48,596 nt of DNA from Candidatus Omnitrophota bacterium. Lineage in GTDB: Bacteria; Omnitrophota; Gorgyraeia; Zapsychrales; Zapsychraceae. The stretch lies in assembly GCA_028280285.1 (NCBI GenBank), contig JANQMA010000019.1:1-48596 (forward strand), read 5' to 3'. A program made the translations under genes and the position numbers. Below the pieces are notes generated by a model. That model worked only from the letters and a program-made list of their open reading frames with translations, was not told where the DNA came from and did not search any database. This document shows positions 1 to 48,596 of this stretch, one piece after another; within the stretch, counting starts at the first letter, position 1, and the number at the start of each line of letters is the position of its first letter.

Positions 1-94
1 TGAAATGGACCCCATTATTGGACAATTAGCAGATTTAGATAGGACACTAGTACAGCTGAAATAAAGTGCTAGTATAGACCAATAGGGAGATATC

Positions 95-442
95 ATGAAA
101 CAACGTAAATACACAAAAGCTTTCAAAGAGGAAATCGTCCAGGCCTTACTAGATGGAGCAAATTCCGTGCAATTAAGCCGTAAATTTAAAGTAGCCCGAA
201 GCTTAATGTATCGATGGCGAGAACAGGCCTTAAATGGTGAATTAAGCGATACGGTAGAAATCCATTCCAATCCAGAAACTAGGATTCAAGAGCTTGAGCG
301 GATGGTTGGTAAGTTATTGGCCGACAATGAACTCTTAAAAAAAGCCTTAAAGCTGGCGAAATGTCCCCCGGAAGAAAACGAGATATTATCCGGGAATATC
401 GAAATCGAGGTGGATCCATCACAAGGGGATGCAAAATGTTAA
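95..442 (+). CDS. IS3-family transposase OrfA (HTH DNA-binding subunit)
   Basis: This 115-residue protein has the N-terminal helix-turn-helix of IS3/IS911 OrfA proteins (RKYTKAFKEEIVQALL, then a recognition region around residues 25-45). A short leucine-zipper-like helix follows (LERMVGKLLADNELLKKAL, about residues 67-85) and would mediate multimerisation. In this family OrfA binds the terminal repeats, and the OrfAB fusion made by -1 frameshifting is the transposase. The last 25 or so residues after the slippery A-run are the unshifted tail. GGGAGATATC precedes the ATG and supplies a weak ribosome site. The overlap with orfB is 82 bp. Confidence 0.9.
   Translation: MKQRKYTKAFKEEIVQALLDGANSVQLSRKFKVARSLMYRWREQALNGELSDTVEIHSNPETRIQELERMVGKLLADNELLKKALKLAKCPPEENEILSGNIEIEVDPSQGDAKC
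337..343 (+). other. -1 programmed frameshift site (A7) in orfA
   Basis: A run of seven A is placed as A AAA AAA in the orfA frame and is followed by GCC. Slipping one base back moves ribosomes into the orfB frame, which is open from here to its stop. This is the standard fusion mechanism of IS3-family elements. No stimulatory stem-loop was modelled. Confidence 0.75.
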
Positions 443-1254
443 AACTAGCCAAGAGCACCTACTACTCCCATCCTATTAAAACCGAACGATCCACTCAGAA
501 AAATGAAGCTGATTTAATTGACCGAATTGGTGAAATTATCTGTGATTTTCCTGGATACGGCTCAAGACGTGTCACCAAACAACTTCGTTTAGATGGATTA
601 ACCATTAATCGCAAGAAAGTTCAACGTCTTATGAGAGAAAACTCTCTATTATGTCAGCAGAAAAAAAGATTTATAAAAACAACTAATTCCAACCACTCCT
701 TTCTATGTTATCCCAATCTAATTAACGATCTCGTCATTAATAAACCAAATCAAGTATGGGTATCAGATATTACATACATTCGAATAACCACTGGCTTCGT
801 CTTTCTAGCTGTCATCATCGACGCATTCTCAAGAAAAGTTATTGGTTATTCGTTATCTAAAAGAATAAAACGAAACCTCACAATCTCTGCCCTAAAAATG
901 GCTTTAATCAACCGTAACAATCTTCTTGGCTGTATCCACCATTCTGACCAAGGTGTTCAATACGCCTGTAATGATTACACAAGTCTTCTAAAGCAATACA
1001 ATATTCAAATCAGCATGTCTAGAAAAGGCAACCCTTACGATAATGCTATGGCTGAAAGTTTTATGAAAACTTTGAAATATGAGGAGGTGTATTTATGGAA
1101 CTATGAAACCTACGAAGATGTAAAAACAAGAATTCCTTTTTTTATCCAAGAAGTATACAATAGCAAACGTCTTCATTCAGCTCTCAATTACGTATCACCT
1201 CAAGACTTTGAAGATAACTACTTTAATCAACATCCTGTCCTAAATCATGCCTGA
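361..1254 (+). CDS. IS3-family transposase OrfB (DDE integrase core)
   Basis: This is the catalytic half of the transposase, 297 residues from the first ATG and probably expressed mainly as a fusion with OrfA. The integrase-type RNase H fold is marked by D136 (WVSDITYI), D196 (HHSDQGVQYA) and E232 (NPYDNAMAESF). The spacing of 35 residues between the second D and the E is the D(35)E signature of IS3. A HTH_21-like segment (residues 50-95) precedes the core. No stop interrupts the frame between the slippery site at 337-343 and the ATG, so an OrfAB product of about 386 residues can form. I see no disabling mutation. Confidence 0.93.
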   Translation: MSPGRKRDIIREYRNRGGSITRGCKMLKLAKSTYYSHPIKTERSTQKNEADLIDRIGEIICDFPGYGSRRVTKQLRLDGLTINRKKVQRLMRENSLLCQQKKRFIKTTNSNHSFLCYPNLINDLVINKPNQVWVSDITYIRITTGFVFLAVIIDAFSRKVIGYSLSKRIKRNLTISALKMALINRNNLLGCIHHSDQGVQYACNDYTSLLKQYNIQISMSRKGNPYDNAMAESFMKTLKYEEVYLWNYETYEDVKTRIPFFIQEVYNSKRLHSALNYVSPQDFEDNYFNQHPVLNHA

Positions 1255-1306
1255 TTTAGTCCAATTCATGGGGTCCACTCCACTGGGAAAGTAGAAAAGT
1301 ATGAAA

Positions 1307-1612
1307 TTAATTAACCATATATTCACTAATCTCTTTTTTGACCTTATCTCCAATCTTTGCCTTTTCTACATCCAGATCATACTCAGCCTGTAGATTCATC
1401 CAAAACCTTGGAGATGTGCCGAAATATTGCCCTAACCGCAAAGCTGTATCTGCCGTCACTCTTCGTTTGCCTAACACAATTTCATTAATACGTCGTGGCG
1501 GCACATGCATATCAACAGCCGCCTTGTTTTGTGATAATTCCAGTGGTTTAAGGAATTCCTCTGCCAGTACCTCACCAGGGTGAATAGGTTTTAATTGTTT
1601 CGCTTTAATCAT
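1307..1612 (-). CDS. higA: HigA-type antitoxin (XRE-family HTH)
   Basis: This 101-residue protein has the HigA/VapI signature IHPGEVLAEEFLKPLELSQN at residues 10-29, followed by a helix-turn-helix (NKAAVDMHVPPRRINEIVLGKR) and the typical C-terminal end TSPRFWMNLQAEYDL. Antitoxins of this family neutralise the HigB mRNA interferase and repress their own promoter. It lies 14 bp downstream of higB, which is the usual toxin-first order of higBA. GAGGTGAG sits just ahead of the ATG. The gene is complete although the IS3 element inserted only about 25 bp beyond its stop codon. Confidence 0.93.
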   Translation of the reverse strand: MIKAKQLKPIHPGEVLAEEFLKPLELSQNKAAVDMHVPPRRINEIVLGKRRVTADTALRLGQYFGTSPRFWMNLQAEYDLDVEKAKIGDKVKKEISEYMVN

Positions 1613-1626
1613 AATCTCACCTCTCT

Positions 1627-1908
1627 TTAATGATAATCCGTAATCTCTACATTTAAGGCATTACCTTCTTGCCATTTAAAACAAATACGCCATTGATCAT
1701 TAATACGAATGCTGTATTGTCCCTTATGCCTTCCTTTCAATTTTTCCAAGCGGTTATTCGGCGGCACACGCAGATCTGTAATCACAACAGCCGCGTGGAT
1801 CATTTTTAACTTACGCAGAGCAATCGGCTGAATATCTACAGGTAATTTCTTAGAAAACATCAAATTGAAAATCTTTTCAGTCTCTTTGTCCTTAAAAGAC
1901 TTGATCAT
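1627..1908 (-). CDS. higB: HigB-type toxin (RelE-superfamily mRNA interferase)
   Basis: This 93-residue protein matches HigB from end to end. It opens with MIKSFKDKETEKIF, has the central LRKLKMIHAA, and carries the RelE-fold core RLEKLKGRHKGQYSIRINDQWRICFKW, ending in the strand NVEITDYH. The family cleaves ribosome-associated mRNA. It is the first gene of the pair, directly behind a strong promoter. The -10 box ends only about 6 bp before the ATG, so the transcript probably starts at or next to the start codon and has no Shine-Dalgarno sequence. The start is supported by the conserved HigB N-terminus. Confidence 0.93.
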   Translation of the reverse strand: MIKSFKDKETEKIFNLMFSKKLPVDIQPIALRKLKMIHAAVVITDLRVPPNNRLEKLKGRHKGQYSIRINDQWRICFKWQEGNALNVEITDYH

Positions 1909-1914
1909 ACTGTA

Positions 1915-1943
1915 AGTATATAACGTATAACGTTATATGTCAA
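1915..1943 (-). promoter_or_regulatory. higBA promoter with palindromic operator
   Basis: On the minus strand TTGACA (1938-1943), a 17-bp spacer and TATACT (1915-1920) form a near-consensus sigma-70 promoter. A perfect inverted repeat, ATATAACG (1918-1925) and CGTTATAT (1931-1938) with a 5-bp centre, covers the spacer and touches both boxes. It is the obvious site for autorepression by HigA. Confidence 0.85.
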
Positions 1944-1952
1944 GTTGTGAGT

Positions 1953-1980
1953 TAAAAAAACAGGCATCCAAAAGGATGCC
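1953..1980 (-). terminator. Intrinsic terminator of the 991-residue protein gene
   Basis: Read on the minus strand, GGCATCC, a TTTT loop and GGATGCC form a 7-bp stem, followed by a T-rich run (complement of 1953-1960). It lies 28 bp past the stop of the secreted protein gene and insulates higBA from it. Confidence 0.88.
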
Positions 1981-2007
1981 CGCCTTGAAAATCAGATTAT
2001 TTTTATT

Positions 2008-4983
2008 TTAATTAAGTCGTGCGTAAGGCTCATCAAGAAACAGCGCCCAGTCATCATCCGCCACCGGACCATCGGCCAGACCAAGAATCATCGGGATTTG
2101 CGCCGGTTGGATGGTGTGCATATGAATAAATTTTGGAATAAACCCTTCAACACCTTGAAACTGCTCAATCATCTCGATCGGTGCTTCCATTCGGAACCCT
2201 TCTCCCTGACGCTCAATCTGCTTATCCAAATTACCAGGGTTAAAGTCAATACCACCAACAACCTCTTCCTGATAAGTCCGGCTAGACTCCATTCTATCTA
2301 TTTTATAATCTATGAATCCTTTCGCTAAAGAAATCGTCAAAAAGGTAATGACTGCAATAATACCAGTCTCGACTTTATTGTTGTTCATCCACCGTAAAGC
2401 GGCCTGAAGCGATTCAATCTTCAAGGCTGCATCGTCACTTTCAATAGCTTCTTTAAGCGCCTGTTGAACCGCGCTCATTTGCGCATTTGTATTAATCAAC
2501 CCTGCTTGATTATCCTGAGCAATTTTTTGTTTATCCATCTCATTTTTAATCAGCCCAATAGCCAATGAGCCTGCCAGAAAAATAATAGTCGCAATAATGC
2601 CAGTTTCAACTTTATTGTTGTTCATCCACCGTAAAGCGGCCTGAAGCGATTCAATCCTCAAGGCTGCATCGTCACTTTCAATAGCTTCTTTAAGTGCCTG
2701 TTGAACCGCACTCATTTGCGCACTTGCATTAATCAACCCCGCTTGATTATCCTGACCAATTTTTTGTTTATCCATCTCATTTTTAATCACCCCAATAGCC
2801 AATGAGCCTCCTAGAAAAATAATAGTCGCAATAATGCCAGTTTCAACTTTATTGTTGTTCATCCACCTCAAAATTTCCCGAGGTGATTTATTAAATAATG
2901 CCGCCAAATCTTCCTCACTTTCAATTTCTTTTATACTTTCTGAAGCTCCTTTATTTGCAATATTTCCTGCAAAAGAACCAACCATGACATATGTAAATTT
3001 TTTCACCAATTCGAAAACATCATCAGATTGATTCTCAGTAATTTCTTCAAAACTTTCCATCTGCAAATCTCTCAAATAAGCTTCTACTTCATCACTAATA
3101 CCCTCAGCTTTTTCCAAAACATTAATTGTTAGTAATGTAACAATAGTTTTTCCTAAGAGTCGCACATTTTCACTATCGGTATATGCCCCCACAGCTTCTA
3201 CATCCATATTTTCCAACTGCTCTGTTATATTTAAGTAATTGTCCATTGACGGATTTTTCTCAAATTTATCCATTGCCTCTGTAAGAGCATTCATCTCGTT
3301 AGAGTCGACTGTGAAAAAATCCTTAAAAATTTCTTCGATCGAACTGATCACTGGATATGGCTGATTTCGATTTTGCTCGACAATCCGTTCGACCTCGGGA
3401 TCTCGAATCTTCCCTTCGATAAAATCAACATCCTCTTGAGAAATAATTATTTCTTGTTCTCTTATCGGATTGATTATTAGAGGCACAAAACCTTCTAGTT
3501 CTTTTCTTAAAGATTCTAGATATTCCGCATCTAGTATAAATTCCTCTATATAATCTTTTTTAAGTGGTATTTGATTTACAATCGATTGAGATACATTAAG
3601 ATCCGGCCACAAGTTGAGATTGATCTCTTGTATTACTTGGGAGTCGACCATCTCGAGATTAATCGGCTTAATTTTTGGTTCACTTGGTAATATTTTATCA
3701 GAACCGACGCTTTTTTCTGGAGTCGGAGTAAATTTCACCTCTTTTCCAGTTATAGAAACGTAATCACTTGTGCCTGGAGTTCGAACAAATTTTGCCTTTT
3801 TTGCAATTCCTAAAATTGAATAAGTTGTTAATTTTAATCCCTCTATTAAACCTCCAAGCTTTTTTCTAAGATCGTTAAAAGTTGCTGCATCGGCATCGAC
3901 TGTTTCGGTCTTAAGATGCGCATGATCCACACCGCCTGAAAAATATTTGCGTGGAATTACCTGCTGTGTTGCTGGATCGTATTCTTCCTTAATAAGGTTG
4001 TAGACTCCCTTTTCAAAGGCTTCGACATACTGCGCATAAATTTTTTGGTTATCCTTCATATCCGTTTCTAAATCACCGAGTTTATTTTGATCGACATACA
4101 CTTGCCCCAATAAACTCTCCTTTAAATTATCTTTATACCAGCTGGCCAGAATCATCGCATGATAGACTTGACGCAATTTGGCAAATATCGCTCCTTCATT
4201 CACCTCACGCTCAATCGCCGGAAGCAAAACATCGCGCACGACTTGTGATTCGATCCCTGTCTCAAGTTTGTTGACCTCATCCAAGGCCACGGCACTGTGA
4301 TGCTTAAGCGCCACATAATCTTCTTCCAACATAACCTTCATCGAAGCATCCACTATCACAACACCTTTCGCATGCTCATACAATTTGGCAGTATTAGGTA
4401 CAATCCAAATTTTGTTAAACGTATTCATGGGGATTTCAGTGGTGCCAAATTTTGCCTGAGCCTCGCTGCGTACACGACTCCAGAACTCTTTCCCTAAATC
4501 TTCATCCGGATGCATTAAAGAAGAGGTCAGCTGTTTGAGCATATAATCCTGGGCCAAAAGCTCGCGTCCCATATCTGTGCGGCCAAAGTGATCGGCAATA
4601 ATACGGTCACTCTCATACGGTGATAAGTTGACCCACATTTCTTCTTGGGGAACTGTTAGAGAGGCCAAAAAGTAGCGGACCATTTTATCTGTTTCTTGTT
4701 GTAATTCTTCATCCGAAAATTGGGTGTCGCCTTCACTAATAAGGAAGTCAAATTGAAGAGGGTTTTCCGGGTGGAAATTGATGCCTTGAATCATGACAGG
4801 CTCGAAACGCTCGGTCGGCATCACCATGGAGCCGACTGCCGGCAGCGCAATGGACTGTCCAGGGGCCATATTCTGGGCCATCGCCTGCCTTGGCTGCACT
4901 AGTGTAAATGCAAAAACACCTGCCAAAACAGCACAAAGGGTCCTAAAACTTAAATTTTTCTTTTTATTGTAAATGCCTGTCAT
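2008..4983 (-). CDS. Secreted 991-residue protein with giant-protein-type N- and C-terminal domains and three TM repeats
   Basis: I recognise no named family. Residues 1-37 form a Sec signal peptide (basic start, hydrophobic LCAVLAGVFAFTLV, cleavage near AMAQ). Residues 60-350 match the N-terminal domain of the giant protein at 9633-32489, including MWVNLSPYE, LKVMLEEDY/ASMKVMLEEDY, LLPAIE and RKYFSGG. Residues about 400-700 are acidic and variable. From about 706 come three 79-residue tandem repeats, each starting RWMNNNKVETGIIA and containing one hydrophobic helix. The last 80 residues (GGIDFNPGN, then GFIPKFI and a Pro/Ile-rich end) resemble the giant protein's C-terminus. AAAGGTGAAAT precedes the ATG. 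It has its own promoter and terminator. It may be a surface or envelope protein; the function is unknown. Confidence 0.8.
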   Translation of the reverse strand: MTGIYNKKKNLSFRTLCAVLAGVFAFTLVQPRQAMAQNMAPGQSIALPAVGSMVMPTERFEPVMIQGINFHPENPLQFDFLISEGDTQFSDEELQQETDKMVRYFLASLTVPQEEMWVNLSPYESDRIIADHFGRTDMGRELLAQDYMLKQLTSSLMHPDEDLGKEFWSRVRSEAQAKFGTTEIPMNTFNKIWIVPNTAKLYEHAKGVVIVDASMKVMLEEDYVALKHHSAVALDEVNKLETGIESQVVRDVLLPAIEREVNEGAIFAKLRQVYHAMILASWYKDNLKESLLGQVYVDQNKLGDLETDMKDNQKIYAQYVEAFEKGVYNLIKEEYDPATQQVIPRKYFSGGVDHAHLKTETVDADAATFNDLRKKLGGLIEGLKLTTYSILGIAKKAKFVRTPGTSDYVSITGKEVKFTPTPEKSVGSDKILPSEPKIKPINLEMVDSQVIQEINLNLWPDLNVSQSIVNQIPLKKDYIEEFILDAEYLESLRKELEGFVPLIINPIREQEIIISQEDVDFIEGKIRDPEVERIVEQNRNQPYPVISSIEEIFKDFFTVDSNEMNALTEAMDKFEKNPSMDNYLNITEQLENMDVEAVGAYTDSENVRLLGKTIVTLLTINVLEKAEGISDEVEAYLRDLQMESFEEITENQSDDVFELVKKFTYVMVGSFAGNIANKGASESIKEIESEEDLAALFNKSPREILRWMNNNKVETGIIATIIFLGGSLAIGVIKNEMDKQKIGQDNQAGLINASAQMSAVQQALKEAIESDDAALRIESLQAALRWMNNNKVETGIIATIIFLAGSLAIGLIKNEMDKQKIAQDNQAGLINTNAQMSAVQQALKEAIESDDAALKIESLQAALRWMNNNKVETGIIAVITFLTISLAKGFIDYKIDRMESSRTYQEEVVGGIDFNPGNLDKQIERQGEGFRMEAPIEMIEQFQGVEGFIPKFIHMHTIQPAQIPMILGLADGPVADDDWALFLDEPYARLN
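2285..2868 (-). repeat. Three tandem 237-bp repeats (79 residues each, one TM helix per unit)
   Basis: The string TTCATCCACC recurs at 2384, 2621 and 2858, a spacing of exactly 237 bp. The first two full units are nearly identical at the DNA level, and the third (C-terminal) is diverged and truncated. Each encodes RWMNNNKVETGII plus a hydrophobic helix, then a charged stretch (KNEMDKQKI) and an amphipathic helix (QMSAVQQALKEAIESDDAAL). The in-frame near-identity indicates recent duplication or homogenisation. Confidence 0.9.
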
Positions 4984-5020
4984 ATTTCACCTTTGATCTC
5001 TAATGAGATAATGTGGGGAA

Positions 5021-5048
5021 AGTATACCATAAAAATGGTCAGTTACAA
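5021..5048 (-). promoter_or_regulatory. Promoter of the 991-residue protein gene
   Basis: On the minus strand TTGTAA (5043-5048), a 16-bp spacer and TATACT (5021-5026) form a good sigma-70-like promoter about 38 bp before the start codon. The spacer holds a small inverted repeat, CCAT/ATGG (5028-5039). Confidence 0.65.
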
Positions 5049-5090
5049 GATAGACGGCCGTGTGGCCTGCCGGGCAGGAATCGGGACTCA

Positions 5091-5127
5091 AATAAAAAAC
5101 CCCCGACCGCTGTGAGGCAGCCGGGGG
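5091..5127 (-). terminator. Intrinsic terminator after the first TM-helix channel gene
   Basis: Minus strand: CCCCCG plus GCTG pair with CAGC plus CGGGGG around a CCTCA loop, with a 3-nt bulge. A TTTTTTATTT tail follows. It lies about 60 bp past the stop at 5189 and ahead of the next promoter. Confidence 0.85.
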
Positions 5128-5140
5128 TCGCAATCATGGA

Positions 5141-5190
5141 TAACCATCTGCCGCACCGGGTGCGCCCGCACCCGGTGCACAGAACGGTTT
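5141..5190. repeat. Dispersed palindromic repeat, family 1 (copy 1)
   Basis: Arms GCACCGGGTGC (5153-5163) and GCACCCGGTGC (5168-5178) are exact reverse complements around GCCC. They are flanked by AACC on the left and GGTT on the right. The same layout (AACC, core GCACCSGGTGC, GGTT) recurs at 42037-42074 and 48075-48124. The right end overlaps the stop codon of the gene at 5189. It looks like a REP-type element. Confidence 0.75.
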
Positions 5191-5851
5191 ATTTTTTACC
5201 TAAAAAATCAAGGTATTTGGCCGCAATGTCTTTGCCGGCAAGGCCGAAAGACAAGGCGATAGCAAATACAATACCTGTCAGAAGCATTGAGAACGTAGGT
5301 CCTGTAAAGAAAATGGCAAAGCCGATTTCTTTAAGGTAAACGATAGCCACAAAAGCGACAATCGCCCATTTGCTCAATTTGCTTAATGTTTCAGGTATTG
5401 GCATATCTGTATTCTTCGCCACCACGTAAATCAGCACCGAGACAACACGCGCAATCAGCATACCGATAATAAGAACCAGTACACCGGTGATAACGCTTGG
5501 GATGTAGCCGATCACTTTGTCTAAAAGTGTAGAGACTACTTCCAGCCCCAGAGCTTTCACGTGTGCCGTCAACACAGCGATCATCATGACCCAATACACG
5601 ATGCAACCAAAAAGCGAACTTGGCTTTTCGGTGATGCCGCCTGTCTTAAGCACTTTGGTAAGCCCCATCTTGCCAGACAGCTTATCAAAATCAACTGTAC
5701 GCAAAAACGTAATAAAGATCTTAGTGATGAATTTCGCCAAGATCCAGCCAACGATAAGTACTGTCAAAGCTACGCCCAACTTTGGCAAATACCCGATTAA
5801 GTGATGCAACATGTCCATGATTGGTTCGGTAAATAGAGTTTTGTATCCCAT
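5189..5851 (-). CDS. TM-helix-repeat membrane protein (CmpX/MscS-related)
   Basis: This 220-residue integral membrane protein has the duplicated conserved TM helix of the family seen in CmpX-like mechanosensitive-channel relatives: LPKLGVALTVLIVGWILAKF (about 21-40) and IPSVITGVLVLIIGMLIARV (about 117-136). Two further hydrophobic helices follow, with the C-terminal motif ALSFGLAGKDIAAKYL. It lacks the large cytoplasmic MscS beta domain, so channel function is inferred from family membership only. AAGGAGGGAG is a strong ribosome site before the ATG. A paralogue lies at 6357-7016. A long structured leader with its own terminator precedes it, which suggests control by transcription attenuation. 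Confidence 0.85.
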   Translation of the reverse strand: MGYKTLFTEPIMDMLHHLIGYLPKLGVALTVLIVGWILAKFITKIFITFLRTVDFDKLSGKMGLTKVLKTGGITEKPSSLFGCIVYWVMMIAVLTAHVKALGLEVVSTLLDKVIGYIPSVITGVLVLIIGMLIARVVSVLIYVVAKNTDMPIPETLSKLSKWAIVAFVAIVYLKEIGFAIFFTGPTFSMLLTGIVFAIALSFGLAGKDIAAKYLDFLGKK

Positions 5852-5928
5852 GATACTCCCTCCTTTGTTTTGGCGGAAGAACCGTTCTTCCGCTTACCGC
5901 CCATATATATGTTTAACCCGCTGCAACA

Positions 5929-5965
5929 AAATAAAACCCAGACCGCACATGAGCGTATCTGGGTA
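5929..5965 (-). terminator. Attenuator terminator in the leader of the 5189-5851 gene
   Basis: Minus strand: ACCCAGA (5959-5965) and TCTGGGT (5937-5943) form the stem base, followed by TTTATTTTG. It lies about 78 bp upstream of the start codon, inside the leader. The sequence TGCGGT in its 3' half can also pair with ACCGCA further upstream (5979-5984), which would break the terminator. Confidence 0.78.
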
Positions 5966-6111
5966 TAAACCAATAGTTGCGGTGTGTACGCTCGGACCCC
6001 CTAAATATTGCTTAGGGGCCGTGGCTTTGCTGACCCAGGTCACCCTGGGATCGCCCCTTATGTGCCCTCACATAAGGCCCGATAACGGGTTTTCACCTAC
6101 ACTCAAGTATA
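5966..6111 (-). ncRNA. Structured leader RNA, possibly a divergent c-di-GMP-I (GEMM) riboswitch
   Basis: A TATACT -10 box (6106-6111, minus) starts a leader of about 140 nt. It contains a CCTTATGTG/CACATAAGG hairpin (6057-6078). A CCCAGG stem (6034-6049) follows, capped by the GNRA loop GTGA, then CAGCAAAGCCACGG (GCAAAGCC at 6023-6030) and a CCCCTAA/TTAGGGG hairpin (5998-6018). A GNRA-capped P2 followed by GCAAAGCC is how GEMM-I aptamers are built. The usual GGGCAAACC is replaced by GGGCGATCC, so the ligand is uncertain. The genuine GEMM at 35385-35475 gives a local comparison. An attenuator terminator lies directly downstream. Confidence 0.55.
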
Positions 6112-6145
6112 CCATTGTCTGAAATGGGGCAAAAGGCACGTCAAG

Positions 6146-6175
6146 TGCTAAAAAGGAAAGGCTTTCTTTTTAGCA
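6146..6175. repeat. Intergenic inverted repeat
   Basis: TGCTAAAAAG and its near complement CTTTTTAGCA flank a short AAAG/CTTT-containing centre. It lies just upstream of the leader promoter at about 6106-6134. The rest of 6176-6276 shows short direct repeats (TTGGTGGTA, GGTGGTA) and no gene. Confidence 0.5.
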
Positions 6176-6276
6176 TAAGTACATTAATACCAGTGGTATA
6201 GGGTATTAATCAAAGATTGGTGGTAGGTGGTATGGCCAGTTAATAGACTATTGGTGGTAAGGATGAGGGGTTAAAT

Positions 6277-6346
6277 CAAAAGGCCCTAAGCTATAGGCCA
6301 TAAGCCATATTATCTATGGCTTACAGCCTACGGCTTAAGGCCCTTT
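6277..6346 (-). terminator. Long hairpin after the second TM-helix channel gene
   Basis: AAAGGCCCTAAGC (from 6278) pairs with GCTTAAGGCCCTTT (6333-6346). The arms continue inward through TAGGC and ATAAGCCATA with a few mismatches. On the minus strand it lies 11 bp past the stop and ends in TTTTG, so it probably terminates the gene. It also resembles the word-repeat hairpins found elsewhere in this window. Confidence 0.65.
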
Positions 6347-6356
6347 CAATATTATT

Positions 6357-7016
6357 TTAGTTTTTAAGCGCCGCTAAATACTTGCCCGCAACATCCTTAC
6401 CGGCAAGGCCAAACGACAGGGCCAATGCAAGCACCACACCGGCCAAGAATATGGTGTAATGGATGCCCTGAAACAACCCAAAAAAGCCCACTTGCTTTAG
6501 ATAAACGATGCCCACATAGAACAGGATAGGCAATTTGACCAATCGGCTGATTAATTCAGCTCCCGGCATCTCTGTATTGCTGGCCACAATGTAGACAAGC
6601 ACAGAGGCAAACTTGGCCAGAAGTATCCCGCCAATCAGCATCACAACCCCTGTGATAACACTCGGGATAAACATAATGGTGGCATCAAACAGCGTTGTAT
6701 CCATGCTCAGACCAAAGGCGTTGGCCGTAATCAGAAGCACCATCAGCATCAGCACAACATAGATGAGCGTACTGAGCATCTTTGATGGTTTAGCTGTAAT
6801 CCCGCCTGTTTTGAGCGCCTCTGTGATCTTGAGCGTATCAAAGATCATATCAAGCTTAATTAGCTTAAAAACCTCTGCCAGGACCTTCTGAACAGCGTGT
6901 GCCACAAGACATCCAACAATAAGAATAGCAATGGCAATGATCAATGTAGGGATAAAATCGCCTACTTTACTCAACATATCGGTTGTCGAACCGACAATCA
7001 TAGTTTTGTAATCCAT
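6357..7016 (-). CDS. TM-helix-repeat membrane protein (CmpX/MscS-related), paralogue
   Basis: This 219-residue paralogue of the 5189-5851 product has the same layout: MDYKTMIVGSTTDML start, IPTLIIAIAILIVGCLVAHA and IPSVITGVVMLIGGILLAKF as the duplicated TM helix, and the C-terminal ALSFGLAGKDVAGKYLAAL. I placed the start at MDYKT because GGGAGGGGAAGAT directly precedes it. An upstream in-frame extension of 20 residues is not shared with the paralogue. The gene has its own hairpin terminator, so the two paralogues are separate transcripts. The leader at 7017-7095 contains an inverted repeat but no riboswitch-like aptamer that I recognise. Confidence 0.85.
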   Translation of the reverse strand: MDYKTMIVGSTTDMLSKVGDFIPTLIIAIAILIVGCLVAHAVQKVLAEVFKLIKLDMIFDTLKITEALKTGGITAKPSKMLSTLIYVVLMLMVLLITANAFGLSMDTTLFDATIMFIPSVITGVVMLIGGILLAKFASVLVYIVASNTEMPGAELISRLVKLPILFYVGIVYLKQVGFFGLFQGIHYTIFLAGVVLALALSFGLAGKDVAGKYLAALKN

Positions 7017-7053
7017 ATCTTCCCCTCCCTGTGTAAGAAATAGAATACTAATT

Positions 7054-7084
7054 AGTGAACAGGGAACAATGCCCACTGTTCACT
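7054..7084. repeat. Inverted repeat in the leader of the 6357-7016 gene
   Basis: AGTGAACAG (7054-7062) and CTGTTCACT (7076-7084) are perfect 9-bp arms around 13 bp. It could fold in the mRNA leader 38-68 nt before the start codon. The rest of the 7085-7287 gap shows nothing I can name. Confidence 0.6.
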
Positions 7085-7287
7085 TCTATGATAAAGAACC
7101 CCCTCCCCTAAGGATGGCTCGTTATTGTCAACTCCATTCTAGCAAAAATACCAAAAACTACCTATATATAACCTAATTATTTTTGAAAGCGCTATCTTGT
7201 TGGGGCAGAAAGAGATAAAGAGGTATTAGGGTTTAGGGATTAGTGGATAAGTGTTAGTTTGAATGAGTAAATATGAAGATTTAACTA

Positions 7288-7722
7288 CTAATTAACAATC
7301 TTTTTGATTTCCACAATCAACTCTTTAGCCGAGTCCAGCGCCGCCTGGGCCTCTTCGTAATTAACGTAGTCCTCTCCGCCATAAATAAAATTATGCCTTT
7401 TTCGACGCAGACGACTTAATTTAGCAACCAAATCAGAACATGGCGTCCCCAAAAACTCCTTCGTAAATTCCACAAGCGTTTTATGGGTTTGATGGGCAGT
7501 TGGTAAGTACCCTTGGGCATACATTAAAGCACGGCATGCCCGGATCATGGCGTGATAGGCAATTGTTAAAGCCCATGTCGTATCTACCCCTAATGTCGAT
7601 TCCGCGGTTTGCAAATCCTGCTGCGAGCGCTTTAATTGATGCTTAATCTGGGCAATATTGGGTGTTACCTTTTTAATTAAATTATTTTTTAAGAATCTGT
7701 TGTAATTCACCTTCTGTACCAA
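7288..7722 (-). CDS. HEPN-domain toxin of a HEPN/MNT system
   Basis: This 144-residue, mostly helical protein fits the HEPN fold. It has the long helix around ALTIAYHAMIRACRALMYAQGY (residues 51-72) and the Rx4-6H active-site motif in RLRRKRHNFIYGGEDYV near residue 107. HEPN proteins of this arrangement are RNases that are neutralised by a partner nucleotidyltransferase, often through AMPylation next to the HEPN motif; the tyrosine in HNFIYGG is a candidate target. The gene overlaps the 3' end of the nucleotidyltransferase gene by 41 bp, consistent with translational coupling. The start could be somewhat downstream, because the first 10-20 residues lie in the overlap. Confidence 0.86.
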   Translation of the reverse strand: MVQKVNYNRFLKNNLIKKVTPNIAQIKHQLKRSQQDLQTAESTLGVDTTWALTIAYHAMIRACRALMYAQGYLPTAHQTHKTLVEFTKEFLGTPCSDLVAKLSRLRRKRHNFIYGGEDYVNYEEAQAALDSAKELIVEIKKIVN

Positions 7723-8260
7723 TCAACATTATTTTTTTATCTGTTAAAATTTCTTTTAAAAATGGATCGTTCGCTTTTAATTGCTTTTCAAAATTTTTTT
7801 CAGAGTACAATATATAGTTGATTTCCCGCTGTAACTGCCTTTCTAACAGGTCTAACTCCTTAATCAAAAATTTTTCATTAATGTCTCCTACAATACAAAG
7901 ATCAATATCCGAAGATGCGTTATCTCTCCCCTTCGCTACAGAGCCGTAAATAAAAGAAAAACAAATCCCTTTAACTTTTTTTAAAGATTTTTGAATACTT
8001 CCTTCAATACCCGATGTTTTAAAAATAATTCCTTTAAGCTCTTTGTAAAGTAAATAGTCTTTATTAGCCCAGAAATACCGTGCATTGGCGCGGTATTCAC
8101 TTTTTAAAATTCCTTCATCCGTTAAAGCATTCAATGCACGTTGAAACACGCCGGGCTTCTTCCCTAAAATACGGCCAAGCTCTTGCATATAAAATGACCG
8201 GTCAGGGTTAGTCAAAAAAATCCTTAAAAGATTCGTTTTTGTTCTATTCAATGCGACCAT
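7682..8260 (-). CDS. MNT-type nucleotidyltransferase antitoxin with N-terminal winged helix
   Basis: This protein has about 192 residues. Residues 1-80 form a winged helix (NPDRSFYMQELGRILGKKPG, VFQRALNALTDEGIL) suitable for autoregulation. Residues 95-190 are a minimal nucleotidyltransferase with the motif GSVAKGRDNASSDIDLCIVG, showing the GS and DxD residues needed for metal and nucleotide binding. In characterised HEPN/MNT systems the MNT partner is the antitoxin. I chose the ATG at 8260 because AAAGGATATAAGA precedes it. An upstream TTG in the same frame would put the start inside an inverted repeat that looks like the operator. Confidence 0.86.
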   Translation of the reverse strand: MVALNRTKTNLLRIFLTNPDRSFYMQELGRILGKKPGVFQRALNALTDEGILKSEYRANARYFWANKDYLLYKELKGIIFKTSGIEGSIQKSLKKVKGICFSFIYGSVAKGRDNASSDIDLCIVGDINEKFLIKELDLLERQLQREINYILYSEKNFEKQLKANDPFLKEILTDKKIMLIGTEGELQQILKK

Positions 8261-8273
8261 TCTTATATCCTTT

Positions 8274-8293
8274 TTGCATATATTTGTATGCAA
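8274..8293. promoter_or_regulatory. Operator-like inverted repeat upstream of the HEPN/MNT pair
   Basis: TTGCATA (8274-8280) and TATGCAA (8287-8293) are exact 7-bp arms around TATTTG, 14 bp before the chosen start. The position suits autoregulation by the winged-helix antitoxin. A -35-like TTGTTG lies just upstream on the minus strand. Confidence 0.6.
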
Positions 8294-8390
8294 TAAGAAT
8301 ACAACAAAATACCGCCTTAAACAAGCATTTTTTAGCGTTCCCTATTCCCTAGTTTACCGCTGAAAGTTGGATTTCTGACTCATACTGAGG

Positions 8391-9515
8391 CTACCAATTA
8401 AGATCATATCGGACATTGCGCCCCTTACTTGTAGGATCTTTTTTTAAAACACCTTTATCGACCAATTCCGATATTTCCCGGAAGGCTGTCGCCCGGCTAA
8501 TTTTGGTCAACGCAACATATTTCCTTGTTGTCAGCCCACCCAGAAACTGTCCTTCACCGGCATCAAGCAACCGATTCACCACCTTTCGTTGCCGCTCATT
8601 CATATTGACTTGAGCATTGCGCTGCCAAAACTCCGCCTTGGCCAAAACATGAACAATAATTGTTTCAGATCTTTCCATGGCGCGCGTAAGGCATTCTAAA
8701 AACCACATAAGCCACTCAGTCAAATCTCCCTTGCCCTTAGAAGACCTTTCAAGAATATCATAATAAGCCTTCCGCTCTTCCATTATTTGGGAAGAAAGGC
8801 TATAAAATCTAATCGATAACTGCTCATCCTGGGCCAAGGCCATGTCCGTTAAGGCTCGGGCAACCCGTCCGTTGCCGTCGTCAAAAGGGTGGATTGTAAC
8901 AAACCAAAAGTGGGCAATACCCGCACGCAAAAATCCCTCAACTTTGCCTTTACTTTTTTCCCACCAATTAAGAAAAACTTTTACCTCTTGATCAATCATC
9001 TCAACAGGGGGGGCCTGAAAATGAACTTTCTGTCTGCCCACAGCTCCAGAGACCACTTGGACATCCCCCGCTCGCCATTGACCCGCACGGATTTTATACA
9101 GACCTGAATAGCCTGTGGGAAACAAGGCTGCCTGCCAAGCTTTAAGCCTTTTTTTAGTTAGTAAATTGTTGTGATTGTTTGTCGCGTCGATCAGAATCTC
9201 GACCAAACCGTCAATATGACGATCGGCTTTAAACAGTCCTGCTTCTGAAAAACCAAGATGCCGGACCACAGAGGAACGCACGGATTCTCTATTAAGCATT
9301 TCGCCTTCGATAGCCGAAGTCGTAACAGCTTCCTCGGTTAAAATCTCGGTCTGCGCCTCATGCGTTAAGCCCAATTCCAAAGACTTGACCCTCATCAGAA
9401 TCTTGCCTTGCAGCTGTCGTGCCCTGCTCAAACAAGGCAATAGCGCTTCGACATCCCAAGAAAATTTGGTCCAGTTCTTGTTCTGCCATATATATTTAGG
9501 ATCATTATGCATCAT
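8391..9515 (-). CDS. Fic-family protein (AMP-transferase) with winged-helix C-terminus
   Basis: This 374-residue protein has a DUF4172-like N-terminus (YIWQNKNWTKFSWD), an inhibitory helix motif TSAIEGE (about 66-72, matching [S/T]xxxE[G/N]) and the catalytic Fic loop HPFDDGNGRVAR starting at H209. A C-terminal winged helix follows (about 310-374, TTRKYVALTKISRATAFREI). Fic proteins usually transfer AMP to hydroxyl side chains, and the intact E70 suggests an autoinhibited enzyme of the N-terminal-inhibition class. The target is unknown; in this architecture the protein often controls its own promoter. AGAGGAAAT precedes the ATG at 9515. It is transcribed from its own promoter. Confidence 0.92.
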   Translation of the reverse strand: MMHNDPKYIWQNKNWTKFSWDVEALLPCLSRARQLQGKILMRVKSLELGLTHEAQTEILTEEAVTTSAIEGEMLNRESVRSSVVRHLGFSEAGLFKADRHIDGLVEILIDATNNHNNLLTKKRLKAWQAALFPTGYSGLYKIRAGQWRAGDVQVVSGAVGRQKVHFQAPPVEMIDQEVKVFLNWWEKSKGKVEGFLRAGIAHFWFVTIHPFDDGNGRVARALTDMALAQDEQLSIRFYSLSSQIMEERKAYYDILERSSKGKGDLTEWLMWFLECLTRAMERSETIIVHVLAKAEFWQRNAQVNMNERQRKVVNRLLDAGEGQFLGGLTTRKYVALTKISRATAFREISELVDKGVLKKDPTSKGRNVRYDLNW

Positions 9516-9571
9516 ATTTCCTCTTTTTCTATGAGACGAATAATTGTTTAATCGCTTCATATTATGACACA

Positions 9572-9600
9572 ATTATACCCTATAATCACTTCCTAAACAA
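9572..9600 (-). promoter_or_regulatory. Promoter of the Fic gene
   Basis: Minus strand TTGTTT (9595-9600), 17 bp, TATAAT (9572-9577), about 55 bp before the start codon. It lies in the 117-bp gap after the giant gene's stop. I see no clear terminator for the giant gene there, so read-through into the Fic gene is possible. Confidence 0.6.
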
Positions 9601-9632
9601 GACCTTTACGTTTGGCTTCAAGACCATGGGAA

Positions 9633-9840
9633 TCACAGACCTGCCGCGGAAAGCTGGATTTCCGGCTCGTATTCTTTGAGCTGAGAGAGGAATAATGGCG
9701 GGGCCGCCGGTTGAATATTGATAATAACAGGAAAAAGCCCTTCGAAATTGGCAGGCACAGCGGCCGGAAGGGTGCCGAAGTCAACCCCTTGACCGTTGTT
9801 GCGGATTTTAAGTGAATCTTGCAGAGATTTCAAATCAATC
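9633..9840 (-). other. C-terminal motif of the giant protein, shared with the 991-residue protein
   Basis: The last 70 or so residues contain GGIDLKSLQD, a short GQGVDF segment, FEGLFPVIINIQPA and a Pro/Leu-rich end. The 991-residue protein ends with GGIDFNPGN, GEGFRM, GVEGFIPKFI and PAQIPMILGL in the same order. The shared order suggests a conserved C-terminal sorting or anchoring module. That role is inference. Confidence 0.6.
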
Positions 9841-12800
9841 CCACCCGTATTAATGGCAGCCGAATCGATATTATTAGATGAATTAATCCTTCTCCTATGT
9901 AATCTTTTATAATCATCTAACAGACTAGTTTGTGTACCAACCTCTACTTGGGGGATATTTCGTAGCTGCTCCTCAAGCGCATTGTATCTTTGTATTAATT
10001 CTTCCAATGCCTTTTCTTGATCAACAGCCGTTGGCGCTTGAACAGCCCCTTCACCAAAATATCCTTCCTCCAACAATAATTTGTATGCACCTATCGCTCC
10101 TGCTTTTATACGGTAATGTGTGAGGTCTTTAAATGAACCATATTCGGATCTTTCAATTCTCTCAATTAACTGCGCCGCTGTAAGATTGCCTGTTTTAAAC
10201 CGTCGCACATAATCTTGCTCGAGTATACGACGAATCCTTTCACCATTATCCATCCAATTGGTTAAGAAAACATTATTAACAAATTTTTCAAACTCACTCA
10301 CATCTAAGTTTTTATCAAAATAATACTTAGCCGCAATGGAAAAAGCATTGAATGCCGTTTCTTCTTCACCATTCATATTATCTTTCAAATCAATACTTAA
10401 TTCGGTAAGAATATCATCAATAGATTTTTGTTCTTGAGAATAATTTCTTTGAGCATAAATACGCGCCAACGCCGTGCGAGCAGCATTTTGACGATAATCT
10501 TCTTCTTTCAAAATACTTTTTATCTTGGCTCTAGATAAGTACTTTGTGTAATAATTAATTAATATTTTTTCTTCATACGATTTATAATATGGATTGCCTT
10601 CAGATTCAAATAAACCCTCTAATGTTCCTTGGGAATGTCCAATACCATTACGATACTTTTCTGCTCCAAGCAAAACAGACGCTTTAGCTGACGCAATATA
10701 CTTTCCAAAATTATTTTCAGTGATTCTAAATCTAAAAACATCTTTATGATCATCCGGACTAATAGCTATTCTTACAACATACAATTCACCTAAATATTCC
10801 GCTAATCTACTCCAAAGCTCCTTGTAATCCTCAGTAGGATCGCCCATCGGTCGTCTGTAATTATCAAAATATTCTTCAATTTTTTTAACAATACTTTCAT
10901 ACATACCTTTATCGGCGACTTCAATTTTACCAATTTCTGCTAAAGCCATAATAGCTATTCCTTGCGTTTCAAGTTGGATTTTTTGAAGTATTTCATCAAT
11001 ATACTCAAGCGTTTTAACAGGTTCTTGCTTATACATCCCTACCAAGAGTTTTATAGCCTGCTCTTCTGTCCCATAATAATATTCATTTTTGCCCATCATA
11101 GGCGTTATGGATTCATGGTGTTCTACAATATATTCCACAATTTCTTTTAGCCCATCAAAATTCATCCCTCCCATCACTTGCATTCTACTTAATAACTCAC
11201 CTGCAGCTTGAGACGCTTCATGAAAAGCTGACTTGATCGTCCCATCTTGACGATATTCCTTTTCTTCTAGAAAATCCATATCAAGAAACACCGATGATTT
11301 TAGTGTATCAAAATATCCTTCATCGATTAACATATCAAGAGCAATTATGGCTGCTTCTTTGACACCGACCTTAACACTTTTGTCAGCTTTCTCGATTAAA
11401 TCATCAATCATCAACCGTTTTTCATTAATGAGTTTGACATAATATTCAGCGAGTATGCGCATCATTGATTCCGGCGTTTCATCTAAAGAATGCATGCTTA
11501 ATGCCACTTCAGATCTTGAAAGATCTTCTTGTTTATCTTCAAAGTATTTAATGTTGACTCTGAATCTGTTTTCCTCTTCCCAAATATTATTTTTGGCATG
11601 AACATTGATCCCTAAATCATCCATCACCTGAGTGAAAGTTCTTTGATCATTAGAAAAATCTTTTTTGGCGTAAAGGTAACTCAATGCCCTTTGAGTTGGA
11701 TATTTAGGATACTGATGTGACCTCAACAACTTAAAAAGTTGGTCCGGTCTACCATCATATTCTCCTGCAACAGCATTAACAAAAATATTTTCATAATGCT
11801 GCCTTAAAGCATTATTTGATTCCCCCGCATAGAATTTTTGAAATTCATCAAGCGTATGCGTATGGCCGCTGTGTAACGTATACTCATCATAACCTAATAT
11901 AACAATTGCCTTGGCTACGGCGATTTTCTGCCACAGAGGCGGTTCAACCTGCCTGCCATATAACATGTCTGCAAGCTTTTTGTAAAACTTTGGATCACTT
12001 TCTGCCCGATAAGCATAAAATTCTCCCAGATAGTCGGCCGTTTCTGCAATATCTTCATCCGACATAACAAGATGACTATCTTCATTGGCATATTTATCGG
12101 TGAACAAACCTTCCAACTTATTTTGAAACTTATCAAGCTCATCATGATCAGTTGTCTGCAAAGCTAACTGCACTAAAACCCTGAATCCCATTTGACGTCT
12201 TGGCACATAAGTATCATCCACTAAATCATCCACCGCTTGAGTTAAATCACCGCCTCTTTTCCTCAAAACATCCACTAAAACCGGTATTATTTGCTCAATG
12301 GCCCGCTGTCGTTCTGATCGATTAAGTGAATCGGATATTTTATTACTCAATAATTCGAGCACAAGCGTATCGTCGGCTAAACCTTGCTTGACTTGGATTT
12401 TCCCTAATAAAGATGCGGCCGAAGCTGTTTCAAGAGAGTCTGTCGACTCTATAATTTTCTTAATTTTTTCAACTCGCATATTATAAAAAATAATATTATT
12501 CACATCTTTATCACCCTGAGTCGAAATGACAGTTTGCGAAGATTTTTCTTGAATGGCCTTCGCCCGCTCAAGGATGGTGATTTGTTCCTTGAGGATTGGT
12601 TCCTGTCCGTTGCTTGCCGCCGTTTTTGGTAAACCTGCATCTTGCTCAACATCCCAGACATCCCATACCGATAACCGGCCGTCACTTTTTCCCATAAAAA
12701 CTTGACCGTTAAATACATCAAAATCAGAAATATTCTTATAATTTTTCAATCCACTTAATTTTTTCTTCTGAGATGTATCCCAAAGATGAAGTCTGCCTTC

Positions 12801-15800
12801 AGCTAAAGTCAATAAATAGTCATTACCAACGAATTTAACCTTTTCAAAATTAACGTGATGGTTAAGCTCTATCCCTTGTTCATCTTGTTCCGGTAAAATG
12901 TGTGTTAATGGAATCTTTTGTTGATCTTTGAATGTATGAATATTATATCCGGAACTATTCAAGTTCTGCCCGACAACAATAACCTGGCGGCCGTCAGGAC
13001 TGATCGCAACTGACTTTGCCGCTACAGGACCCATGACATCATCAATATACATAAGACCAACTACCTCACCCGTATTTATATCTTTAGCGATTACTTGACC
13101 TGTATTTGTCACCCCAGCTATGAACTCTCCTGTTTCACTGATGCCGATTCGCTTGACTGGTTCTGAGACATCAGAATAAATCTCTTCAACAACATTGCCT
13201 TCTAAATCATACATCCTCACACTGCCATCACCGCCGGCTACAATAAAATGCTTATCATCCGGCATCTTTTTAACGTCATTGACACCCCCTTTAATATCAA
13301 CAGTTTTGTTTTGTCTAAATTTTCTTTCCCCTTTGCGTGCCTTGCGAATCTCCAGAACATCATACCCTCGGGCAGAAATAAGAGCATGCCGTCCACCATC
13401 CAGAACTTCCGCTATAACATCAGGAAAATAAATATGATCACCAGTGCTTGTATTAAATCCTGGAAAAACGAATGACGTATTAGTATTATTCGACCGGCCT
13501 GTGCGCGTATTATACCCCGTCATAGCATATTCCCCCGCCATAAGCACTGCTTCACCCTGTGCCGATACACTTATGTTGTCAATGGCTGTAGCATCTGCAT
13601 TGTTTTCCTCATAAAAGTTGGTTTTTATCCAATCATCTGTCGTGGCCTTAATCTCCGGACGCAGGGTATATTTTTTCTTATCGTGCGTCAGTAATTGAAG
13701 CGTATTTTCTTTATTAAGTTGAGCTTGCTTTTGCTTAAGCCGTTGTTTGATACTAGATAGACTCCAATCATCTTCTTTTTCCTTTGGCTGTTGGGCGATC
13801 GCCTCTTCGATGCTTTTGATCTTTTCGTTTAAACGATCAATAGGGCCTTCGAAGTCTTTATTCTTTAAACCGATCAACACATCCTTGGCTTTTTGCAGAT
13901 TATCTAAATCTTCTTTAAGGTTCCCTGTTAAAGAAGCTTCGGCATTCTGTATAAAATTATTAACATAATCCTTATTGGCCCCCAGCTCATTGATAAGTCC
14001 CAGCTGTATAACCGCCTCGCTACCAAGCAACCCGGCCAACACCTCAATATCCTTACCCTCAAGTGATGCTGCGTCTTTTATTAAAAGCTCTTTAGAAGGG
14101 ACACCTCTTGCTGTTAACTTTTTTCCAATATCATTTCTTTGATCTAGAAGATGATCAGCCTTTTCTTCATTTTCTCTATTTTCTATAGAATCTTGTAAAC
14201 TTATTTTATGAAACCTCAAAGCCTCAGCGTCTAGTTGATGATATAGATCAAGTAAATCTTGATTTGAAATGCTGTCAGATTTTAGGGCACGCGTAACTTC
14301 TTCATCGAAATTGACTAAACCACTTATATCCCACAACTCAACAAATCCTTTTTGTTTATTCAATACGCTGGCAAGCCATTTATCAGGCTTAACCCTTCCA
14401 CCAATCATTAGATTTCTGTTTTCCCGATCAACACTTAAAGATTCTATAATCCCTTCATGCTTGATCTCTTCGATAGCTTGTTTCGTTTCACTATTATAGA
14501 TCGTGACGACATTAGAATCTTTTAACAAAACAGCAATAAACTTTTTATTAATAAACCTTGCCGCAATAACATCCTGATCAAATTGAAAATCAAATTTTTC
14601 TGAAGTCATTTCATTTTCAAGTATAATTTTTTTAGAATTCTCTAATTCCATATCAATTGCAGTCATCCCATCCAAATATGCCCCTGAGGAGCCTATTGAA
14701 GCTACGCCATGCGGTAAAATTACAATCATAAAATCCCCTCTACTAGGATATGGACTAACCGCAATAACATTATTTGAATCGTTAAACTCCATAAAGTTTA
14801 CTAATCCTTTATGGCCACCGAACTTAAATGGTTTTGTGTTATCATTAGTCCTCCAAATTCTAATTTCATGGAATTGACCTCCAGCAGTTGCTATCTGCGA
14901 GCCATCAGCATTCACAGCAACGGCAGTAATAGGCTCACTATGATTAAATTCAGTTGACTGTAAACCCATATTCCCATGGATAACCCGCGCAATGCCGTCC
15001 TTACCTCCTACAAGAATTTTTTCTCCACCTGGAAACCAGGCAACGGCTGTCACCGGTTTATCGAAAGAAAACTCGCGAATAGACTCAATACTGGTTTTGT
15101 TTTGTGTAGCAAGCTTCTCAATAACTTTTGGTGTATCTGTTATATCTTTTGTATCTTTCTCATCCGGTTTTAAAACTTCCTTTGGCTGTTGGGCAATTGC
15201 CTCTTCGATACTTTTGATCTTTTCGTGTAAATGATTAATAGGGCCTTTAAAACCTTCATTCTCTAAACCGATCAACACATTCCTGGCTTTTTGCAAATTA
15301 TCAAAATCCTCTTGAAGGTTTCCTGTTAAAGAAGCTTCGACATTCTGTATAAAATTATTAACATAATCCTTATTGGCCCCCAGCTCATTGATAAGCCCCA
15401 GCTGCATAACCGCCTCGCTGCCAAGCAACCCAGTCAATGCCTTAATATCCTTACCCGCAAGTGATGCTGCGTCTATGATAGACTCAGCCACACGCAGTAC
15501 TTGCTGACTCCCATCGGAAAAAATCATCCCTAGAAGCTCACCGTCTTCGCTCCACAATAGCCCTTTCGGATTTTTTGTAAACATGCCAAGAACGTGGCCG
15601 CTGTCGTCCTCCTTATCAAATACTCTAATATGAGGAGTCCCGGCAATATAAATAATTTGTGCATCAAATTGACCATTTTTACTCGTAACCCTTTCCTCAA
15701 ATTCATCTAGCCGATTGGCAAAAGTCGGGAAATGGTCAAAATTGAATGCCACTGTAATAACACTACTGAGCGGTAAAAGCTTAATTTCTGACGTCACAAC

Positions 15801-18800
15801 CTTATCTAACACCTTCCATCGAAGAATATTCCCGTCCACATCCGTTGTAAAAAGCGAATCACCTATCAATTTCAAATCAGTTAGTTCCACCTTGCTATCG
15901 ATTAACATCTTAGGCGCTTTATTACCATCACTCTGCTGAAGATCCACAAAATCCACTTTCGATCCATTCAGTCCAAAAATATACCTGCCATCCGGTGTCA
16001 TTTGCACCTTATCCTTATTCGCAAACGGACTATCAGAAAATATCCGCATGTATTCTTCATCTTTCTGATTCCATTGAAAGACCATAATATAGCCGTCTTT
16101 ATCTCTGGCCAATACCGTATTACCACCATAACTGACTTCAACCTGCACAGTATTCTTCTTAGCACTCCGGCCTACATCAATAAGCTTATTGGTGTCTGTT
16201 TGCCTATTCCATATTTGAATTGTCCTTTTATTTGTTCCGATGACGACTATATTGCCATCCGGACTAACAGCCACTGACCTAGCTAAAACGGGAGATGTTT
16301 GCCGTCGAATCAAATTTTTAAGTGTTATGTGTTGACCTATCTTTTTACCGGTCCTGGTATCCCAAATCTCAACATATTTTCCACTCGCCGCGGTCACAAA
16401 TAACTCATTATCAGGAAAAAGGGCTAATGATTCAATTTTGTCCCCATCAATATCATTAAGCGACACAATTGTATCAAGTTCTCCATAAGTATAATTTTTC
16501 CTAATAACGCCAAGCTCTGGATCAACAATCAAAATAATACGATCATTCTTAGTCATTCTCACAAAAAGTTTATCAAAATCACTTTTCACATTTACATCTG
16601 TATGTACTGTATGTTTCTTATCAAGCTCTTTAAAATCTATTAACGTTGAACCTAAAAGCCGTAAATTGTGGAGCCAAGCTCTGTGTTTAACATCATCATC
16701 AATATCAAAATGATTGAAATTAGCTCCCGGTATTTGCTCAATGAGCTGGGGAACAACCTTATCCACATTCTTTACTATGCGATACGTAGCCGCCTGTGTC
16801 GTACTTTCATATACTGTATTTACTTGTGCGTCTTGGATTTGCTTAGGCTGCGCTTCAAGTTCATTGTACCTTTGTATTAACTCTTTAAATTCCTTTGTTT
16901 GATCAGCAGCCGGCGACACTGGAATAATGCCTTCACCAAAATACCCTTCGTCAATTAACTGCGAATACGCCATCATGGCCGCGGACTGAAGATTATATTT
17001 TGCGCCTTTGATCTTTTCATCCAAATCTTTTACTGTCAAATCACCGCGATGAATGCGCCGCAGATAGTCTTCGGCTAAAATTTGCTGAACCTCTTCAATG
17101 TTATCCCTTATGTGCACATATTCAATTAAAGACTCTAGTTGATTGACATCTTCTTTTTTATCATAGTAATATTTTGCGGCCACATGAAGTCCGTTAAGCG
17201 CCTCATTTTCATCCATCATATGCTCAATAGTGATTGATAATTCGGAAAGAACTTCCTTAATCGGTCTTTTGTCTAGCGCATAATCCTCCTCTACGTATAT
17301 CCCTGCTAAAGTTTTTTGCGCTGCATCTTTTAGAAAGTCTGTTTCCCTTAAATAGCCTTTTACTACATCCTCACCGGATTTACCTAAGAGACCAAAATGG
17401 TTAACCAATATTTCAAAATCATAACGTCGATAATCAGAATTTTGTTCGGTATGCACGGTGTTAATTAGATCCTCTAATTTAGGCCTGGCTGTTATATAAT
17501 ATTTTTCTCCCCCTAGTAAAACAATCGCCTTAGATAAAGCCATACGTTTCCAGGAATGTGTTGAGTTCTTTCTTGAAACAATATTTGTGCGATAATAATC
17601 CTCATCGACCGCTCCACGCGCGGCATACATCTTGGCCATTTCCTCGGTAAATCTGACTTCTTCAGGATTGCCGCTAGGTTCGGACGTTGTATATTCTCTA
17701 TTCATATATTCTTCTAATCTATCCTTCAATGTATCAAAATAATCATTGTCTACATTAAGAGAAGCAAGGCGTGTTGCGGCGATAAAACGCGCTTCTCTTT
17801 TTATATCATTCGGTTCATTTGTGATATTTCCTGAATACTGAAGCGCATACTGTGGATGAAATTTATACATGTGTAGCAGCGTCTGAACATACCTTGCTAT
17901 TAACCCGGCTCTATATCCATCGCTTATCTGCGTATTATTCTTCTGTATTTCATGCACTTCTTTATAAATAGTCAAAATAAGTTCGTCACGCACTTCATCT
18001 TCATCCTTCCAACTCTTTCCTTTAATTTTTCCTAAAAGTTCTCCAGCAGGTTTGGCTCTATAGGACTCTTCGGCTGTCATGATTTCTTCGATTTTCTTAA
18101 TAACATCAGCCTCTAATACCAGTGGCGCCGGGCCTTGCGCGGCCCCAGCCGTTTTGCTCTGTGCAAGCTTATTATGTATGGCAATCATTTGCTCAAGGAG
18201 GGTGATTTGTTCCTTCAGGATTTGCTCGGTCGGAGCACTAGCCGTAACCGGTTGCCCGCCGGCCTCTTCGGTTACCTTAAATATCTCCGCTTCATGGACT
18301 TCGCCATTTTTATTAATCATGTATAATTTATTTTCGATAAGTTTGTAATCTTTATCAGCTATAGGCCCCACATAAATGTCTTCCCTATCATAAGTATCAG
18401 AAAGACCATTTACCATTTCCACAAATGATGCAATTTCAACAATCTGTATTGTCATAGGAATAGAACCACTGCTGATTTGCCTTTGCACTAAAAAACGCCC
18501 ATCATCGGTTAATAACAACTTTTCGCCGCCCAAATTTCCTGCCCGATTCATAATGGAAGTGTATTGTCCCGTCGCACGGTCCTTTCTGAAAATATTTAAA
18601 AGTCCGTGATGATTCTGCACGACAATCGTTTCGGCCTCATAACTGACACCGATAAAATGAATATCACCCTCAAGATTAATTTTTTCCCTAGGTATGCTTA
18701 CTATTTCATTCGTTTCAAGATCCCATATATCAACATTTCTTAAGTCGGTTCCCATAACCACAAAATGTCCCTCCGGACTGACACCCACCTGCCTGACCCA

Positions 18801-21800
18801 ACCGGCAGATGCAGCCTCTTTCTTTTTTATCTCTTTTCCCGTTTCCAGACTCCACATTTGAACTGACTCGTCGAAACCGGCTGTAATAAAATGTTCATTA
18901 TCCGGCATCATGAATATTGATTGTACCGCCCCGCCATCAATGTCATTTATTGAAATTGTTTGGTGGGGATTATCCAAATCTTCCTTAAATATATCAATAC
19001 CTAGTTCAGGATCCACACTAACGGTATATATTCCGTCAGGTGAAAGCCTGGTTATCCGCCTAGTCGATCCTGATGTCGCCAAAGATTTATTTTTCTGAAC
19101 CTCACCTGATGACGATGCACTTCTTGTATGAACTTCAAAACCCATCCATGTATTATTAAATACCATTTTACGGGCATCATCGCTTACATCAAAAGAAACA
19201 ACTTCTCCATTTTCCGGTAAATCATATTGTGTAATCTTTTCTGGTTTAATATCTTGATAGGGCGTATCTAATAGTTCATATTTCAGCCGCTGGCTGGAAT
19301 CAGTATTTTTTTGTGTAAGCAAAGATAGTTGATCTTGCTTTTGTTTAAGCCGTTGTTTGATACTAGGTAGACTCCAATCATCTTCTTCCTCTTCCTTCGG
19401 CTGTTGGGCGATTTGCTCTTCAAGGTCTTTGATCTTTTCGTTTAAACGCTTAAGAGGGCCTTTAAAATCTTCATTCTCTAAACCGATCAACACATCCCTA
19501 GCTTTTTGCAGATTATCTAAATCCTCTTGCAGGTTTCCTGTTAAAGAAGCTTCGGCATTCTTTATAAAATTATCAACATACTGCTGATTGGCCCCCAGCT
19601 CATTGATAAGCCCCAGCTGCATAACCGCCGCGCGGCCAAGCAACCCAGTCAACACCTCAGTATCTTCACGCGTAAGCGACGCAGAATCCAGGTCTGTCTC
19701 AGCCGGCTCACTGGAAGCTAATCCCGCATAATCCACATCATAAAGTTTTATTGTTTCATTCGATTGTGTATAAAATAATTCTACTGACCAGCCAATCTCA
19801 TCTGATTCTACCTTTGCCCTTAAGCCACTCTGCAATTGTTCAAGAGATTGCAGATGCGCCACTTCATGGGCATACTCACTATTTGCACTTCTATGTTTTT
19901 TGATAATATCGATCAGTTGGTAAAAATGACGCAACCTTGGCCAAAGTGTATGGATGGTATACACGGTCCTCTCTGCGCTGCGCTTCTTGGCCTCTTCACT
20001 ATTGTCCTCATTTTCGTCACTTTTTGCTTTTTCCAAATTTTCATTAACCCAGTCATACAATCTATCAATCTGCATTTGTACACCGGAACCTCCAATGTTA
20101 GTCTGCAAAAATTTAAATATCCGATCCAGTTGTTCATCACCCGTCTGCGGTTCGACGATAAGAGGAATGTCTTCAACGATAACTCCTTGCCCCTCCAAAA
20201 ACTCATTGATAATATCCAAGTCTTCCTGGTCTGTTGATAAGCCGCGTTCTCTAAAGACCTCTAATATGTTTTCCTTCCATTGTTCGACTTGATCTTCCTC
20301 TCCTTCCATGGCAAATTTTTCTATAAAGAGTTTGAAGAAGATAAAGTGCGGCTTAAGTTTTTTCTGACTAACCAAAAACTCATAGTTATCCAAAATATTT
20401 TTAACGAATTTAATCAGAACCCTAAGACTCACCGCTCTATGTGGCGGTAAAAATGTCGGATCTTTGCTTTGACGGTAATTAAGCTCCTGGGCAATACCAA
20501 TAATTCCTGAATATTGAACAATGCCTTCACGTTTAATATCCTTACCCTTTTCATCCCTTAACGGCTCACCCAAAAGTTTAGGATTGATACGTCTTTCTCT
20601 GCCTGTTTTAAGCGATGTCTTTTTCGCAAGGTGGGTTAATATCTCTTGTTGCCGGTCAGGAGGCAAAACTTCCTGTTTAATAAAAAATGCCCGTTCAAGA
20701 AAATCAGCCGGCATTTCTTTAACACCGGTTCCTTGCCCTGCTTCATTAAGTGTATGGTGTATTAAAAAACCCCTTTCTTCTTCATAGGGTTTACCATCCC
20801 TGCGCGGATCATCAATAAAACCGTCTTCACTTAAACTATTAAGAAAAGAAAGCGCGCCTGGTCGCCCCTGAGAGGTCTCATCGATATTCAAAAGCTGGCC
20901 ATGACCGGTGCCGTCATTCATCGCCCGTGGTATGGTTAGTGGCGTATAAACCGTCTTGCCGTCAACCACATCGCGCTGAAATGTCATCTGGCTGACACGC
21001 TTTTGTTCTGTCATTTCAATGCGCAGTAGTTCAGGCCCGTTAACAAGGGCCTGCAACACTTCGTTCAGCTCGCTTTTCCCTGCCCCCGGAGGGCCGACGG
21101 CAATCAGATGGCGTTTAATCGGTTTACTGTAAGCTTGCAAAGCCCGGTAAAAACTCATAATATTTTCTTCAATGGATAACCATTCCTCTACTTCCTCCGG
21201 AACTTCACCGCTACGTATACGCGCTGAAGGATGAAGCGGCACAACCACCTCATCCCAATATTTTTGAGACGGGCCTTGTGGAATAATCCGTAAAGAGTCT
21301 CCTTCAACAACAAATGTTTTCGTATCTGCGTTTAATACAAGCGGCGGTGTTTTTTTATCCTTGCGCCAATCGTTCTCAAACTTTAAAACCACAGCTTCAA
21401 AATCATCGTTTTCATCAAACTCCGCCCAGAAATTATAATAATGCGTAAGTGTTTCGATTGGACGATACTTAAAATCCTTTTCATAGGAAATATAATGTTT
21501 CATAATATTTTGAATAATACGCCAGGAAGGCCGGCGCTTAAGATTATCTCCTAAAGGATCAATTCCTTGTTTAAATGCCTCTCGAATTTGTGCGTTTTCC
21601 TGTTTACGCAAAACACGATAATCGGAATCAAGTAGATCCCATTCTTCCAGAATCAATGCACGTTGCTCAGGCGTCGTGAATCCCCAGAAATCAAACCGCA
21701 GATCGGTCGCTACTTTCAATAATGCTTGAACGGTTTCGGCAATCTTTTGCTGGTAAGCCTCCCAATCATCCTGACCCTTTTCCCAGTCTTGTGCATACGC

Positions 21801-24800
21801 GAGTGCCTGCTGTAATTGCCCTAGAAATTCTTTATCTGGATGCTTATCGTAATAATCAATATTGGTCATGCGTTCCAATATAGGCGCATTTTCTTCATTG
21901 CTGCGTCCTTGTATCCCGGCACGGATTTTATTGGAGGTTGTAATGAATCGTGCCAGTGGATCATTAGGCGTTGTCACAAGCTGCTCTGCCTCACCCTCCC
22001 TGGCAATAATAGGCCACTGATGCGTCTTTCCGGTAATGCTCGATTTTTGTGAATTAAATATTTCACCTGCTAACTTCTGCTGCTCATCGACCGCATACCA
22101 CAAACCTATGTGCATAGCTTTGCCATAAGGGGCCGGCTCCATCCCGGATGTATTTTCCTTACCGCCGTCTGACGTTCTCTCTCCATAGGAAAACTTTTCA
22201 TCTGTTATTTCTTCATGCGCCCCCATGAACACCACACCCTGATTCATTAAAAAGGCCGCCGTGCGTACAGTTGTGTCTTTCCCCGTACCTGTATCACCGG
22301 TATGATTAGCTATTTCACCGTCCCACTTATCTGCCTTAGTCTCTTTGGGAATATTTAAAATATACTCTGTCTGCCACTGGGCATTGTTAAAATTCAACTG
22401 TCTTACCTGAAATGTCTTCCCGTTAAAGGCAAAGATTTGTTTACTGTTCACCGTATAAAGCATCCAGTCTTTGGCATCATCAATGTTAAAATCTTTAACA
22501 TCCTTAAAGTCTCCATTCGCTAAGCTAATGACCAGCCTTTGATCATTACTTTTTTTCCAACGCACTGCTTGCTTTTGCGGATTCATATAGGCACCCTCTA
22601 AGTCCGGATCGGCCGTGGGAGTGCCGTAAATAAAAAACTCATGTGATGCCTTTTCTTCTTGTCTGGTATTCATCTGTTTGACACGGATTAAATTACTATG
22701 GATTTTTCGGGCATGGAACCTACTATCATCAGATATGGCAATCGGGACAAGCACATCTTGCCGGTACATCCGCCTTAAAAAGTCAACGACCAAATCTTCA
22801 CTTTCTTCACTATACGGCAAATGTTTTGCAATTTTACGCGGGACGTCCTCACCACCCTCTCCTCTTGGAAAATAAAGTGCCTCTTCGCCGTCTCTATGGA
22901 AAACTAAATACTCAACATTATTAATTGTTTGAACATAAAAATTCTTCCAATGCTCGGCGCCAGGGACAGGCTTACGTTTAGAAAACTTAGGCTTAGAAAG
23001 GGTTGCCTCATCCATTTGTTTTGGATCACGGGTCGACTGCGTCCAGGACTTACCCTGAGCCGGACGCTCCTTAAAAACCCTCTGAAACGAAGCAAAAGTT
23101 CTTTCGACAAGTGTCTCAAATGGTAAAGGCGAGATGACCTGATAAACATGCTCATGATGCACCGATTCGGTGACCCTCCGTTGGGCTGCATCTCCTAATG
23201 GAGATGTAAAAACATAGGTATTATCAGCTTGGGCAGATTCTATGATCCCTAGAACCTCCGCTTTTTGACCATCACTCACAAATTCATCCGTAAAAGCAAA
23301 CAACATTTTTAGTCCATCGGCATTCGCCTCAAAACGGCTATTGATAAGCCGCGTAACATACCTACCTAAACTATCGGAATAATTAGTACCATCTCCTCTA
23401 ATAAGTTTATGCCAGGTATCATAAAGAAGCCGCTCTACACGAAAATCTTTGCGTGCCACCATCTTGTGTGAAATCATGGCCTTTTCTAAATTAGGATCAG
23501 GATCATCATCAAATAATGCCAGCTCAAACTCAACCGGTTTATAACTTTTACGTTGACGTTTTTTATTGTGTTCAAAAAGCGCACTGATCCAGGTGAACAT
23601 AAGAATCCGGGCCATCTGAATCGGCTCAAAATTAGTATCATTATTATCGCCCATACTCCAGCTCGTATCGATTAAAAATGTCATCTTAAGCCGTTTTGGA
23701 TTTTTGACAATCCACTGAGCACGATACTGCTTGCCTCCGAGCATGGCCTCTACAATATCATCAACAATATCTCCGTCCTCCCGGCCGCCCTGGAATTGAG
23801 TATCTACGTCAGGAAAAGTCAAAACATCTAAGGCATGCACCATGGCTTTGATCATCTGACGCACGGTAAAAAGCTTCTCTTTATAATTAAGTTCGATATT
23901 GTACCAGCCCTCCATTTCTTCAAACTCTTCTACACTCAAACCTGTTTTTCGTCTGATAAGATTTTCACGATCTCTTTCTGCATTCTTTTTGTCGAACTTA
24001 AACGGTCTGGCTTTAATGGCCGAAGGGTTAATGCCTTTCTGCTGCTTTGTTTGAGATGCATCTTTTATGCTTTCGGCATTAGTGATTTTTAATTTTTCCG
24101 GGACCTTTCTATATTGAGAAGGATCTTTCTGTCTTTTTTCTTTATTATTTGTCTTCTCTGCCGGTTTTTGTGTCTTCTGTTTTGACGAAGGGGTTTGTTG
24201 ATTTCGGCTATTTTGACTTGATTGAAGATCACTTATTCCCTTTTGTAATTCATGCAGTTTGTTTAAAACCTCTCTGTTTTGGCCACTGTTTTCATCAACA
24301 CCATCTTTTAATGCATCCCTTGCCTGCTCAAAGTCTCTTATCTGACTGCCCATCTGCGTCTCGTCACTGTTTGGATCTGCATCTTTTTTCTTTAAATCAT
24401 TGGCGCTCCGATTTTGATTGTTGGCATGATTTTGCAACTTTTCTAATTTTTTGACTAATTCATCTAAACGTTTTTTCAGTTCATCAGAAATTTCTTTTGC
24501 CTTATTCGCTTGCTCCGGTGAAGGTAAACTTTGTCGTACTCTATTTGTTTGATCATTCTGTTCGTTACCCTGTCTTTGTGCTTCCCTGCCCTGGTTCAAA
24601 ACATCATTCACATCATCCTGAATTGCCTTGGTTTGTTGAACCAGTTTGTCTATATTCTCAGTTCTCTCACTTTTTTTACCTTCACGGACGTCATCTGTAT
24701 TTGTCTTCCCGATGCCGTCTTTAATATCATCCAAATTTTCGTTTATATCACTCATTCCGCGTTCAATTTGATTAAGCTTGCCTTCTAATTGATCCAGGGT

Positions 24801-27800
24801 ATCTTTCAAATCCTTTGGATCGGATAAATCTTGCTGAGATCCGGAAGGTTGCCCTGGCCTGCCACTTTGTCTCATTCCAGGCTGTGGGCGTCCTTGTCCA
24901 CCTGATGCTTGCGGCTGTTGCCCCTGGCCGGCTTGTGCTCCACCCGGCATCGCCTGGTTGGCAAACTCTTCGCCCATTTGCTCCAAATTTCTTTTAGCCG
25001 CTTCTTTAATAGGATTTTTAATTTCGTCAGGCAATCCCTCTAAATCTTGATCGAGCTCTTCTAGTGCTTTTTCCGACAACTTATCAAATTCATCCCGGAT
25101 AGCTTGCTTTTGTTGCTCCTTCATTTTGCGTTGATACGTACGCCAACGTTCTTCGGTCTTTAAATCGATGTTATACAACTCTTCATACACCGGCCAAACT
25201 GTCTTCATGCCTTCGATCCATTGATCATCAGTGATGCGACTCGGATGAAACAACACATTAATCCATCCAATATTGTCATCCAAATCGGTTGCGTCGGTTG
25301 AGCCCATAGAACGGGCCACAGCATCCTCAACAACAGGATTGGCAACACGGGGATCAGTAAAATCCTTTGTCTTAGGATCATAATGAACACGCCGGTAAAG
25401 CATTGTGTCAATCAACTGCAGGTGAAGTGGGTTAGAACGATGAAATGTTTCCGCCATCCTTTGGGCCGCCTCACTATCCCCCAAATCATAACGGTCTTCT
25501 AAAATATCATAGACCCGTCGCAATGCTCCGGAAAATTTTTGTTTATCAACATCACCATAAAGCTTGAGTGAAGTTTCACTTTGACGGCCGCCGGATTCAG
25601 CTACTTTAAAAATAGCCATTTGATCCCAAAATGTATCGACAGTCGGATGATTGGCAACATTCTCACCTAAATCTCTTTCGATACGGGAATGCAGTCCGTA
25701 AATACGTGTATCGATTACCAAAGATGTGAGCCCCAAACCACGTTCACGTGCAGCCTTAAGTTGTCCGTCAATATCATCTTTATCTTCTCCATCGGAACTT
25801 CTTGGATAAGTATCTGTTTTAATACGGCGCAGATCGGCTGTTCCGTGTGCCTTTTGAATGTACCGCCAAAATCCTCCCTCTGCATCAACCAATTGTACGC
25901 GCGATCCGGAGCTGATTTGTGCATAACGCTCAATATCGCGATCAATTTCCTTAAGCGCCTCAACAACTCTTGGATTGTCTTCTTTTGATCCTAAACGGTC
26001 ATCCAACAAATTAAGGTATTCACGTAAAAGTCTGTATGGATTGGAATCATCACTCTCACTTTTTTCACTCATAGCCGTGGTGATGCCTGCGATCATATAC
26101 CCAACGGCACGTTGCGATTGATATTCATCTTCTAAAATTTCTGTCCGGGCCCCTACTTTTTCAAAGACTTGAGTTGCAAGTATTTTAAGATAGTCAATAG
26201 AGAAGTACCCGGCCTTGCGGTCCGACACACCGGGATTAATCACCATGGTCATTTCTCCGTTCTTTTCTTTTTCATAACCCAGGTGAAAAAGATGTCTAAC
26301 CGTCGGATCATTTGAAAGTTTTTCATACCAATCCAATGCCTTTTGTTCGGCATTTTTCTGGCCCTTGAAATAACGCAGCACCTCGATCAGTGAAACCGCG
26401 AAGGTAATCTGTTCCCATTCGGCTGGAATACGGATAATATTGTTATCGGCTAAATAGTGAAATAATTCATGTTTATAAACCAGGCGAGCCGTGAGTTCAT
26501 CTTCCACATCTTTCATAAAAACCTTATTTATATCATCTTCATAGCTTCCTTCCGCAAGTCCCATAGAACCGCTAATACGTATAAGCCTCTTAACTAATTT
26601 TTTTTGATGCGCCTCAGTCCATTCTTGATCAATAAATTCCTGCGGGATAAAATTGGATAGATGATAGCTCTTTGTATCGCGGATGATCATGTCATAGATT
26701 TTACCGGCCTCTTCTTTGTCGTAGGCGATATCATCGGCCATTTCCCGGGCCATTATTTGGATTAATTTTTGTGTTTTAAGAGAGTATTCTTTTGTGGAAA
26801 TAGAGCGGAATTCTTTGTGCAGCATTTCAAGAAAATGTTGGTCATTCTGCGGAGGAGCATGAGCAATTAACCCCTTGTAAACTTTGTTGGATTGCATGAT
26901 GCCTTCTATAATACTTAATAACTTCCTGTCAGAGACCTTTGCCGTCTTCTTGCCTAAGTCATCAACCAAAACCAGCATTTGATCGTAGACTGTTTGAAAT
27001 GCGTCTTTTTGATTATTATCAACGGCACTCAGCATCGCCTGCTTAAGGCCGTAGTAATCACCCACCGTTTCCTCTACACTCGCGTTTTTGTAACTCTTAA
27101 GCGCGGCATGGTCAAACGCGGCGTTATCGGCTTCATTTAAATCTTTTATCTTCTGCTGAATATCTTTGGATTGTTGCAATACTGCATCTTTCTCACGCTC
27201 CAATGCTTGTATCGCATCTTCCCCATCAATTATTTCCTGCCTTAAAGCAACTGTTTTATAGTCATCTTCCGGAAAAAAGAGATGGTAAGAACCTTGTTCT
27301 GTTGTTATTTGCAGGTAATCGTAATGTCTACCCTGCGAAAAGCTGTCGGAAAAGGTATTAAGATTCTTTTTGTCCTTTCTAATATTTTTACCATTTTCGA
27401 CAACAACATGATCCATGGTTAGTATATCTCGTGATAAAAAGCGATAGGCTATCCCATTTTTCATGACCAAATTCTTTTTATCTGAAACTATTTTCTCTCT
27501 TTCTGTAATTTTTTTCTCAACAAATGACGTCTCATTTGGTGATGTTTCTATCCATTGTCCGCCATCAAAAACAAAACCGCCATAAACCTTTTTGAAATCC
27601 TCAAGAAGAACATAGTATTTACCATCTAATGCAATAGACTGAATCTCAATAGTATACGAAGTTGATTGAGTTGATTGATTGATATATTCTTCATTGAGAC
27701 GTGCGGTAACGAGGCTATCTTCAATTTCCACCCATTGTCCGTTCTGCCACGTATATTCTAAAGCCTGACTATCTCGGCCACGCATGGAACTAATGATGAA

Positions 27801-30800
27801 ATAATGGACTACACCCGATCCCACTTGAACCGGCGCCACAGCCTTTATCTCCGGAGTACCCGGATATACCTGCTTTAACCGTTCATATACCTGTGCCATT
27901 AAACCGCCTTCATATTCATTCCATGATCGAACATAGTCGTTAAAAACCTCGGTACTTAAACTCACATCCACCCTACGCCAATCAGTCCCTTTTGATATGA
28001 AGTGATTATCACTGCCATCAGAGACCGGAATGATATCCGTTTGAAGAAAATTTTTCTCTGTCAATTGAACCTTCGGTGTATTGGCTCGCCACCGATTGGT
28101 CCAAGTATTTTGAGATTTTACCGTTTCTTTTGTGATAGATGTACTGTGAAAGCCTATCCAGTTTTCTCCGTCATAAACATACTCCATATTCGTCGCATTG
28201 GAAGGCACACCCCCAAGAGGTCTGGATTTTGTCCCTTGAGAATAAACAAAGAAATGATTTTCTTGATTGTCTATCCATTGCCCCTTAATGCGACCGGATA
28301 CAGGCGACTTAAATCTAAAACGAAAATCTGCGGCTATCATATCAGCAAGTTTTTTAAACTTATCGTCCCCATCAACTTCCTCGACTTCTTTAAACTGAAA
28401 TGGAGTTTGCGATTGGTCATCAATTTTCTTTTGAAGTGCTTTAAGCTCAATATTCAGCTGATCTAATTGTCTTTGATATGCCGATACAGCACGCTTTTTC
28501 TCTAACGCTTCCCTGCCTCCCGTCTCACTTGAGGCGTCTTGTATCTTTTGGGGATCCTTAAGTAATTCTTCAATCAAGACAATCAATTCGGGAAAATCAA
28601 AAGATATTTGTTTTAATACCGGTACATAATTATTAAGTGTCTCAATATCTTGCTGTATAAAATCTTGTTTAAGTAACTTTCTTGCTTTATCTGCACCTAA
28701 TCCTTCTGCTATTAAAGCCAATTGTTCGATCTGCTTATCGGTAAATACCCCGGCCAGCTTCTCAATATCTTCCGCCGTAAGCGACGCGGCGTCGGCGTCT
28801 TCTCTCGCCTCCTGTTTAAACGCAAAGGCCTTACCACTGTCTCCAAAACTCAACCACAGTTCTTCCCCGTTTACCTCGATACGGGTGATGCCTCTAATCC
28901 AACTTCTACCATGCAACCTACGAACCATCGCAGCTAATCCATCGTTAACTTCCTCATACTTACCCTTATCATTCATCCGTATCTCAAAGGCCTTACCATA
29001 CCGCCCAAAACTCAACCACCGCTCTTCCCCGTTTACCTCGATACGGGTGATGCCTCTAATCCAACTTTCACCATGCAATCTGCTAACCATCGCAGCTAAT
29101 CCATCGTTAACTTTCTCATACTCACCCTTATCATTCATGCGTATCTCAAAGGCATTACCATCACTTCCAAAACTCAACCACTGCTCTTCCCCCTCTATCT
29201 CAACACGGGTGATGCCATCAATCCAACCTTTACCATGCAATCTGCTAACCATCGCAGCTAATCCATCGTTAACTTTCTCATACTCACCCTTATCATTCAT
29301 CCGTATCTCAAAGGCATTACCATCACTTCCAAAACTCAACCACCTCTCTTCCCCGTTTACCTCGATACGGGTGATGCCTCTAATCCAACTTCTACCATGC
29401 AACCTACGAACCATCGCAGCCAAACCATCGTCAACTTTCTCATACTCACCCTTATCATTCATCCGTATCTCAAAGGCCTTACCATACTGTCCAAAACTCA
29501 ACCACCGCTCTTCCCCGTTTACCTCGATACGGGTGATGCCATCAATCCAACCTTTACCATGCAATCTGCTAAACATCCTCGCTAATTGTGCCCCCAACTC
29601 TGTTGCATCTAATTGATAAAACTTTCCTAACACAGCTTTTTTCTGTGTATGCGATTGGCTTGACCTGGATGTACTCCCAATATTTTCCTCCGGCTGTTGG
29701 GCGATTTGTTCTTTCAGGTCTTCGGCCTTTTCCTCTAAAAACTCAACAGGCCCATCAAACGCTTTATTCTTTAAACCAACAAGGACATCCCCGGCTTTTT
29801 GTAGATTATCTAAATCTTCTTTGAGGTTCCCGGTTAAAGAGGCTTCAACGTTCTTGGCAAAATTATCAACATACTGCTGATTGGCACCCAGCTCATTGAT
29901 GAGCCCCAGCTGCACCACCGCTTCAGAACCAATCAATCTGTCCAGCTTTTCAATAACCTTCGCCGTAAGCGATGCGGCGTCTATTCTTTCTTTCAATTTG
30001 CCTTTTTGTTGACCAACAATTCTTTTTAAAACCCCGACTTCCCACACCTTTGCTGTTCTATCATAACCGGCTGTAACGATACGCCTTCCGTCCGGACTAA
30101 AGACAGCAGATAAAACCGAATCCCCATGCTCTTTAAGAGTTAACACCTCCTTGCCCGTCTCTGCACCCCACACCTTCGCTGTTGTATCAATACTGGCTGT
30201 AACGATATATCTTCCGTCCGGACTAAAAGCAGCAGATAAAACCGAACTACTATGGCCTTTAAGAGTTAATAACTCCTTGCCTGTCTCTGCATCCCACACC
30301 TTCGCTGTTTTATCACTACTGGCTGTAACGATATATCTTCCGTCCGGACTAAAGGCAGCAGACCACACCGAGTCATTATGCTCTTCAAGAGTTAATAACT
30401 CCTTGCCTGTCTCTGCATCCCACACCTTTGCTGTTTTATCATAACCGGCTGTAACGATACGCCTTCCGTCCGGACTAAAGATAGCAGATAAAACCAAATT
30501 ACTATGCCCTTTAAGAGTTAATAACTCCTTGCCTGTCTCTGCACCCCACACCTTCGCTGTTTTATCAATACTGGCTGTAACGATATATCTTCCGTCCGGA
30601 CTAAAAGCAGCAGATAAAACCGAACTACTATGGCCTTTAAGAGTTAATAACTCCTTGCCCGTCTCTGCATCCCACACCTTCGCTGTTTTATTCCTACTGG
30701 CCGTAACGATATACCTTCCGTCCGGACTAAAGGCAGCAGACCAAACCGAGTCATTATGCTCTTCAAAAGTTAATAACTCCCCGCCCGTCTCTGCATCCCA

Positions 30801-32489
30801 CACCTTCGCTGTTTGATCATCACTTGCTGTAACGATATATTTTCCATCCGGACTAAATGACGAATAATTAACCTTATCATTATGTTTAAATGTGTGCTTA
30901 ACCCTGGCCTTTTTCTTTAAAACAACTTCACTTCTTTCATTTGACTGATTATTAATAGTGTCCGGCTCTGTTTGAAGTGCCGCTGATTTTGCTTGTTTTT
31001 TTATTGATCTTTGTTTCTCTTTTATAATTTTTTCCATCTTTTCAATAGGTTGTGTGAACGCTTTATTTTTTAAACCAACGAGCACATCCCCGGCTTTTTG
31101 TAGATTATCTAAATCTTCTTTGAGGTTCCCGGTTAAAGAGGCTTCAACGTTCTTGGTAAAATTATCAACATACTGCTGACCGGCACCCAGCTCATTGATG
31201 AGCCCCAGCTGCACCACCGCTTCAGAACCAATCAATCTGTCCAACTCTTTAGTAGCCTCCTCCGTAAGCGATGCGTTATCAGCGTCTTCTGTGAAGTTAA
31301 ACTTGCTTTGGACGCTCAATATTCCCTGATCCACGGCGCGTTGGACATCCTGCGCCCCCTTACTGCGTATATTAGACGGTATCTCAAAGATATGTTCTGC
31401 CGTTATTAATGTTTTGGATAAATTGTCTTCAAACCCCCCCGAGAAATACTTACGCGCAACCACCTCCTGGGTGATAGGATTATACTCTTCCTTTATATAC
31501 TCATACGCCCCGGCCTTAAATGCATCGATATACTGCTGATAGATATCTTCCCGGGATGCTCCTTCTTTGACTTCGATCCCCTTTAGTTTGGATTTATCGG
31601 CATAGTTCTGTGTCAGAATCGATTCCTTAAGATTCATCTTGTACCAGGTGGCCAGCACCATGGCATTGACAATCTGGCGCAGGACCGCGAAGTTTTTGCC
31701 TTCGTTTATCTCGGTTTCGATGGCGGGCAATATTATTTCGCGGATGATTTGTGTGGTCTGTGTTCTGTGGTCAGTGGTCGTGTTTTTTGACTGATCACTG
31801 ATCACTGACCACTGATCACTCTTTTGTTGCGCTAGGTAATCCTCTTCAAGCATAACTTTAAGATGCACATGATACACCCATGCCGTATCCCCCTCTTCAA
31901 ACACCACTGCCTCTTCCGGAACAATCCATACCTTGTTAAGCACATTGACCGGCACAGCTTCTGTACCATATTCGCTTCGAATCCTTTCCCTTATCCTTTC
32001 CCAGAACTGGCTGCCGGTTTCATTTTCCGGATACATCAATGATGAGGTGATCTGCTTCAGTAAATAGTCTTGTGCCAATAGGTCCATCCCCATCTGCGTT
32101 TGACCCAAATCATCTTCAATGACACGGTCCTTTTCATAGGGCGATAAGTTCACCCACATATGGTCTTCGGCGATTGTGAGGCTTGAGAGAAAGTATTTGA
32201 TGAGTTTGGTGAATTCTTCTCTTTGCGTATCTTCGGCCAAGGCGTCTTGCCCTTGATCCATAAGAAACTCTATATTGAAGGGGTTATTGACATCAATCTT
32301 AAGCCCCATCATAAGGGGCGGATGGTAGGCAGGGCTAAGCGGTGTAAGGCTTCCCGGCACCGGCAGCGGGGCGATCATCTGCGCCGAGGCAGAACCTGTC
32401 GGCAGGATGGCTGTTTGGGATATCATAGACAAACTTATAAATACGCTAAGAAGCTTCCGCAGCTGACTTTTTAAAAACTTGTGTTTCAT
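9633..32489 (-). CDS. Giant secreted multidomain protein (VWA, two AAA+ modules, WD40 propellers, alpha-solenoids)
   Basis: One uninterrupted frame encodes about 7,618 residues. The numbering used here counts 20 residues more, from a GTG at 32549. Order: signal peptide (ending ASAQ), N-terminal domain shared with the 2008-4983 product (60-370), seven WD40 blades (550-850), five 54-residue repeats (985-1237), HExxH (2027), Gln/Gly-rich coiled coil (2470-2805), VWA with MIDAS (2961), AAA+ module 1 (Walker A 3418, Walker B 3488), AAA+ module 2 (3819, 3890), then propeller-like and solenoid segments with recurrent linkers, and a C-terminal GGIDL motif. I chose the ATG at 32489 because it starts a clean signal peptide and the GTG lies inside a dispersed repeat. 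VWA plus AAA+ recalls midasin and MoxR remodelling machines, but export would put the ATPases where ATP is scarce. Function unknown. Confidence 0.9.
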   Translation of the reverse strand: MKHKFLKSQLRKLLSVFISLSMISQTAILPTGSASAQMIAPLPVPGSLTPLSPAYHPPLMMGLKIDVNNPFNIEFLMDQGQDALAEDTQREEFTKLIKYFLSSLTIAEDHMWVNLSPYEKDRVIEDDLGQTQMGMDLLAQDYLLKQITSSLMYPENETGSQFWERIRERIRSEYGTEAVPVNVLNKVWIVPEEAVVFEEGDTAWVYHVHLKVMLEEDYLAQQKSDQWSVISDQSKNTTTDHRTQTTQIIREIILPAIETEINEGKNFAVLRQIVNAMVLATWYKMNLKESILTQNYADKSKLKGIEVKEGASREDIYQQYIDAFKAGAYEYIKEEYNPITQEVVARKYFSGGFEDNLSKTLITAEHIFEIPSNIRSKGAQDVQRAVDQGILSVQSKFNFTEDADNASLTEEATKELDRLIGSEAVVQLGLINELGAGQQYVDNFTKNVEASLTGNLKEDLDNLQKAGDVLVGLKNKAFTQPIEKMEKIIKEKQRSIKKQAKSAALQTEPDTINNQSNERSEVVLKKKARVKHTFKHNDKVNYSSFSPDGKYIVTASDDQTAKVWDAETGGELLTFEEHNDSVWSAAFSPDGRYIVTASRNKTAKVWDAETGKELLTLKGHSSSVLSAAFSPDGRYIVTASIDKTAKVWGAETGKELLTLKGHSNLVLSAIFSPDGRRIVTAGYDKTAKVWDAETGKELLTLEEHNDSVWSAAFSPDGRYIVTASSDKTAKVWDAETGKELLTLKGHSSSVLSAAFSPDGRYIVTASIDTTAKVWGAETGKEVLTLKEHGDSVLSAVFSPDGRRIVTAGYDRTAKVWEVGVLKRIVGQQKGKLKERIDAASLTAKVIEKLDRLIGSEAVVQLGLINELGANQQYVDNFAKNVEASLTGNLKEDLDNLQKAGDVLVGLKNKAFDGPVEFLEEKAEDLKEQIAQQPEENIGSTSRSSQSHTQKKAVLGKFYQLDATELGAQLARMFSRLHGKGWIDGITRIEVNGEERWLSFGQYGKAFEIRMNDKGEYEKVDDGLAAMVRRLHGRSWIRGITRIEVNGEERWLSFGSDGNAFEIRMNDKGEYEKVNDGLAAMVSRLHGKGWIDGITRVEIEGEEQWLSFGSDGNAFEIRMNDKGEYEKVNDGLAAMVSRLHGESWIRGITRIEVNGEERWLSFGRYGKAFEIRMNDKGKYEEVNDGLAAMVRRLHGRSWIRGITRIEVNGEELWLSFGDSGKAFAFKQEAREDADAASLTAEDIEKLAGVFTDKQIEQLALIAEGLGADKARKLLKQDFIQQDIETLNNYVPVLKQISFDFPELIVLIEELLKDPQKIQDASSETGGREALEKKRAVSAYQRQLDQLNIELKALQKKIDDQSQTPFQFKEVEEVDGDDKFKKLADMIAADFRFRFKSPVSGRIKGQWIDNQENHFFVYSQGTKSRPLGGVPSNATNMEYVYDGENWIGFHSTSITKETVKSQNTWTNRWRANTPKVQLTEKNFLQTDIIPVSDGSDNHFISKGTDWRRVDVSLSTEVFNDYVRSWNEYEGGLMAQVYERLKQVYPGTPEIKAVAPVQVGSGVVHYFIISSMRGRDSQALEYTWQNGQWVEIEDSLVTARLNEEYINQSTQSTSYTIEIQSIALDGKYYVLLEDFKKVYGGFVFDGGQWIETSPNETSFVEKKITEREKIVSDKKNLVMKNGIAYRFLSRDILTMDHVVVENGKNIRKDKKNLNTFSDSFSQGRHYDYLQITTEQGSYHLFFPEDDYKTVALRQEIIDGEDAIQALEREKDAVLQQSKDIQQKIKDLNEADNAAFDHAALKSYKNASVEETVGDYYGLKQAMLSAVDNNQKDAFQTVYDQMLVLVDDLGKKTAKVSDRKLLSIIEGIMQSNKVYKGLIAHAPPQNDQHFLEMLHKEFRSISTKEYSLKTQKLIQIMAREMADDIAYDKEEAGKIYDMIIRDTKSYHLSNFIPQEFIDQEWTEAHQKKLVKRLIRISGSMGLAEGSYEDDINKVFMKDVEDELTARLVYKHELFHYLADNNIIRIPAEWEQITFAVSLIEVLRYFKGQKNAEQKALDWYEKLSNDPTVRHLFHLGYEKEKNGEMTMVINPGVSDRKAGYFSIDYLKILATQVFEKVGARTEILEDEYQSQRAVGYMIAGITTAMSEKSESDDSNPYRLLREYLNLLDDRLGSKEDNPRVVEALKEIDRDIERYAQISSGSRVQLVDAEGGFWRYIQKAHGTADLRRIKTDTYPRSSDGEDKDDIDGQLKAARERGLGLTSLVIDTRIYGLHSRIERDLGENVANHPTVDTFWDQMAIFKVAESGGRQSETSLKLYGDVDKQKFSGALRRVYDILEDRYDLGDSEAAQRMAETFHRSNPLHLQLIDTMLYRRVHYDPKTKDFTDPRVANPVVEDAVARSMGSTDATDLDDNIGWINVLFHPSRITDDQWIEGMKTVWPVYEELYNIDLKTEERWRTYQRKMKEQQKQAIRDEFDKLSEKALEELDQDLEGLPDEIKNPIKEAAKRNLEQMGEEFANQAMPGGAQAGQGQQPQASGGQGRPQPGMRQSGRPGQPSGSQQDLSDPKDLKDTLDQLEGKLNQIERGMSDINENLDDIKDGIGKTNTDDVREGKKSERTENIDKLVQQTKAIQDDVNDVLNQGREAQRQGNEQNDQTNRVRQSLPSPEQANKAKEISDELKKRLDELVKKLEKLQNHANNQNRSANDLKKKDADPNSDETQMGSQIRDFEQARDALKDGVDENSGQNREVLNKLHELQKGISDLQSSQNSRNQQTPSSKQKTQKPAEKTNNKEKRQKDPSQYRKVPEKLKITNAESIKDASQTKQQKGINPSAIKARPFKFDKKNAERDRENLIRRKTGLSVEEFEEMEGWYNIELNYKEKLFTVRQMIKAMVHALDVLTFPDVDTQFQGGREDGDIVDDIVEAMLGGKQYRAQWIVKNPKRLKMTFLIDTSWSMGDNNDTNFEPIQMARILMFTWISALFEHNKKRQRKSYKPVEFELALFDDDPDPNLEKAMISHKMVARKDFRVERLLYDTWHKLIRGDGTNYSDSLGRYVTRLINSRFEANADGLKMLFAFTDEFVSDGQKAEVLGIIESAQADNTYVFTSPLGDAAQRRVTESVHHEHVYQVISPLPFETLVERTFASFQRVFKERPAQGKSWTQSTRDPKQMDEATLSKPKFSKRKPVPGAEHWKNFYVQTINNVEYLVFHRDGEEALYFPRGEGGEDVPRKIAKHLPYSEESEDLVVDFLRRMYRQDVLVPIAISDDSRFHARKIHSNLIRVKQMNTRQEEKASHEFFIYGTPTADPDLEGAYMNPQKQAVRWKKSNDQRLVISLANGDFKDVKDFNIDDAKDWMLYTVNSKQIFAFNGKTFQVRQLNFNNAQWQTEYILNIPKETKADKWDGEIANHTGDTGTGKDTTVRTAAFLMNQGVVFMGAHEEITDEKFSYGERTSDGGKENTSGMEPAPYGKAMHIGLWYAVDEQQKLAGEIFNSQKSSITGKTHQWPIIAREGEAEQLVTTPNDPLARFITTSNKIRAGIQGRSNEENAPILERMTNIDYYDKHPDKEFLGQLQQALAYAQDWEKGQDDWEAYQQKIAETVQALLKVATDLRFDFWGFTTPEQRALILEEWDLLDSDYRVLRKQENAQIREAFKQGIDPLGDNLKRRPSWRIIQNIMKHYISYEKDFKYRPIETLTHYYNFWAEFDENDDFEAVVLKFENDWRKDKKTPPLVLNADTKTFVVEGDSLRIIPQGPSQKYWDEVVVPLHPSARIRSGEVPEEVEEWLSIEENIMSFYRALQAYSKPIKRHLIAVGPPGAGKSELNEVLQALVNGPELLRIEMTEQKRVSQMTFQRDVVDGKTVYTPLTIPRAMNDGTGHGQLLNIDETSQGRPGALSFLNSLSEDGFIDDPRRDGKPYEEERGFLIHHTLNEAGQGTGVKEMPADFLERAFFIKQEVLPPDRQQEILTHLAKKTSLKTGRERRINPKLLGEPLRDEKGKDIKREGIVQYSGIIGIAQELNYRQSKDPTFLPPHRAVSLRVLIKFVKNILDNYEFLVSQKKLKPHFIFFKLFIEKFAMEGEEDQVEQWKENILEVFRERGLSTDQEDLDIINEFLEGQGVIVEDIPLIVEPQTGDEQLDRIFKFLQTNIGGSGVQMQIDRLYDWVNENLEKAKSDENEDNSEEAKKRSAERTVYTIHTLWPRLRHFYQLIDIIKKHRSANSEYAHEVAHLQSLEQLQSGLRAKVESDEIGWSVELFYTQSNETIKLYDVDYAGLASSEPAETDLDSASLTREDTEVLTGLLGRAAVMQLGLINELGANQQYVDNFIKNAEASLTGNLQEDLDNLQKARDVLIGLENEDFKGPLKRLNEKIKDLEEQIAQQPKEEEEDDWSLPSIKQRLKQKQDQLSLLTQKNTDSSQRLKYELLDTPYQDIKPEKITQYDLPENGEVVSFDVSDDARKMVFNNTWMGFEVHTRSASSSGEVQKNKSLATSGSTRRITRLSPDGIYTVSVDPELGIDIFKEDLDNPHQTISINDIDGGAVQSIFMMPDNEHFITAGFDESVQMWSLETGKEIKKKEAASAGWVRQVGVSPEGHFVVMGTDLRNVDIWDLETNEIVSIPREKINLEGDIHFIGVSYEAETIVVQNHHGLLNIFRKDRATGQYTSIMNRAGNLGGEKLLLTDDGRFLVQRQISSGSIPMTIQIVEIASFVEMVNGLSDTYDREDIYVGPIADKDYKLIENKLYMINKNGEVHEAEIFKVTEEAGGQPVTASAPTEQILKEQITLLEQMIAIHNKLAQSKTAGAAQGPAPLVLEADVIKKIEEIMTAEESYRAKPAGELLGKIKGKSWKDEDEVRDELILTIYKEVHEIQKNNTQISDGYRAGLIARYVQTLLHMYKFHPQYALQYSGNITNEPNDIKREARFIAATRLASLNVDNDYFDTLKDRLEEYMNREYTTSEPSGNPEEVRFTEEMAKMYAARGAVDEDYYRTNIVSRKNSTHSWKRMALSKAIVLLGGEKYYITARPKLEDLINTVHTEQNSDYRRYDFEILVNHFGLLGKSGEDVVKGYLRETDFLKDAAQKTLAGIYVEEDYALDKRPIKEVLSELSITIEHMMDENEALNGLHVAAKYYYDKKEDVNQLESLIEYVHIRDNIEEVQQILAEDYLRRIHRGDLTVKDLDEKIKGAKYNLQSAAMMAYSQLIDEGYFGEGIIPVSPAADQTKEFKELIQRYNELEAQPKQIQDAQVNTVYESTTQAATYRIVKNVDKVVPQLIEQIPGANFNHFDIDDDVKHRAWLHNLRLLGSTLIDFKELDKKHTVHTDVNVKSDFDKLFVRMTKNDRIILIVDPELGVIRKNYTYGELDTIVSLNDIDGDKIESLALFPDNELFVTAASGKYVEIWDTRTGKKIGQHITLKNLIRRQTSPVLARSVAVSPDGNIVVIGTNKRTIQIWNRQTDTNKLIDVGRSAKKNTVQVEVSYGGNTVLARDKDGYIMVFQWNQKDEEYMRIFSDSPFANKDKVQMTPDGRYIFGLNGSKVDFVDLQQSDGNKAPKMLIDSKVELTDLKLIGDSLFTTDVDGNILRWKVLDKVVTSEIKLLPLSSVITVAFNFDHFPTFANRLDEFEERVTSKNGQFDAQIIYIAGTPHIRVFDKEDDSGHVLGMFTKNPKGLLWSEDGELLGMIFSDGSQQVLRVAESIIDAASLAGKDIKALTGLLGSEAVMQLGLINELGANKDYVNNFIQNVEASLTGNLQEDFDNLQKARNVLIGLENEGFKGPINHLHEKIKSIEEAIAQQPKEVLKPDEKDTKDITDTPKVIEKLATQNKTSIESIREFSFDKPVTAVAWFPGGEKILVGGKDGIARVIHGNMGLQSTEFNHSEPITAVAVNADGSQIATAGGQFHEIRIWRTNDNTKPFKFGGHKGLVNFMEFNDSNNVIAVSPYPSRGDFMIVILPHGVASIGSSGAYLDGMTAIDMELENSKKIILENEMTSEKFDFQFDQDVIAARFINKKFIAVLLKDSNVVTIYNSETKQAIEEIKHEGIIESLSVDRENRNLMIGGRVKPDKWLASVLNKQKGFVELWDISGLVNFDEEVTRALKSDSISNQDLLDLYHQLDAEALRFHKISLQDSIENRENEEKADHLLDQRNDIGKKLTARGVPSKELLIKDAASLEGKDIEVLAGLLGSEAVIQLGLINELGANKDYVNNFIQNAEASLTGNLKEDLDNLQKAKDVLIGLKNKDFEGPIDRLNEKIKSIEEAIAQQPKEKEDDWSLSSIKQRLKQKQAQLNKENTLQLLTHDKKKYTLRPEIKATTDDWIKTNFYEENNADATAIDNISVSAQGEAVLMAGEYAMTGYNTRTGRSNNTNTSFVFPGFNTSTGDHIYFPDVIAEVLDGGRHALISARGYDVLEIRKARKGERKFRQNKTVDIKGGVNDVKKMPDDKHFIVAGGDGSVRMYDLEGNVVEEIYSDVSEPVKRIGISETGEFIAGVTNTGQVIAKDINTGEVVGLMYIDDVMGPVAAKSVAISPDGRQVIVVGQNLNSSGYNIHTFKDQQKIPLTHILPEQDEQGIELNHHVNFEKVKFVGNDYLLTLAEGRLHLWDTSQKKKLSGLKNYKNISDFDVFNGQVFMGKSDGRLSVWDVWDVEQDAGLPKTAASNGQEPILKEQITILERAKAIQEKSSQTVISTQGDKDVNNIIFYNMRVEKIKKIIESTDSLETASAASLLGKIQVKQGLADDTLVLELLSNKISDSLNRSERQRAIEQIIPVLVDVLRKRGGDLTQAVDDLVDDTYVPRRQMGFRVLVQLALQTTDHDELDKFQNKLEGLFTDKYANEDSHLVMSDEDIAETADYLGEFYAYRAESDPKFYKKLADMLYGRQVEPPLWQKIAVAKAIVILGYDEYTLHSGHTHTLDEFQKFYAGESNNALRQHYENIFVNAVAGEYDGRPDQLFKLLRSHQYPKYPTQRALSYLYAKKDFSNDQRTFTQVMDDLGINVHAKNNIWEEENRFRVNIKYFEDKQEDLSRSEVALSMHSLDETPESMMRILAEYYVKLINEKRLMIDDLIEKADKSVKVGVKEAAIIALDMLIDEGYFDTLKSSVFLDMDFLEEKEYRQDGTIKSAFHEASQAAGELLSRMQVMGGMNFDGLKEIVEYIVEHHESITPMMGKNEYYYGTEEQAIKLLVGMYKQEPVKTLEYIDEILQKIQLETQGIAIMALAEIGKIEVADKGMYESIVKKIEEYFDNYRRPMGDPTEDYKELWSRLAEYLGELYVVRIAISPDDHKDVFRFRITENNFGKYIASAKASVLLGAEKYRNGIGHSQGTLEGLFESEGNPYYKSYEEKILINYYTKYLSRAKIKSILKEEDYRQNAARTALARIYAQRNYSQEQKSIDDILTELSIDLKDNMNGEEETAFNAFSIAAKYYFDKNLDVSEFEKFVNNVFLTNWMDNGERIRRILEQDYVRRFKTGNLTAAQLIERIERSEYGSFKDLTHYRIKAGAIGAYKLLLEEGYFGEGAVQAPTAVDQEKALEELIQRYNALEEQLRNIPQVEVGTQTSLLDDYKRLHRRRINSSNNIDSAAINTGGIDLKSLQDSLKIRNNGQGVDFGTLPAAVPANFEGLFPVIINIQPAAPPLFLSQLKEYEPEIQLSAAGL
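10050..12600 (-). other. Two tandem alpha-solenoid units (giant protein, C-terminal third)
   Basis: This segment is helix-rich with no catalytic motif. Two homologous units (about 12600-11300 and 11280-10050) each run through AKAIVILG/AKASVLLG, a TLDEF/TLEGL segment, RALSYLYA/RTALARIYA, DDLGI/TELSIDL, KYFEDK/KYYFDK and DEGYF/EEGYFGEG. A third unit lies at 16960-18230. They resemble HEAT-like scaffolds, with assignment by pattern only. Confidence 0.6.
12640..13700 (-). other. Beta-propeller-like segment 5 of the giant protein
   Basis: Irregular WD40-like blades are visible: ISVSAQGEAVLMAG, MPDDKHFIVAGGDGSVRMYDLEGN, ISETGEFIAGVTNTGQ and AISPDGRQVIVVGQ, ending LSVWDVWDVE. The blades are far more diverged than those at 30010-30890. 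A linker copy precedes the segment and a solenoid follows. Confidence 0.65.
14100..15130 (-). other. Beta-propeller-like segment 4 of the giant protein
   Basis: Blades include VTAVAWFPGGEKILVGGKDG, ITAVAVNADGSQIATAGG with HEIRIWRTND, and a late IESLSVDRENRNLMIGGR followed by VELWDISG. A linker-domain copy flanks it on each side (15180-15480 and 13780-14080). Confidence 0.65.
15500..16640 (-). other. Beta-propeller-like segment 3 of the giant protein
   Basis: Blade-like strings include LALFPDNELFVTAASGKYVE with IWDTRTGKKI, VAVSPDGNIVVIGTNKR with IQIWNRQTD, and MTPDGRYIFGLNGS. It follows the first solenoid unit and precedes linker copy 5. Confidence 0.65.
16960..18230 (-). other. Alpha-solenoid unit (giant protein, first copy)
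   Basis: The helical segment opens with ILKEQITLLEQMIAIHNKLA, which is nearly repeated as ILKEQITILERAKAIQEK ahead of the units at 10050-12600. It also has SKAIVLLGGEKYYI, KYYYDKKEDV, DEGYFGEG and a terminal KELIQRYNELEAQ, mirrored by EELIQRYNALEEQ at the other copy. This shows duplication of a propeller-plus-solenoid block. Confidence 0.6.
18300..19300 (-). other. Beta-propeller-like segment 2 of the giant protein
   Basis: The blades contain FMMPDNEHFITAGFDESVQM with WSLETGKEI, VSPEGHFVVMGTDLRNVDIW with DLETNEI, and LTDDGRFLVQRQ. They are irregular compared with the WD40 cluster near the N-terminus. The segment sits between linker copy 4 and the first solenoid. Confidence 0.65.
20560..21130 (-). 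other. AAA+ ATPase module 2 of the giant protein
   Basis: Walker A is GPPGAGKSEL (G3819-S3826). Walker B is LLNIDETS (D3890, E3891), followed by RPGALSFLNSLSEDG, as in MoxR and midasin modules. HTLNEAGQGTG supplies a sensor-1 asparagine and FLERAFFI a candidate arginine finger. All elements of a working AAA+ site are present in the expected order. Confidence 0.85.
21850..22330 (-). other. AAA+ ATPase module 1 of the giant protein
   Basis: The Walker A-like loop is GDTGTGKDTT (G3418, K3424), with aspartate where serine or threonine is usual. Walker B is LWYAVDEQQ (D3488, E3489). FITTSNKI is the sensor-1 region and PILERM a candidate arginine finger. An insert of about 500 residues separates it from module 2. 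The odd Walker A suggests weak or altered nucleotide handling. Confidence 0.7.
23090..23720 (-). other. Von Willebrand factor A domain of the giant protein
   Basis: The MIDAS motif is DTSWSMG (D2961, S2963, S2965). The later metal-site elements are DGTNYSDSLGR and the strand LFAFTDEFVSDG. All three MIDAS loops are present, so divalent-metal-dependent ligand binding is plausible. In MoxR and midasin systems the VWA partner binds substrate; here it lies N-terminal to the ATPases. Confidence 0.85.
24140..25140 (-). other. Gln/Gly-rich low-complexity and coiled-coil region of the giant protein
   Basis: A Gly/Gln/Pro stretch (about 24830-24960; GGAQAGQGQQPQASGGQGR) is flanked by charged heptad-rich helices (ELKKRLDELVKKLEKLQ, LDQLEGKLNQIERGM). 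Midasin and CobT-type proteins have a charged linker before the VWA domain, and this occupies the same relative place. Confidence 0.7.
26457..26471 (-). other. HExxH motif (HELFH) in the giant protein
   Basis: KHELFHYLADNN places H2027, E2028 and H2031 in a zinc-metallopeptidase-type motif within a helical region. I cannot identify the third ligand with confidence, so peptidase activity is only a possibility. Confidence 0.45.
28840..29600 (-). repeat. Five tandem 162-bp repeats (54 residues each) in the giant gene
   Basis: CATGCAA recurs at 28910, 29072, 29234, 29396 and 29558, spaced exactly 162 bp. Each unit encodes RLHGxxWIxGITRIEVNGEE, then RWLSFG, AFEIRMNDKGEYEKV and DGLAAMV. The pattern is beta-rich and blade-like but is not WD40, and I do not recognise the family. 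Units alternate WIDG and WIRG variants. Confidence 0.9.
30010..30890 (-). repeat. Seven tandem 126-bp WD40 repeats forming a propeller
   Basis: TTCCGTCCGG or its variant recurs at 30085, 30211, 30337, 30463, 30589, 30715 and 30841, spaced 126 bp. Each 42-residue unit reads FSPDGRYIVTAS, KTAKVWDAETGKELLTL and a GH/EH turn, the WD40 pattern. Seven units make a classic closed propeller. Units 2-4 and 5-7 form a 378-bp super-repeat. Confidence 0.95.
31440..32370 (-). other. N-terminal domain of the giant protein, shared with the 991-residue protein
   Basis: Residues 60-370 align with residues 55-350 of the 2008-4983 product: MWVNLSPYEKDRVIEDD, LLAQDYLLKQITSSLMYP, a KVWIVP strand, LKVMLEEDY, IILPAIETEINEG and RKYFSGG. 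I know no named family for it. It follows the signal peptide in both proteins. Confidence 0.8.
31751..31823. repeat. Hairpin-type word repeat inside the giant coding sequence
   Basis: Repeats of GATCACTG and GACCACTG on one side and GGTCTGTG, GGTCAGTGG on the other form an imperfect inverted repeat. It encodes the low-complexity peptide SDQWSVISDQ plus a Thr/Gln-rich stretch. The homologous place in the 991-residue protein lacks it. The DNA resembles the intergenic hairpins at 46494-46565. Confidence 0.65.
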
Positions 32490-32518
32490 ATAACGACTCT
32501 GCACCTTTTGACCTATTG

Positions 32519-32565
32519 AACCTACGAGGTTTAATAAGTAATTTCCCACCGCAACCTCGTAGGTT
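32519..32565. repeat. Dispersed palindromic repeat, family 2 (copy 1)
   Basis: AACCTACGAGGTT (32519-32531) and its exact reverse complement (32553-32565) flank a 21-bp centre. A copy in the other orientation at 46624-46670 is about 42/47 identical. It sits in the giant gene's leader and contains the GTG that would otherwise extend the protein by 20 residues. Confidence 0.85.
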
Positions 32566-32585
32566 GGGATGGCTAGAATACTATA

Positions 32586-32614
32586 TTATTAGTATATGTA
32601 GATATGTAGTGCAA
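32586..32614 (-). promoter_or_regulatory. Putative promoter of the giant gene
   Basis: Minus strand TTGCAC (32609-32614), 17 bp, TAATAA (32586-32591). Transcription from about 32579 would give a 90-nt leader containing the family-2 palindrome. The -10 box is only fair. Confidence 0.5.
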
Positions 32615-32659
32615 GTGTGCCATATGAAAGGGGCTTTCGCAAAGAAATCTGAGATATCG

Positions 32660-32697
32660 AAATTTCTTAACTATTTAAATTTCAATAATTTATGATT
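32660..32697. promoter_or_regulatory. AT-rich element upstream of the giant-gene promoter, similar to one at 35572-35608
   Basis: TTCAATAATTTATGA (32681-32695), with ATTTC and ACTATTTA just before it, matches 35572-35608. It lies 67 bp upstream of the -35 box, against 69 bp at the other site. It may be an activator site or a shared repeat remnant. Confidence 0.45.
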
Positions 32698-32758
32698 TTA
32701 ATGAAATATTTCCGGATATTTTGCGAAATGGAACTCTTGGGTAGGAAAAACAGACCAC

Positions 32759-33817
32759 TTATTCTTTATGCACATGAAGTGTCTGGGTAGGAAAGGCGAA
32801 CTCAACACCCATTTTTTCGAACTCGCGGAAGATTTTGAGATTGATTTCCTGCTGGATATCCATGAATTTGTTGTAGTCATTACCTAAAACATAATAGACA
32901 ATCTCAAAATTAAGCGAAAAGTCGCCGTAGCCTTGAAAATGCGTGCGATCAAATTCAGTATCGGCAATGCCGCGGACAATCGCTTCAATTGTCTCAGGGA
33001 TTTTTTCTAACTTTTCGGCCGGCGTGCCGTAGGTCACACCGATTTGAAACAGAACGCGGCGGCGCACCATCCGGCGATAGTTGCGAACACGCGAATCGGT
33101 CAAATCGGTATTGGAAAAAACGATCTGCTCACCGCCCAATGAGCTGATACGGGTTGTCTTGATGCCGATATGCTCGACCACACCCATCTTGTCATCGACA
33201 ATGATAAAGTCGCCAATCTCAAACGGACGGTCAAACAGGATGGCAAAATAGCTAAACAGATCTTTCAGAACAGCCTGCGCGGCCATGGCGACCGCCACGC
33301 CACCGATACCTAAACCGGCGAGGATACCGGTCACCTTAAAGCCCATGCTGTCAAAAAAGGAGATCACCGCAAGCGCCCAAATAAGAAGTTTGGCCACACG
33401 CATAATCCCCATCAAACTCTTGCGGGCATTTTCTTCAAATCCGGCAGACTTAAGATAAACCTTTACCCCATAATTGAGAATTTCGATCGCAAACCGCGCC
33501 ACATAAATCGTAATAATGGCCTTGGAGATAATACCGAATCCTTTGTCGTAGGCCTCCCCTAAAACGAGTAAGCCCGACGCCATATAATAAGCCCCAAAAT
33601 ACAAAAGCGGCATGATGACTTTAGATATCAGGGTGATAAGAAAATCGTCGAATGTCGTCTCGGTTTTTGCGGCCAGTTCTTTAAGACGGTGGACAATGCT
33701 GTTGCGGATAATATTGATCAGGCAAATACTGAGGATAAAAAACAGCCCCGCCTCGCCGTAGGCATAGAGCGTATTGCCGAAATAATTTGTTTGCAAGATT
33801 GGAAATAGCTCATTCAT
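32759..33817 (-). CDS. MscS-family mechanosensitive channel
   Basis: This protein of about 352 residues has four or five predicted membrane helices in the first 190 residues. The MscS pore-lining helix follows (GLGIGGVAVAMAAQAVLKDLF, about 175-195), then the beta domain opening FDRPFEIGDFIIVDDKMGVV and the C-terminal alpha/beta domain. The family opens under membrane tension to release solutes during hypo-osmotic shock. The extra N-terminal helices make it resemble YnaI- or YbdG-type paralogues. I took the ATG at 33817; a TTG six codons upstream is possible, and neither has a clear ribosome site. It is monocistronic, with a large palindrome upstream. Confidence 0.93.
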   Translation of the reverse strand: MNELFPILQTNYFGNTLYAYGEAGLFFILSICLINIIRNSIVHRLKELAAKTETTFDDFLITLISKVIMPLLYFGAYYMASGLLVLGEAYDKGFGIISKAIITIYVARFAIEILNYGVKVYLKSAGFEENARKSLMGIMRVAKLLIWALAVISFFDSMGFKVTGILAGLGIGGVAVAMAAQAVLKDLFSYFAILFDRPFEIGDFIIVDDKMGVVEHIGIKTTRISSLGGEQIVFSNTDLTDSRVRNYRRMVRRRVLFQIGVTYGTPAEKLEKIPETIEAIVRGIADTEFDRTHFQGYGDFSLNFEIVYYVLGNDYNKFMDIQQEINLKIFREFEKMGVEFAFPTQTLHVHKE

Positions 33818-33860
33818 AGTATTGAATACTAACAACTTGGGATGGATAATGCAAGGAAAA

Positions 33861-33917
33861 ATAATTAAGGGGACACAATACTTAATTAATAATTAAGTAT
33901 TGTGTCCCCTTAATTAT
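33861..33917. repeat. 57-bp perfect palindrome
   Basis: Two 28-bp arms (33861-33888 and 33890-33917) are exact reverse complements around one A. The arm carries AAGGGGACACAATACTTAA. Such hairpins resemble single-stranded substrates of Y1/REP-associated transposases; that link is inference. It lies between the MscS gene and the PEP-CTERM gene. Confidence 0.9.
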
Positions 33918-33989
33918 AAATTAGATACGGAATAATGAATGGATGAATGCCCTTCGATTCGCTTACGCTCTTTGAAGGATTGAATAAAA

Positions 33990-34586
33990 TTATTTTTTTC
34001 TGCGTCTTAAAGCTACTGCGGCAGCGCCGCTTCCGAAAAGAAATATTGTGCCCGGCTCAGGGATTGCATGTGTTGCTAAATATTCACACTCTTCGTCTTC
34101 CGAGTCACAATCAGCGTATTCTTCGTCTTCTTTGTCTTCTTGAGTGTCAGAGCTTGTCAGCAGATCGCCTCCGATATTGTCTTCCAATAAGGTAAGCTGC
34201 GTCGTTGTCCCGCCATCGCCTGAATCATCATCGCCACCACCAAATCCTTGTGAGGCAGCAAATCCAAGCCCGCCAATACCTGCGCCGGCCCCAACAAAGC
34301 CTAATGTGCCAAAACTGCGTGTCGATCCGGTTGAGCTACTTGAAGAACTCAGGACACTTTTATAGCCAGACTGGGAACCTATCGGAATCGGCTTAAGATA
34401 GCCGAAATTCTTCCAGCCGAGCCCATGATAGCCTGTTGGAAGTCCTACAAGCTCATCATTCGTAGTATCATCTTTCGCAATCCCCATGGTACTAACCACT
34501 GTCATGGTGAAAATGACGATCCCTAATGATACAAGGATAATGGCCCCTTTTTGCTTGTCCCAAAATGTCTTGATTTTTCGTTTCAT
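33990..34586 (-). CDS. PEP-CTERM-anchored low-complexity exported protein
   Basis: This 198-residue protein has an N-terminal membrane helix (GAIILVSLGIVIFTMTVVST, about 14-33). A Ser/Gly-rich middle follows (SSSSSTGSTRSFGTLGFVGAGAG), then an acidic stretch (EDKEDEEYADCDSEDEECEY). It ends with the sorting tail IPEPGTIFLFGSGAAAVALRRRKK, the PEP motif, hydrophobic helix and Arg/Lys cluster of PEP-CTERM proteins. Such proteins are processed by an exosortase, usually in species that make exopolysaccharide; no exosortase is in this window. I chose the ATG at 34586 because GAGAGAAGG precedes it. It may be an extracellular matrix component. Confidence 0.88.
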   Translation of the reverse strand: MKRKIKTFWDKQKGAIILVSLGIVIFTMTVVSTMGIAKDDTTNDELVGLPTGYHGLGWKNFGYLKPIPIGSQSGYKSVLSSSSSSTGSTRSFGTLGFVGAGAGIGGLGFAASQGFGGGDDDSGDGGTTTQLTLLEDNIGGDLLTSSDTQEDKEDEEYADCDSEDEECEYLATHAIPEPGTIFLFGSGAAAVALRRRKK

Positions 34587-34691
34587 ATGCCTTCTCTCAA
34601 GTAATTTCAGAAAGTATAAAACATTTTTTCGTGTTGGCAAGGGACACAGTAGGACATACCGGGACAACAGAAAAAGATAAGATTTTACAAA

Positions 34692-34826
34692 AATTAGTGT
34701 CAGAACTCAGCAAATATTTGGTATTGAATGAGTTAAAGACAAATTCGATATAATTAAAATTGTGGTTATACTAATTAATATGTAAGTGTTTGTAAATATT
34801 GAGTTTATCGAGTTCTGACACTAATT
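34692..34826. repeat. 135-bp intergenic element with 17-bp terminal inverted repeats
   Basis: AATTAGTGTCAGAACTC (34692-34708) and its exact complement (34810-34826) bound an AT-rich interior without a gene. The layout suggests a miniature inverted-repeat element. It occupies most of the 313-bp gap between the PEP-CTERM start and the next gene's terminator. Confidence 0.75.
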
Positions 34827-34829
34827 AAT

Positions 34830-34865
34830 GAAAAAAGCGCGGATGGGTGCAACATCCGCGCTTTT
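34830..34865 (-). terminator. Intrinsic terminator of the GEMM-controlled small secreted protein gene
   Basis: AAAAGCGCGGATG (34853-34865, minus) pairs with CATCCGCGCTTTT (34833-34845), and the T-run extends to about 34830. The stem is perfect over 13 bp. It is symmetric enough to act in both directions. Confidence 0.9.
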
Positions 34866-34899
34866 CACCCCAAGCCGGCCCTAGGCGGCCTGCTCGAGT

Positions 34900-35199
34900 T
34901 CATCCTTCATTGGAGGAGAAGAAGTCTTTTTGGTCTGTCTGATCATTATGCACGACGAAAATAATGCCGTATTTCTCGGCCGCAATCGTGATCAAACGGT
35001 CCATAATCTCTTTATAATCGGCCGCTACCTCTTCAGGCTGGGCGGCTTTATCAGCATCTTTGGAAAGCTCTATTTTCTTGATAATTTCCATAACATCCGG
35101 CTTGACATATTTAGCCGCAGCGTCTCCGGCTGTCGCACACAAAAATCCGCCGATCATCAGTGTTATCGCCAACCTCATCAATATCCGTTGTTTACCCAT
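34900..35199 (-). CDS. Small exported protein of unknown function under c-di-GMP riboswitch control
   Basis: This 99-residue protein has a clear signal peptide (MGKQRILMRLAITLMIGGF, cleavage near GDAAA). A mostly helical mature part follows (DVMEIIKKIELSKDADKAAQ, EEVAADYKEIMDRLITIAAE), ending KYGIIFVVHNDQTDQKDFF. I recognise no family. AAAGGAGTG lies at a good distance before the ATG. The gene is a single transcription unit: promoter near 35500, GEMM aptamer, intrinsic terminator, a long further leader, the gene, and a strong terminator. Control by c-di-GMP points to a role in a surface or sessile lifestyle, but that is inference. Confidence 0.8.
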   Translation of the reverse strand: MGKQRILMRLAITLMIGGFLCATAGDAAAKYVKPDVMEIIKKIELSKDADKAAQPEEVAADYKEIMDRLITIAAEKYGIIFVVHNDQTDQKDFFSSNEG

Positions 35200-35293
35200 T
35201 TTGATTCACTCCTTTAATTTTGCTCCGTGTCCCGCTCCGTTTGGAAAGCCGACCAGTCCTCTCGTCCTGCGGACTCGAGCTATTTTCGCTGCT

Positions 35294-35324
35294 ACAACTT
35301 ATGTCGCTTCACTCCATAAGTTGT
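35294..35324. other. Hairpin in the leader downstream of the riboswitch terminator
   Basis: ACAACTTATG (35294-35303) and CATAAGTTGT (35315-35324) are perfect 10-bp arms. A smaller AGTCC/GGACT hairpin follows at about 35252-35272. The 95 nt between here and the gene show no other feature. Confidence 0.6.
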
Positions 35325-35332
35325 GCGCTCAA

Positions 35333-35373
35333 ATAAAAAAAGCGTCTACTCTAAATAATAAGAGCAGACGCTT
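35333..35373 (-). terminator. Riboswitch expression platform (intrinsic terminator)
   Basis: On the minus strand AAGCGTCTGCTCT (35361-35373) pairs with AGAGTAGACGCTT (35340-35352), with one mismatch, and TTTTTTATTT follows. It comes directly after the GEMM aptamer, so ligand binding probably decides read-through. Confidence 0.9.
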
Positions 35374-35384
35374 AAAAGTCCCAA

Positions 35385-35475
35385 TTAGTGGCAACTGGCT
35401 ATCCATTTTCAGGACCCTGTAGCTTTGCGTCCCCACCTTTCAGTGGGTTTGCCCTTATCAATACGAGTAACGTTT
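35385..35475 (-). ncRNA. c-di-GMP-I (GEMM) riboswitch aptamer
   Basis: Read on the minus strand: GATAAGGGCAAACC (35447-35460), a short P2 hairpin with GAAA tetraloop (CCACTGAAAGGTGG), GGGACGCAAAGCTACAGGGTCC, then GGATAGCCAGTTGCC. This is the conserved order of GEMM-I aptamers, including the GNRA tetraloop and GCAAAGC core. A terminator follows. It controls the small exported protein gene at 34900-35199. Confidence 0.9.
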
Positions 35476-35496
35476 TAAAGATCAAATTCTGTTTGC

Positions 35497-35525
35497 ATAT
35501 AAAGTATAAACCATAAAAGAGGCAA
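35497..35525 (-). promoter_or_regulatory. Putative promoter of the riboswitch transcript
   Basis: Minus strand TTGCCT (35520-35525), 17 bp, TTATAT (35497-35502); TATACT lies within the spacer as an alternative -10. Transcription would start just upstream of the aptamer. Confidence 0.5.
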
Positions 35526-35571
35526 CACAAGGCCTCCTCAAAAAGGGAAGCGTTTTCTTTCAAAAAAAATT

Positions 35572-35608
35572 ATATTTCCATAAACTGTTTATTTTCAATA
35601 ATTTATGA
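35572..35608. promoter_or_regulatory. AT-rich element upstream of the riboswitch promoter, similar to 32660-32697
   Basis: TTCAATAATTTATGA (35594-35608), preceded by ATTTCC and AACTGTTTA, repeats the element upstream of the giant gene at nearly the same distance from the -35 box. Nothing else is evident in 35526-35665 apart from A-rich tracts. Confidence 0.45.
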
Positions 35609-35665
35609 GCATTAAAGCCGTTTTAAATAAAATATTTTCGAAAATAACTGGATTGAGCGGAGTTT

Positions 35666-37273
35666 TTAAGATCTGACGGTCACTGTTTTAAGCCAGACCG
35701 AAAATCCGAGAAAAAGAATCATGAGGGGAATAAAGGTAAGCATGGCAATAATCATGCGCTTTTCTGTGCTGGTCAACTCCAGCGGCTCAACCTCCACCTT
35801 TTTGATGTCGGGATAGGCCTGATAGTCCAGCTCCATCAGCCAACTGACGGCATTAAGCCCCATCTGGGCATTGCTGAATTGGCTGATATAGGCATTGGTA
35901 AGAAAGTCGGCATCGGTAAACACGAGAAACCGTGTGTCACTTGCCTTGGTCTCATCACGCGGTTCAAAGCCCACATAGGCAATCGGGACAGGGCCTTTTT
36001 TATCTTCGCGTTCATTGTATTTGACCTCAAGCATACGATTGGACTCGCCCCAGCTTTGCGGAAACGGTGAGGCGGTCAAGACAAGCGGGACCAATTTAAT
36101 GGTTTCTCTTTTATGTCTGGTTGCTGTAATGGAACGCGGGCGCACATAGAACGTATAATCCAAATTACTGACAATCGCCCGGTGGGTTAAATAGTTGTTG
36201 GTGGCCGGCACCCCGACATCCTGGCCAATAAAGCTTTTAATATCCACCACAATATCAGGAAGAATTTTAAGACCCCATTTATTTAAGATACGATTCAGAT
36301 CAGGATTAAGTTCTTTTTCTTCATCTGTCAGCGGTTTCTCCGGTGTGGTGATCACCGTATGTTCAATCAAAAAGAGCACATCGCCGCCGCCCTTCATATA
36401 TTCATGAATGGTCAACTCTTCTTTCTCAGATAAATGCTGCTTAGGGCCAGCTATAATCAGCAGGCTGCAATCTTCAGGAATTTGACCACTGTCGCCTAAA
36501 ATAAGCGAATGTGTCAAAATATTATTATTGACCAAAACCTGATCAAACATCGACAAACCCGTATTGCCTTCATCATCCAGCGCGTATTCATTATGTCCTT
36601 TGAGAAAATAAATGTGTTGTGCAGGTCTTAGAACCCGCATGAGCGCATTGTTAATATGTTCCTCGCCCAAAGGATCCTTGGTAAAATCAATGTCTTCGCG
36701 GCGTGCCCCTTCACCTGTTGTTTCGACAATCAATTTCTTTTCGTTACCGGAAATCACATTGCCGAACTGAGCGGCATAACCAAGATTAACCAGTGGATCG
36801 ACCACCTCGATGGTCACAAGGCCCCCGGCCCTTCTTCTATATTCATTTAACAAATCATCGAGGTATTTAGGTGGTGCGCCGACCACCAAAGCCGTCATGT
36901 TAATCGGCAGATTAAGATCCTCTAGGATATCAATGGTGACATCACTAAGTGTATGTTGCTTATACCGTGTCAGATCCCAACGCAGATCGCTTTGATGCGC
37001 CCAGTAATTGGCAAGAAAAAAAACAGCAATAAAAACGGAGGTTAGGATACTTAAAATGATTATGCGGCCTAAATGAAATTTTTCTCTAAAGCGTTGCATA
37101 TAACGGTTAAGATAAATCATATGCAGCACAAAACCGATAAGCCCCACCGCAACCAAACCAATCGACAGAATAGATGTTCCTTGCTCAACATAAATAAGCC
37201 CGGCCCCGGTGCAAAGAATACAAAAACCAATAAAAGATAAGATAAAGATAAACTTATTCGACTTTAGCGCCAT
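35666..37273 (-). CDS. GldG-like ABC transporter auxiliary protein
   Basis: This 535-residue protein has two N-terminal helices (about 8-28 and 33-53), a third near 70-90, a large extracytoplasmic domain and one C-terminal helix (MIIAMLTFIPLMILFLGFSVW). The hallmark RWDLTRYKQHTLSDVTIDIL starts near residue 98, as in GldG/ABC_transp_aux proteins, and YFLKGHNEYALDD resembles the family's central motif. In Bacteroidetes, GldG with GldA and GldF forms an ABC complex linked to gliding; elsewhere the same trio occurs without gliding. It is the last gene of a five-gene operon and overlaps the permease gene by 10 bp. I see no clear terminator in 35526-35665. Confidence 0.88.
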   Translation of the reverse strand: MALKSNKFIFILSFIGFCILCTGAGLIYVEQGTSILSIGLVAVGLIGFVLHMIYLNRYMQRFREKFHLGRIIILSILTSVFIAVFFLANYWAHQSDLRWDLTRYKQHTLSDVTIDILEDLNLPINMTALVVGAPPKYLDDLLNEYRRRAGGLVTIEVVDPLVNLGYAAQFGNVISGNEKKLIVETTGEGARREDIDFTKDPLGEEHINNALMRVLRPAQHIYFLKGHNEYALDDEGNTGLSMFDQVLVNNNILTHSLILGDSGQIPEDCSLLIIAGPKQHLSEKEELTIHEYMKGGGDVLFLIEHTVITTPEKPLTDEEKELNPDLNRILNKWGLKILPDIVVDIKSFIGQDVGVPATNNYLTHRAIVSNLDYTFYVRPRSITATRHKRETIKLVPLVLTASPFPQSWGESNRMLEVKYNEREDKKGPVPIAYVGFEPRDETKASDTRFLVFTDADFLTNAYISQFSNAQMGLNAVSWLMELDYQAYPDIKKVEVEPLELTSTEKRMIIAMLTFIPLMILFLGFSVWLKTVTVRS

Positions 37274-37974
37274 ATTCTCTGTTCAATCGATATTCTGGTT
37301 AAAATGATAAATAAAATAATACCTGTTACGTAATAAACAAGATCGCTTAACGCAACGACACCAACCGCAAAGTTTTCGGCGTGCTTAAGCGAGCTCATGT
37401 AATGCAAAAATGTTTTTGCTCCTCCCTGGACATATTTTTCCAGGGTCGAACAAAAGTAAAGAAAGAAAATCCCACAATAGGCCAAAAGCCCGGCAATAAT
37501 TTGATTGCTTGAGAGCGACGAGAAAAAAACACCGATCGCAATAAACATCGCCCCTTCAAGCCACAAGCCAAAATACCCCGTCATCGCTTCGACAAATCCA
37601 ATGGATGAAAAAATAGCGAGAATAAAATAATACGTTAACGTCGTTAAAATAATCAGCGAATAGAATGTGAGCACACCTAAATATTTGCCGAGCACAATCA
37701 TTGTATTGCTTGTCGGTGTTGTCATAAGAAATTCCATGGTGCCGTTTTCTTTTTCCTCGGCAAACACACGCATCGACAAAAGCGGAATGATAAATAAAAA
37801 TAAGAATTCCATCAAACGGAAGACATCATCCAAAGTCGCTTCTTTATTATGATCAATAATCAGATAGAAAAAGACATTAAATGTTGTGATGGTTAAAAAC
37901 AAAATGATATAGGCCATCGGTGAATTAAAATAATAGTCAATTTCTTTACGGATAATCGCGTTTAGTTTGTGCAT
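37264..37974 (-). CDS. ABC transporter permease (GldF/ABC-2 type)
   Basis: This 236-residue, six-helix membrane protein has an ABC-2 pattern. It opens with NAIIRKEIDYYFNSPMAYII, followed by the cytoplasmic motif MRVFAEEKENGTMEFLMTTP that contacts the ATPase (about residues 68-87). It overlaps its ATPase gene by 13 bp and the GldG-like gene by 10 bp, so translational coupling is likely. Substrate unknown. The combination with GldG-like and GldA-like proteins fits the Gld-type subfamily of ABC-2 exporters. Confidence 0.9.
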   Translation of the reverse strand: MHKLNAIIRKEIDYYFNSPMAYIILFLTITTFNVFFYLIIDHNKEATLDDVFRLMEFLFLFIIPLLSMRVFAEEKENGTMEFLMTTPTSNTMIVLGKYLGVLTFYSLIILTTLTYYFILAIFSSIGFVEAMTGYFGLWLEGAMFIAIGVFFSSLSSNQIIAGLLAYCGIFFLYFCSTLEKYVQGGAKTFLHYMSSLKHAENFAVGVVALSDLVYYVTGIILFIILTRISIEQRIWR

Positions 37975-38684
37975 GACTCATTAAACCCCATAAATGTTTT
38001 CTCTAAAGTACCGTCTTGAGCCACTAATTCTTCGACTTTGGCATCAAGGCCGATACGCCCGTCTTTTAAAATAAGCACACGCTCAGCAACACGTTCAATT
38101 TCGGTTAACACATGTGTGCTTAAGATAACGGTGTGTTCTTGCTTTAACTCATTAAGTAGTTTGCGGAATTGATCGACCTGAATCGGATCCAGCCCCGTCG
38201 TCGGCTCATCAAGGATCAGAACCTTCGGCTCATTAAGAATCGCCTGAGCAAGGCCGATGCGTTGTTTATACCCTTTAGAAAGAATTCCTATTCTGCGTTT
38301 AACCACATCTTGTAAATGGCAGCGTCCCACCGCACGGGCGACATCTTCTTTTAATTTACGCCCGCGGATGTTTTTAAGGCGTGCCGCAAACTCCAAGTAT
38401 TTGACAACACTCATATTGTCATAGAGTGGCGGGTTTTCCGGCAAGTAGCCGATATTTTCTCTAACCTTAAGGTGTTGTTTTTGCACATCAAATCCGGCTA
38501 CGCGCGCTTCCCCGTCGGTGGCCGGAAGAAACGAGGTTAAGATGCGCATCATCGTTGTTTTACCGGCCCCATTGACCCCGAGAAAACCGACGATCTCACC
38601 TTTATCAACAGAAAACGTTATACCCTTAAGTACTTCCACAGGACCGAATTTTTTAATGATACCCTTAACCTCTATCATTCCCAA
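37962..38684 (-). CDS. ABC transporter ATP-binding protein (GldA-like)
   Basis: This 240-residue ATPase has Walker A GVNGAGKTT (about 36-44), Q-loop region GYLPENPPLY, signature LSKGYKQRIGLAQAIL, Walker B VLILDEPTTGLDP and the switch histidine in ILSTHVLTE. It energises the adjacent permease. The start overlaps the end of the thioredoxin-like gene by 10 bp. All catalytic residues are present. Confidence 0.94.
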   Translation of the reverse strand: MGMIEVKGIIKKFGPVEVLKGITFSVDKGEIVGFLGVNGAGKTTMMRILTSFLPATDGEARVAGFDVQKQHLKVRENIGYLPENPPLYDNMSVVKYLEFAARLKNIRGRKLKEDVARAVGRCHLQDVVKRRIGILSKGYKQRIGLAQAILNEPKVLILDEPTTGLDPIQVDQFRKLLNELKQEHTVILSTHVLTEIERVAERVLILKDGRIGLDAKVEELVAQDGTLEKTFMGFNESCTN

Positions 38685-39289
38685 AGTTCCTTAAGTTTTT
38701 TATTTAGCTCCTGGACCCCAACAATCATTTCATCATTGATAAAATACGTTGGTGTTGTGTGCACAAAACGGGATTCACCAAGCAACTTTTCTTGAAAAAT
38801 CGCCTTTTGCGTCGCCTTATCCAGAAGGCATTGTTGTAACTCTATCCCGTCGACACCAACATCTTTTGTCAAAGACTTAAGATATGGCTCAACATTATTA
38901 AGTGTCCGCCATGTTACTTGTTTGGCAAACAATAGGTCATGATACGGCCAGAATTTATTCTGAAGTGATACACAATACGCGTAGCGCGCACTCACCATTG
39001 AATTCAGTTCTGCCAAGGGAAAAAGCTTAACGGTTAAAAAAATTTCATCCGGATAACGATTCAAATAATCTTTTAATAAACGGCTTCCCTCTTTGCACTG
39101 CATGCATTGAAAATCAACAAATTCAACAACCTGAACAGATGCATTGGCAGGCCCCAAAGAGCGTGCAGCGTCATGATTGTCAAAAGGAGACTGATCCAAG
39201 CGGATCAAAAAATCCAAGACGAAAACAAAAACGACCACAACACAAACAATAACAATGGTGAATTTAGTTTTTGGTAAATGCGCCGACAT
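38675..39289 (-). CDS. Membrane-anchored DsbA/thioredoxin-like protein
   Basis: This 204-residue protein has one N-terminal membrane helix (FTIVIVCVVVVFVFVLDFLI, about 11-30) followed by a DsbA-type thioredoxin fold. The active site is CMQC in VEFVDFQCMQCKEGSRLL. The cis-proline loop TTPTYFIND lies near the end. It is probably a periplasmic disulfide oxidoreductase or thiol sensor attached to the inner membrane. The gene lies 1 bp from the response-regulator gene and overlaps the ABC ATPase gene, so it belongs to the same operon; its targets may be the extracytoplasmic part of the transporter. Confidence 0.9.
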   Translation of the reverse strand: MSAHLPKTKFTIVIVCVVVVFVFVLDFLIRLDQSPFDNHDAARSLGPANASVQVVEFVDFQCMQCKEGSRLLKDYLNRYPDEIFLTVKLFPLAELNSMVSARYAYCVSLQNKFWPYHDLLFAKQVTWRTLNNVEPYLKSLTKDVGVDGIELQQCLLDKATQKAIFQEKLLGESRFVHTTPTYFINDEMIVGVQELNKKLKELWE

Positions 39290-39290
39290 T

Positions 39291-39653
39291 TTATGTTAAG
39301 AAAGTATCGATCGCTTCTGAAAGCTCTTTGACATCGACCGGTTTTTTGATATGAACAATATCTTCTTTTTGCGAAATTGCGTCGGGAATTTCTTTATCCC
39401 GTACCGTTAAAAGAATAATCGGAATATGTTTATAATCATCATTGTACCGCAATTGATAACACACATCGTACCCATTAATTTCCGGCATCATAATATCTAA
39501 AATGGCAAGATCAGGCGGATCATTTTTAAGCTGCACGAGGGCATCCAGCCCATCTTCACAAAAGTCGGCTGTATAATCTGTTGCCTCGAGGATCTTTTTA
39601 ACAATTCTGATCACAAGGGGATCATCATCGACCAGTAATATGCGTTTAGTCAT
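39291..39653 (-). CDS. Single-domain response regulator (receiver only)
   Basis: This 120-residue CheY-like protein has the acidic pocket D9-D11, phospho-acceptor D53 (LAILDIMMPEINGYDV), T83 (ILLTVRD) and K104 (HIKKPVD). There is no output domain, so it must act by protein contact. It opens the operon with the DsbA-like protein and the Gld-type ABC transporter. I see no histidine kinase gene nearby. The promoter region (39654-39720) has an AT-rich -10-like TATAAA but no convincing -35. Confidence 0.92.
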   Translation of the reverse strand: MTKRILLVDDDPLVIRIVKKILEATDYTADFCEDGLDALVQLKNDPPDLAILDIMMPEINGYDVCYQLRYNDDYKHIPIILLTVRDKEIPDAISQKEDIVHIKKPVDVKELSEAIDTFLT

Positions 39654-39721
39654 GATTCTGATTTATATTTTTAGATCCCTCGCCACTGAAAATAATCGAA
39701 ATTGGCTCGGGATTAATTCGT

Positions 39722-39762
39722 GTGTTTAATTTACGCTCCTTTTAGTCGCGTAAATTAAACAC
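39722..39762 (-). terminator. Hairpin after the glutamate-synthase-like gene
   Basis: GTGTTTAATTTACGC (39722-39736) and its exact complement (39748-39762) form a 15-bp stem with an 11-nt loop. It starts 4 bp past the stop. There is no T-run, so it may stabilise the 3' end or act as a weak terminator. Confidence 0.6.
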
Positions 39763-39765
39763 TCA

Positions 39766-41358
39766 TTAATACTCCCCAATACATTCAAACGTATCCGCAC
39801 GCGATGCGTTCATGGCCCGCTGAAAACGCTTAGGATACGGTTCGGTTAAAAGCTCACCCGGTGTTAAATATTTATAAATCTCTTCATAATTCATAATCAG
39901 TGTATTATCGACCCGGCGCATCAGATGATAAGGCCTGAGTTGCTGTGTATGATCAAGACCCATCGCGCCGATGATTTGACTGACACTTAAAATCGTATTG
40001 CGGTGATAGTTGGCAATACGCTGACGTTTTTGGGAAACCACAAGCCCGACGACCAGTCCCGGATCCTGGGTCGTAATACCGACGGGGCAATGATTGGAAT
40101 CACACTTAAGTGCCTGAATACAACCTAAACCCATCATCATGGCACGTGCCGAATAAATCAAATCCGCGCCCGTACTTAAACGGTGCACCATGCCAAACCC
40201 CGTTGTAATTTTACCACTGGCAATAACACGCACCTTATCTCTTAATTCAAAACCAACCAAAGCATTGTGAACAAAAATCAACCCTTCGGTTAAAGGATTA
40301 CCCATATTATTCGCAAACTCAAGCGGGGCAGCCCCTGTACCGCCTTCTCCCCCATCGACGGCAATAAAATCCGGCATGATCTGGGTCTTTCTCATCGCCT
40401 TACAAATAGAAATAAACTCACGTGGCTTGCCAATACACATTTTAAGCCCGATCGGTTTGCCTTTAGAAAGCTTTCTTAAATCGGCAATGTATTCACACAA
40501 ACCAATCGGCGTATCAAATGTGCTGTGCGCGGACGGCGAGATAATATCTTTGCCTTCCTCGACACCACGGGCACGGGCAATTTCGGCATTAACCTTAGCT
40601 CCAGGAAGGATTCCGCCTTTGCCGGGCTTGGCTCCTTGCGAGAGTTTAATTTCAATCATCTTAACCGATGAGCTTGAGGCCTTATCTTCAAACTGTTTGG
40701 GATCGAAGCGGCCGTCCTTTGTGCGGCAACCAAAATAGCCTGTCCCGATCTGCCAGATCAAATCGCCACCACGCATGTGATATTCGCTAATGCCGCCCTC
40801 ACCCGTATTATGCGCAAAGTGCCCGATCTTAGCGCCTTCATTAAGGGCGACCACTGCATTGCTGCTCAGTGCACCAAAACTCATCGCCCCTATATTAAAC
40901 AAACTCGCATTATAGGGTTGTGTGCAATCAGGCCCGCCCACATCAATGCGCATATTTTCCGGTTTGACATCCCGCGGGGTTAATGAGTGATTGACCCACT
41001 CATAACCAACCTCATATAAATCCCTTTGCGTTCCAAAGGCAATAGAATCACGGACATTTTTGGCCCTTTGATAAACGACCGAACGTTCAATACGGCTGAA
41101 AGGCACACCGGATGAATTGGATTCGACAAAATATTGATTGATCTCTGGACGGATCATCTCCATCCAATAGCGAAAATTACCGATAATAGGAAAATTACGG
41201 CGGACCGCCTTCTTCGACTGAATCATGTCGCAAAAACCCAATATAATCACGGGAGATAAAAAGATAAGCAACCAGATAATCGACGGCATGGCTGGCGCAA
41301 GCACTACGGTAAGGATGAGCACCATTAAAATGGAAACTAAAAATATAATACGAGCCAC
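39766..41358 (-). CDS. FMN-binding glutamate synthase-like protein
   Basis: This 530-residue protein has two N-terminal membrane helices (residues 1-45) followed by the GltS FMN barrel: NIGAMSFGALSSNAVVALNEGAKIG region, HNTGEGGISEYHMRGGDLIW, KPGKGGILPGAKV, IAVDGGEGGTGAAPLEF and GADLIYSARAMMMGLGCIQA. Cysteines in CIQALKCDSNHCPVGITTQ match the glutamate synthase 3Fe-4S-type region. It lacks the glutaminase and central domains of full glutamate synthase, so ammonia transfer or another oxidoreductase role is possible. The start is a GTG with AGGAGAAGGGG ahead of it. It appears to be a single gene. Confidence 0.92.
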   Translation of the reverse strand: MARIIFLVSILMVLILTVVLAPAMPSIIWLLIFLSPVIILGFCDMIQSKKAVRRNFPIIGNFRYWMEMIRPEINQYFVESNSSGVPFSRIERSVVYQRAKNVRDSIAFGTQRDLYEVGYEWVNHSLTPRDVKPENMRIDVGGPDCTQPYNASLFNIGAMSFGALSSNAVVALNEGAKIGHFAHNTGEGGISEYHMRGGDLIWQIGTGYFGCRTKDGRFDPKQFEDKASSSSVKMIEIKLSQGAKPGKGGILPGAKVNAEIARARGVEEGKDIISPSAHSTFDTPIGLCEYIADLRKLSKGKPIGLKMCIGKPREFISICKAMRKTQIMPDFIAVDGGEGGTGAAPLEFANNMGNPLTEGLIFVHNALVGFELRDKVRVIASGKITTGFGMVHRLSTGADLIYSARAMMMGLGCIQALKCDSNHCPVGITTQDPGLVVGLVVSQKRQRIANYHRNTILSVSQIIGAMGLDHTQQLRPYHLMRRVDNTLIMNYEEIYKYLTPGELLTEPYPKRFQRAMNASRADTFECIGEY

Positions 41359-41445
41359 AGAACCCCTTCTCCTGTTTTGATTTAGGGTATTCTAGCACCG
41401 GCGCTTGGACCACACAAGATTTGAGTGGAAAAATTAGTCCCGACA

Positions 41446-41697
41446 CTATTCTCCATAATGTGTCCGCGCTCTTTTGATCCAAACGACCTTTTCTTTTTTA
41501 TCAATGGAATAGACTATCCTGTCTTTGATAGTTAAACGGATGGAATAATTGCCGGTTAACTCCCCTATAAGTTTTTTCCCACCCTCGGGAGTTATAGCAA
41601 TAAAATTGGTGAGAACACCTTTGAGTTTTTTCTTTTGTTTGGCCGAGAGTTTATCGATGTCTTTTTTGGCTTGATGAGAAAATTTGATCGTATACAT
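41446..41697 (-). CDS. YoeB/RelE-type toxin
   Basis: This 83-residue RelE-fold protein has the YoeB-like pattern YTIKFSHQAKKDIDKLSAKQ, GKKLIGELTGNYSIRLTIKDRIVYSID and the C-terminal RARTHYGE, with the terminal H and Y used by Txe/YoeB ribosome-dependent RNases. It lies 5 bp downstream of the Phd/YefM antitoxin gene, the usual order for this family. Confidence 0.92.
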   Translation of the reverse strand: MYTIKFSHQAKKDIDKLSAKQKKKLKGVLTNFIAITPEGGKKLIGELTGNYSIRLTIKDRIVYSIDKKEKVVWIKRARTHYGE

Positions 41698-41702
41698 TGG
41701 CT

Positions 41703-41960
41703 TTAATCGCTTCCAAAGACATCATCCATGGAATATGTTTTCCCATCTTTAATTTCCTGATCCGCCTTTTTAACACTTTTGACAAAACCCGGATCAGAGC
41801 ATAATTCCAATGTTTCAATCAAACTGTCATAATCCTCTTGGGATAGCAAAACCGCATTACCCTCCTTTGAGGTAATATTTACCGGAATATGTGATTTAAT
41901 TGTCTTTTTGATTAATTCGAACCAGTTATTACGCGCATTTGTGGCTGTGATCGTGGTCAT
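41703..41960 (-). CDS. Phd/YefM-type antitoxin
   Basis: This 85-residue protein has the Phd/YefM N-terminal dimerisation and DNA-binding fold (TTITATNARNNWFELIKKT, VNITSKEGNAVLLSQEDYDS). A variable C-terminus would wrap the toxin. It is the first gene of the pair. GGAGGGTGTT precedes the ATG. A palindromic operator overlaps the promoter. Confidence 0.92.
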   Translation of the reverse strand: MTTITATNARNNWFELIKKTIKSHIPVNITSKEGNAVLLSQEDYDSLIETLELCSDPGFVKSVKKADQEIKDGKTYSMDDVFGSD

Positions 41961-41984
41961 AACACCCTCCTTATATGTACTACT

Positions 41985-42026
41985 TTATGTACGTACATAA
42001 TATAGCACATATTTACTGAATGTCAA
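41985..42026 (-). promoter_or_regulatory. Promoter and operator of the YefM/YoeB pair
   Basis: Minus strand TTGACA (42021-42026), 16 bp, TATATT (41999-42004). The 16-bp perfect palindrome TTATGTACGTACATAA (41985-42000) touches the -10 box, and a further half-site TATATGTAC lies at 41972-41980. This is the expected site for antitoxin autorepression. Confidence 0.82.
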
Positions 42027-42036
42027 CCTTCCACAT

Positions 42037-42074
42037 ATAACCTCAAACAAGCACCCGGTGCTTGAGACGGTTAT
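42037..42074. repeat. Dispersed palindromic repeat, family 1 (copy 2)
   Basis: ATAACC (42037-42042) and GGTTAT (42069-42074) flank the core GCACCCGGTGC (42051-42061). It is shorter than the copies at 5141 and 48075 but has the same ends and core. It lies directly upstream of the YefM/YoeB promoter. Confidence 0.7.
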
Positions 42075-42104
42075 CACCTACAACTTATGGCTTACCGCTT
42101 AGAG

Positions 42105-43544
42105 CTATGTTTTGCCTTGATAGCCAAATAGGACTTTAAGGAGTTTTTTGGTCCAGGCCGGGACGGTTGAGACCATGTAATTGACCGAGGCATTTTTATT
42201 GATTTCCGACAAGGTCGGATAGGCGTGGATGGAATTGGTCAAAGCGGATAGTTTGAGTTTGCTGTTTAAAACAGGCACCCATTCATGGATCAAATCCCCG
42301 GCATGAAACCCGACAATCTGTGCCCCAATCGGAAGGCCTTTTTTGTTGATGAGAATTTTGATAAAACCTTTTGTCTCACCTTCAGCCAGCGCCCGGTCAT
42401 TATGCGCGAATGATTCCTTATGAACCGTAAATTCAATACCGGCTTCTTTAGCCCGCGTTTCATTATAACCAATAGAAGCAACCTCCGGATCAAGATAAGT
42501 GCACCACGGTGTGTTAGTGTAGTCCGCTTTAGACGGAACTTTTAAAATCATGTTAGTAATCGCAACCACCGCTTCATAACTGGCAACATGAGTAAACGGC
42601 AAACTACCGTTTATGTCCCCGCACGCGTAAATATTTTTGGTTGTTGTTTGCAGTTTGTCATTGACCTTAATCCCGCGCGGCGAATATTCAACACCGGCGT
42701 TTTGTAGATCAAGGCCGTCAACATTGGGTTTGCGGCCGGTCGCCACAAGAAGACAATCTCCTTCAAGCGTCGACTCTTGACCATCCTTATCAACGGTGAG
42801 TGCAAAAATACCATCTTTGTGTTTCACCTTCGTTGCTTTAGTACCAACCTGAAGATTTAAACCCTCTTCCTTCATAATGCCGGTCATATATTCGGCAATA
42901 TCCGGATCTTCTCTTATTAAGATACTTGGCGCAAATTCAACTACCGTGACATCAGCCCCAAGCCGTTTAAAGGATTGGGCCATCTCCATGCCGATAGGAC
43001 CGCCGCCCAGCACGATCATTTTCTGTGGCAGCTTATCGAGTGAAAAGACTTCAACGTTGGTAATAAAAGGAACATCATTAATCCCTTCAATCGGCGGGAC
43101 AAACGGGGATGAACCGGTGGCAATCACAAAATAACGCGATGTAATCGTTTTACCATTCAGTGTAATCGTATGCGGATCGACAAACTTGGCCTCACCAAAT
43201 TGTGTCTCGACATTATACTTGTCTTCTAAATATTCAGGCTCATCATGTTCTTGAATCGTATCAATGATATCCTTAATACGTGTGCGCACTTTTGTAAAAT
43301 CGACAGGCTTTGCTTCTGTTTTTGATAGGCCATACTTTTCAGCATTTTGAATAACATTGTTGGCATAAGCGCTTTTGATCAGTGTCTTCGACGGAACACA
43401 CCCGTAATGAAGGCAGTCTCCGCCGAGCTTTTCCTCTTTTTCAATGAGAAGTGTTTTCGCGGCCGATTGCCCGGCAAAGGTCGATGCTGTCAGTCCGGCC
43501 GCGCCACCACCGATCACGATCAAATCATAATCATACTTTGGCAT
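42105..43544 (-). CDS. FAD-dependent pyridine nucleotide-disulfide oxidoreductase (mercuric reductase-like)
   Basis: This 479-residue enzyme has the FAD-binding GGGAAGLTAS (about 12-21) and the redox-active disulfide GGDCLHYGCVPSK. The NAD(P) site is MIVLGGGPIGMEMAQSF, the second FAD motif YACGDINGSLPFTHVA, and the C-terminal catalytic segment HAYPTLSEIN. The family includes dihydrolipoamide dehydrogenase and mercuric reductase. The CxxxxC spacing is right, but there is no N-terminal HMA domain or C-terminal vicinal Cys pair, so mercury reduction is not supported. It follows a TVP38/TMEM64 membrane protein gene, a common pairing. AGAGGATTAATT precedes the ATG. Confidence 0.92.
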   Translation of the reverse strand: MPKYDYDLIVIGGGAAGLTASTFAGQSAAKTLLIEKEEKLGGDCLHYGCVPSKTLIKSAYANNVIQNAEKYGLSKTEAKPVDFTKVRTRIKDIIDTIQEHDEPEYLEDKYNVETQFGEAKFVDPHTITLNGKTITSRYFVIATGSSPFVPPIEGINDVPFITNVEVFSLDKLPQKMIVLGGGPIGMEMAQSFKRLGADVTVVEFAPSILIREDPDIAEYMTGIMKEEGLNLQVGTKATKVKHKDGIFALTVDKDGQESTLEGDCLLVATGRKPNVDGLDLQNAGVEYSPRGIKVNDKLQTTTKNIYACGDINGSLPFTHVASYEAVVAITNMILKVPSKADYTNTPWCTYLDPEVASIGYNETRAKEAGIEFTVHKESFAHNDRALAEGETKGFIKILINKKGLPIGAQIVGFHAGDLIHEWVPVLNSKLKLSALTNSIHAYPTLSEINKNASVNYMVSTVPAWTKKLLKVLFGYQGKT

Positions 43545-43558
43545 AATTAATCCTCTAA

Positions 43559-43606
43559 AAGGTGCTAGGTTTTAGGTTTAAGGTTTTAACTAACACCCAA
43601 CACCTA
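43559..43606. repeat. Word-repeat inverted repeat between two genes
   Basis: AGGTGCTAGGTTTTAGG on the left partly pairs with AACACCCAACACCT on the right. It belongs to the loose class of word-repeat hairpins also found at 45567-45626 and 46494-46565. Confidence 0.5.
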
Positions 43607-43613
43607 AAAAGCT

Positions 43614-44294
43614 TTAACCCTTTGTCTCTTTCTGCCGTTTAATAATCTTTCCCGTAATAACACCCATGGCGACAAAAAGTCCAATGGCAACATAAAGCAC
43701 CGGGTCTTTCCAGCTGAAATTGGCAAGACGATCCGCTAAAAGCACTTGAATAATAATCGCCGGCGACATCCCAAGCATCGTCGCTGCAATATAGTCTTTA
43801 TAGGAAATTTTAGAAAGCCCGCAAGCGTAGTTCACAAATTCATAGGGCGGAAAACCGATAAGCCGCATCGGAAGAAGCACAATAAATCCATTTTTACTCA
43901 ACTTCTCATTAAAATCAGCGGCCTTGCCTTTAACAAATTTATCAACTAACTTGCCACCAAAAAACCGGGATATAATAAATGTCGTCGTGGTCCCGCAAAA
44001 CGCGCCAAGTGAAAGCGCAACCGTTCCCCAAACCGGACCAAACAAAGCCCCGGCTGATAACGACATAAATGCAATCGGCGGAATAAGTGTAACGGTATTG
44101 ACTGTATAAAGAAGAACATAAACTAGAATAGCCCACGGACCAAAACCTTCGATGTAATGTTTGACGACATCCACATTAAGCTCTTTCACATTACAGATAG
44201 GACATATTTCATGATGATGCTTGAGTCCCAAAAAAAATAAACCGCCGACAAAGAGCAATACGACAATCGAAATAATAATTTTTTTAGATTTCAC
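43614..44294 (-). CDS. TVP38/TMEM64-family (DedA-superfamily) membrane protein
   Basis: This 226-residue protein has the SNARE-associated/VTT core: PPIAFMSLSAGALFGPVWGT, SLGAFCGTTTTFIISRFFGG, a re-entrant LLPMRLIGFPPYEFVNYACG and two C-terminal helices. An N-terminal helix is followed by HHHEICPICNV, a His/Cys cluster that could bind metal. The superfamily is linked to lipid scrambling and envelope homeostasis. The gene overlaps the pyrophosphatase gene by 11 bp and precedes the flavoprotein gene, so the three probably form one operon. Confidence 0.9.
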   Translation of the reverse strand: MKSKKIIISIVVLLFVGGLFFLGLKHHHEICPICNVKELNVDVVKHYIEGFGPWAILVYVLLYTVNTVTLIPPIAFMSLSAGALFGPVWGTVALSLGAFCGTTTTFIISRFFGGKLVDKFVKGKAADFNEKLSKNGFIVLLPMRLIGFPPYEFVNYACGLSKISYKDYIAATMLGMSPAIIIQVLLADRLANFSWKDPVLYVAIGLFVAMGVITGKIIKRQKETKG

Positions 44295-44967
44295 TATTCT
44301 CCTTCATCATGTCCGACAGGTCGGAAAATTTATCCTTATAGTCTTCGCGGCTGCGATTAATCACTTCCAAAGCCTCTTCCCGTCCGTAAACATGCGTGAT
44401 CTCACAAATCGGATCAACGGTATTCGGAAGCTCTTTGTACGTCACAAAATAATGGCGCAGGCGATCAATAAAACCCTGCGGGCAATCTTCAATATCCCGC
44501 CATTGACGATAAAGCGCGTCTCCATGCATAACCGCGATGATTTTATCATCGGCCTGGCCCTGATCGATCATACGAAAACCACCAATAGGAATTGCTTTAA
44601 CCATAATATCGCCATGCCCGATTGTCTTTTCCGTTAGAATGCAAATATCGAGCGGATCATCGTCCCCGACGATCTCTTTGCGTCCCGTGGCCTCAATACA
44701 AAAATCGGCAATACGCTTGCCGCAATAAGTCTGCGGAATAAAGCCATACAGTGTCGGACAAATATTAGAATACTTTTGCGGACGATCAATTTTCAAAAAA
44801 CCACTGGTTTTATCAATTTCATATTTGACCGTGTCCGTCGGGACGGTTTCAATATACGTATTAACTGTCTCGGGAGCATCTTCCCCGATTGGAATACCGT
44901 GCCACGGATGCGAACGCAAAAGAAGCGACAAAGACTTCCACATCTGCCTTGTATCTTTTTGATTCAT
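44284..44967 (-). CDS. Inorganic pyrophosphatase (family I-like)
   Basis: This 227-residue protein has the family I metal-binding signature GDDDPLDICIL (about 97-107). Conserved YGFIPQTYCG, KAIPIGGFRMIDQGQADDKI and a C-terminal helical extension are also present. It hydrolyses pyrophosphate to drive biosynthesis. The N-terminal HPWHGIPIGEDAP stretch and the length match the longer eukaryote-like or PVC-type branch rather than the compact E. coli form. It is the first gene of the putative operon with the TVP38-like and flavoprotein genes. The ribosome site is weak (GAAAGTG). Confidence 0.92.
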   Translation of the reverse strand: MNQKDTRQMWKSLSLLLRSHPWHGIPIGEDAPETVNTYIETVPTDTVKYEIDKTSGFLKIDRPQKYSNICPTLYGFIPQTYCGKRIADFCIEATGRKEIVGDDDPLDICILTEKTIGHGDIMVKAIPIGGFRMIDQGQADDKIIAVMHGDALYRQWRDIEDCPQGFIDRLRHYFVTYKELPNTVDPICEITHVYGREEALEVINRSREDYKDKFSDLSDMMKENSEI

Positions 44968-44999
44968 TGTGATTTCACTTTCATAACATAGATTATTAA

Positions 45000-45542
45000 T
45001 TATTTATTCAAAATAAAGGGCATTGTTTTAAAACAATGCCGTAAATGGTAAACAACAACCCCAAAGGCAACCGAAACATTAAGCGAATTTTTAAGCCCTT
45101 CCATGTCAATTTCAATGGCTTTATCACAGAAGGACAACACTTGCTCGGTTATGCCATTAATCTCATTGCCCAAAACCAGACACACCGGCTTTTCTGGAAC
45201 ATATTTTTCATAAGGCATGCTCCCGGAAATTTGTTCAAGGAACACTATCTCATAGCCTTGTTGTTTGATTTGGTCTAGCGCATCAACCACATTGGGCAAG
45301 TACTCCCAGTCAACGGTCTCTTCGGCACCCAATGCTGTTTTGGTAATTTGATTTTTAGGAGGATGGCCGGTAATCCCGCAAATCCATATCTTTTCAATGC
45401 CGGCGCCATCTGCCGTACGGAAAATGGAACCGACATTATATAAGCTGCGGATATTATTAAGAACAACACAGATGGGATATTTTTCGCTGCTCTTCTTTTC
45501 GTTTTGCCGGGCAACAATCTCTTCGTGTGTCAACTTACGCAT
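45000..45542 (-). CDS. TrmH/SpoU-family RNA 2'-O-methyltransferase
   Basis: This 180-residue protein has all three SPOUT motifs: NIRSLYNVGSIFRTADGAG (motif 1), VCLVLGNEINGI (motif 2) and IDMEGLKNSLNVSVAFGVVVYHL (motif 3). The knotted fold binds S-adenosylmethionine and methylates a ribose in tRNA or rRNA; the target cannot be read from sequence. There is no N-terminal substrate-binding domain, so it is the short TrmH-like form. It lies 32 bp upstream of the pyrophosphatase gene. Confidence 0.93.
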   Translation of the reverse strand: MRKLTHEEIVARQNEKKSSEKYPICVVLNNIRSLYNVGSIFRTADGAGIEKIWICGITGHPPKNQITKTALGAEETVDWEYLPNVVDALDQIKQQGYEIVFLEQISGSMPYEKYVPEKPVCLVLGNEINGITEQVLSFCDKAIEIDMEGLKNSLNVSVAFGVVVYHLRHCFKTMPFILNK

Positions 45543-45566
45543 ATTTATAAAAACTGTTTTGTACTT

Positions 45567-45626
45567 CGTACTTAGAACTTAGTACTTTGTGCTCCACGAT
45601 GTACCAAGTACTATGTACTAAGTACG
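45567..45626. repeat. Imperfect 60-bp palindrome
   Basis: CGTACTTAG (45567-45575) pairs with CTAAGTACG (45618-45626), and further TAGTACTT/AAGTACTA words pair inward. Immediately after it, TCAGACCCCATTAG (45646-45659) resembles the conserved end sequences of REP/Y1-transposase hairpins. It lies between the methyltransferase and AsmA-like genes. Confidence 0.6.
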
Positions 45627-45654
45627 GCCATGGAAAATAAAAAATCAGACCCCA

Positions 45655-46479
45655 TTAGTCAGTAACTTTTTTTAATAATCCTTTTAATTTACCCCCAGCA
45701 CCTTTCAACTTATCAGAAGTTCCTTCTAATACTTTCTTAGATGAATCCGTCGCTGAATCAAGGGTTTTCGTGGCTACGCCCGACACCGCTTTAAAGCTGC
45801 CACCCACAGCATCCTGCAGGCCGCCTAAATCAATATCGACGACATTCGCAATCGGCGTTTTAAACAAGGCCTTAAAGACAATTAAACTAACCAAGGCCGT
45901 TGTATTTTTGATATTCTCATGCTTTTCATCTATACCGATTGTATATTCTTTTATTTTTGGTTCGCCTCCACCGGTATAATCAATCATTTTAACCTTACCT
46001 ATTTTTAGATGAAGATTGTCGATTTCAATATCCGGGGCCTTGCCTTTAGGCTTGTCTTTCGCTTTATCTGCTTTTGTATCCTCTTTTGCATCATCTTTTT
46101 TCCCCAGAGCTGTAATCGCATCCAGGTTAACCGTCCCATCTGCCTTTTTAACCACAACAAACTCTTCCATATTAAAACGGAGCTCTTCTAAGTGGACATT
46201 GCCGCCTAAAATACTTCCCAAGTTATAATCAACATATACTTCCGGGATATTCACCATTAACGGCTCGGCAAACCCTTTAGGATTTTTCACTTTAAAGTCT
46301 TTAATTTGCACATAAGACTTAAAGACGCCGAGATGAAATTTACCAATTTTGACATCCAGCCCAACAGCAGCCTTGGCCCCGGCTTTAATGCCGGTTGAAA
46401 TAATCATATTGCGCCCAACAATAAGCACAATCAAAACAACTATGATGATACTCAAAATCTTTTTTGTTTTTGGACTCAT
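45655..46479 (-). CDS. AsmA-like membrane-anchored protein
   Basis: This 274-residue protein has one N-terminal helix (ILSIIIVVLIVLIVG, about 8-22). The AsmA/DUF748-type start of a beta-groove follows: VGLDVKIGKFHLGVFKSYVQ, IKDFKVKNPKGF and IPEVYVDYNLGSILGGNVHL. A Lys/Asp-rich stretch lies in the middle (KKDDAKEDTKADKAKDK) and the C-terminal helix is Gly/Lys-rich. AsmA-like proteins are thought to help move or insert lipids and proteins between the membranes of diderms. It is short for the family. AAGGAGGAAAT precedes the ATG. An mlaE-like gene lies 1.8 kb away. Confidence 0.75.
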   Translation of the reverse strand: MSPKTKKILSIIIVVLIVLIVGRNMIISTGIKAGAKAAVGLDVKIGKFHLGVFKSYVQIKDFKVKNPKGFAEPLMVNIPEVYVDYNLGSILGGNVHLEELRFNMEEFVVVKKADGTVNLDAITALGKKDDAKEDTKADKAKDKPKGKAPDIEIDNLHLKIGKVKMIDYTGGGEPKIKEYTIGIDEKHENIKNTTALVSLIVFKALFKTPIANVVDIDLGGLQDAVGGSFKAVSGVATKTLDSATDSSKKVLEGTSDKLKGAGGKLKGLLKKVTD

Positions 46480-46493
46480 ATTTCCTCCTTAAC

Positions 46494-46565
46494 CTAGTCG
46501 TTAGTCTTTAGTCATTTGTCATTGGTATTTGGCCATCTAATGACTAACGACCAACGACCAACAAC
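46494..46565. repeat. Word-repeat inverted repeat (TTAGTC / GACTAA type)
   Basis: TAGTCGTTAGTC and AGTCAT on the left pair with ATGACTAACGAC and CAACGACCA on the right, around TTTGTCATTGGTATTTGGCC. The composition is like the hairpin absorbed into the giant gene at 31751-31823. It lies in the gap ahead of the AsmA-like gene. Confidence 0.6.
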
Positions 46566-46623
46566 TGAATTAAACATTATACCAATACTCTTCTTTAATA
46601 CAAGCCTGGACAAAAGTCCTCAC

Positions 46624-46670
46624 AACCTACGAGGTTACAGTGGGAAATTACCCGTTAAACCTCGTAGGTT
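46624..46670. repeat. Dispersed palindromic repeat, family 2 (copy 2)
   Basis: AACCTACGAGGTT (46624-46636) and its exact complement (46658-46670) flank a 21-bp centre, GTGGGAAATTAC being shared with the copy at 32519-32565. The right arm touches the stop codon of the GT-C-like gene, so the repeat may also serve as its 3' hairpin. Confidence 0.85.
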
Positions 46671-47830
46671 TAATATAATTGGGCATAATGGACAAAGGTA
46701 TTGCACAAACAAGCCAGGCAAAAGACAATATAATACCCAAGAAAAAACCAGCGAACCGGTTTGATAGGAATAGATGTCAGCCCCTTGTAAATGAAGAAAA
46801 AGAAAAAGGGTGCTAAATACAGCGTAATGCGGTCACCGGTAAACGGATATTTATGAAGAAGTCCAAAGACAAAAAGTTCCACAACCAGAACAAAACCGAT
46901 CGTCGCTAAATCCGCAACCTTGCCTTTATTTTTCATAAGTGCCCCCGCACCATACTTGCCCAAAGCAAAAAATGCGAACGGTATAAAAATAATCGCCGCA
47001 TGGACAAACACTTTGGCATTACCAAACCAAAAGGTCACAAGCCGTTTTGAACCTTCGCCAAATGTTGAGAAAAAACATCCAACTGATTCGGTGCAAATAA
47101 AATAACTCTCCCAATAGCCTTGCCGTGCGGCCGAGTTAAGGACAAACTGAATATCTGTAAAATACAATGCAACAACCGACGATAACGACGCCACACAACT
47201 TATAATAAAAATAGGAATAAACTTTTTATCTTTCCTTATTAAAAGGAAAAAATTGTAAGGGACAATCCAAAAAATAAAAAACACAGCATATCCCAGGAGA
47301 TTCAAAAACGGCAATAAAATCACCGCCCCATAATCCAACTTTGTGATGTTTTTATTTGTTATTGTTTTTTGTCTTAAAATAAAAAGTGCAAATAATCCGA
47401 CGGCAAAAACATCCATAGCATAAGGTTTAAGTTCGGCCGCATAATAAACCATTCGATAGGAACAGGCAAATGCCAACAAACATATAAATATCCCACCAGG
47501 AAAACTGATTTCTTTTGTATAAATTTTGCGCCAAATAAGAAACGCGCCTATCATAGAGAAAAACGAAACACAACGAAGAGCAAGAACATGAAAATCAAAC
47601 GGAGCAGCAATAAATTTAATGATGGCTAAATGAATACGTGGAAAGGCCTGCTCGTATTTTAATACACCAAAAAGCTGCGCATAATTAAACTCATGAAGCG
47701 ACGCCAGAACGAAGTTTTCGTCCAACCAAAGCGGACGCTCAGAAAAAAAATGAAGAACGCATAAAAGCATAAAGGCCGGTCTGCATCCATGTATCAAAAA
47801 CTTGTTATATTTTCCAAAAAAATCATTCAT
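46670..47830 (-). CDS. Polytopic membrane protein, GT-C glycosyltransferase-like
   Basis: This protein of 386 residues has about ten hydrophobic helices. An early extracytoplasmic SERPLWLDENFVLASL contains the acidic DE pair typical of GT-C enzymes (PMT/ArnT/GT39 type), followed by AFPRIHLAIIKF and a helix opening RMVYYAAELKPYAMD, which also fits GT39-like proteins. Such enzymes move sugars from lipid carriers to acceptors outside the inner membrane. The ATG at 47830 comes 2 bp after the stop of the small exported protein gene, so the two are probably coupled; an upstream ATG at 47860 would overlap it. The substrate is unknown. Confidence 0.72.
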   Translation of the reverse strand: MNDFFGKYNKFLIHGCRPAFMLLCVLHFFSERPLWLDENFVLASLHEFNYAQLFGVLKYEQAFPRIHLAIIKFIAAPFDFHVLALRCVSFFSMIGAFLIWRKIYTKEISFPGGIFICLLAFACSYRMVYYAAELKPYAMDVFAVGLFALFILRQKTITNKNITKLDYGAVILLPFLNLLGYAVFFIFWIVPYNFFLLIRKDKKFIPIFIISCVASLSSVVALYFTDIQFVLNSAARQGYWESYFICTESVGCFFSTFGEGSKRLVTFWFGNAKVFVHAAIIFIPFAFFALGKYGAGALMKNKGKVADLATIGFVLVVELFVFGLLHKYPFTGDRITLYLAPFFFFFIYKGLTSIPIKPVRWFFLGYYIVFCLACLCNTFVHYAQLY

Positions 47831-47832
47831 TA

Positions 47833-48060
47833 CTAAAGGTGGTGATCTCCCGGCACGCATCCCGCTCTGCCCTGGACACTACGACATATGCCTTGTTTTT
47901 CCCATGGAGTAATGCCTTGACGTCCATTACACTTACTTTTAATATAACGATATTCTCCATCTTCTGTAATAGTTACTTTGTTGCCGGCGGCATAAGCCCC
48001 CATGACAAAACCGAAGAGCAGAGCAAGAAGCAGACCCCCCTTTATTATCAATAATTTCAT
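47833..48060 (-). CDS. Small exported protein of unknown function
   Basis: This 75-residue protein has a clean signal peptide (MKLLIIKGGLLLALLFGFVM, cleavage near AYAA). The mature part of about 50 residues has three cysteines (KCNGRQGITPWEKQGICRSV, GCVPGDHH). I recognise no family. AGGAGGAGACT directly precedes the ATG; a longer frame to 48114 would run into a palindromic repeat and is rejected. It is adjacent to the GT-C-like gene and probably cotranscribed. Confidence 0.75.
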   Translation of the reverse strand: MKLLIIKGGLLLALLFGFVMGAYAAGNKVTITEDGEYRYIKSKCNGRQGITPWEKQGICRSVQGRAGCVPGDHHL

Positions 48061-48074
48061 AGTCTCCTCCTGTC

Positions 48075-48124
48075 TAACCATATGCTGCACCGGGTGCAGA
48101 CGCACCGGGGGCATATAACGGTTA
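48075..48124. repeat. Dispersed palindromic repeat, family 1 (copy 3)
   Basis: TAACCATATGC at the left and GCATATAACGGTTA at the right form the outer arms. GCACCGGGTGC (48088-48098) and GCACCGGGGGC (48102-48112) form the inner part. It matches the copy at 5141-5190 in order and spacing, and lies just upstream of the small exported protein gene. Confidence 0.75.
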
Positions 48125-48210
48125 TAATTCTACAATCTGGGTGAATAAATGGAAATAGTTTTCTGTTTTAGATTGGGAGCTATCATTAATAATACTAATA
48201 AAAAGATTTA

Positions 48211-48239
48211 TTGAAAATTTGATTATATTTGTATATTAT
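48211..48239 (+). promoter_or_regulatory. Putative promoter of the mlaE-like gene
   Basis: TTGAAA (48211-48216), 17 bp, TATTAT (48234-48239), 43 bp before the start codon. The surrounding DNA is very AT-rich, so the match is only moderately informative. Confidence 0.45.
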
Positions 48240-48281
48240 ATACGTACTTAAGTTCAACAAAATAAGGATCTTACAACATAT

Positions 48282-48596
48282 ATGCTTCATCTCATTCAGG
48301 CACTGGGCAAAAATGCGATCTGCATCATTAGGGAATTAGGACGAATCGGCGAATTTTTAGGACGATCATTTTACTACACATTTCTTCCTCCCTATACATT
48401 CAACAGGATTGTCAAACAAATCTATTTCTTCGGTGTCAAAACCATTTTGGTTATTGTGCTGACAGGGTTATTTACAGGGATGGTCCTAAGCCTACAAGTG
48501 TATTATGTGCTAATACACTTCGGCGCCGAATCACAGCTTGGTTCGATCATAGCCCTTTCATTGATCCGCGAACTCGGGCCTGTGATTGCCGGGCTT
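48282..48596 (+). CDS. mlaE: MlaE-family lipid transport permease (5' part, runs off the window)
   Basis: The frame opens at ATG 48282 and continues for 105 codons to the last base without a stop. The visible part has an amphipathic start, FYYTFLPPYTFNRIVKQIYF, the membrane helix VKTILVIVLTGLFTGMVLSL and the MlaE signature SLIRELGPVIAGL. MlaE is the inner-membrane permease of MCE-type ABC systems that move phospholipids between the membranes of diderm bacteria. It should be about 250-260 residues when complete, and ATPase and MCE-protein genes would be expected beyond the window. AAGGATC lies rather far upstream of the start. Confidence 0.88.
   Translation, partial: MLHLIQALGKNAICIIRELGRIGEFLGRSFYYTFLPPYTFNRIVKQIYFFGVKTILVIVLTGLFTGMVLSLQVYYVLIHFGAESQLGSIIALSLIRELGPVIAGL

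Follow-up and report, generated by a model that had tools for sequence, protein, structure and literature searches.

The window, by which we mean the whole 48,596-nucleotide stretch of contig JANQMA010000019.1 (Candidatus Omnitrophota bacterium) that was analyzed, carries on its minus strand a small membrane protein gene preceded by a structured leader (Table 1). Read 5' to 3', the order is a -10-like box, the P1 5' strand, two small hairpins, a GEMM-I-like core, a linker, a terminator, a hairpin just before the Shine-Dalgarno (SD) sequence, the SD itself and the gene. The transcript probably starts at about 6100-6104, and a scan for consensus sigma-70 promoters found no sites at the leader. 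The predicted fold of the 187-nt leader exceeds those of shuffled sequences in stability (z -3.8). Many leaders of orthologous genes have an operator-like palindrome (AAAGAAAACGTTTTCTTG type) upstream of the promoter, located at about 6171-6148 in the present window, and many of the same leaders have, some 17 nt ahead of the -10, a CATAGGTG box; the two elements suggest a common transcription factor and perhaps also a non-standard sigma factor.

The original prediction placed a CmpX/MscS-type membrane protein downstream, and the gene product bears this out: it contains two copies of PF05552, the MscS/CmpX-type transmembrane helix family, matches the NCBIfam mechanosensitive channel model NF033912 with a score below the cut-off, and is weakly similar to E. 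coli-type MscS structures. A paralogue (44% identical) lies just upstream at 7016-6357, and orthologues or close homologues of the gene occur in about twenty related genomes. Rfam models detected several canonical GEMM-I RNAs in the 2.2-Mb host genome, which also encodes six GGDEF domains and one diadenylate-cyclase (c-di-AMP synthase) domain, and at least two canonical GEMM-I RNAs were present in each of the relatives searched (55 of 55). One canonical c-di-GMP-I aptamer lies in the window at 35386-35462 on the minus strand (RF03167, 64.1 bits; with the A47 of ordinary GEMM-I), some 0.7 kb upstream of gene 34667-33990, whose product has a PEP-CTERM-like C-terminal signal and which is followed, as judged by eye, by a full-length MscS-like gene (33835-32759). 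The window also holds a single reading frame of 7638 codons (9633-32549, minus strand) for a giant protein in which WD40-like repeats and AAA/von Willebrand-like stretches can be seen by eye.

Table 1. Features of the leader and gene, in order of transcription (window coordinates)
Feature	Position	Strand	Basis or remark
-10-like box TATACT, preceded by TGG (putative extended -10)	6106-6111	minus	sequence; inferred
Leader transcript	about 6104 to 5928	minus	between -10-like box and terminator, ahead of MscS-like gene
P1 5' strand GUGUA, at inferred transcript 5' end	6098-6102	minus	MFE pairing with UACAC 5988-5984
Extra 5' hairpin a, CCCG-UUAU-CGGG	6078-6089	minus	folding; shorter than hairpin b
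Extra 5' hairpin b, 9 bp	6056-6077	minus	folding and sequence; abuts G20 equivalent (6055); the extra hairpin of the original prediction
GEMM-I-like aptamer core, 82 nt	5983-6064	minus	best Rfam match c-di-GMP-I-UAU, 30.4 bits, below cut-off 65.9; folding
G20 (6055), P1b G21 C22 (6054-6053), loop strand G23 A24 U25 (6052-6050; canonical AAA)	6050-6055	minus	alignment
P2 with GUGA tetraloop, CCCAGG-GUGA-CCUGGG	6034-6049	minus	alignment and folding
Loop strand U42 C43 A44 (canonical G-A/G-C), P1b G45 C46, A47 A48 A49	6026-6033	minus	alignment
P3 with 2-nt bulge G82 U83 (5997-5996; canonical A/U-G)	5990-6025	minus	alignment and folding
GAGCGUA, overlapping P3/P1 3' strands	5987-5993	minus	folding; partner UACGCUC (5957-5951) in terminator loop; also in L030, L039
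J3/1 and P1 3' strand, G90 U91 A92 C93...	5984-5989	minus	alignment and folding
ACCGCA, alternative partner of UGCGGU 5947-5942	5978-5983	minus	folding; six Watson-Crick pairs
Intrinsic terminator hairpin ACCCAGAU ACGCUC AUGUGCGG UCUGGGU	5936-5964	minus	-16.5 kcal/mol; stem common to L030 and L039
U-tract UUUUAUUUU	5928-5936	minus	sequence
Hairpin just 5' of ribosome-binding site	5873-5893	minus	sequence
Shine-Dalgarno AAAGGAGGG	5858-5866	minus	sequence
Small MscS-like membrane protein, 220 aa	5189-5851	minus	PF05552 twice; NF033912 below cut-off; weak MscS similarity to PDB chains

Structure and class of the GEMM-I-like core

The description of the leader as GEMM-like and non-canonical stands, with each of the elements originally named present on the minus strand: the GNRA-capped P2, the GCAAAGCCACGG strand (exact at 6030-6019), GGGCGATCC (6056-6048) in place of the expected GGCAAACC, and the extra 5' hairpin. 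The GEMM-I secondary structure is both the minimum free energy (MFE) and the centroid fold of the isolated core, which has the P1b-loop-P2(GNRA) and the P3 with a 3' bulge that the c-di-GMP-I class requires and is only modestly more stable than its shuffles (z -1.9). P1 (GUGUA/UACAC) forms in the MFE fold, and the two extra hairpins separate it from G20.

Positions are numbered as in Vc2, and conserved contacts follow PMC3764141 and PMC4744006, both of which name G20 and A47 (and A48) as ligand contacts of c-di-GMP-I; the inter-helix pair C44-G83 is called universally conserved in PMC4744006. The contacts G20, A47 and A48 are intact in the candidate (G6055, A6028 and A6027), and G21, C22, G32, A35, G45, C46, A49, C59, G79 and G88 are likewise retained. 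Five substitutions (A23 to G, A25 to U, G42 to U, C44 to A and G83 to U) form one patch comprising the P1b/P2 internal loop and the P2-P3 inter-helix pair, and each replaces a base on which all 74 canonical GEMM-I RNAs of relatives agree, an invariance inflated by the choice of those RNAs for high score. The conserved C44-G83 pair is absent, with A6031 and U5996 in its place, which are still Watson-Crick. From this one sequence we suggest a possible A44-U83 pair, together with G23-C43 and A24-U42; the A44-U83 complementarity is weak evidence, as it would arise one time in four by chance and as two RNAs of a distant family (L154 and L155, below) carry A44 without U83. In an ungapped alignment the equivalent of the ligand-pairing C92 is A; in the Rfam alignment it is U, and it becomes C if one base is inserted. 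A possible alternative alignment would keep C44 and insert an A, as in L157 and L163 (below), with position 83 then U or shifted to G.

Among the Rfam models, c-di-GMP-I-UAU (RF03168) aligned over its whole length at 30.4 bits (cut-off 65.9; E 1.5e-4 for the 2.2-Mb genome), RF01051 and RF03167 scored lower on the leader, and all three scores were under the Rfam gathering cut-offs for c-di-GMP-I (GEMM-I clan, CL00126). Of the covariance-model searches proposed with the original prediction, that for GEMM-I thus gave a match below cut-off, whereas those for c-di-GMP-II (GEMM-II) and ydaO/yuaA (c-di-AMP) gave none in the leader at E up to 5. Only the GEMM-I clan emerged from the whole-window and leader Rfam scans, an RF_site3 frameshift match being attributed to chance. 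A lineage covariance model (R1) built from the 74 canonical RNAs gave 14.0 bits (E 0.2 in 168 kb), which is noise level. By base composition, GC, three bases, a 6-bp GNRA hairpin, three bases and GCAAAGCC would be expected about 9e-5 times per genome by chance, a post hoc figure for a pattern picked after being seen.

Judged on sequence and predicted fold, the leader is probably related to GEMM-I. It shares with the c-di-GMP-I/GEMM-I family (RF01051; subclasses RF03168 and RF03167) P1b, a 3x3 internal loop, the GNRA-capped P2, the GCAAAGCC strand, P3 with a 2-nt bulge, G20, A47, A48 and a terminator expression platform, but differs in its GAU/UCA internal loop (not AAA/G(A/G)C), in A44 and U83 (not C44-G83), in the ambiguous C92 equivalent and in the two extra hairpins between P1 and G20. 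We do not grant it membership in c-di-GMP-I, as the score lies below the cut-off and the leader lacks the C44-G83 pair as well as three loop bases that are invariant in relatives (A23, A25 and G42).

A change of G20 to A marks cGAMP sensing in GEMM-I. Position 20 is A in GEMM-I RNAs from two genomes of the order (L079 and L080) and C in a further GEMM-I RNA (L063); because G20A marks GEMM-Ib, these may be cGAMP riboswitches in Omnitrophota. The mark is absent from the candidate, which retains G at position 20, unlike the cGAMP-sensing GEMM-Ib variant of Geobacter, by which ligand change within GEMM-I is a known event (PMC8835794).

Further copies in Omnitrophota and the attenuator of orthologous leaders

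The exact core pattern had no second stem-forming copy in 81 order-level Omnitrophota genomes; two other exact matches there lack the stem and are attributed to chance, as are three viral-contig matches without the P2 architecture. A looser A44 pattern applied to 384 phylum-level genomes gave only two other non-canonical stem-forming cases, L154 and L155; L157 and L163 were canonical RNAs with an inserted A, and the remaining matches were judged to be chance. A broader pattern applied to one family gave, besides the known G269 and G327 elements, mostly chance-like matches (by eye, on the matched letters only). UAU-class members scored above the cut-off in 2 of 145 phylum genomes, with no link to the candidate. 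Tandem canonical GEMM-I aptamers a few hundred bases apart recur in the order (L138, L148, L109, L119 and L097).

L154 and L155 have GGCAAU...A-GCAAAGCCACGG in common with the candidate, hence U25 and A44, but differ from it in having A and not U at bulge position 83 and in their otherwise unrelated sequence; the CCGGGCUGCC (C92) at the 3' end is kept in L155 and absent from L154. Both (L154, 1491-1579; L155, 1491-1643; plus strand) have a common AAUAACCG at the P3 3' strand, and they may form a small subclass that precedes a surface-protein-like gene (L154) and pilin-like genes (L155). By eye, L155 lies before several small pilin-like genes in a row; such genes are a usual c-di-GMP target, so a new ligand need not be invoked for A44 by itself.

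No GEMM was detectable in the scanned leaders of MscS orthologues. With no second core turned up by the pattern searches of the 81 order-level and 384 phylum-level genomes either, the proposal of a new variant class is not supported. Comparison of homologous leaders, also proposed at the outset, did recover the candidate's terminator device in L030 (genome G012) and L039 (G011), from two other genera. The common device consists of GAGCGUA, 24-34 nt, CCAGAU, 0-2 nt, (A/G)CGCUC, the UCUGG arm and a U-tract, and this pattern had six matches in the 81 genomes (the candidate, L030, L039 and three others) compared with one for a reversed control pattern. The GAGCGU/CGCUC pairs number seven in the candidate, six in L030 (one G-U) and eight in L039, and one compensated pair differs among the three terminator stems. 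The attenuators of L030 and L039 are therefore the same as the candidate's in having an upstream GAGCGU complementary to the terminator loop and differ in having no GEMM-like domain 5' of the device. Because orthologues carry the device without GEMM, it does not need GEMM.

The idea of a terminator competing with an anti-terminator is supported, and the ACCGCA/TGCGGT pairing originally put forward for it exists, but that pairing was not seen in L030 or L039 and the one shared with orthologues is GAGCGU/CGCUC, a stronger alternative absent from the original prediction and the better-supported switch. In a partial transcript the 5' end UGAGUGUA can, on folding, also pair with UACGCUCA. By sequence and folding, the terminator and the alternative pairings cannot all coexist, and the equilibrium fold always prefers the terminator (-73.6 vs. 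-61.9 and -65.5 kcal/mol), so that switching would have to be kinetic or ligand-driven. Among the orthologous leaders L029-L039 and L058, most also have a pre-SD hairpin, UCAGC-C(GG/AA)UA...GCUGA, just before AAAGGAGGGG; in L030 its arms are changed but still paired (UCAGUCGG/CCGACUGA), and it appears to be a conserved leader motif in its own right.

Interpretation of the leader

We favor, with a probability of roughly one half, a strongly diverged, ligand-responsive relative of GEMM-I joined to the transcription attenuator of the MscS-like gene and terminating transcription when bound. The ligand would most likely be c-di-GMP, the default guess, or a cyclic dinucleotide that contains guanine, since the G20/A47/A48 side is preserved, and the changes in the core are more suggestive of a P2/P3 contact rebuilt from C44-G83 to A44-U83 than of a redesigned binding pocket. 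In the ligand-folded aptamer, P1 and the base of P3 would sequester the GAGCGUA and 5'-end strands and the terminator hairpin would then form freely, turning expression OFF; without ligand, GAGCGUA (the P1/P3 strand) or the 5' end UGAGUGUA would pair instead with UACGCUC in the terminator loop, and this competing pairing would favor read-through. We infer this direction from the overlap of GAGCGUA with the P3/P1 3' strands, by which aptamer folding would set the terminator loop free. With abundant canonical GEMM-I RNAs in the genome and its relatives and six GGDEF domains, both an aptamer source and a ligand are at hand, and the order and strand of the elements (-10 box, aptamer, terminator, SD, gene) are right. 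Against the GEMM-I-attenuator reading stand the sub-cut-off scores, the five changed invariant bases, the A at the C92 position without gaps, the single sequence, the setting apart of P1 from G20, the use of the terminator device by orthologues that have no GEMM, and the equilibrium preference for the terminator.

Several of these points would also suit a relic, that is, a decayed GEMM-I aptamer whose hairpins survive without ligand binding, attenuation being due to the inherited GAGCGU/CGCUC terminator device alone or to whatever controls the orthologues. The loss of five invariant bases and probably of C92, the presence of the device without GEMM in orthologues and the mere 14 bits with the lineage model all agree with decay; however, random decay should have disrupted stems as well, whereas every helix is perfectly paired, the core folds cleanly, G20, A47 and A48 are retained and the altered 44-83 contact is still complementary, and we consider a relic rather doubtful. 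That the resemblance arose by chance or convergence, in a leader unrelated to GEMM-I, is improbable given the genome-wide E of 1.5e-4, the expectation of 9e-5 for P2 plus GCAAAGCC alone and a location and strand that are those of a riboswitch, even though the Rfam and lineage-model scores are sub-threshold, the orthologous leaders have no GEMM and the region is rich in simple hairpins.

A further reading, which we regard as very improbable, is a GEMM-I-derived aptamer whose specificity has shifted to another cyclic dinucleotide (cGAMP or c-di-AMP). The ligand-pairing C92 position reads A or U, the genome has a c-di-AMP synthase domain, and c-di-AMP, a nucleotide linked to potassium and osmotic homeostasis (PMC7857571, PMC5919688), would be a fitting signal for an osmotic channel gene; yet position 20 is G and not the cGAMP-type A, most changes lie away from the ligand contacts, the leader has no ydaO match, and no second copy was found in the genomes scanned, so that there is no class. 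The elaborated proposal of a GEMM-I-derived riboswitch that controls a mechanosensitive-type channel, its C92-side pocket and P2/P3 contact (A44-U83) rebuilt for a different cyclic dinucleotide and the whole grafted onto a pre-existing attenuator, is a similarly long shot. The sensing of a related dinucleotide, as first proposed, is possible but unsupported, with G20, A47 and A48 kept, the changes at the P2/P3 contact and an A at the C92 position.

The leader is a single odd variant from one genome, placed on an attenuator that occurs elsewhere in the gene family with no aptamer attached, and not a shown new class. If it binds another dinucleotide, this would be a new specificity. If it binds c-di-GMP, the AAA/GAC loop of GEMM-I and its C44-G83 contact, held to be universal, would both prove replaceable, and the GEMM-I search models, which now miss such RNAs, would be loosened. 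Set beside the aptamer-less attenuators of its orthologues, the leader would represent the gain of an aptamer on, or its loss from, an existing expression platform.
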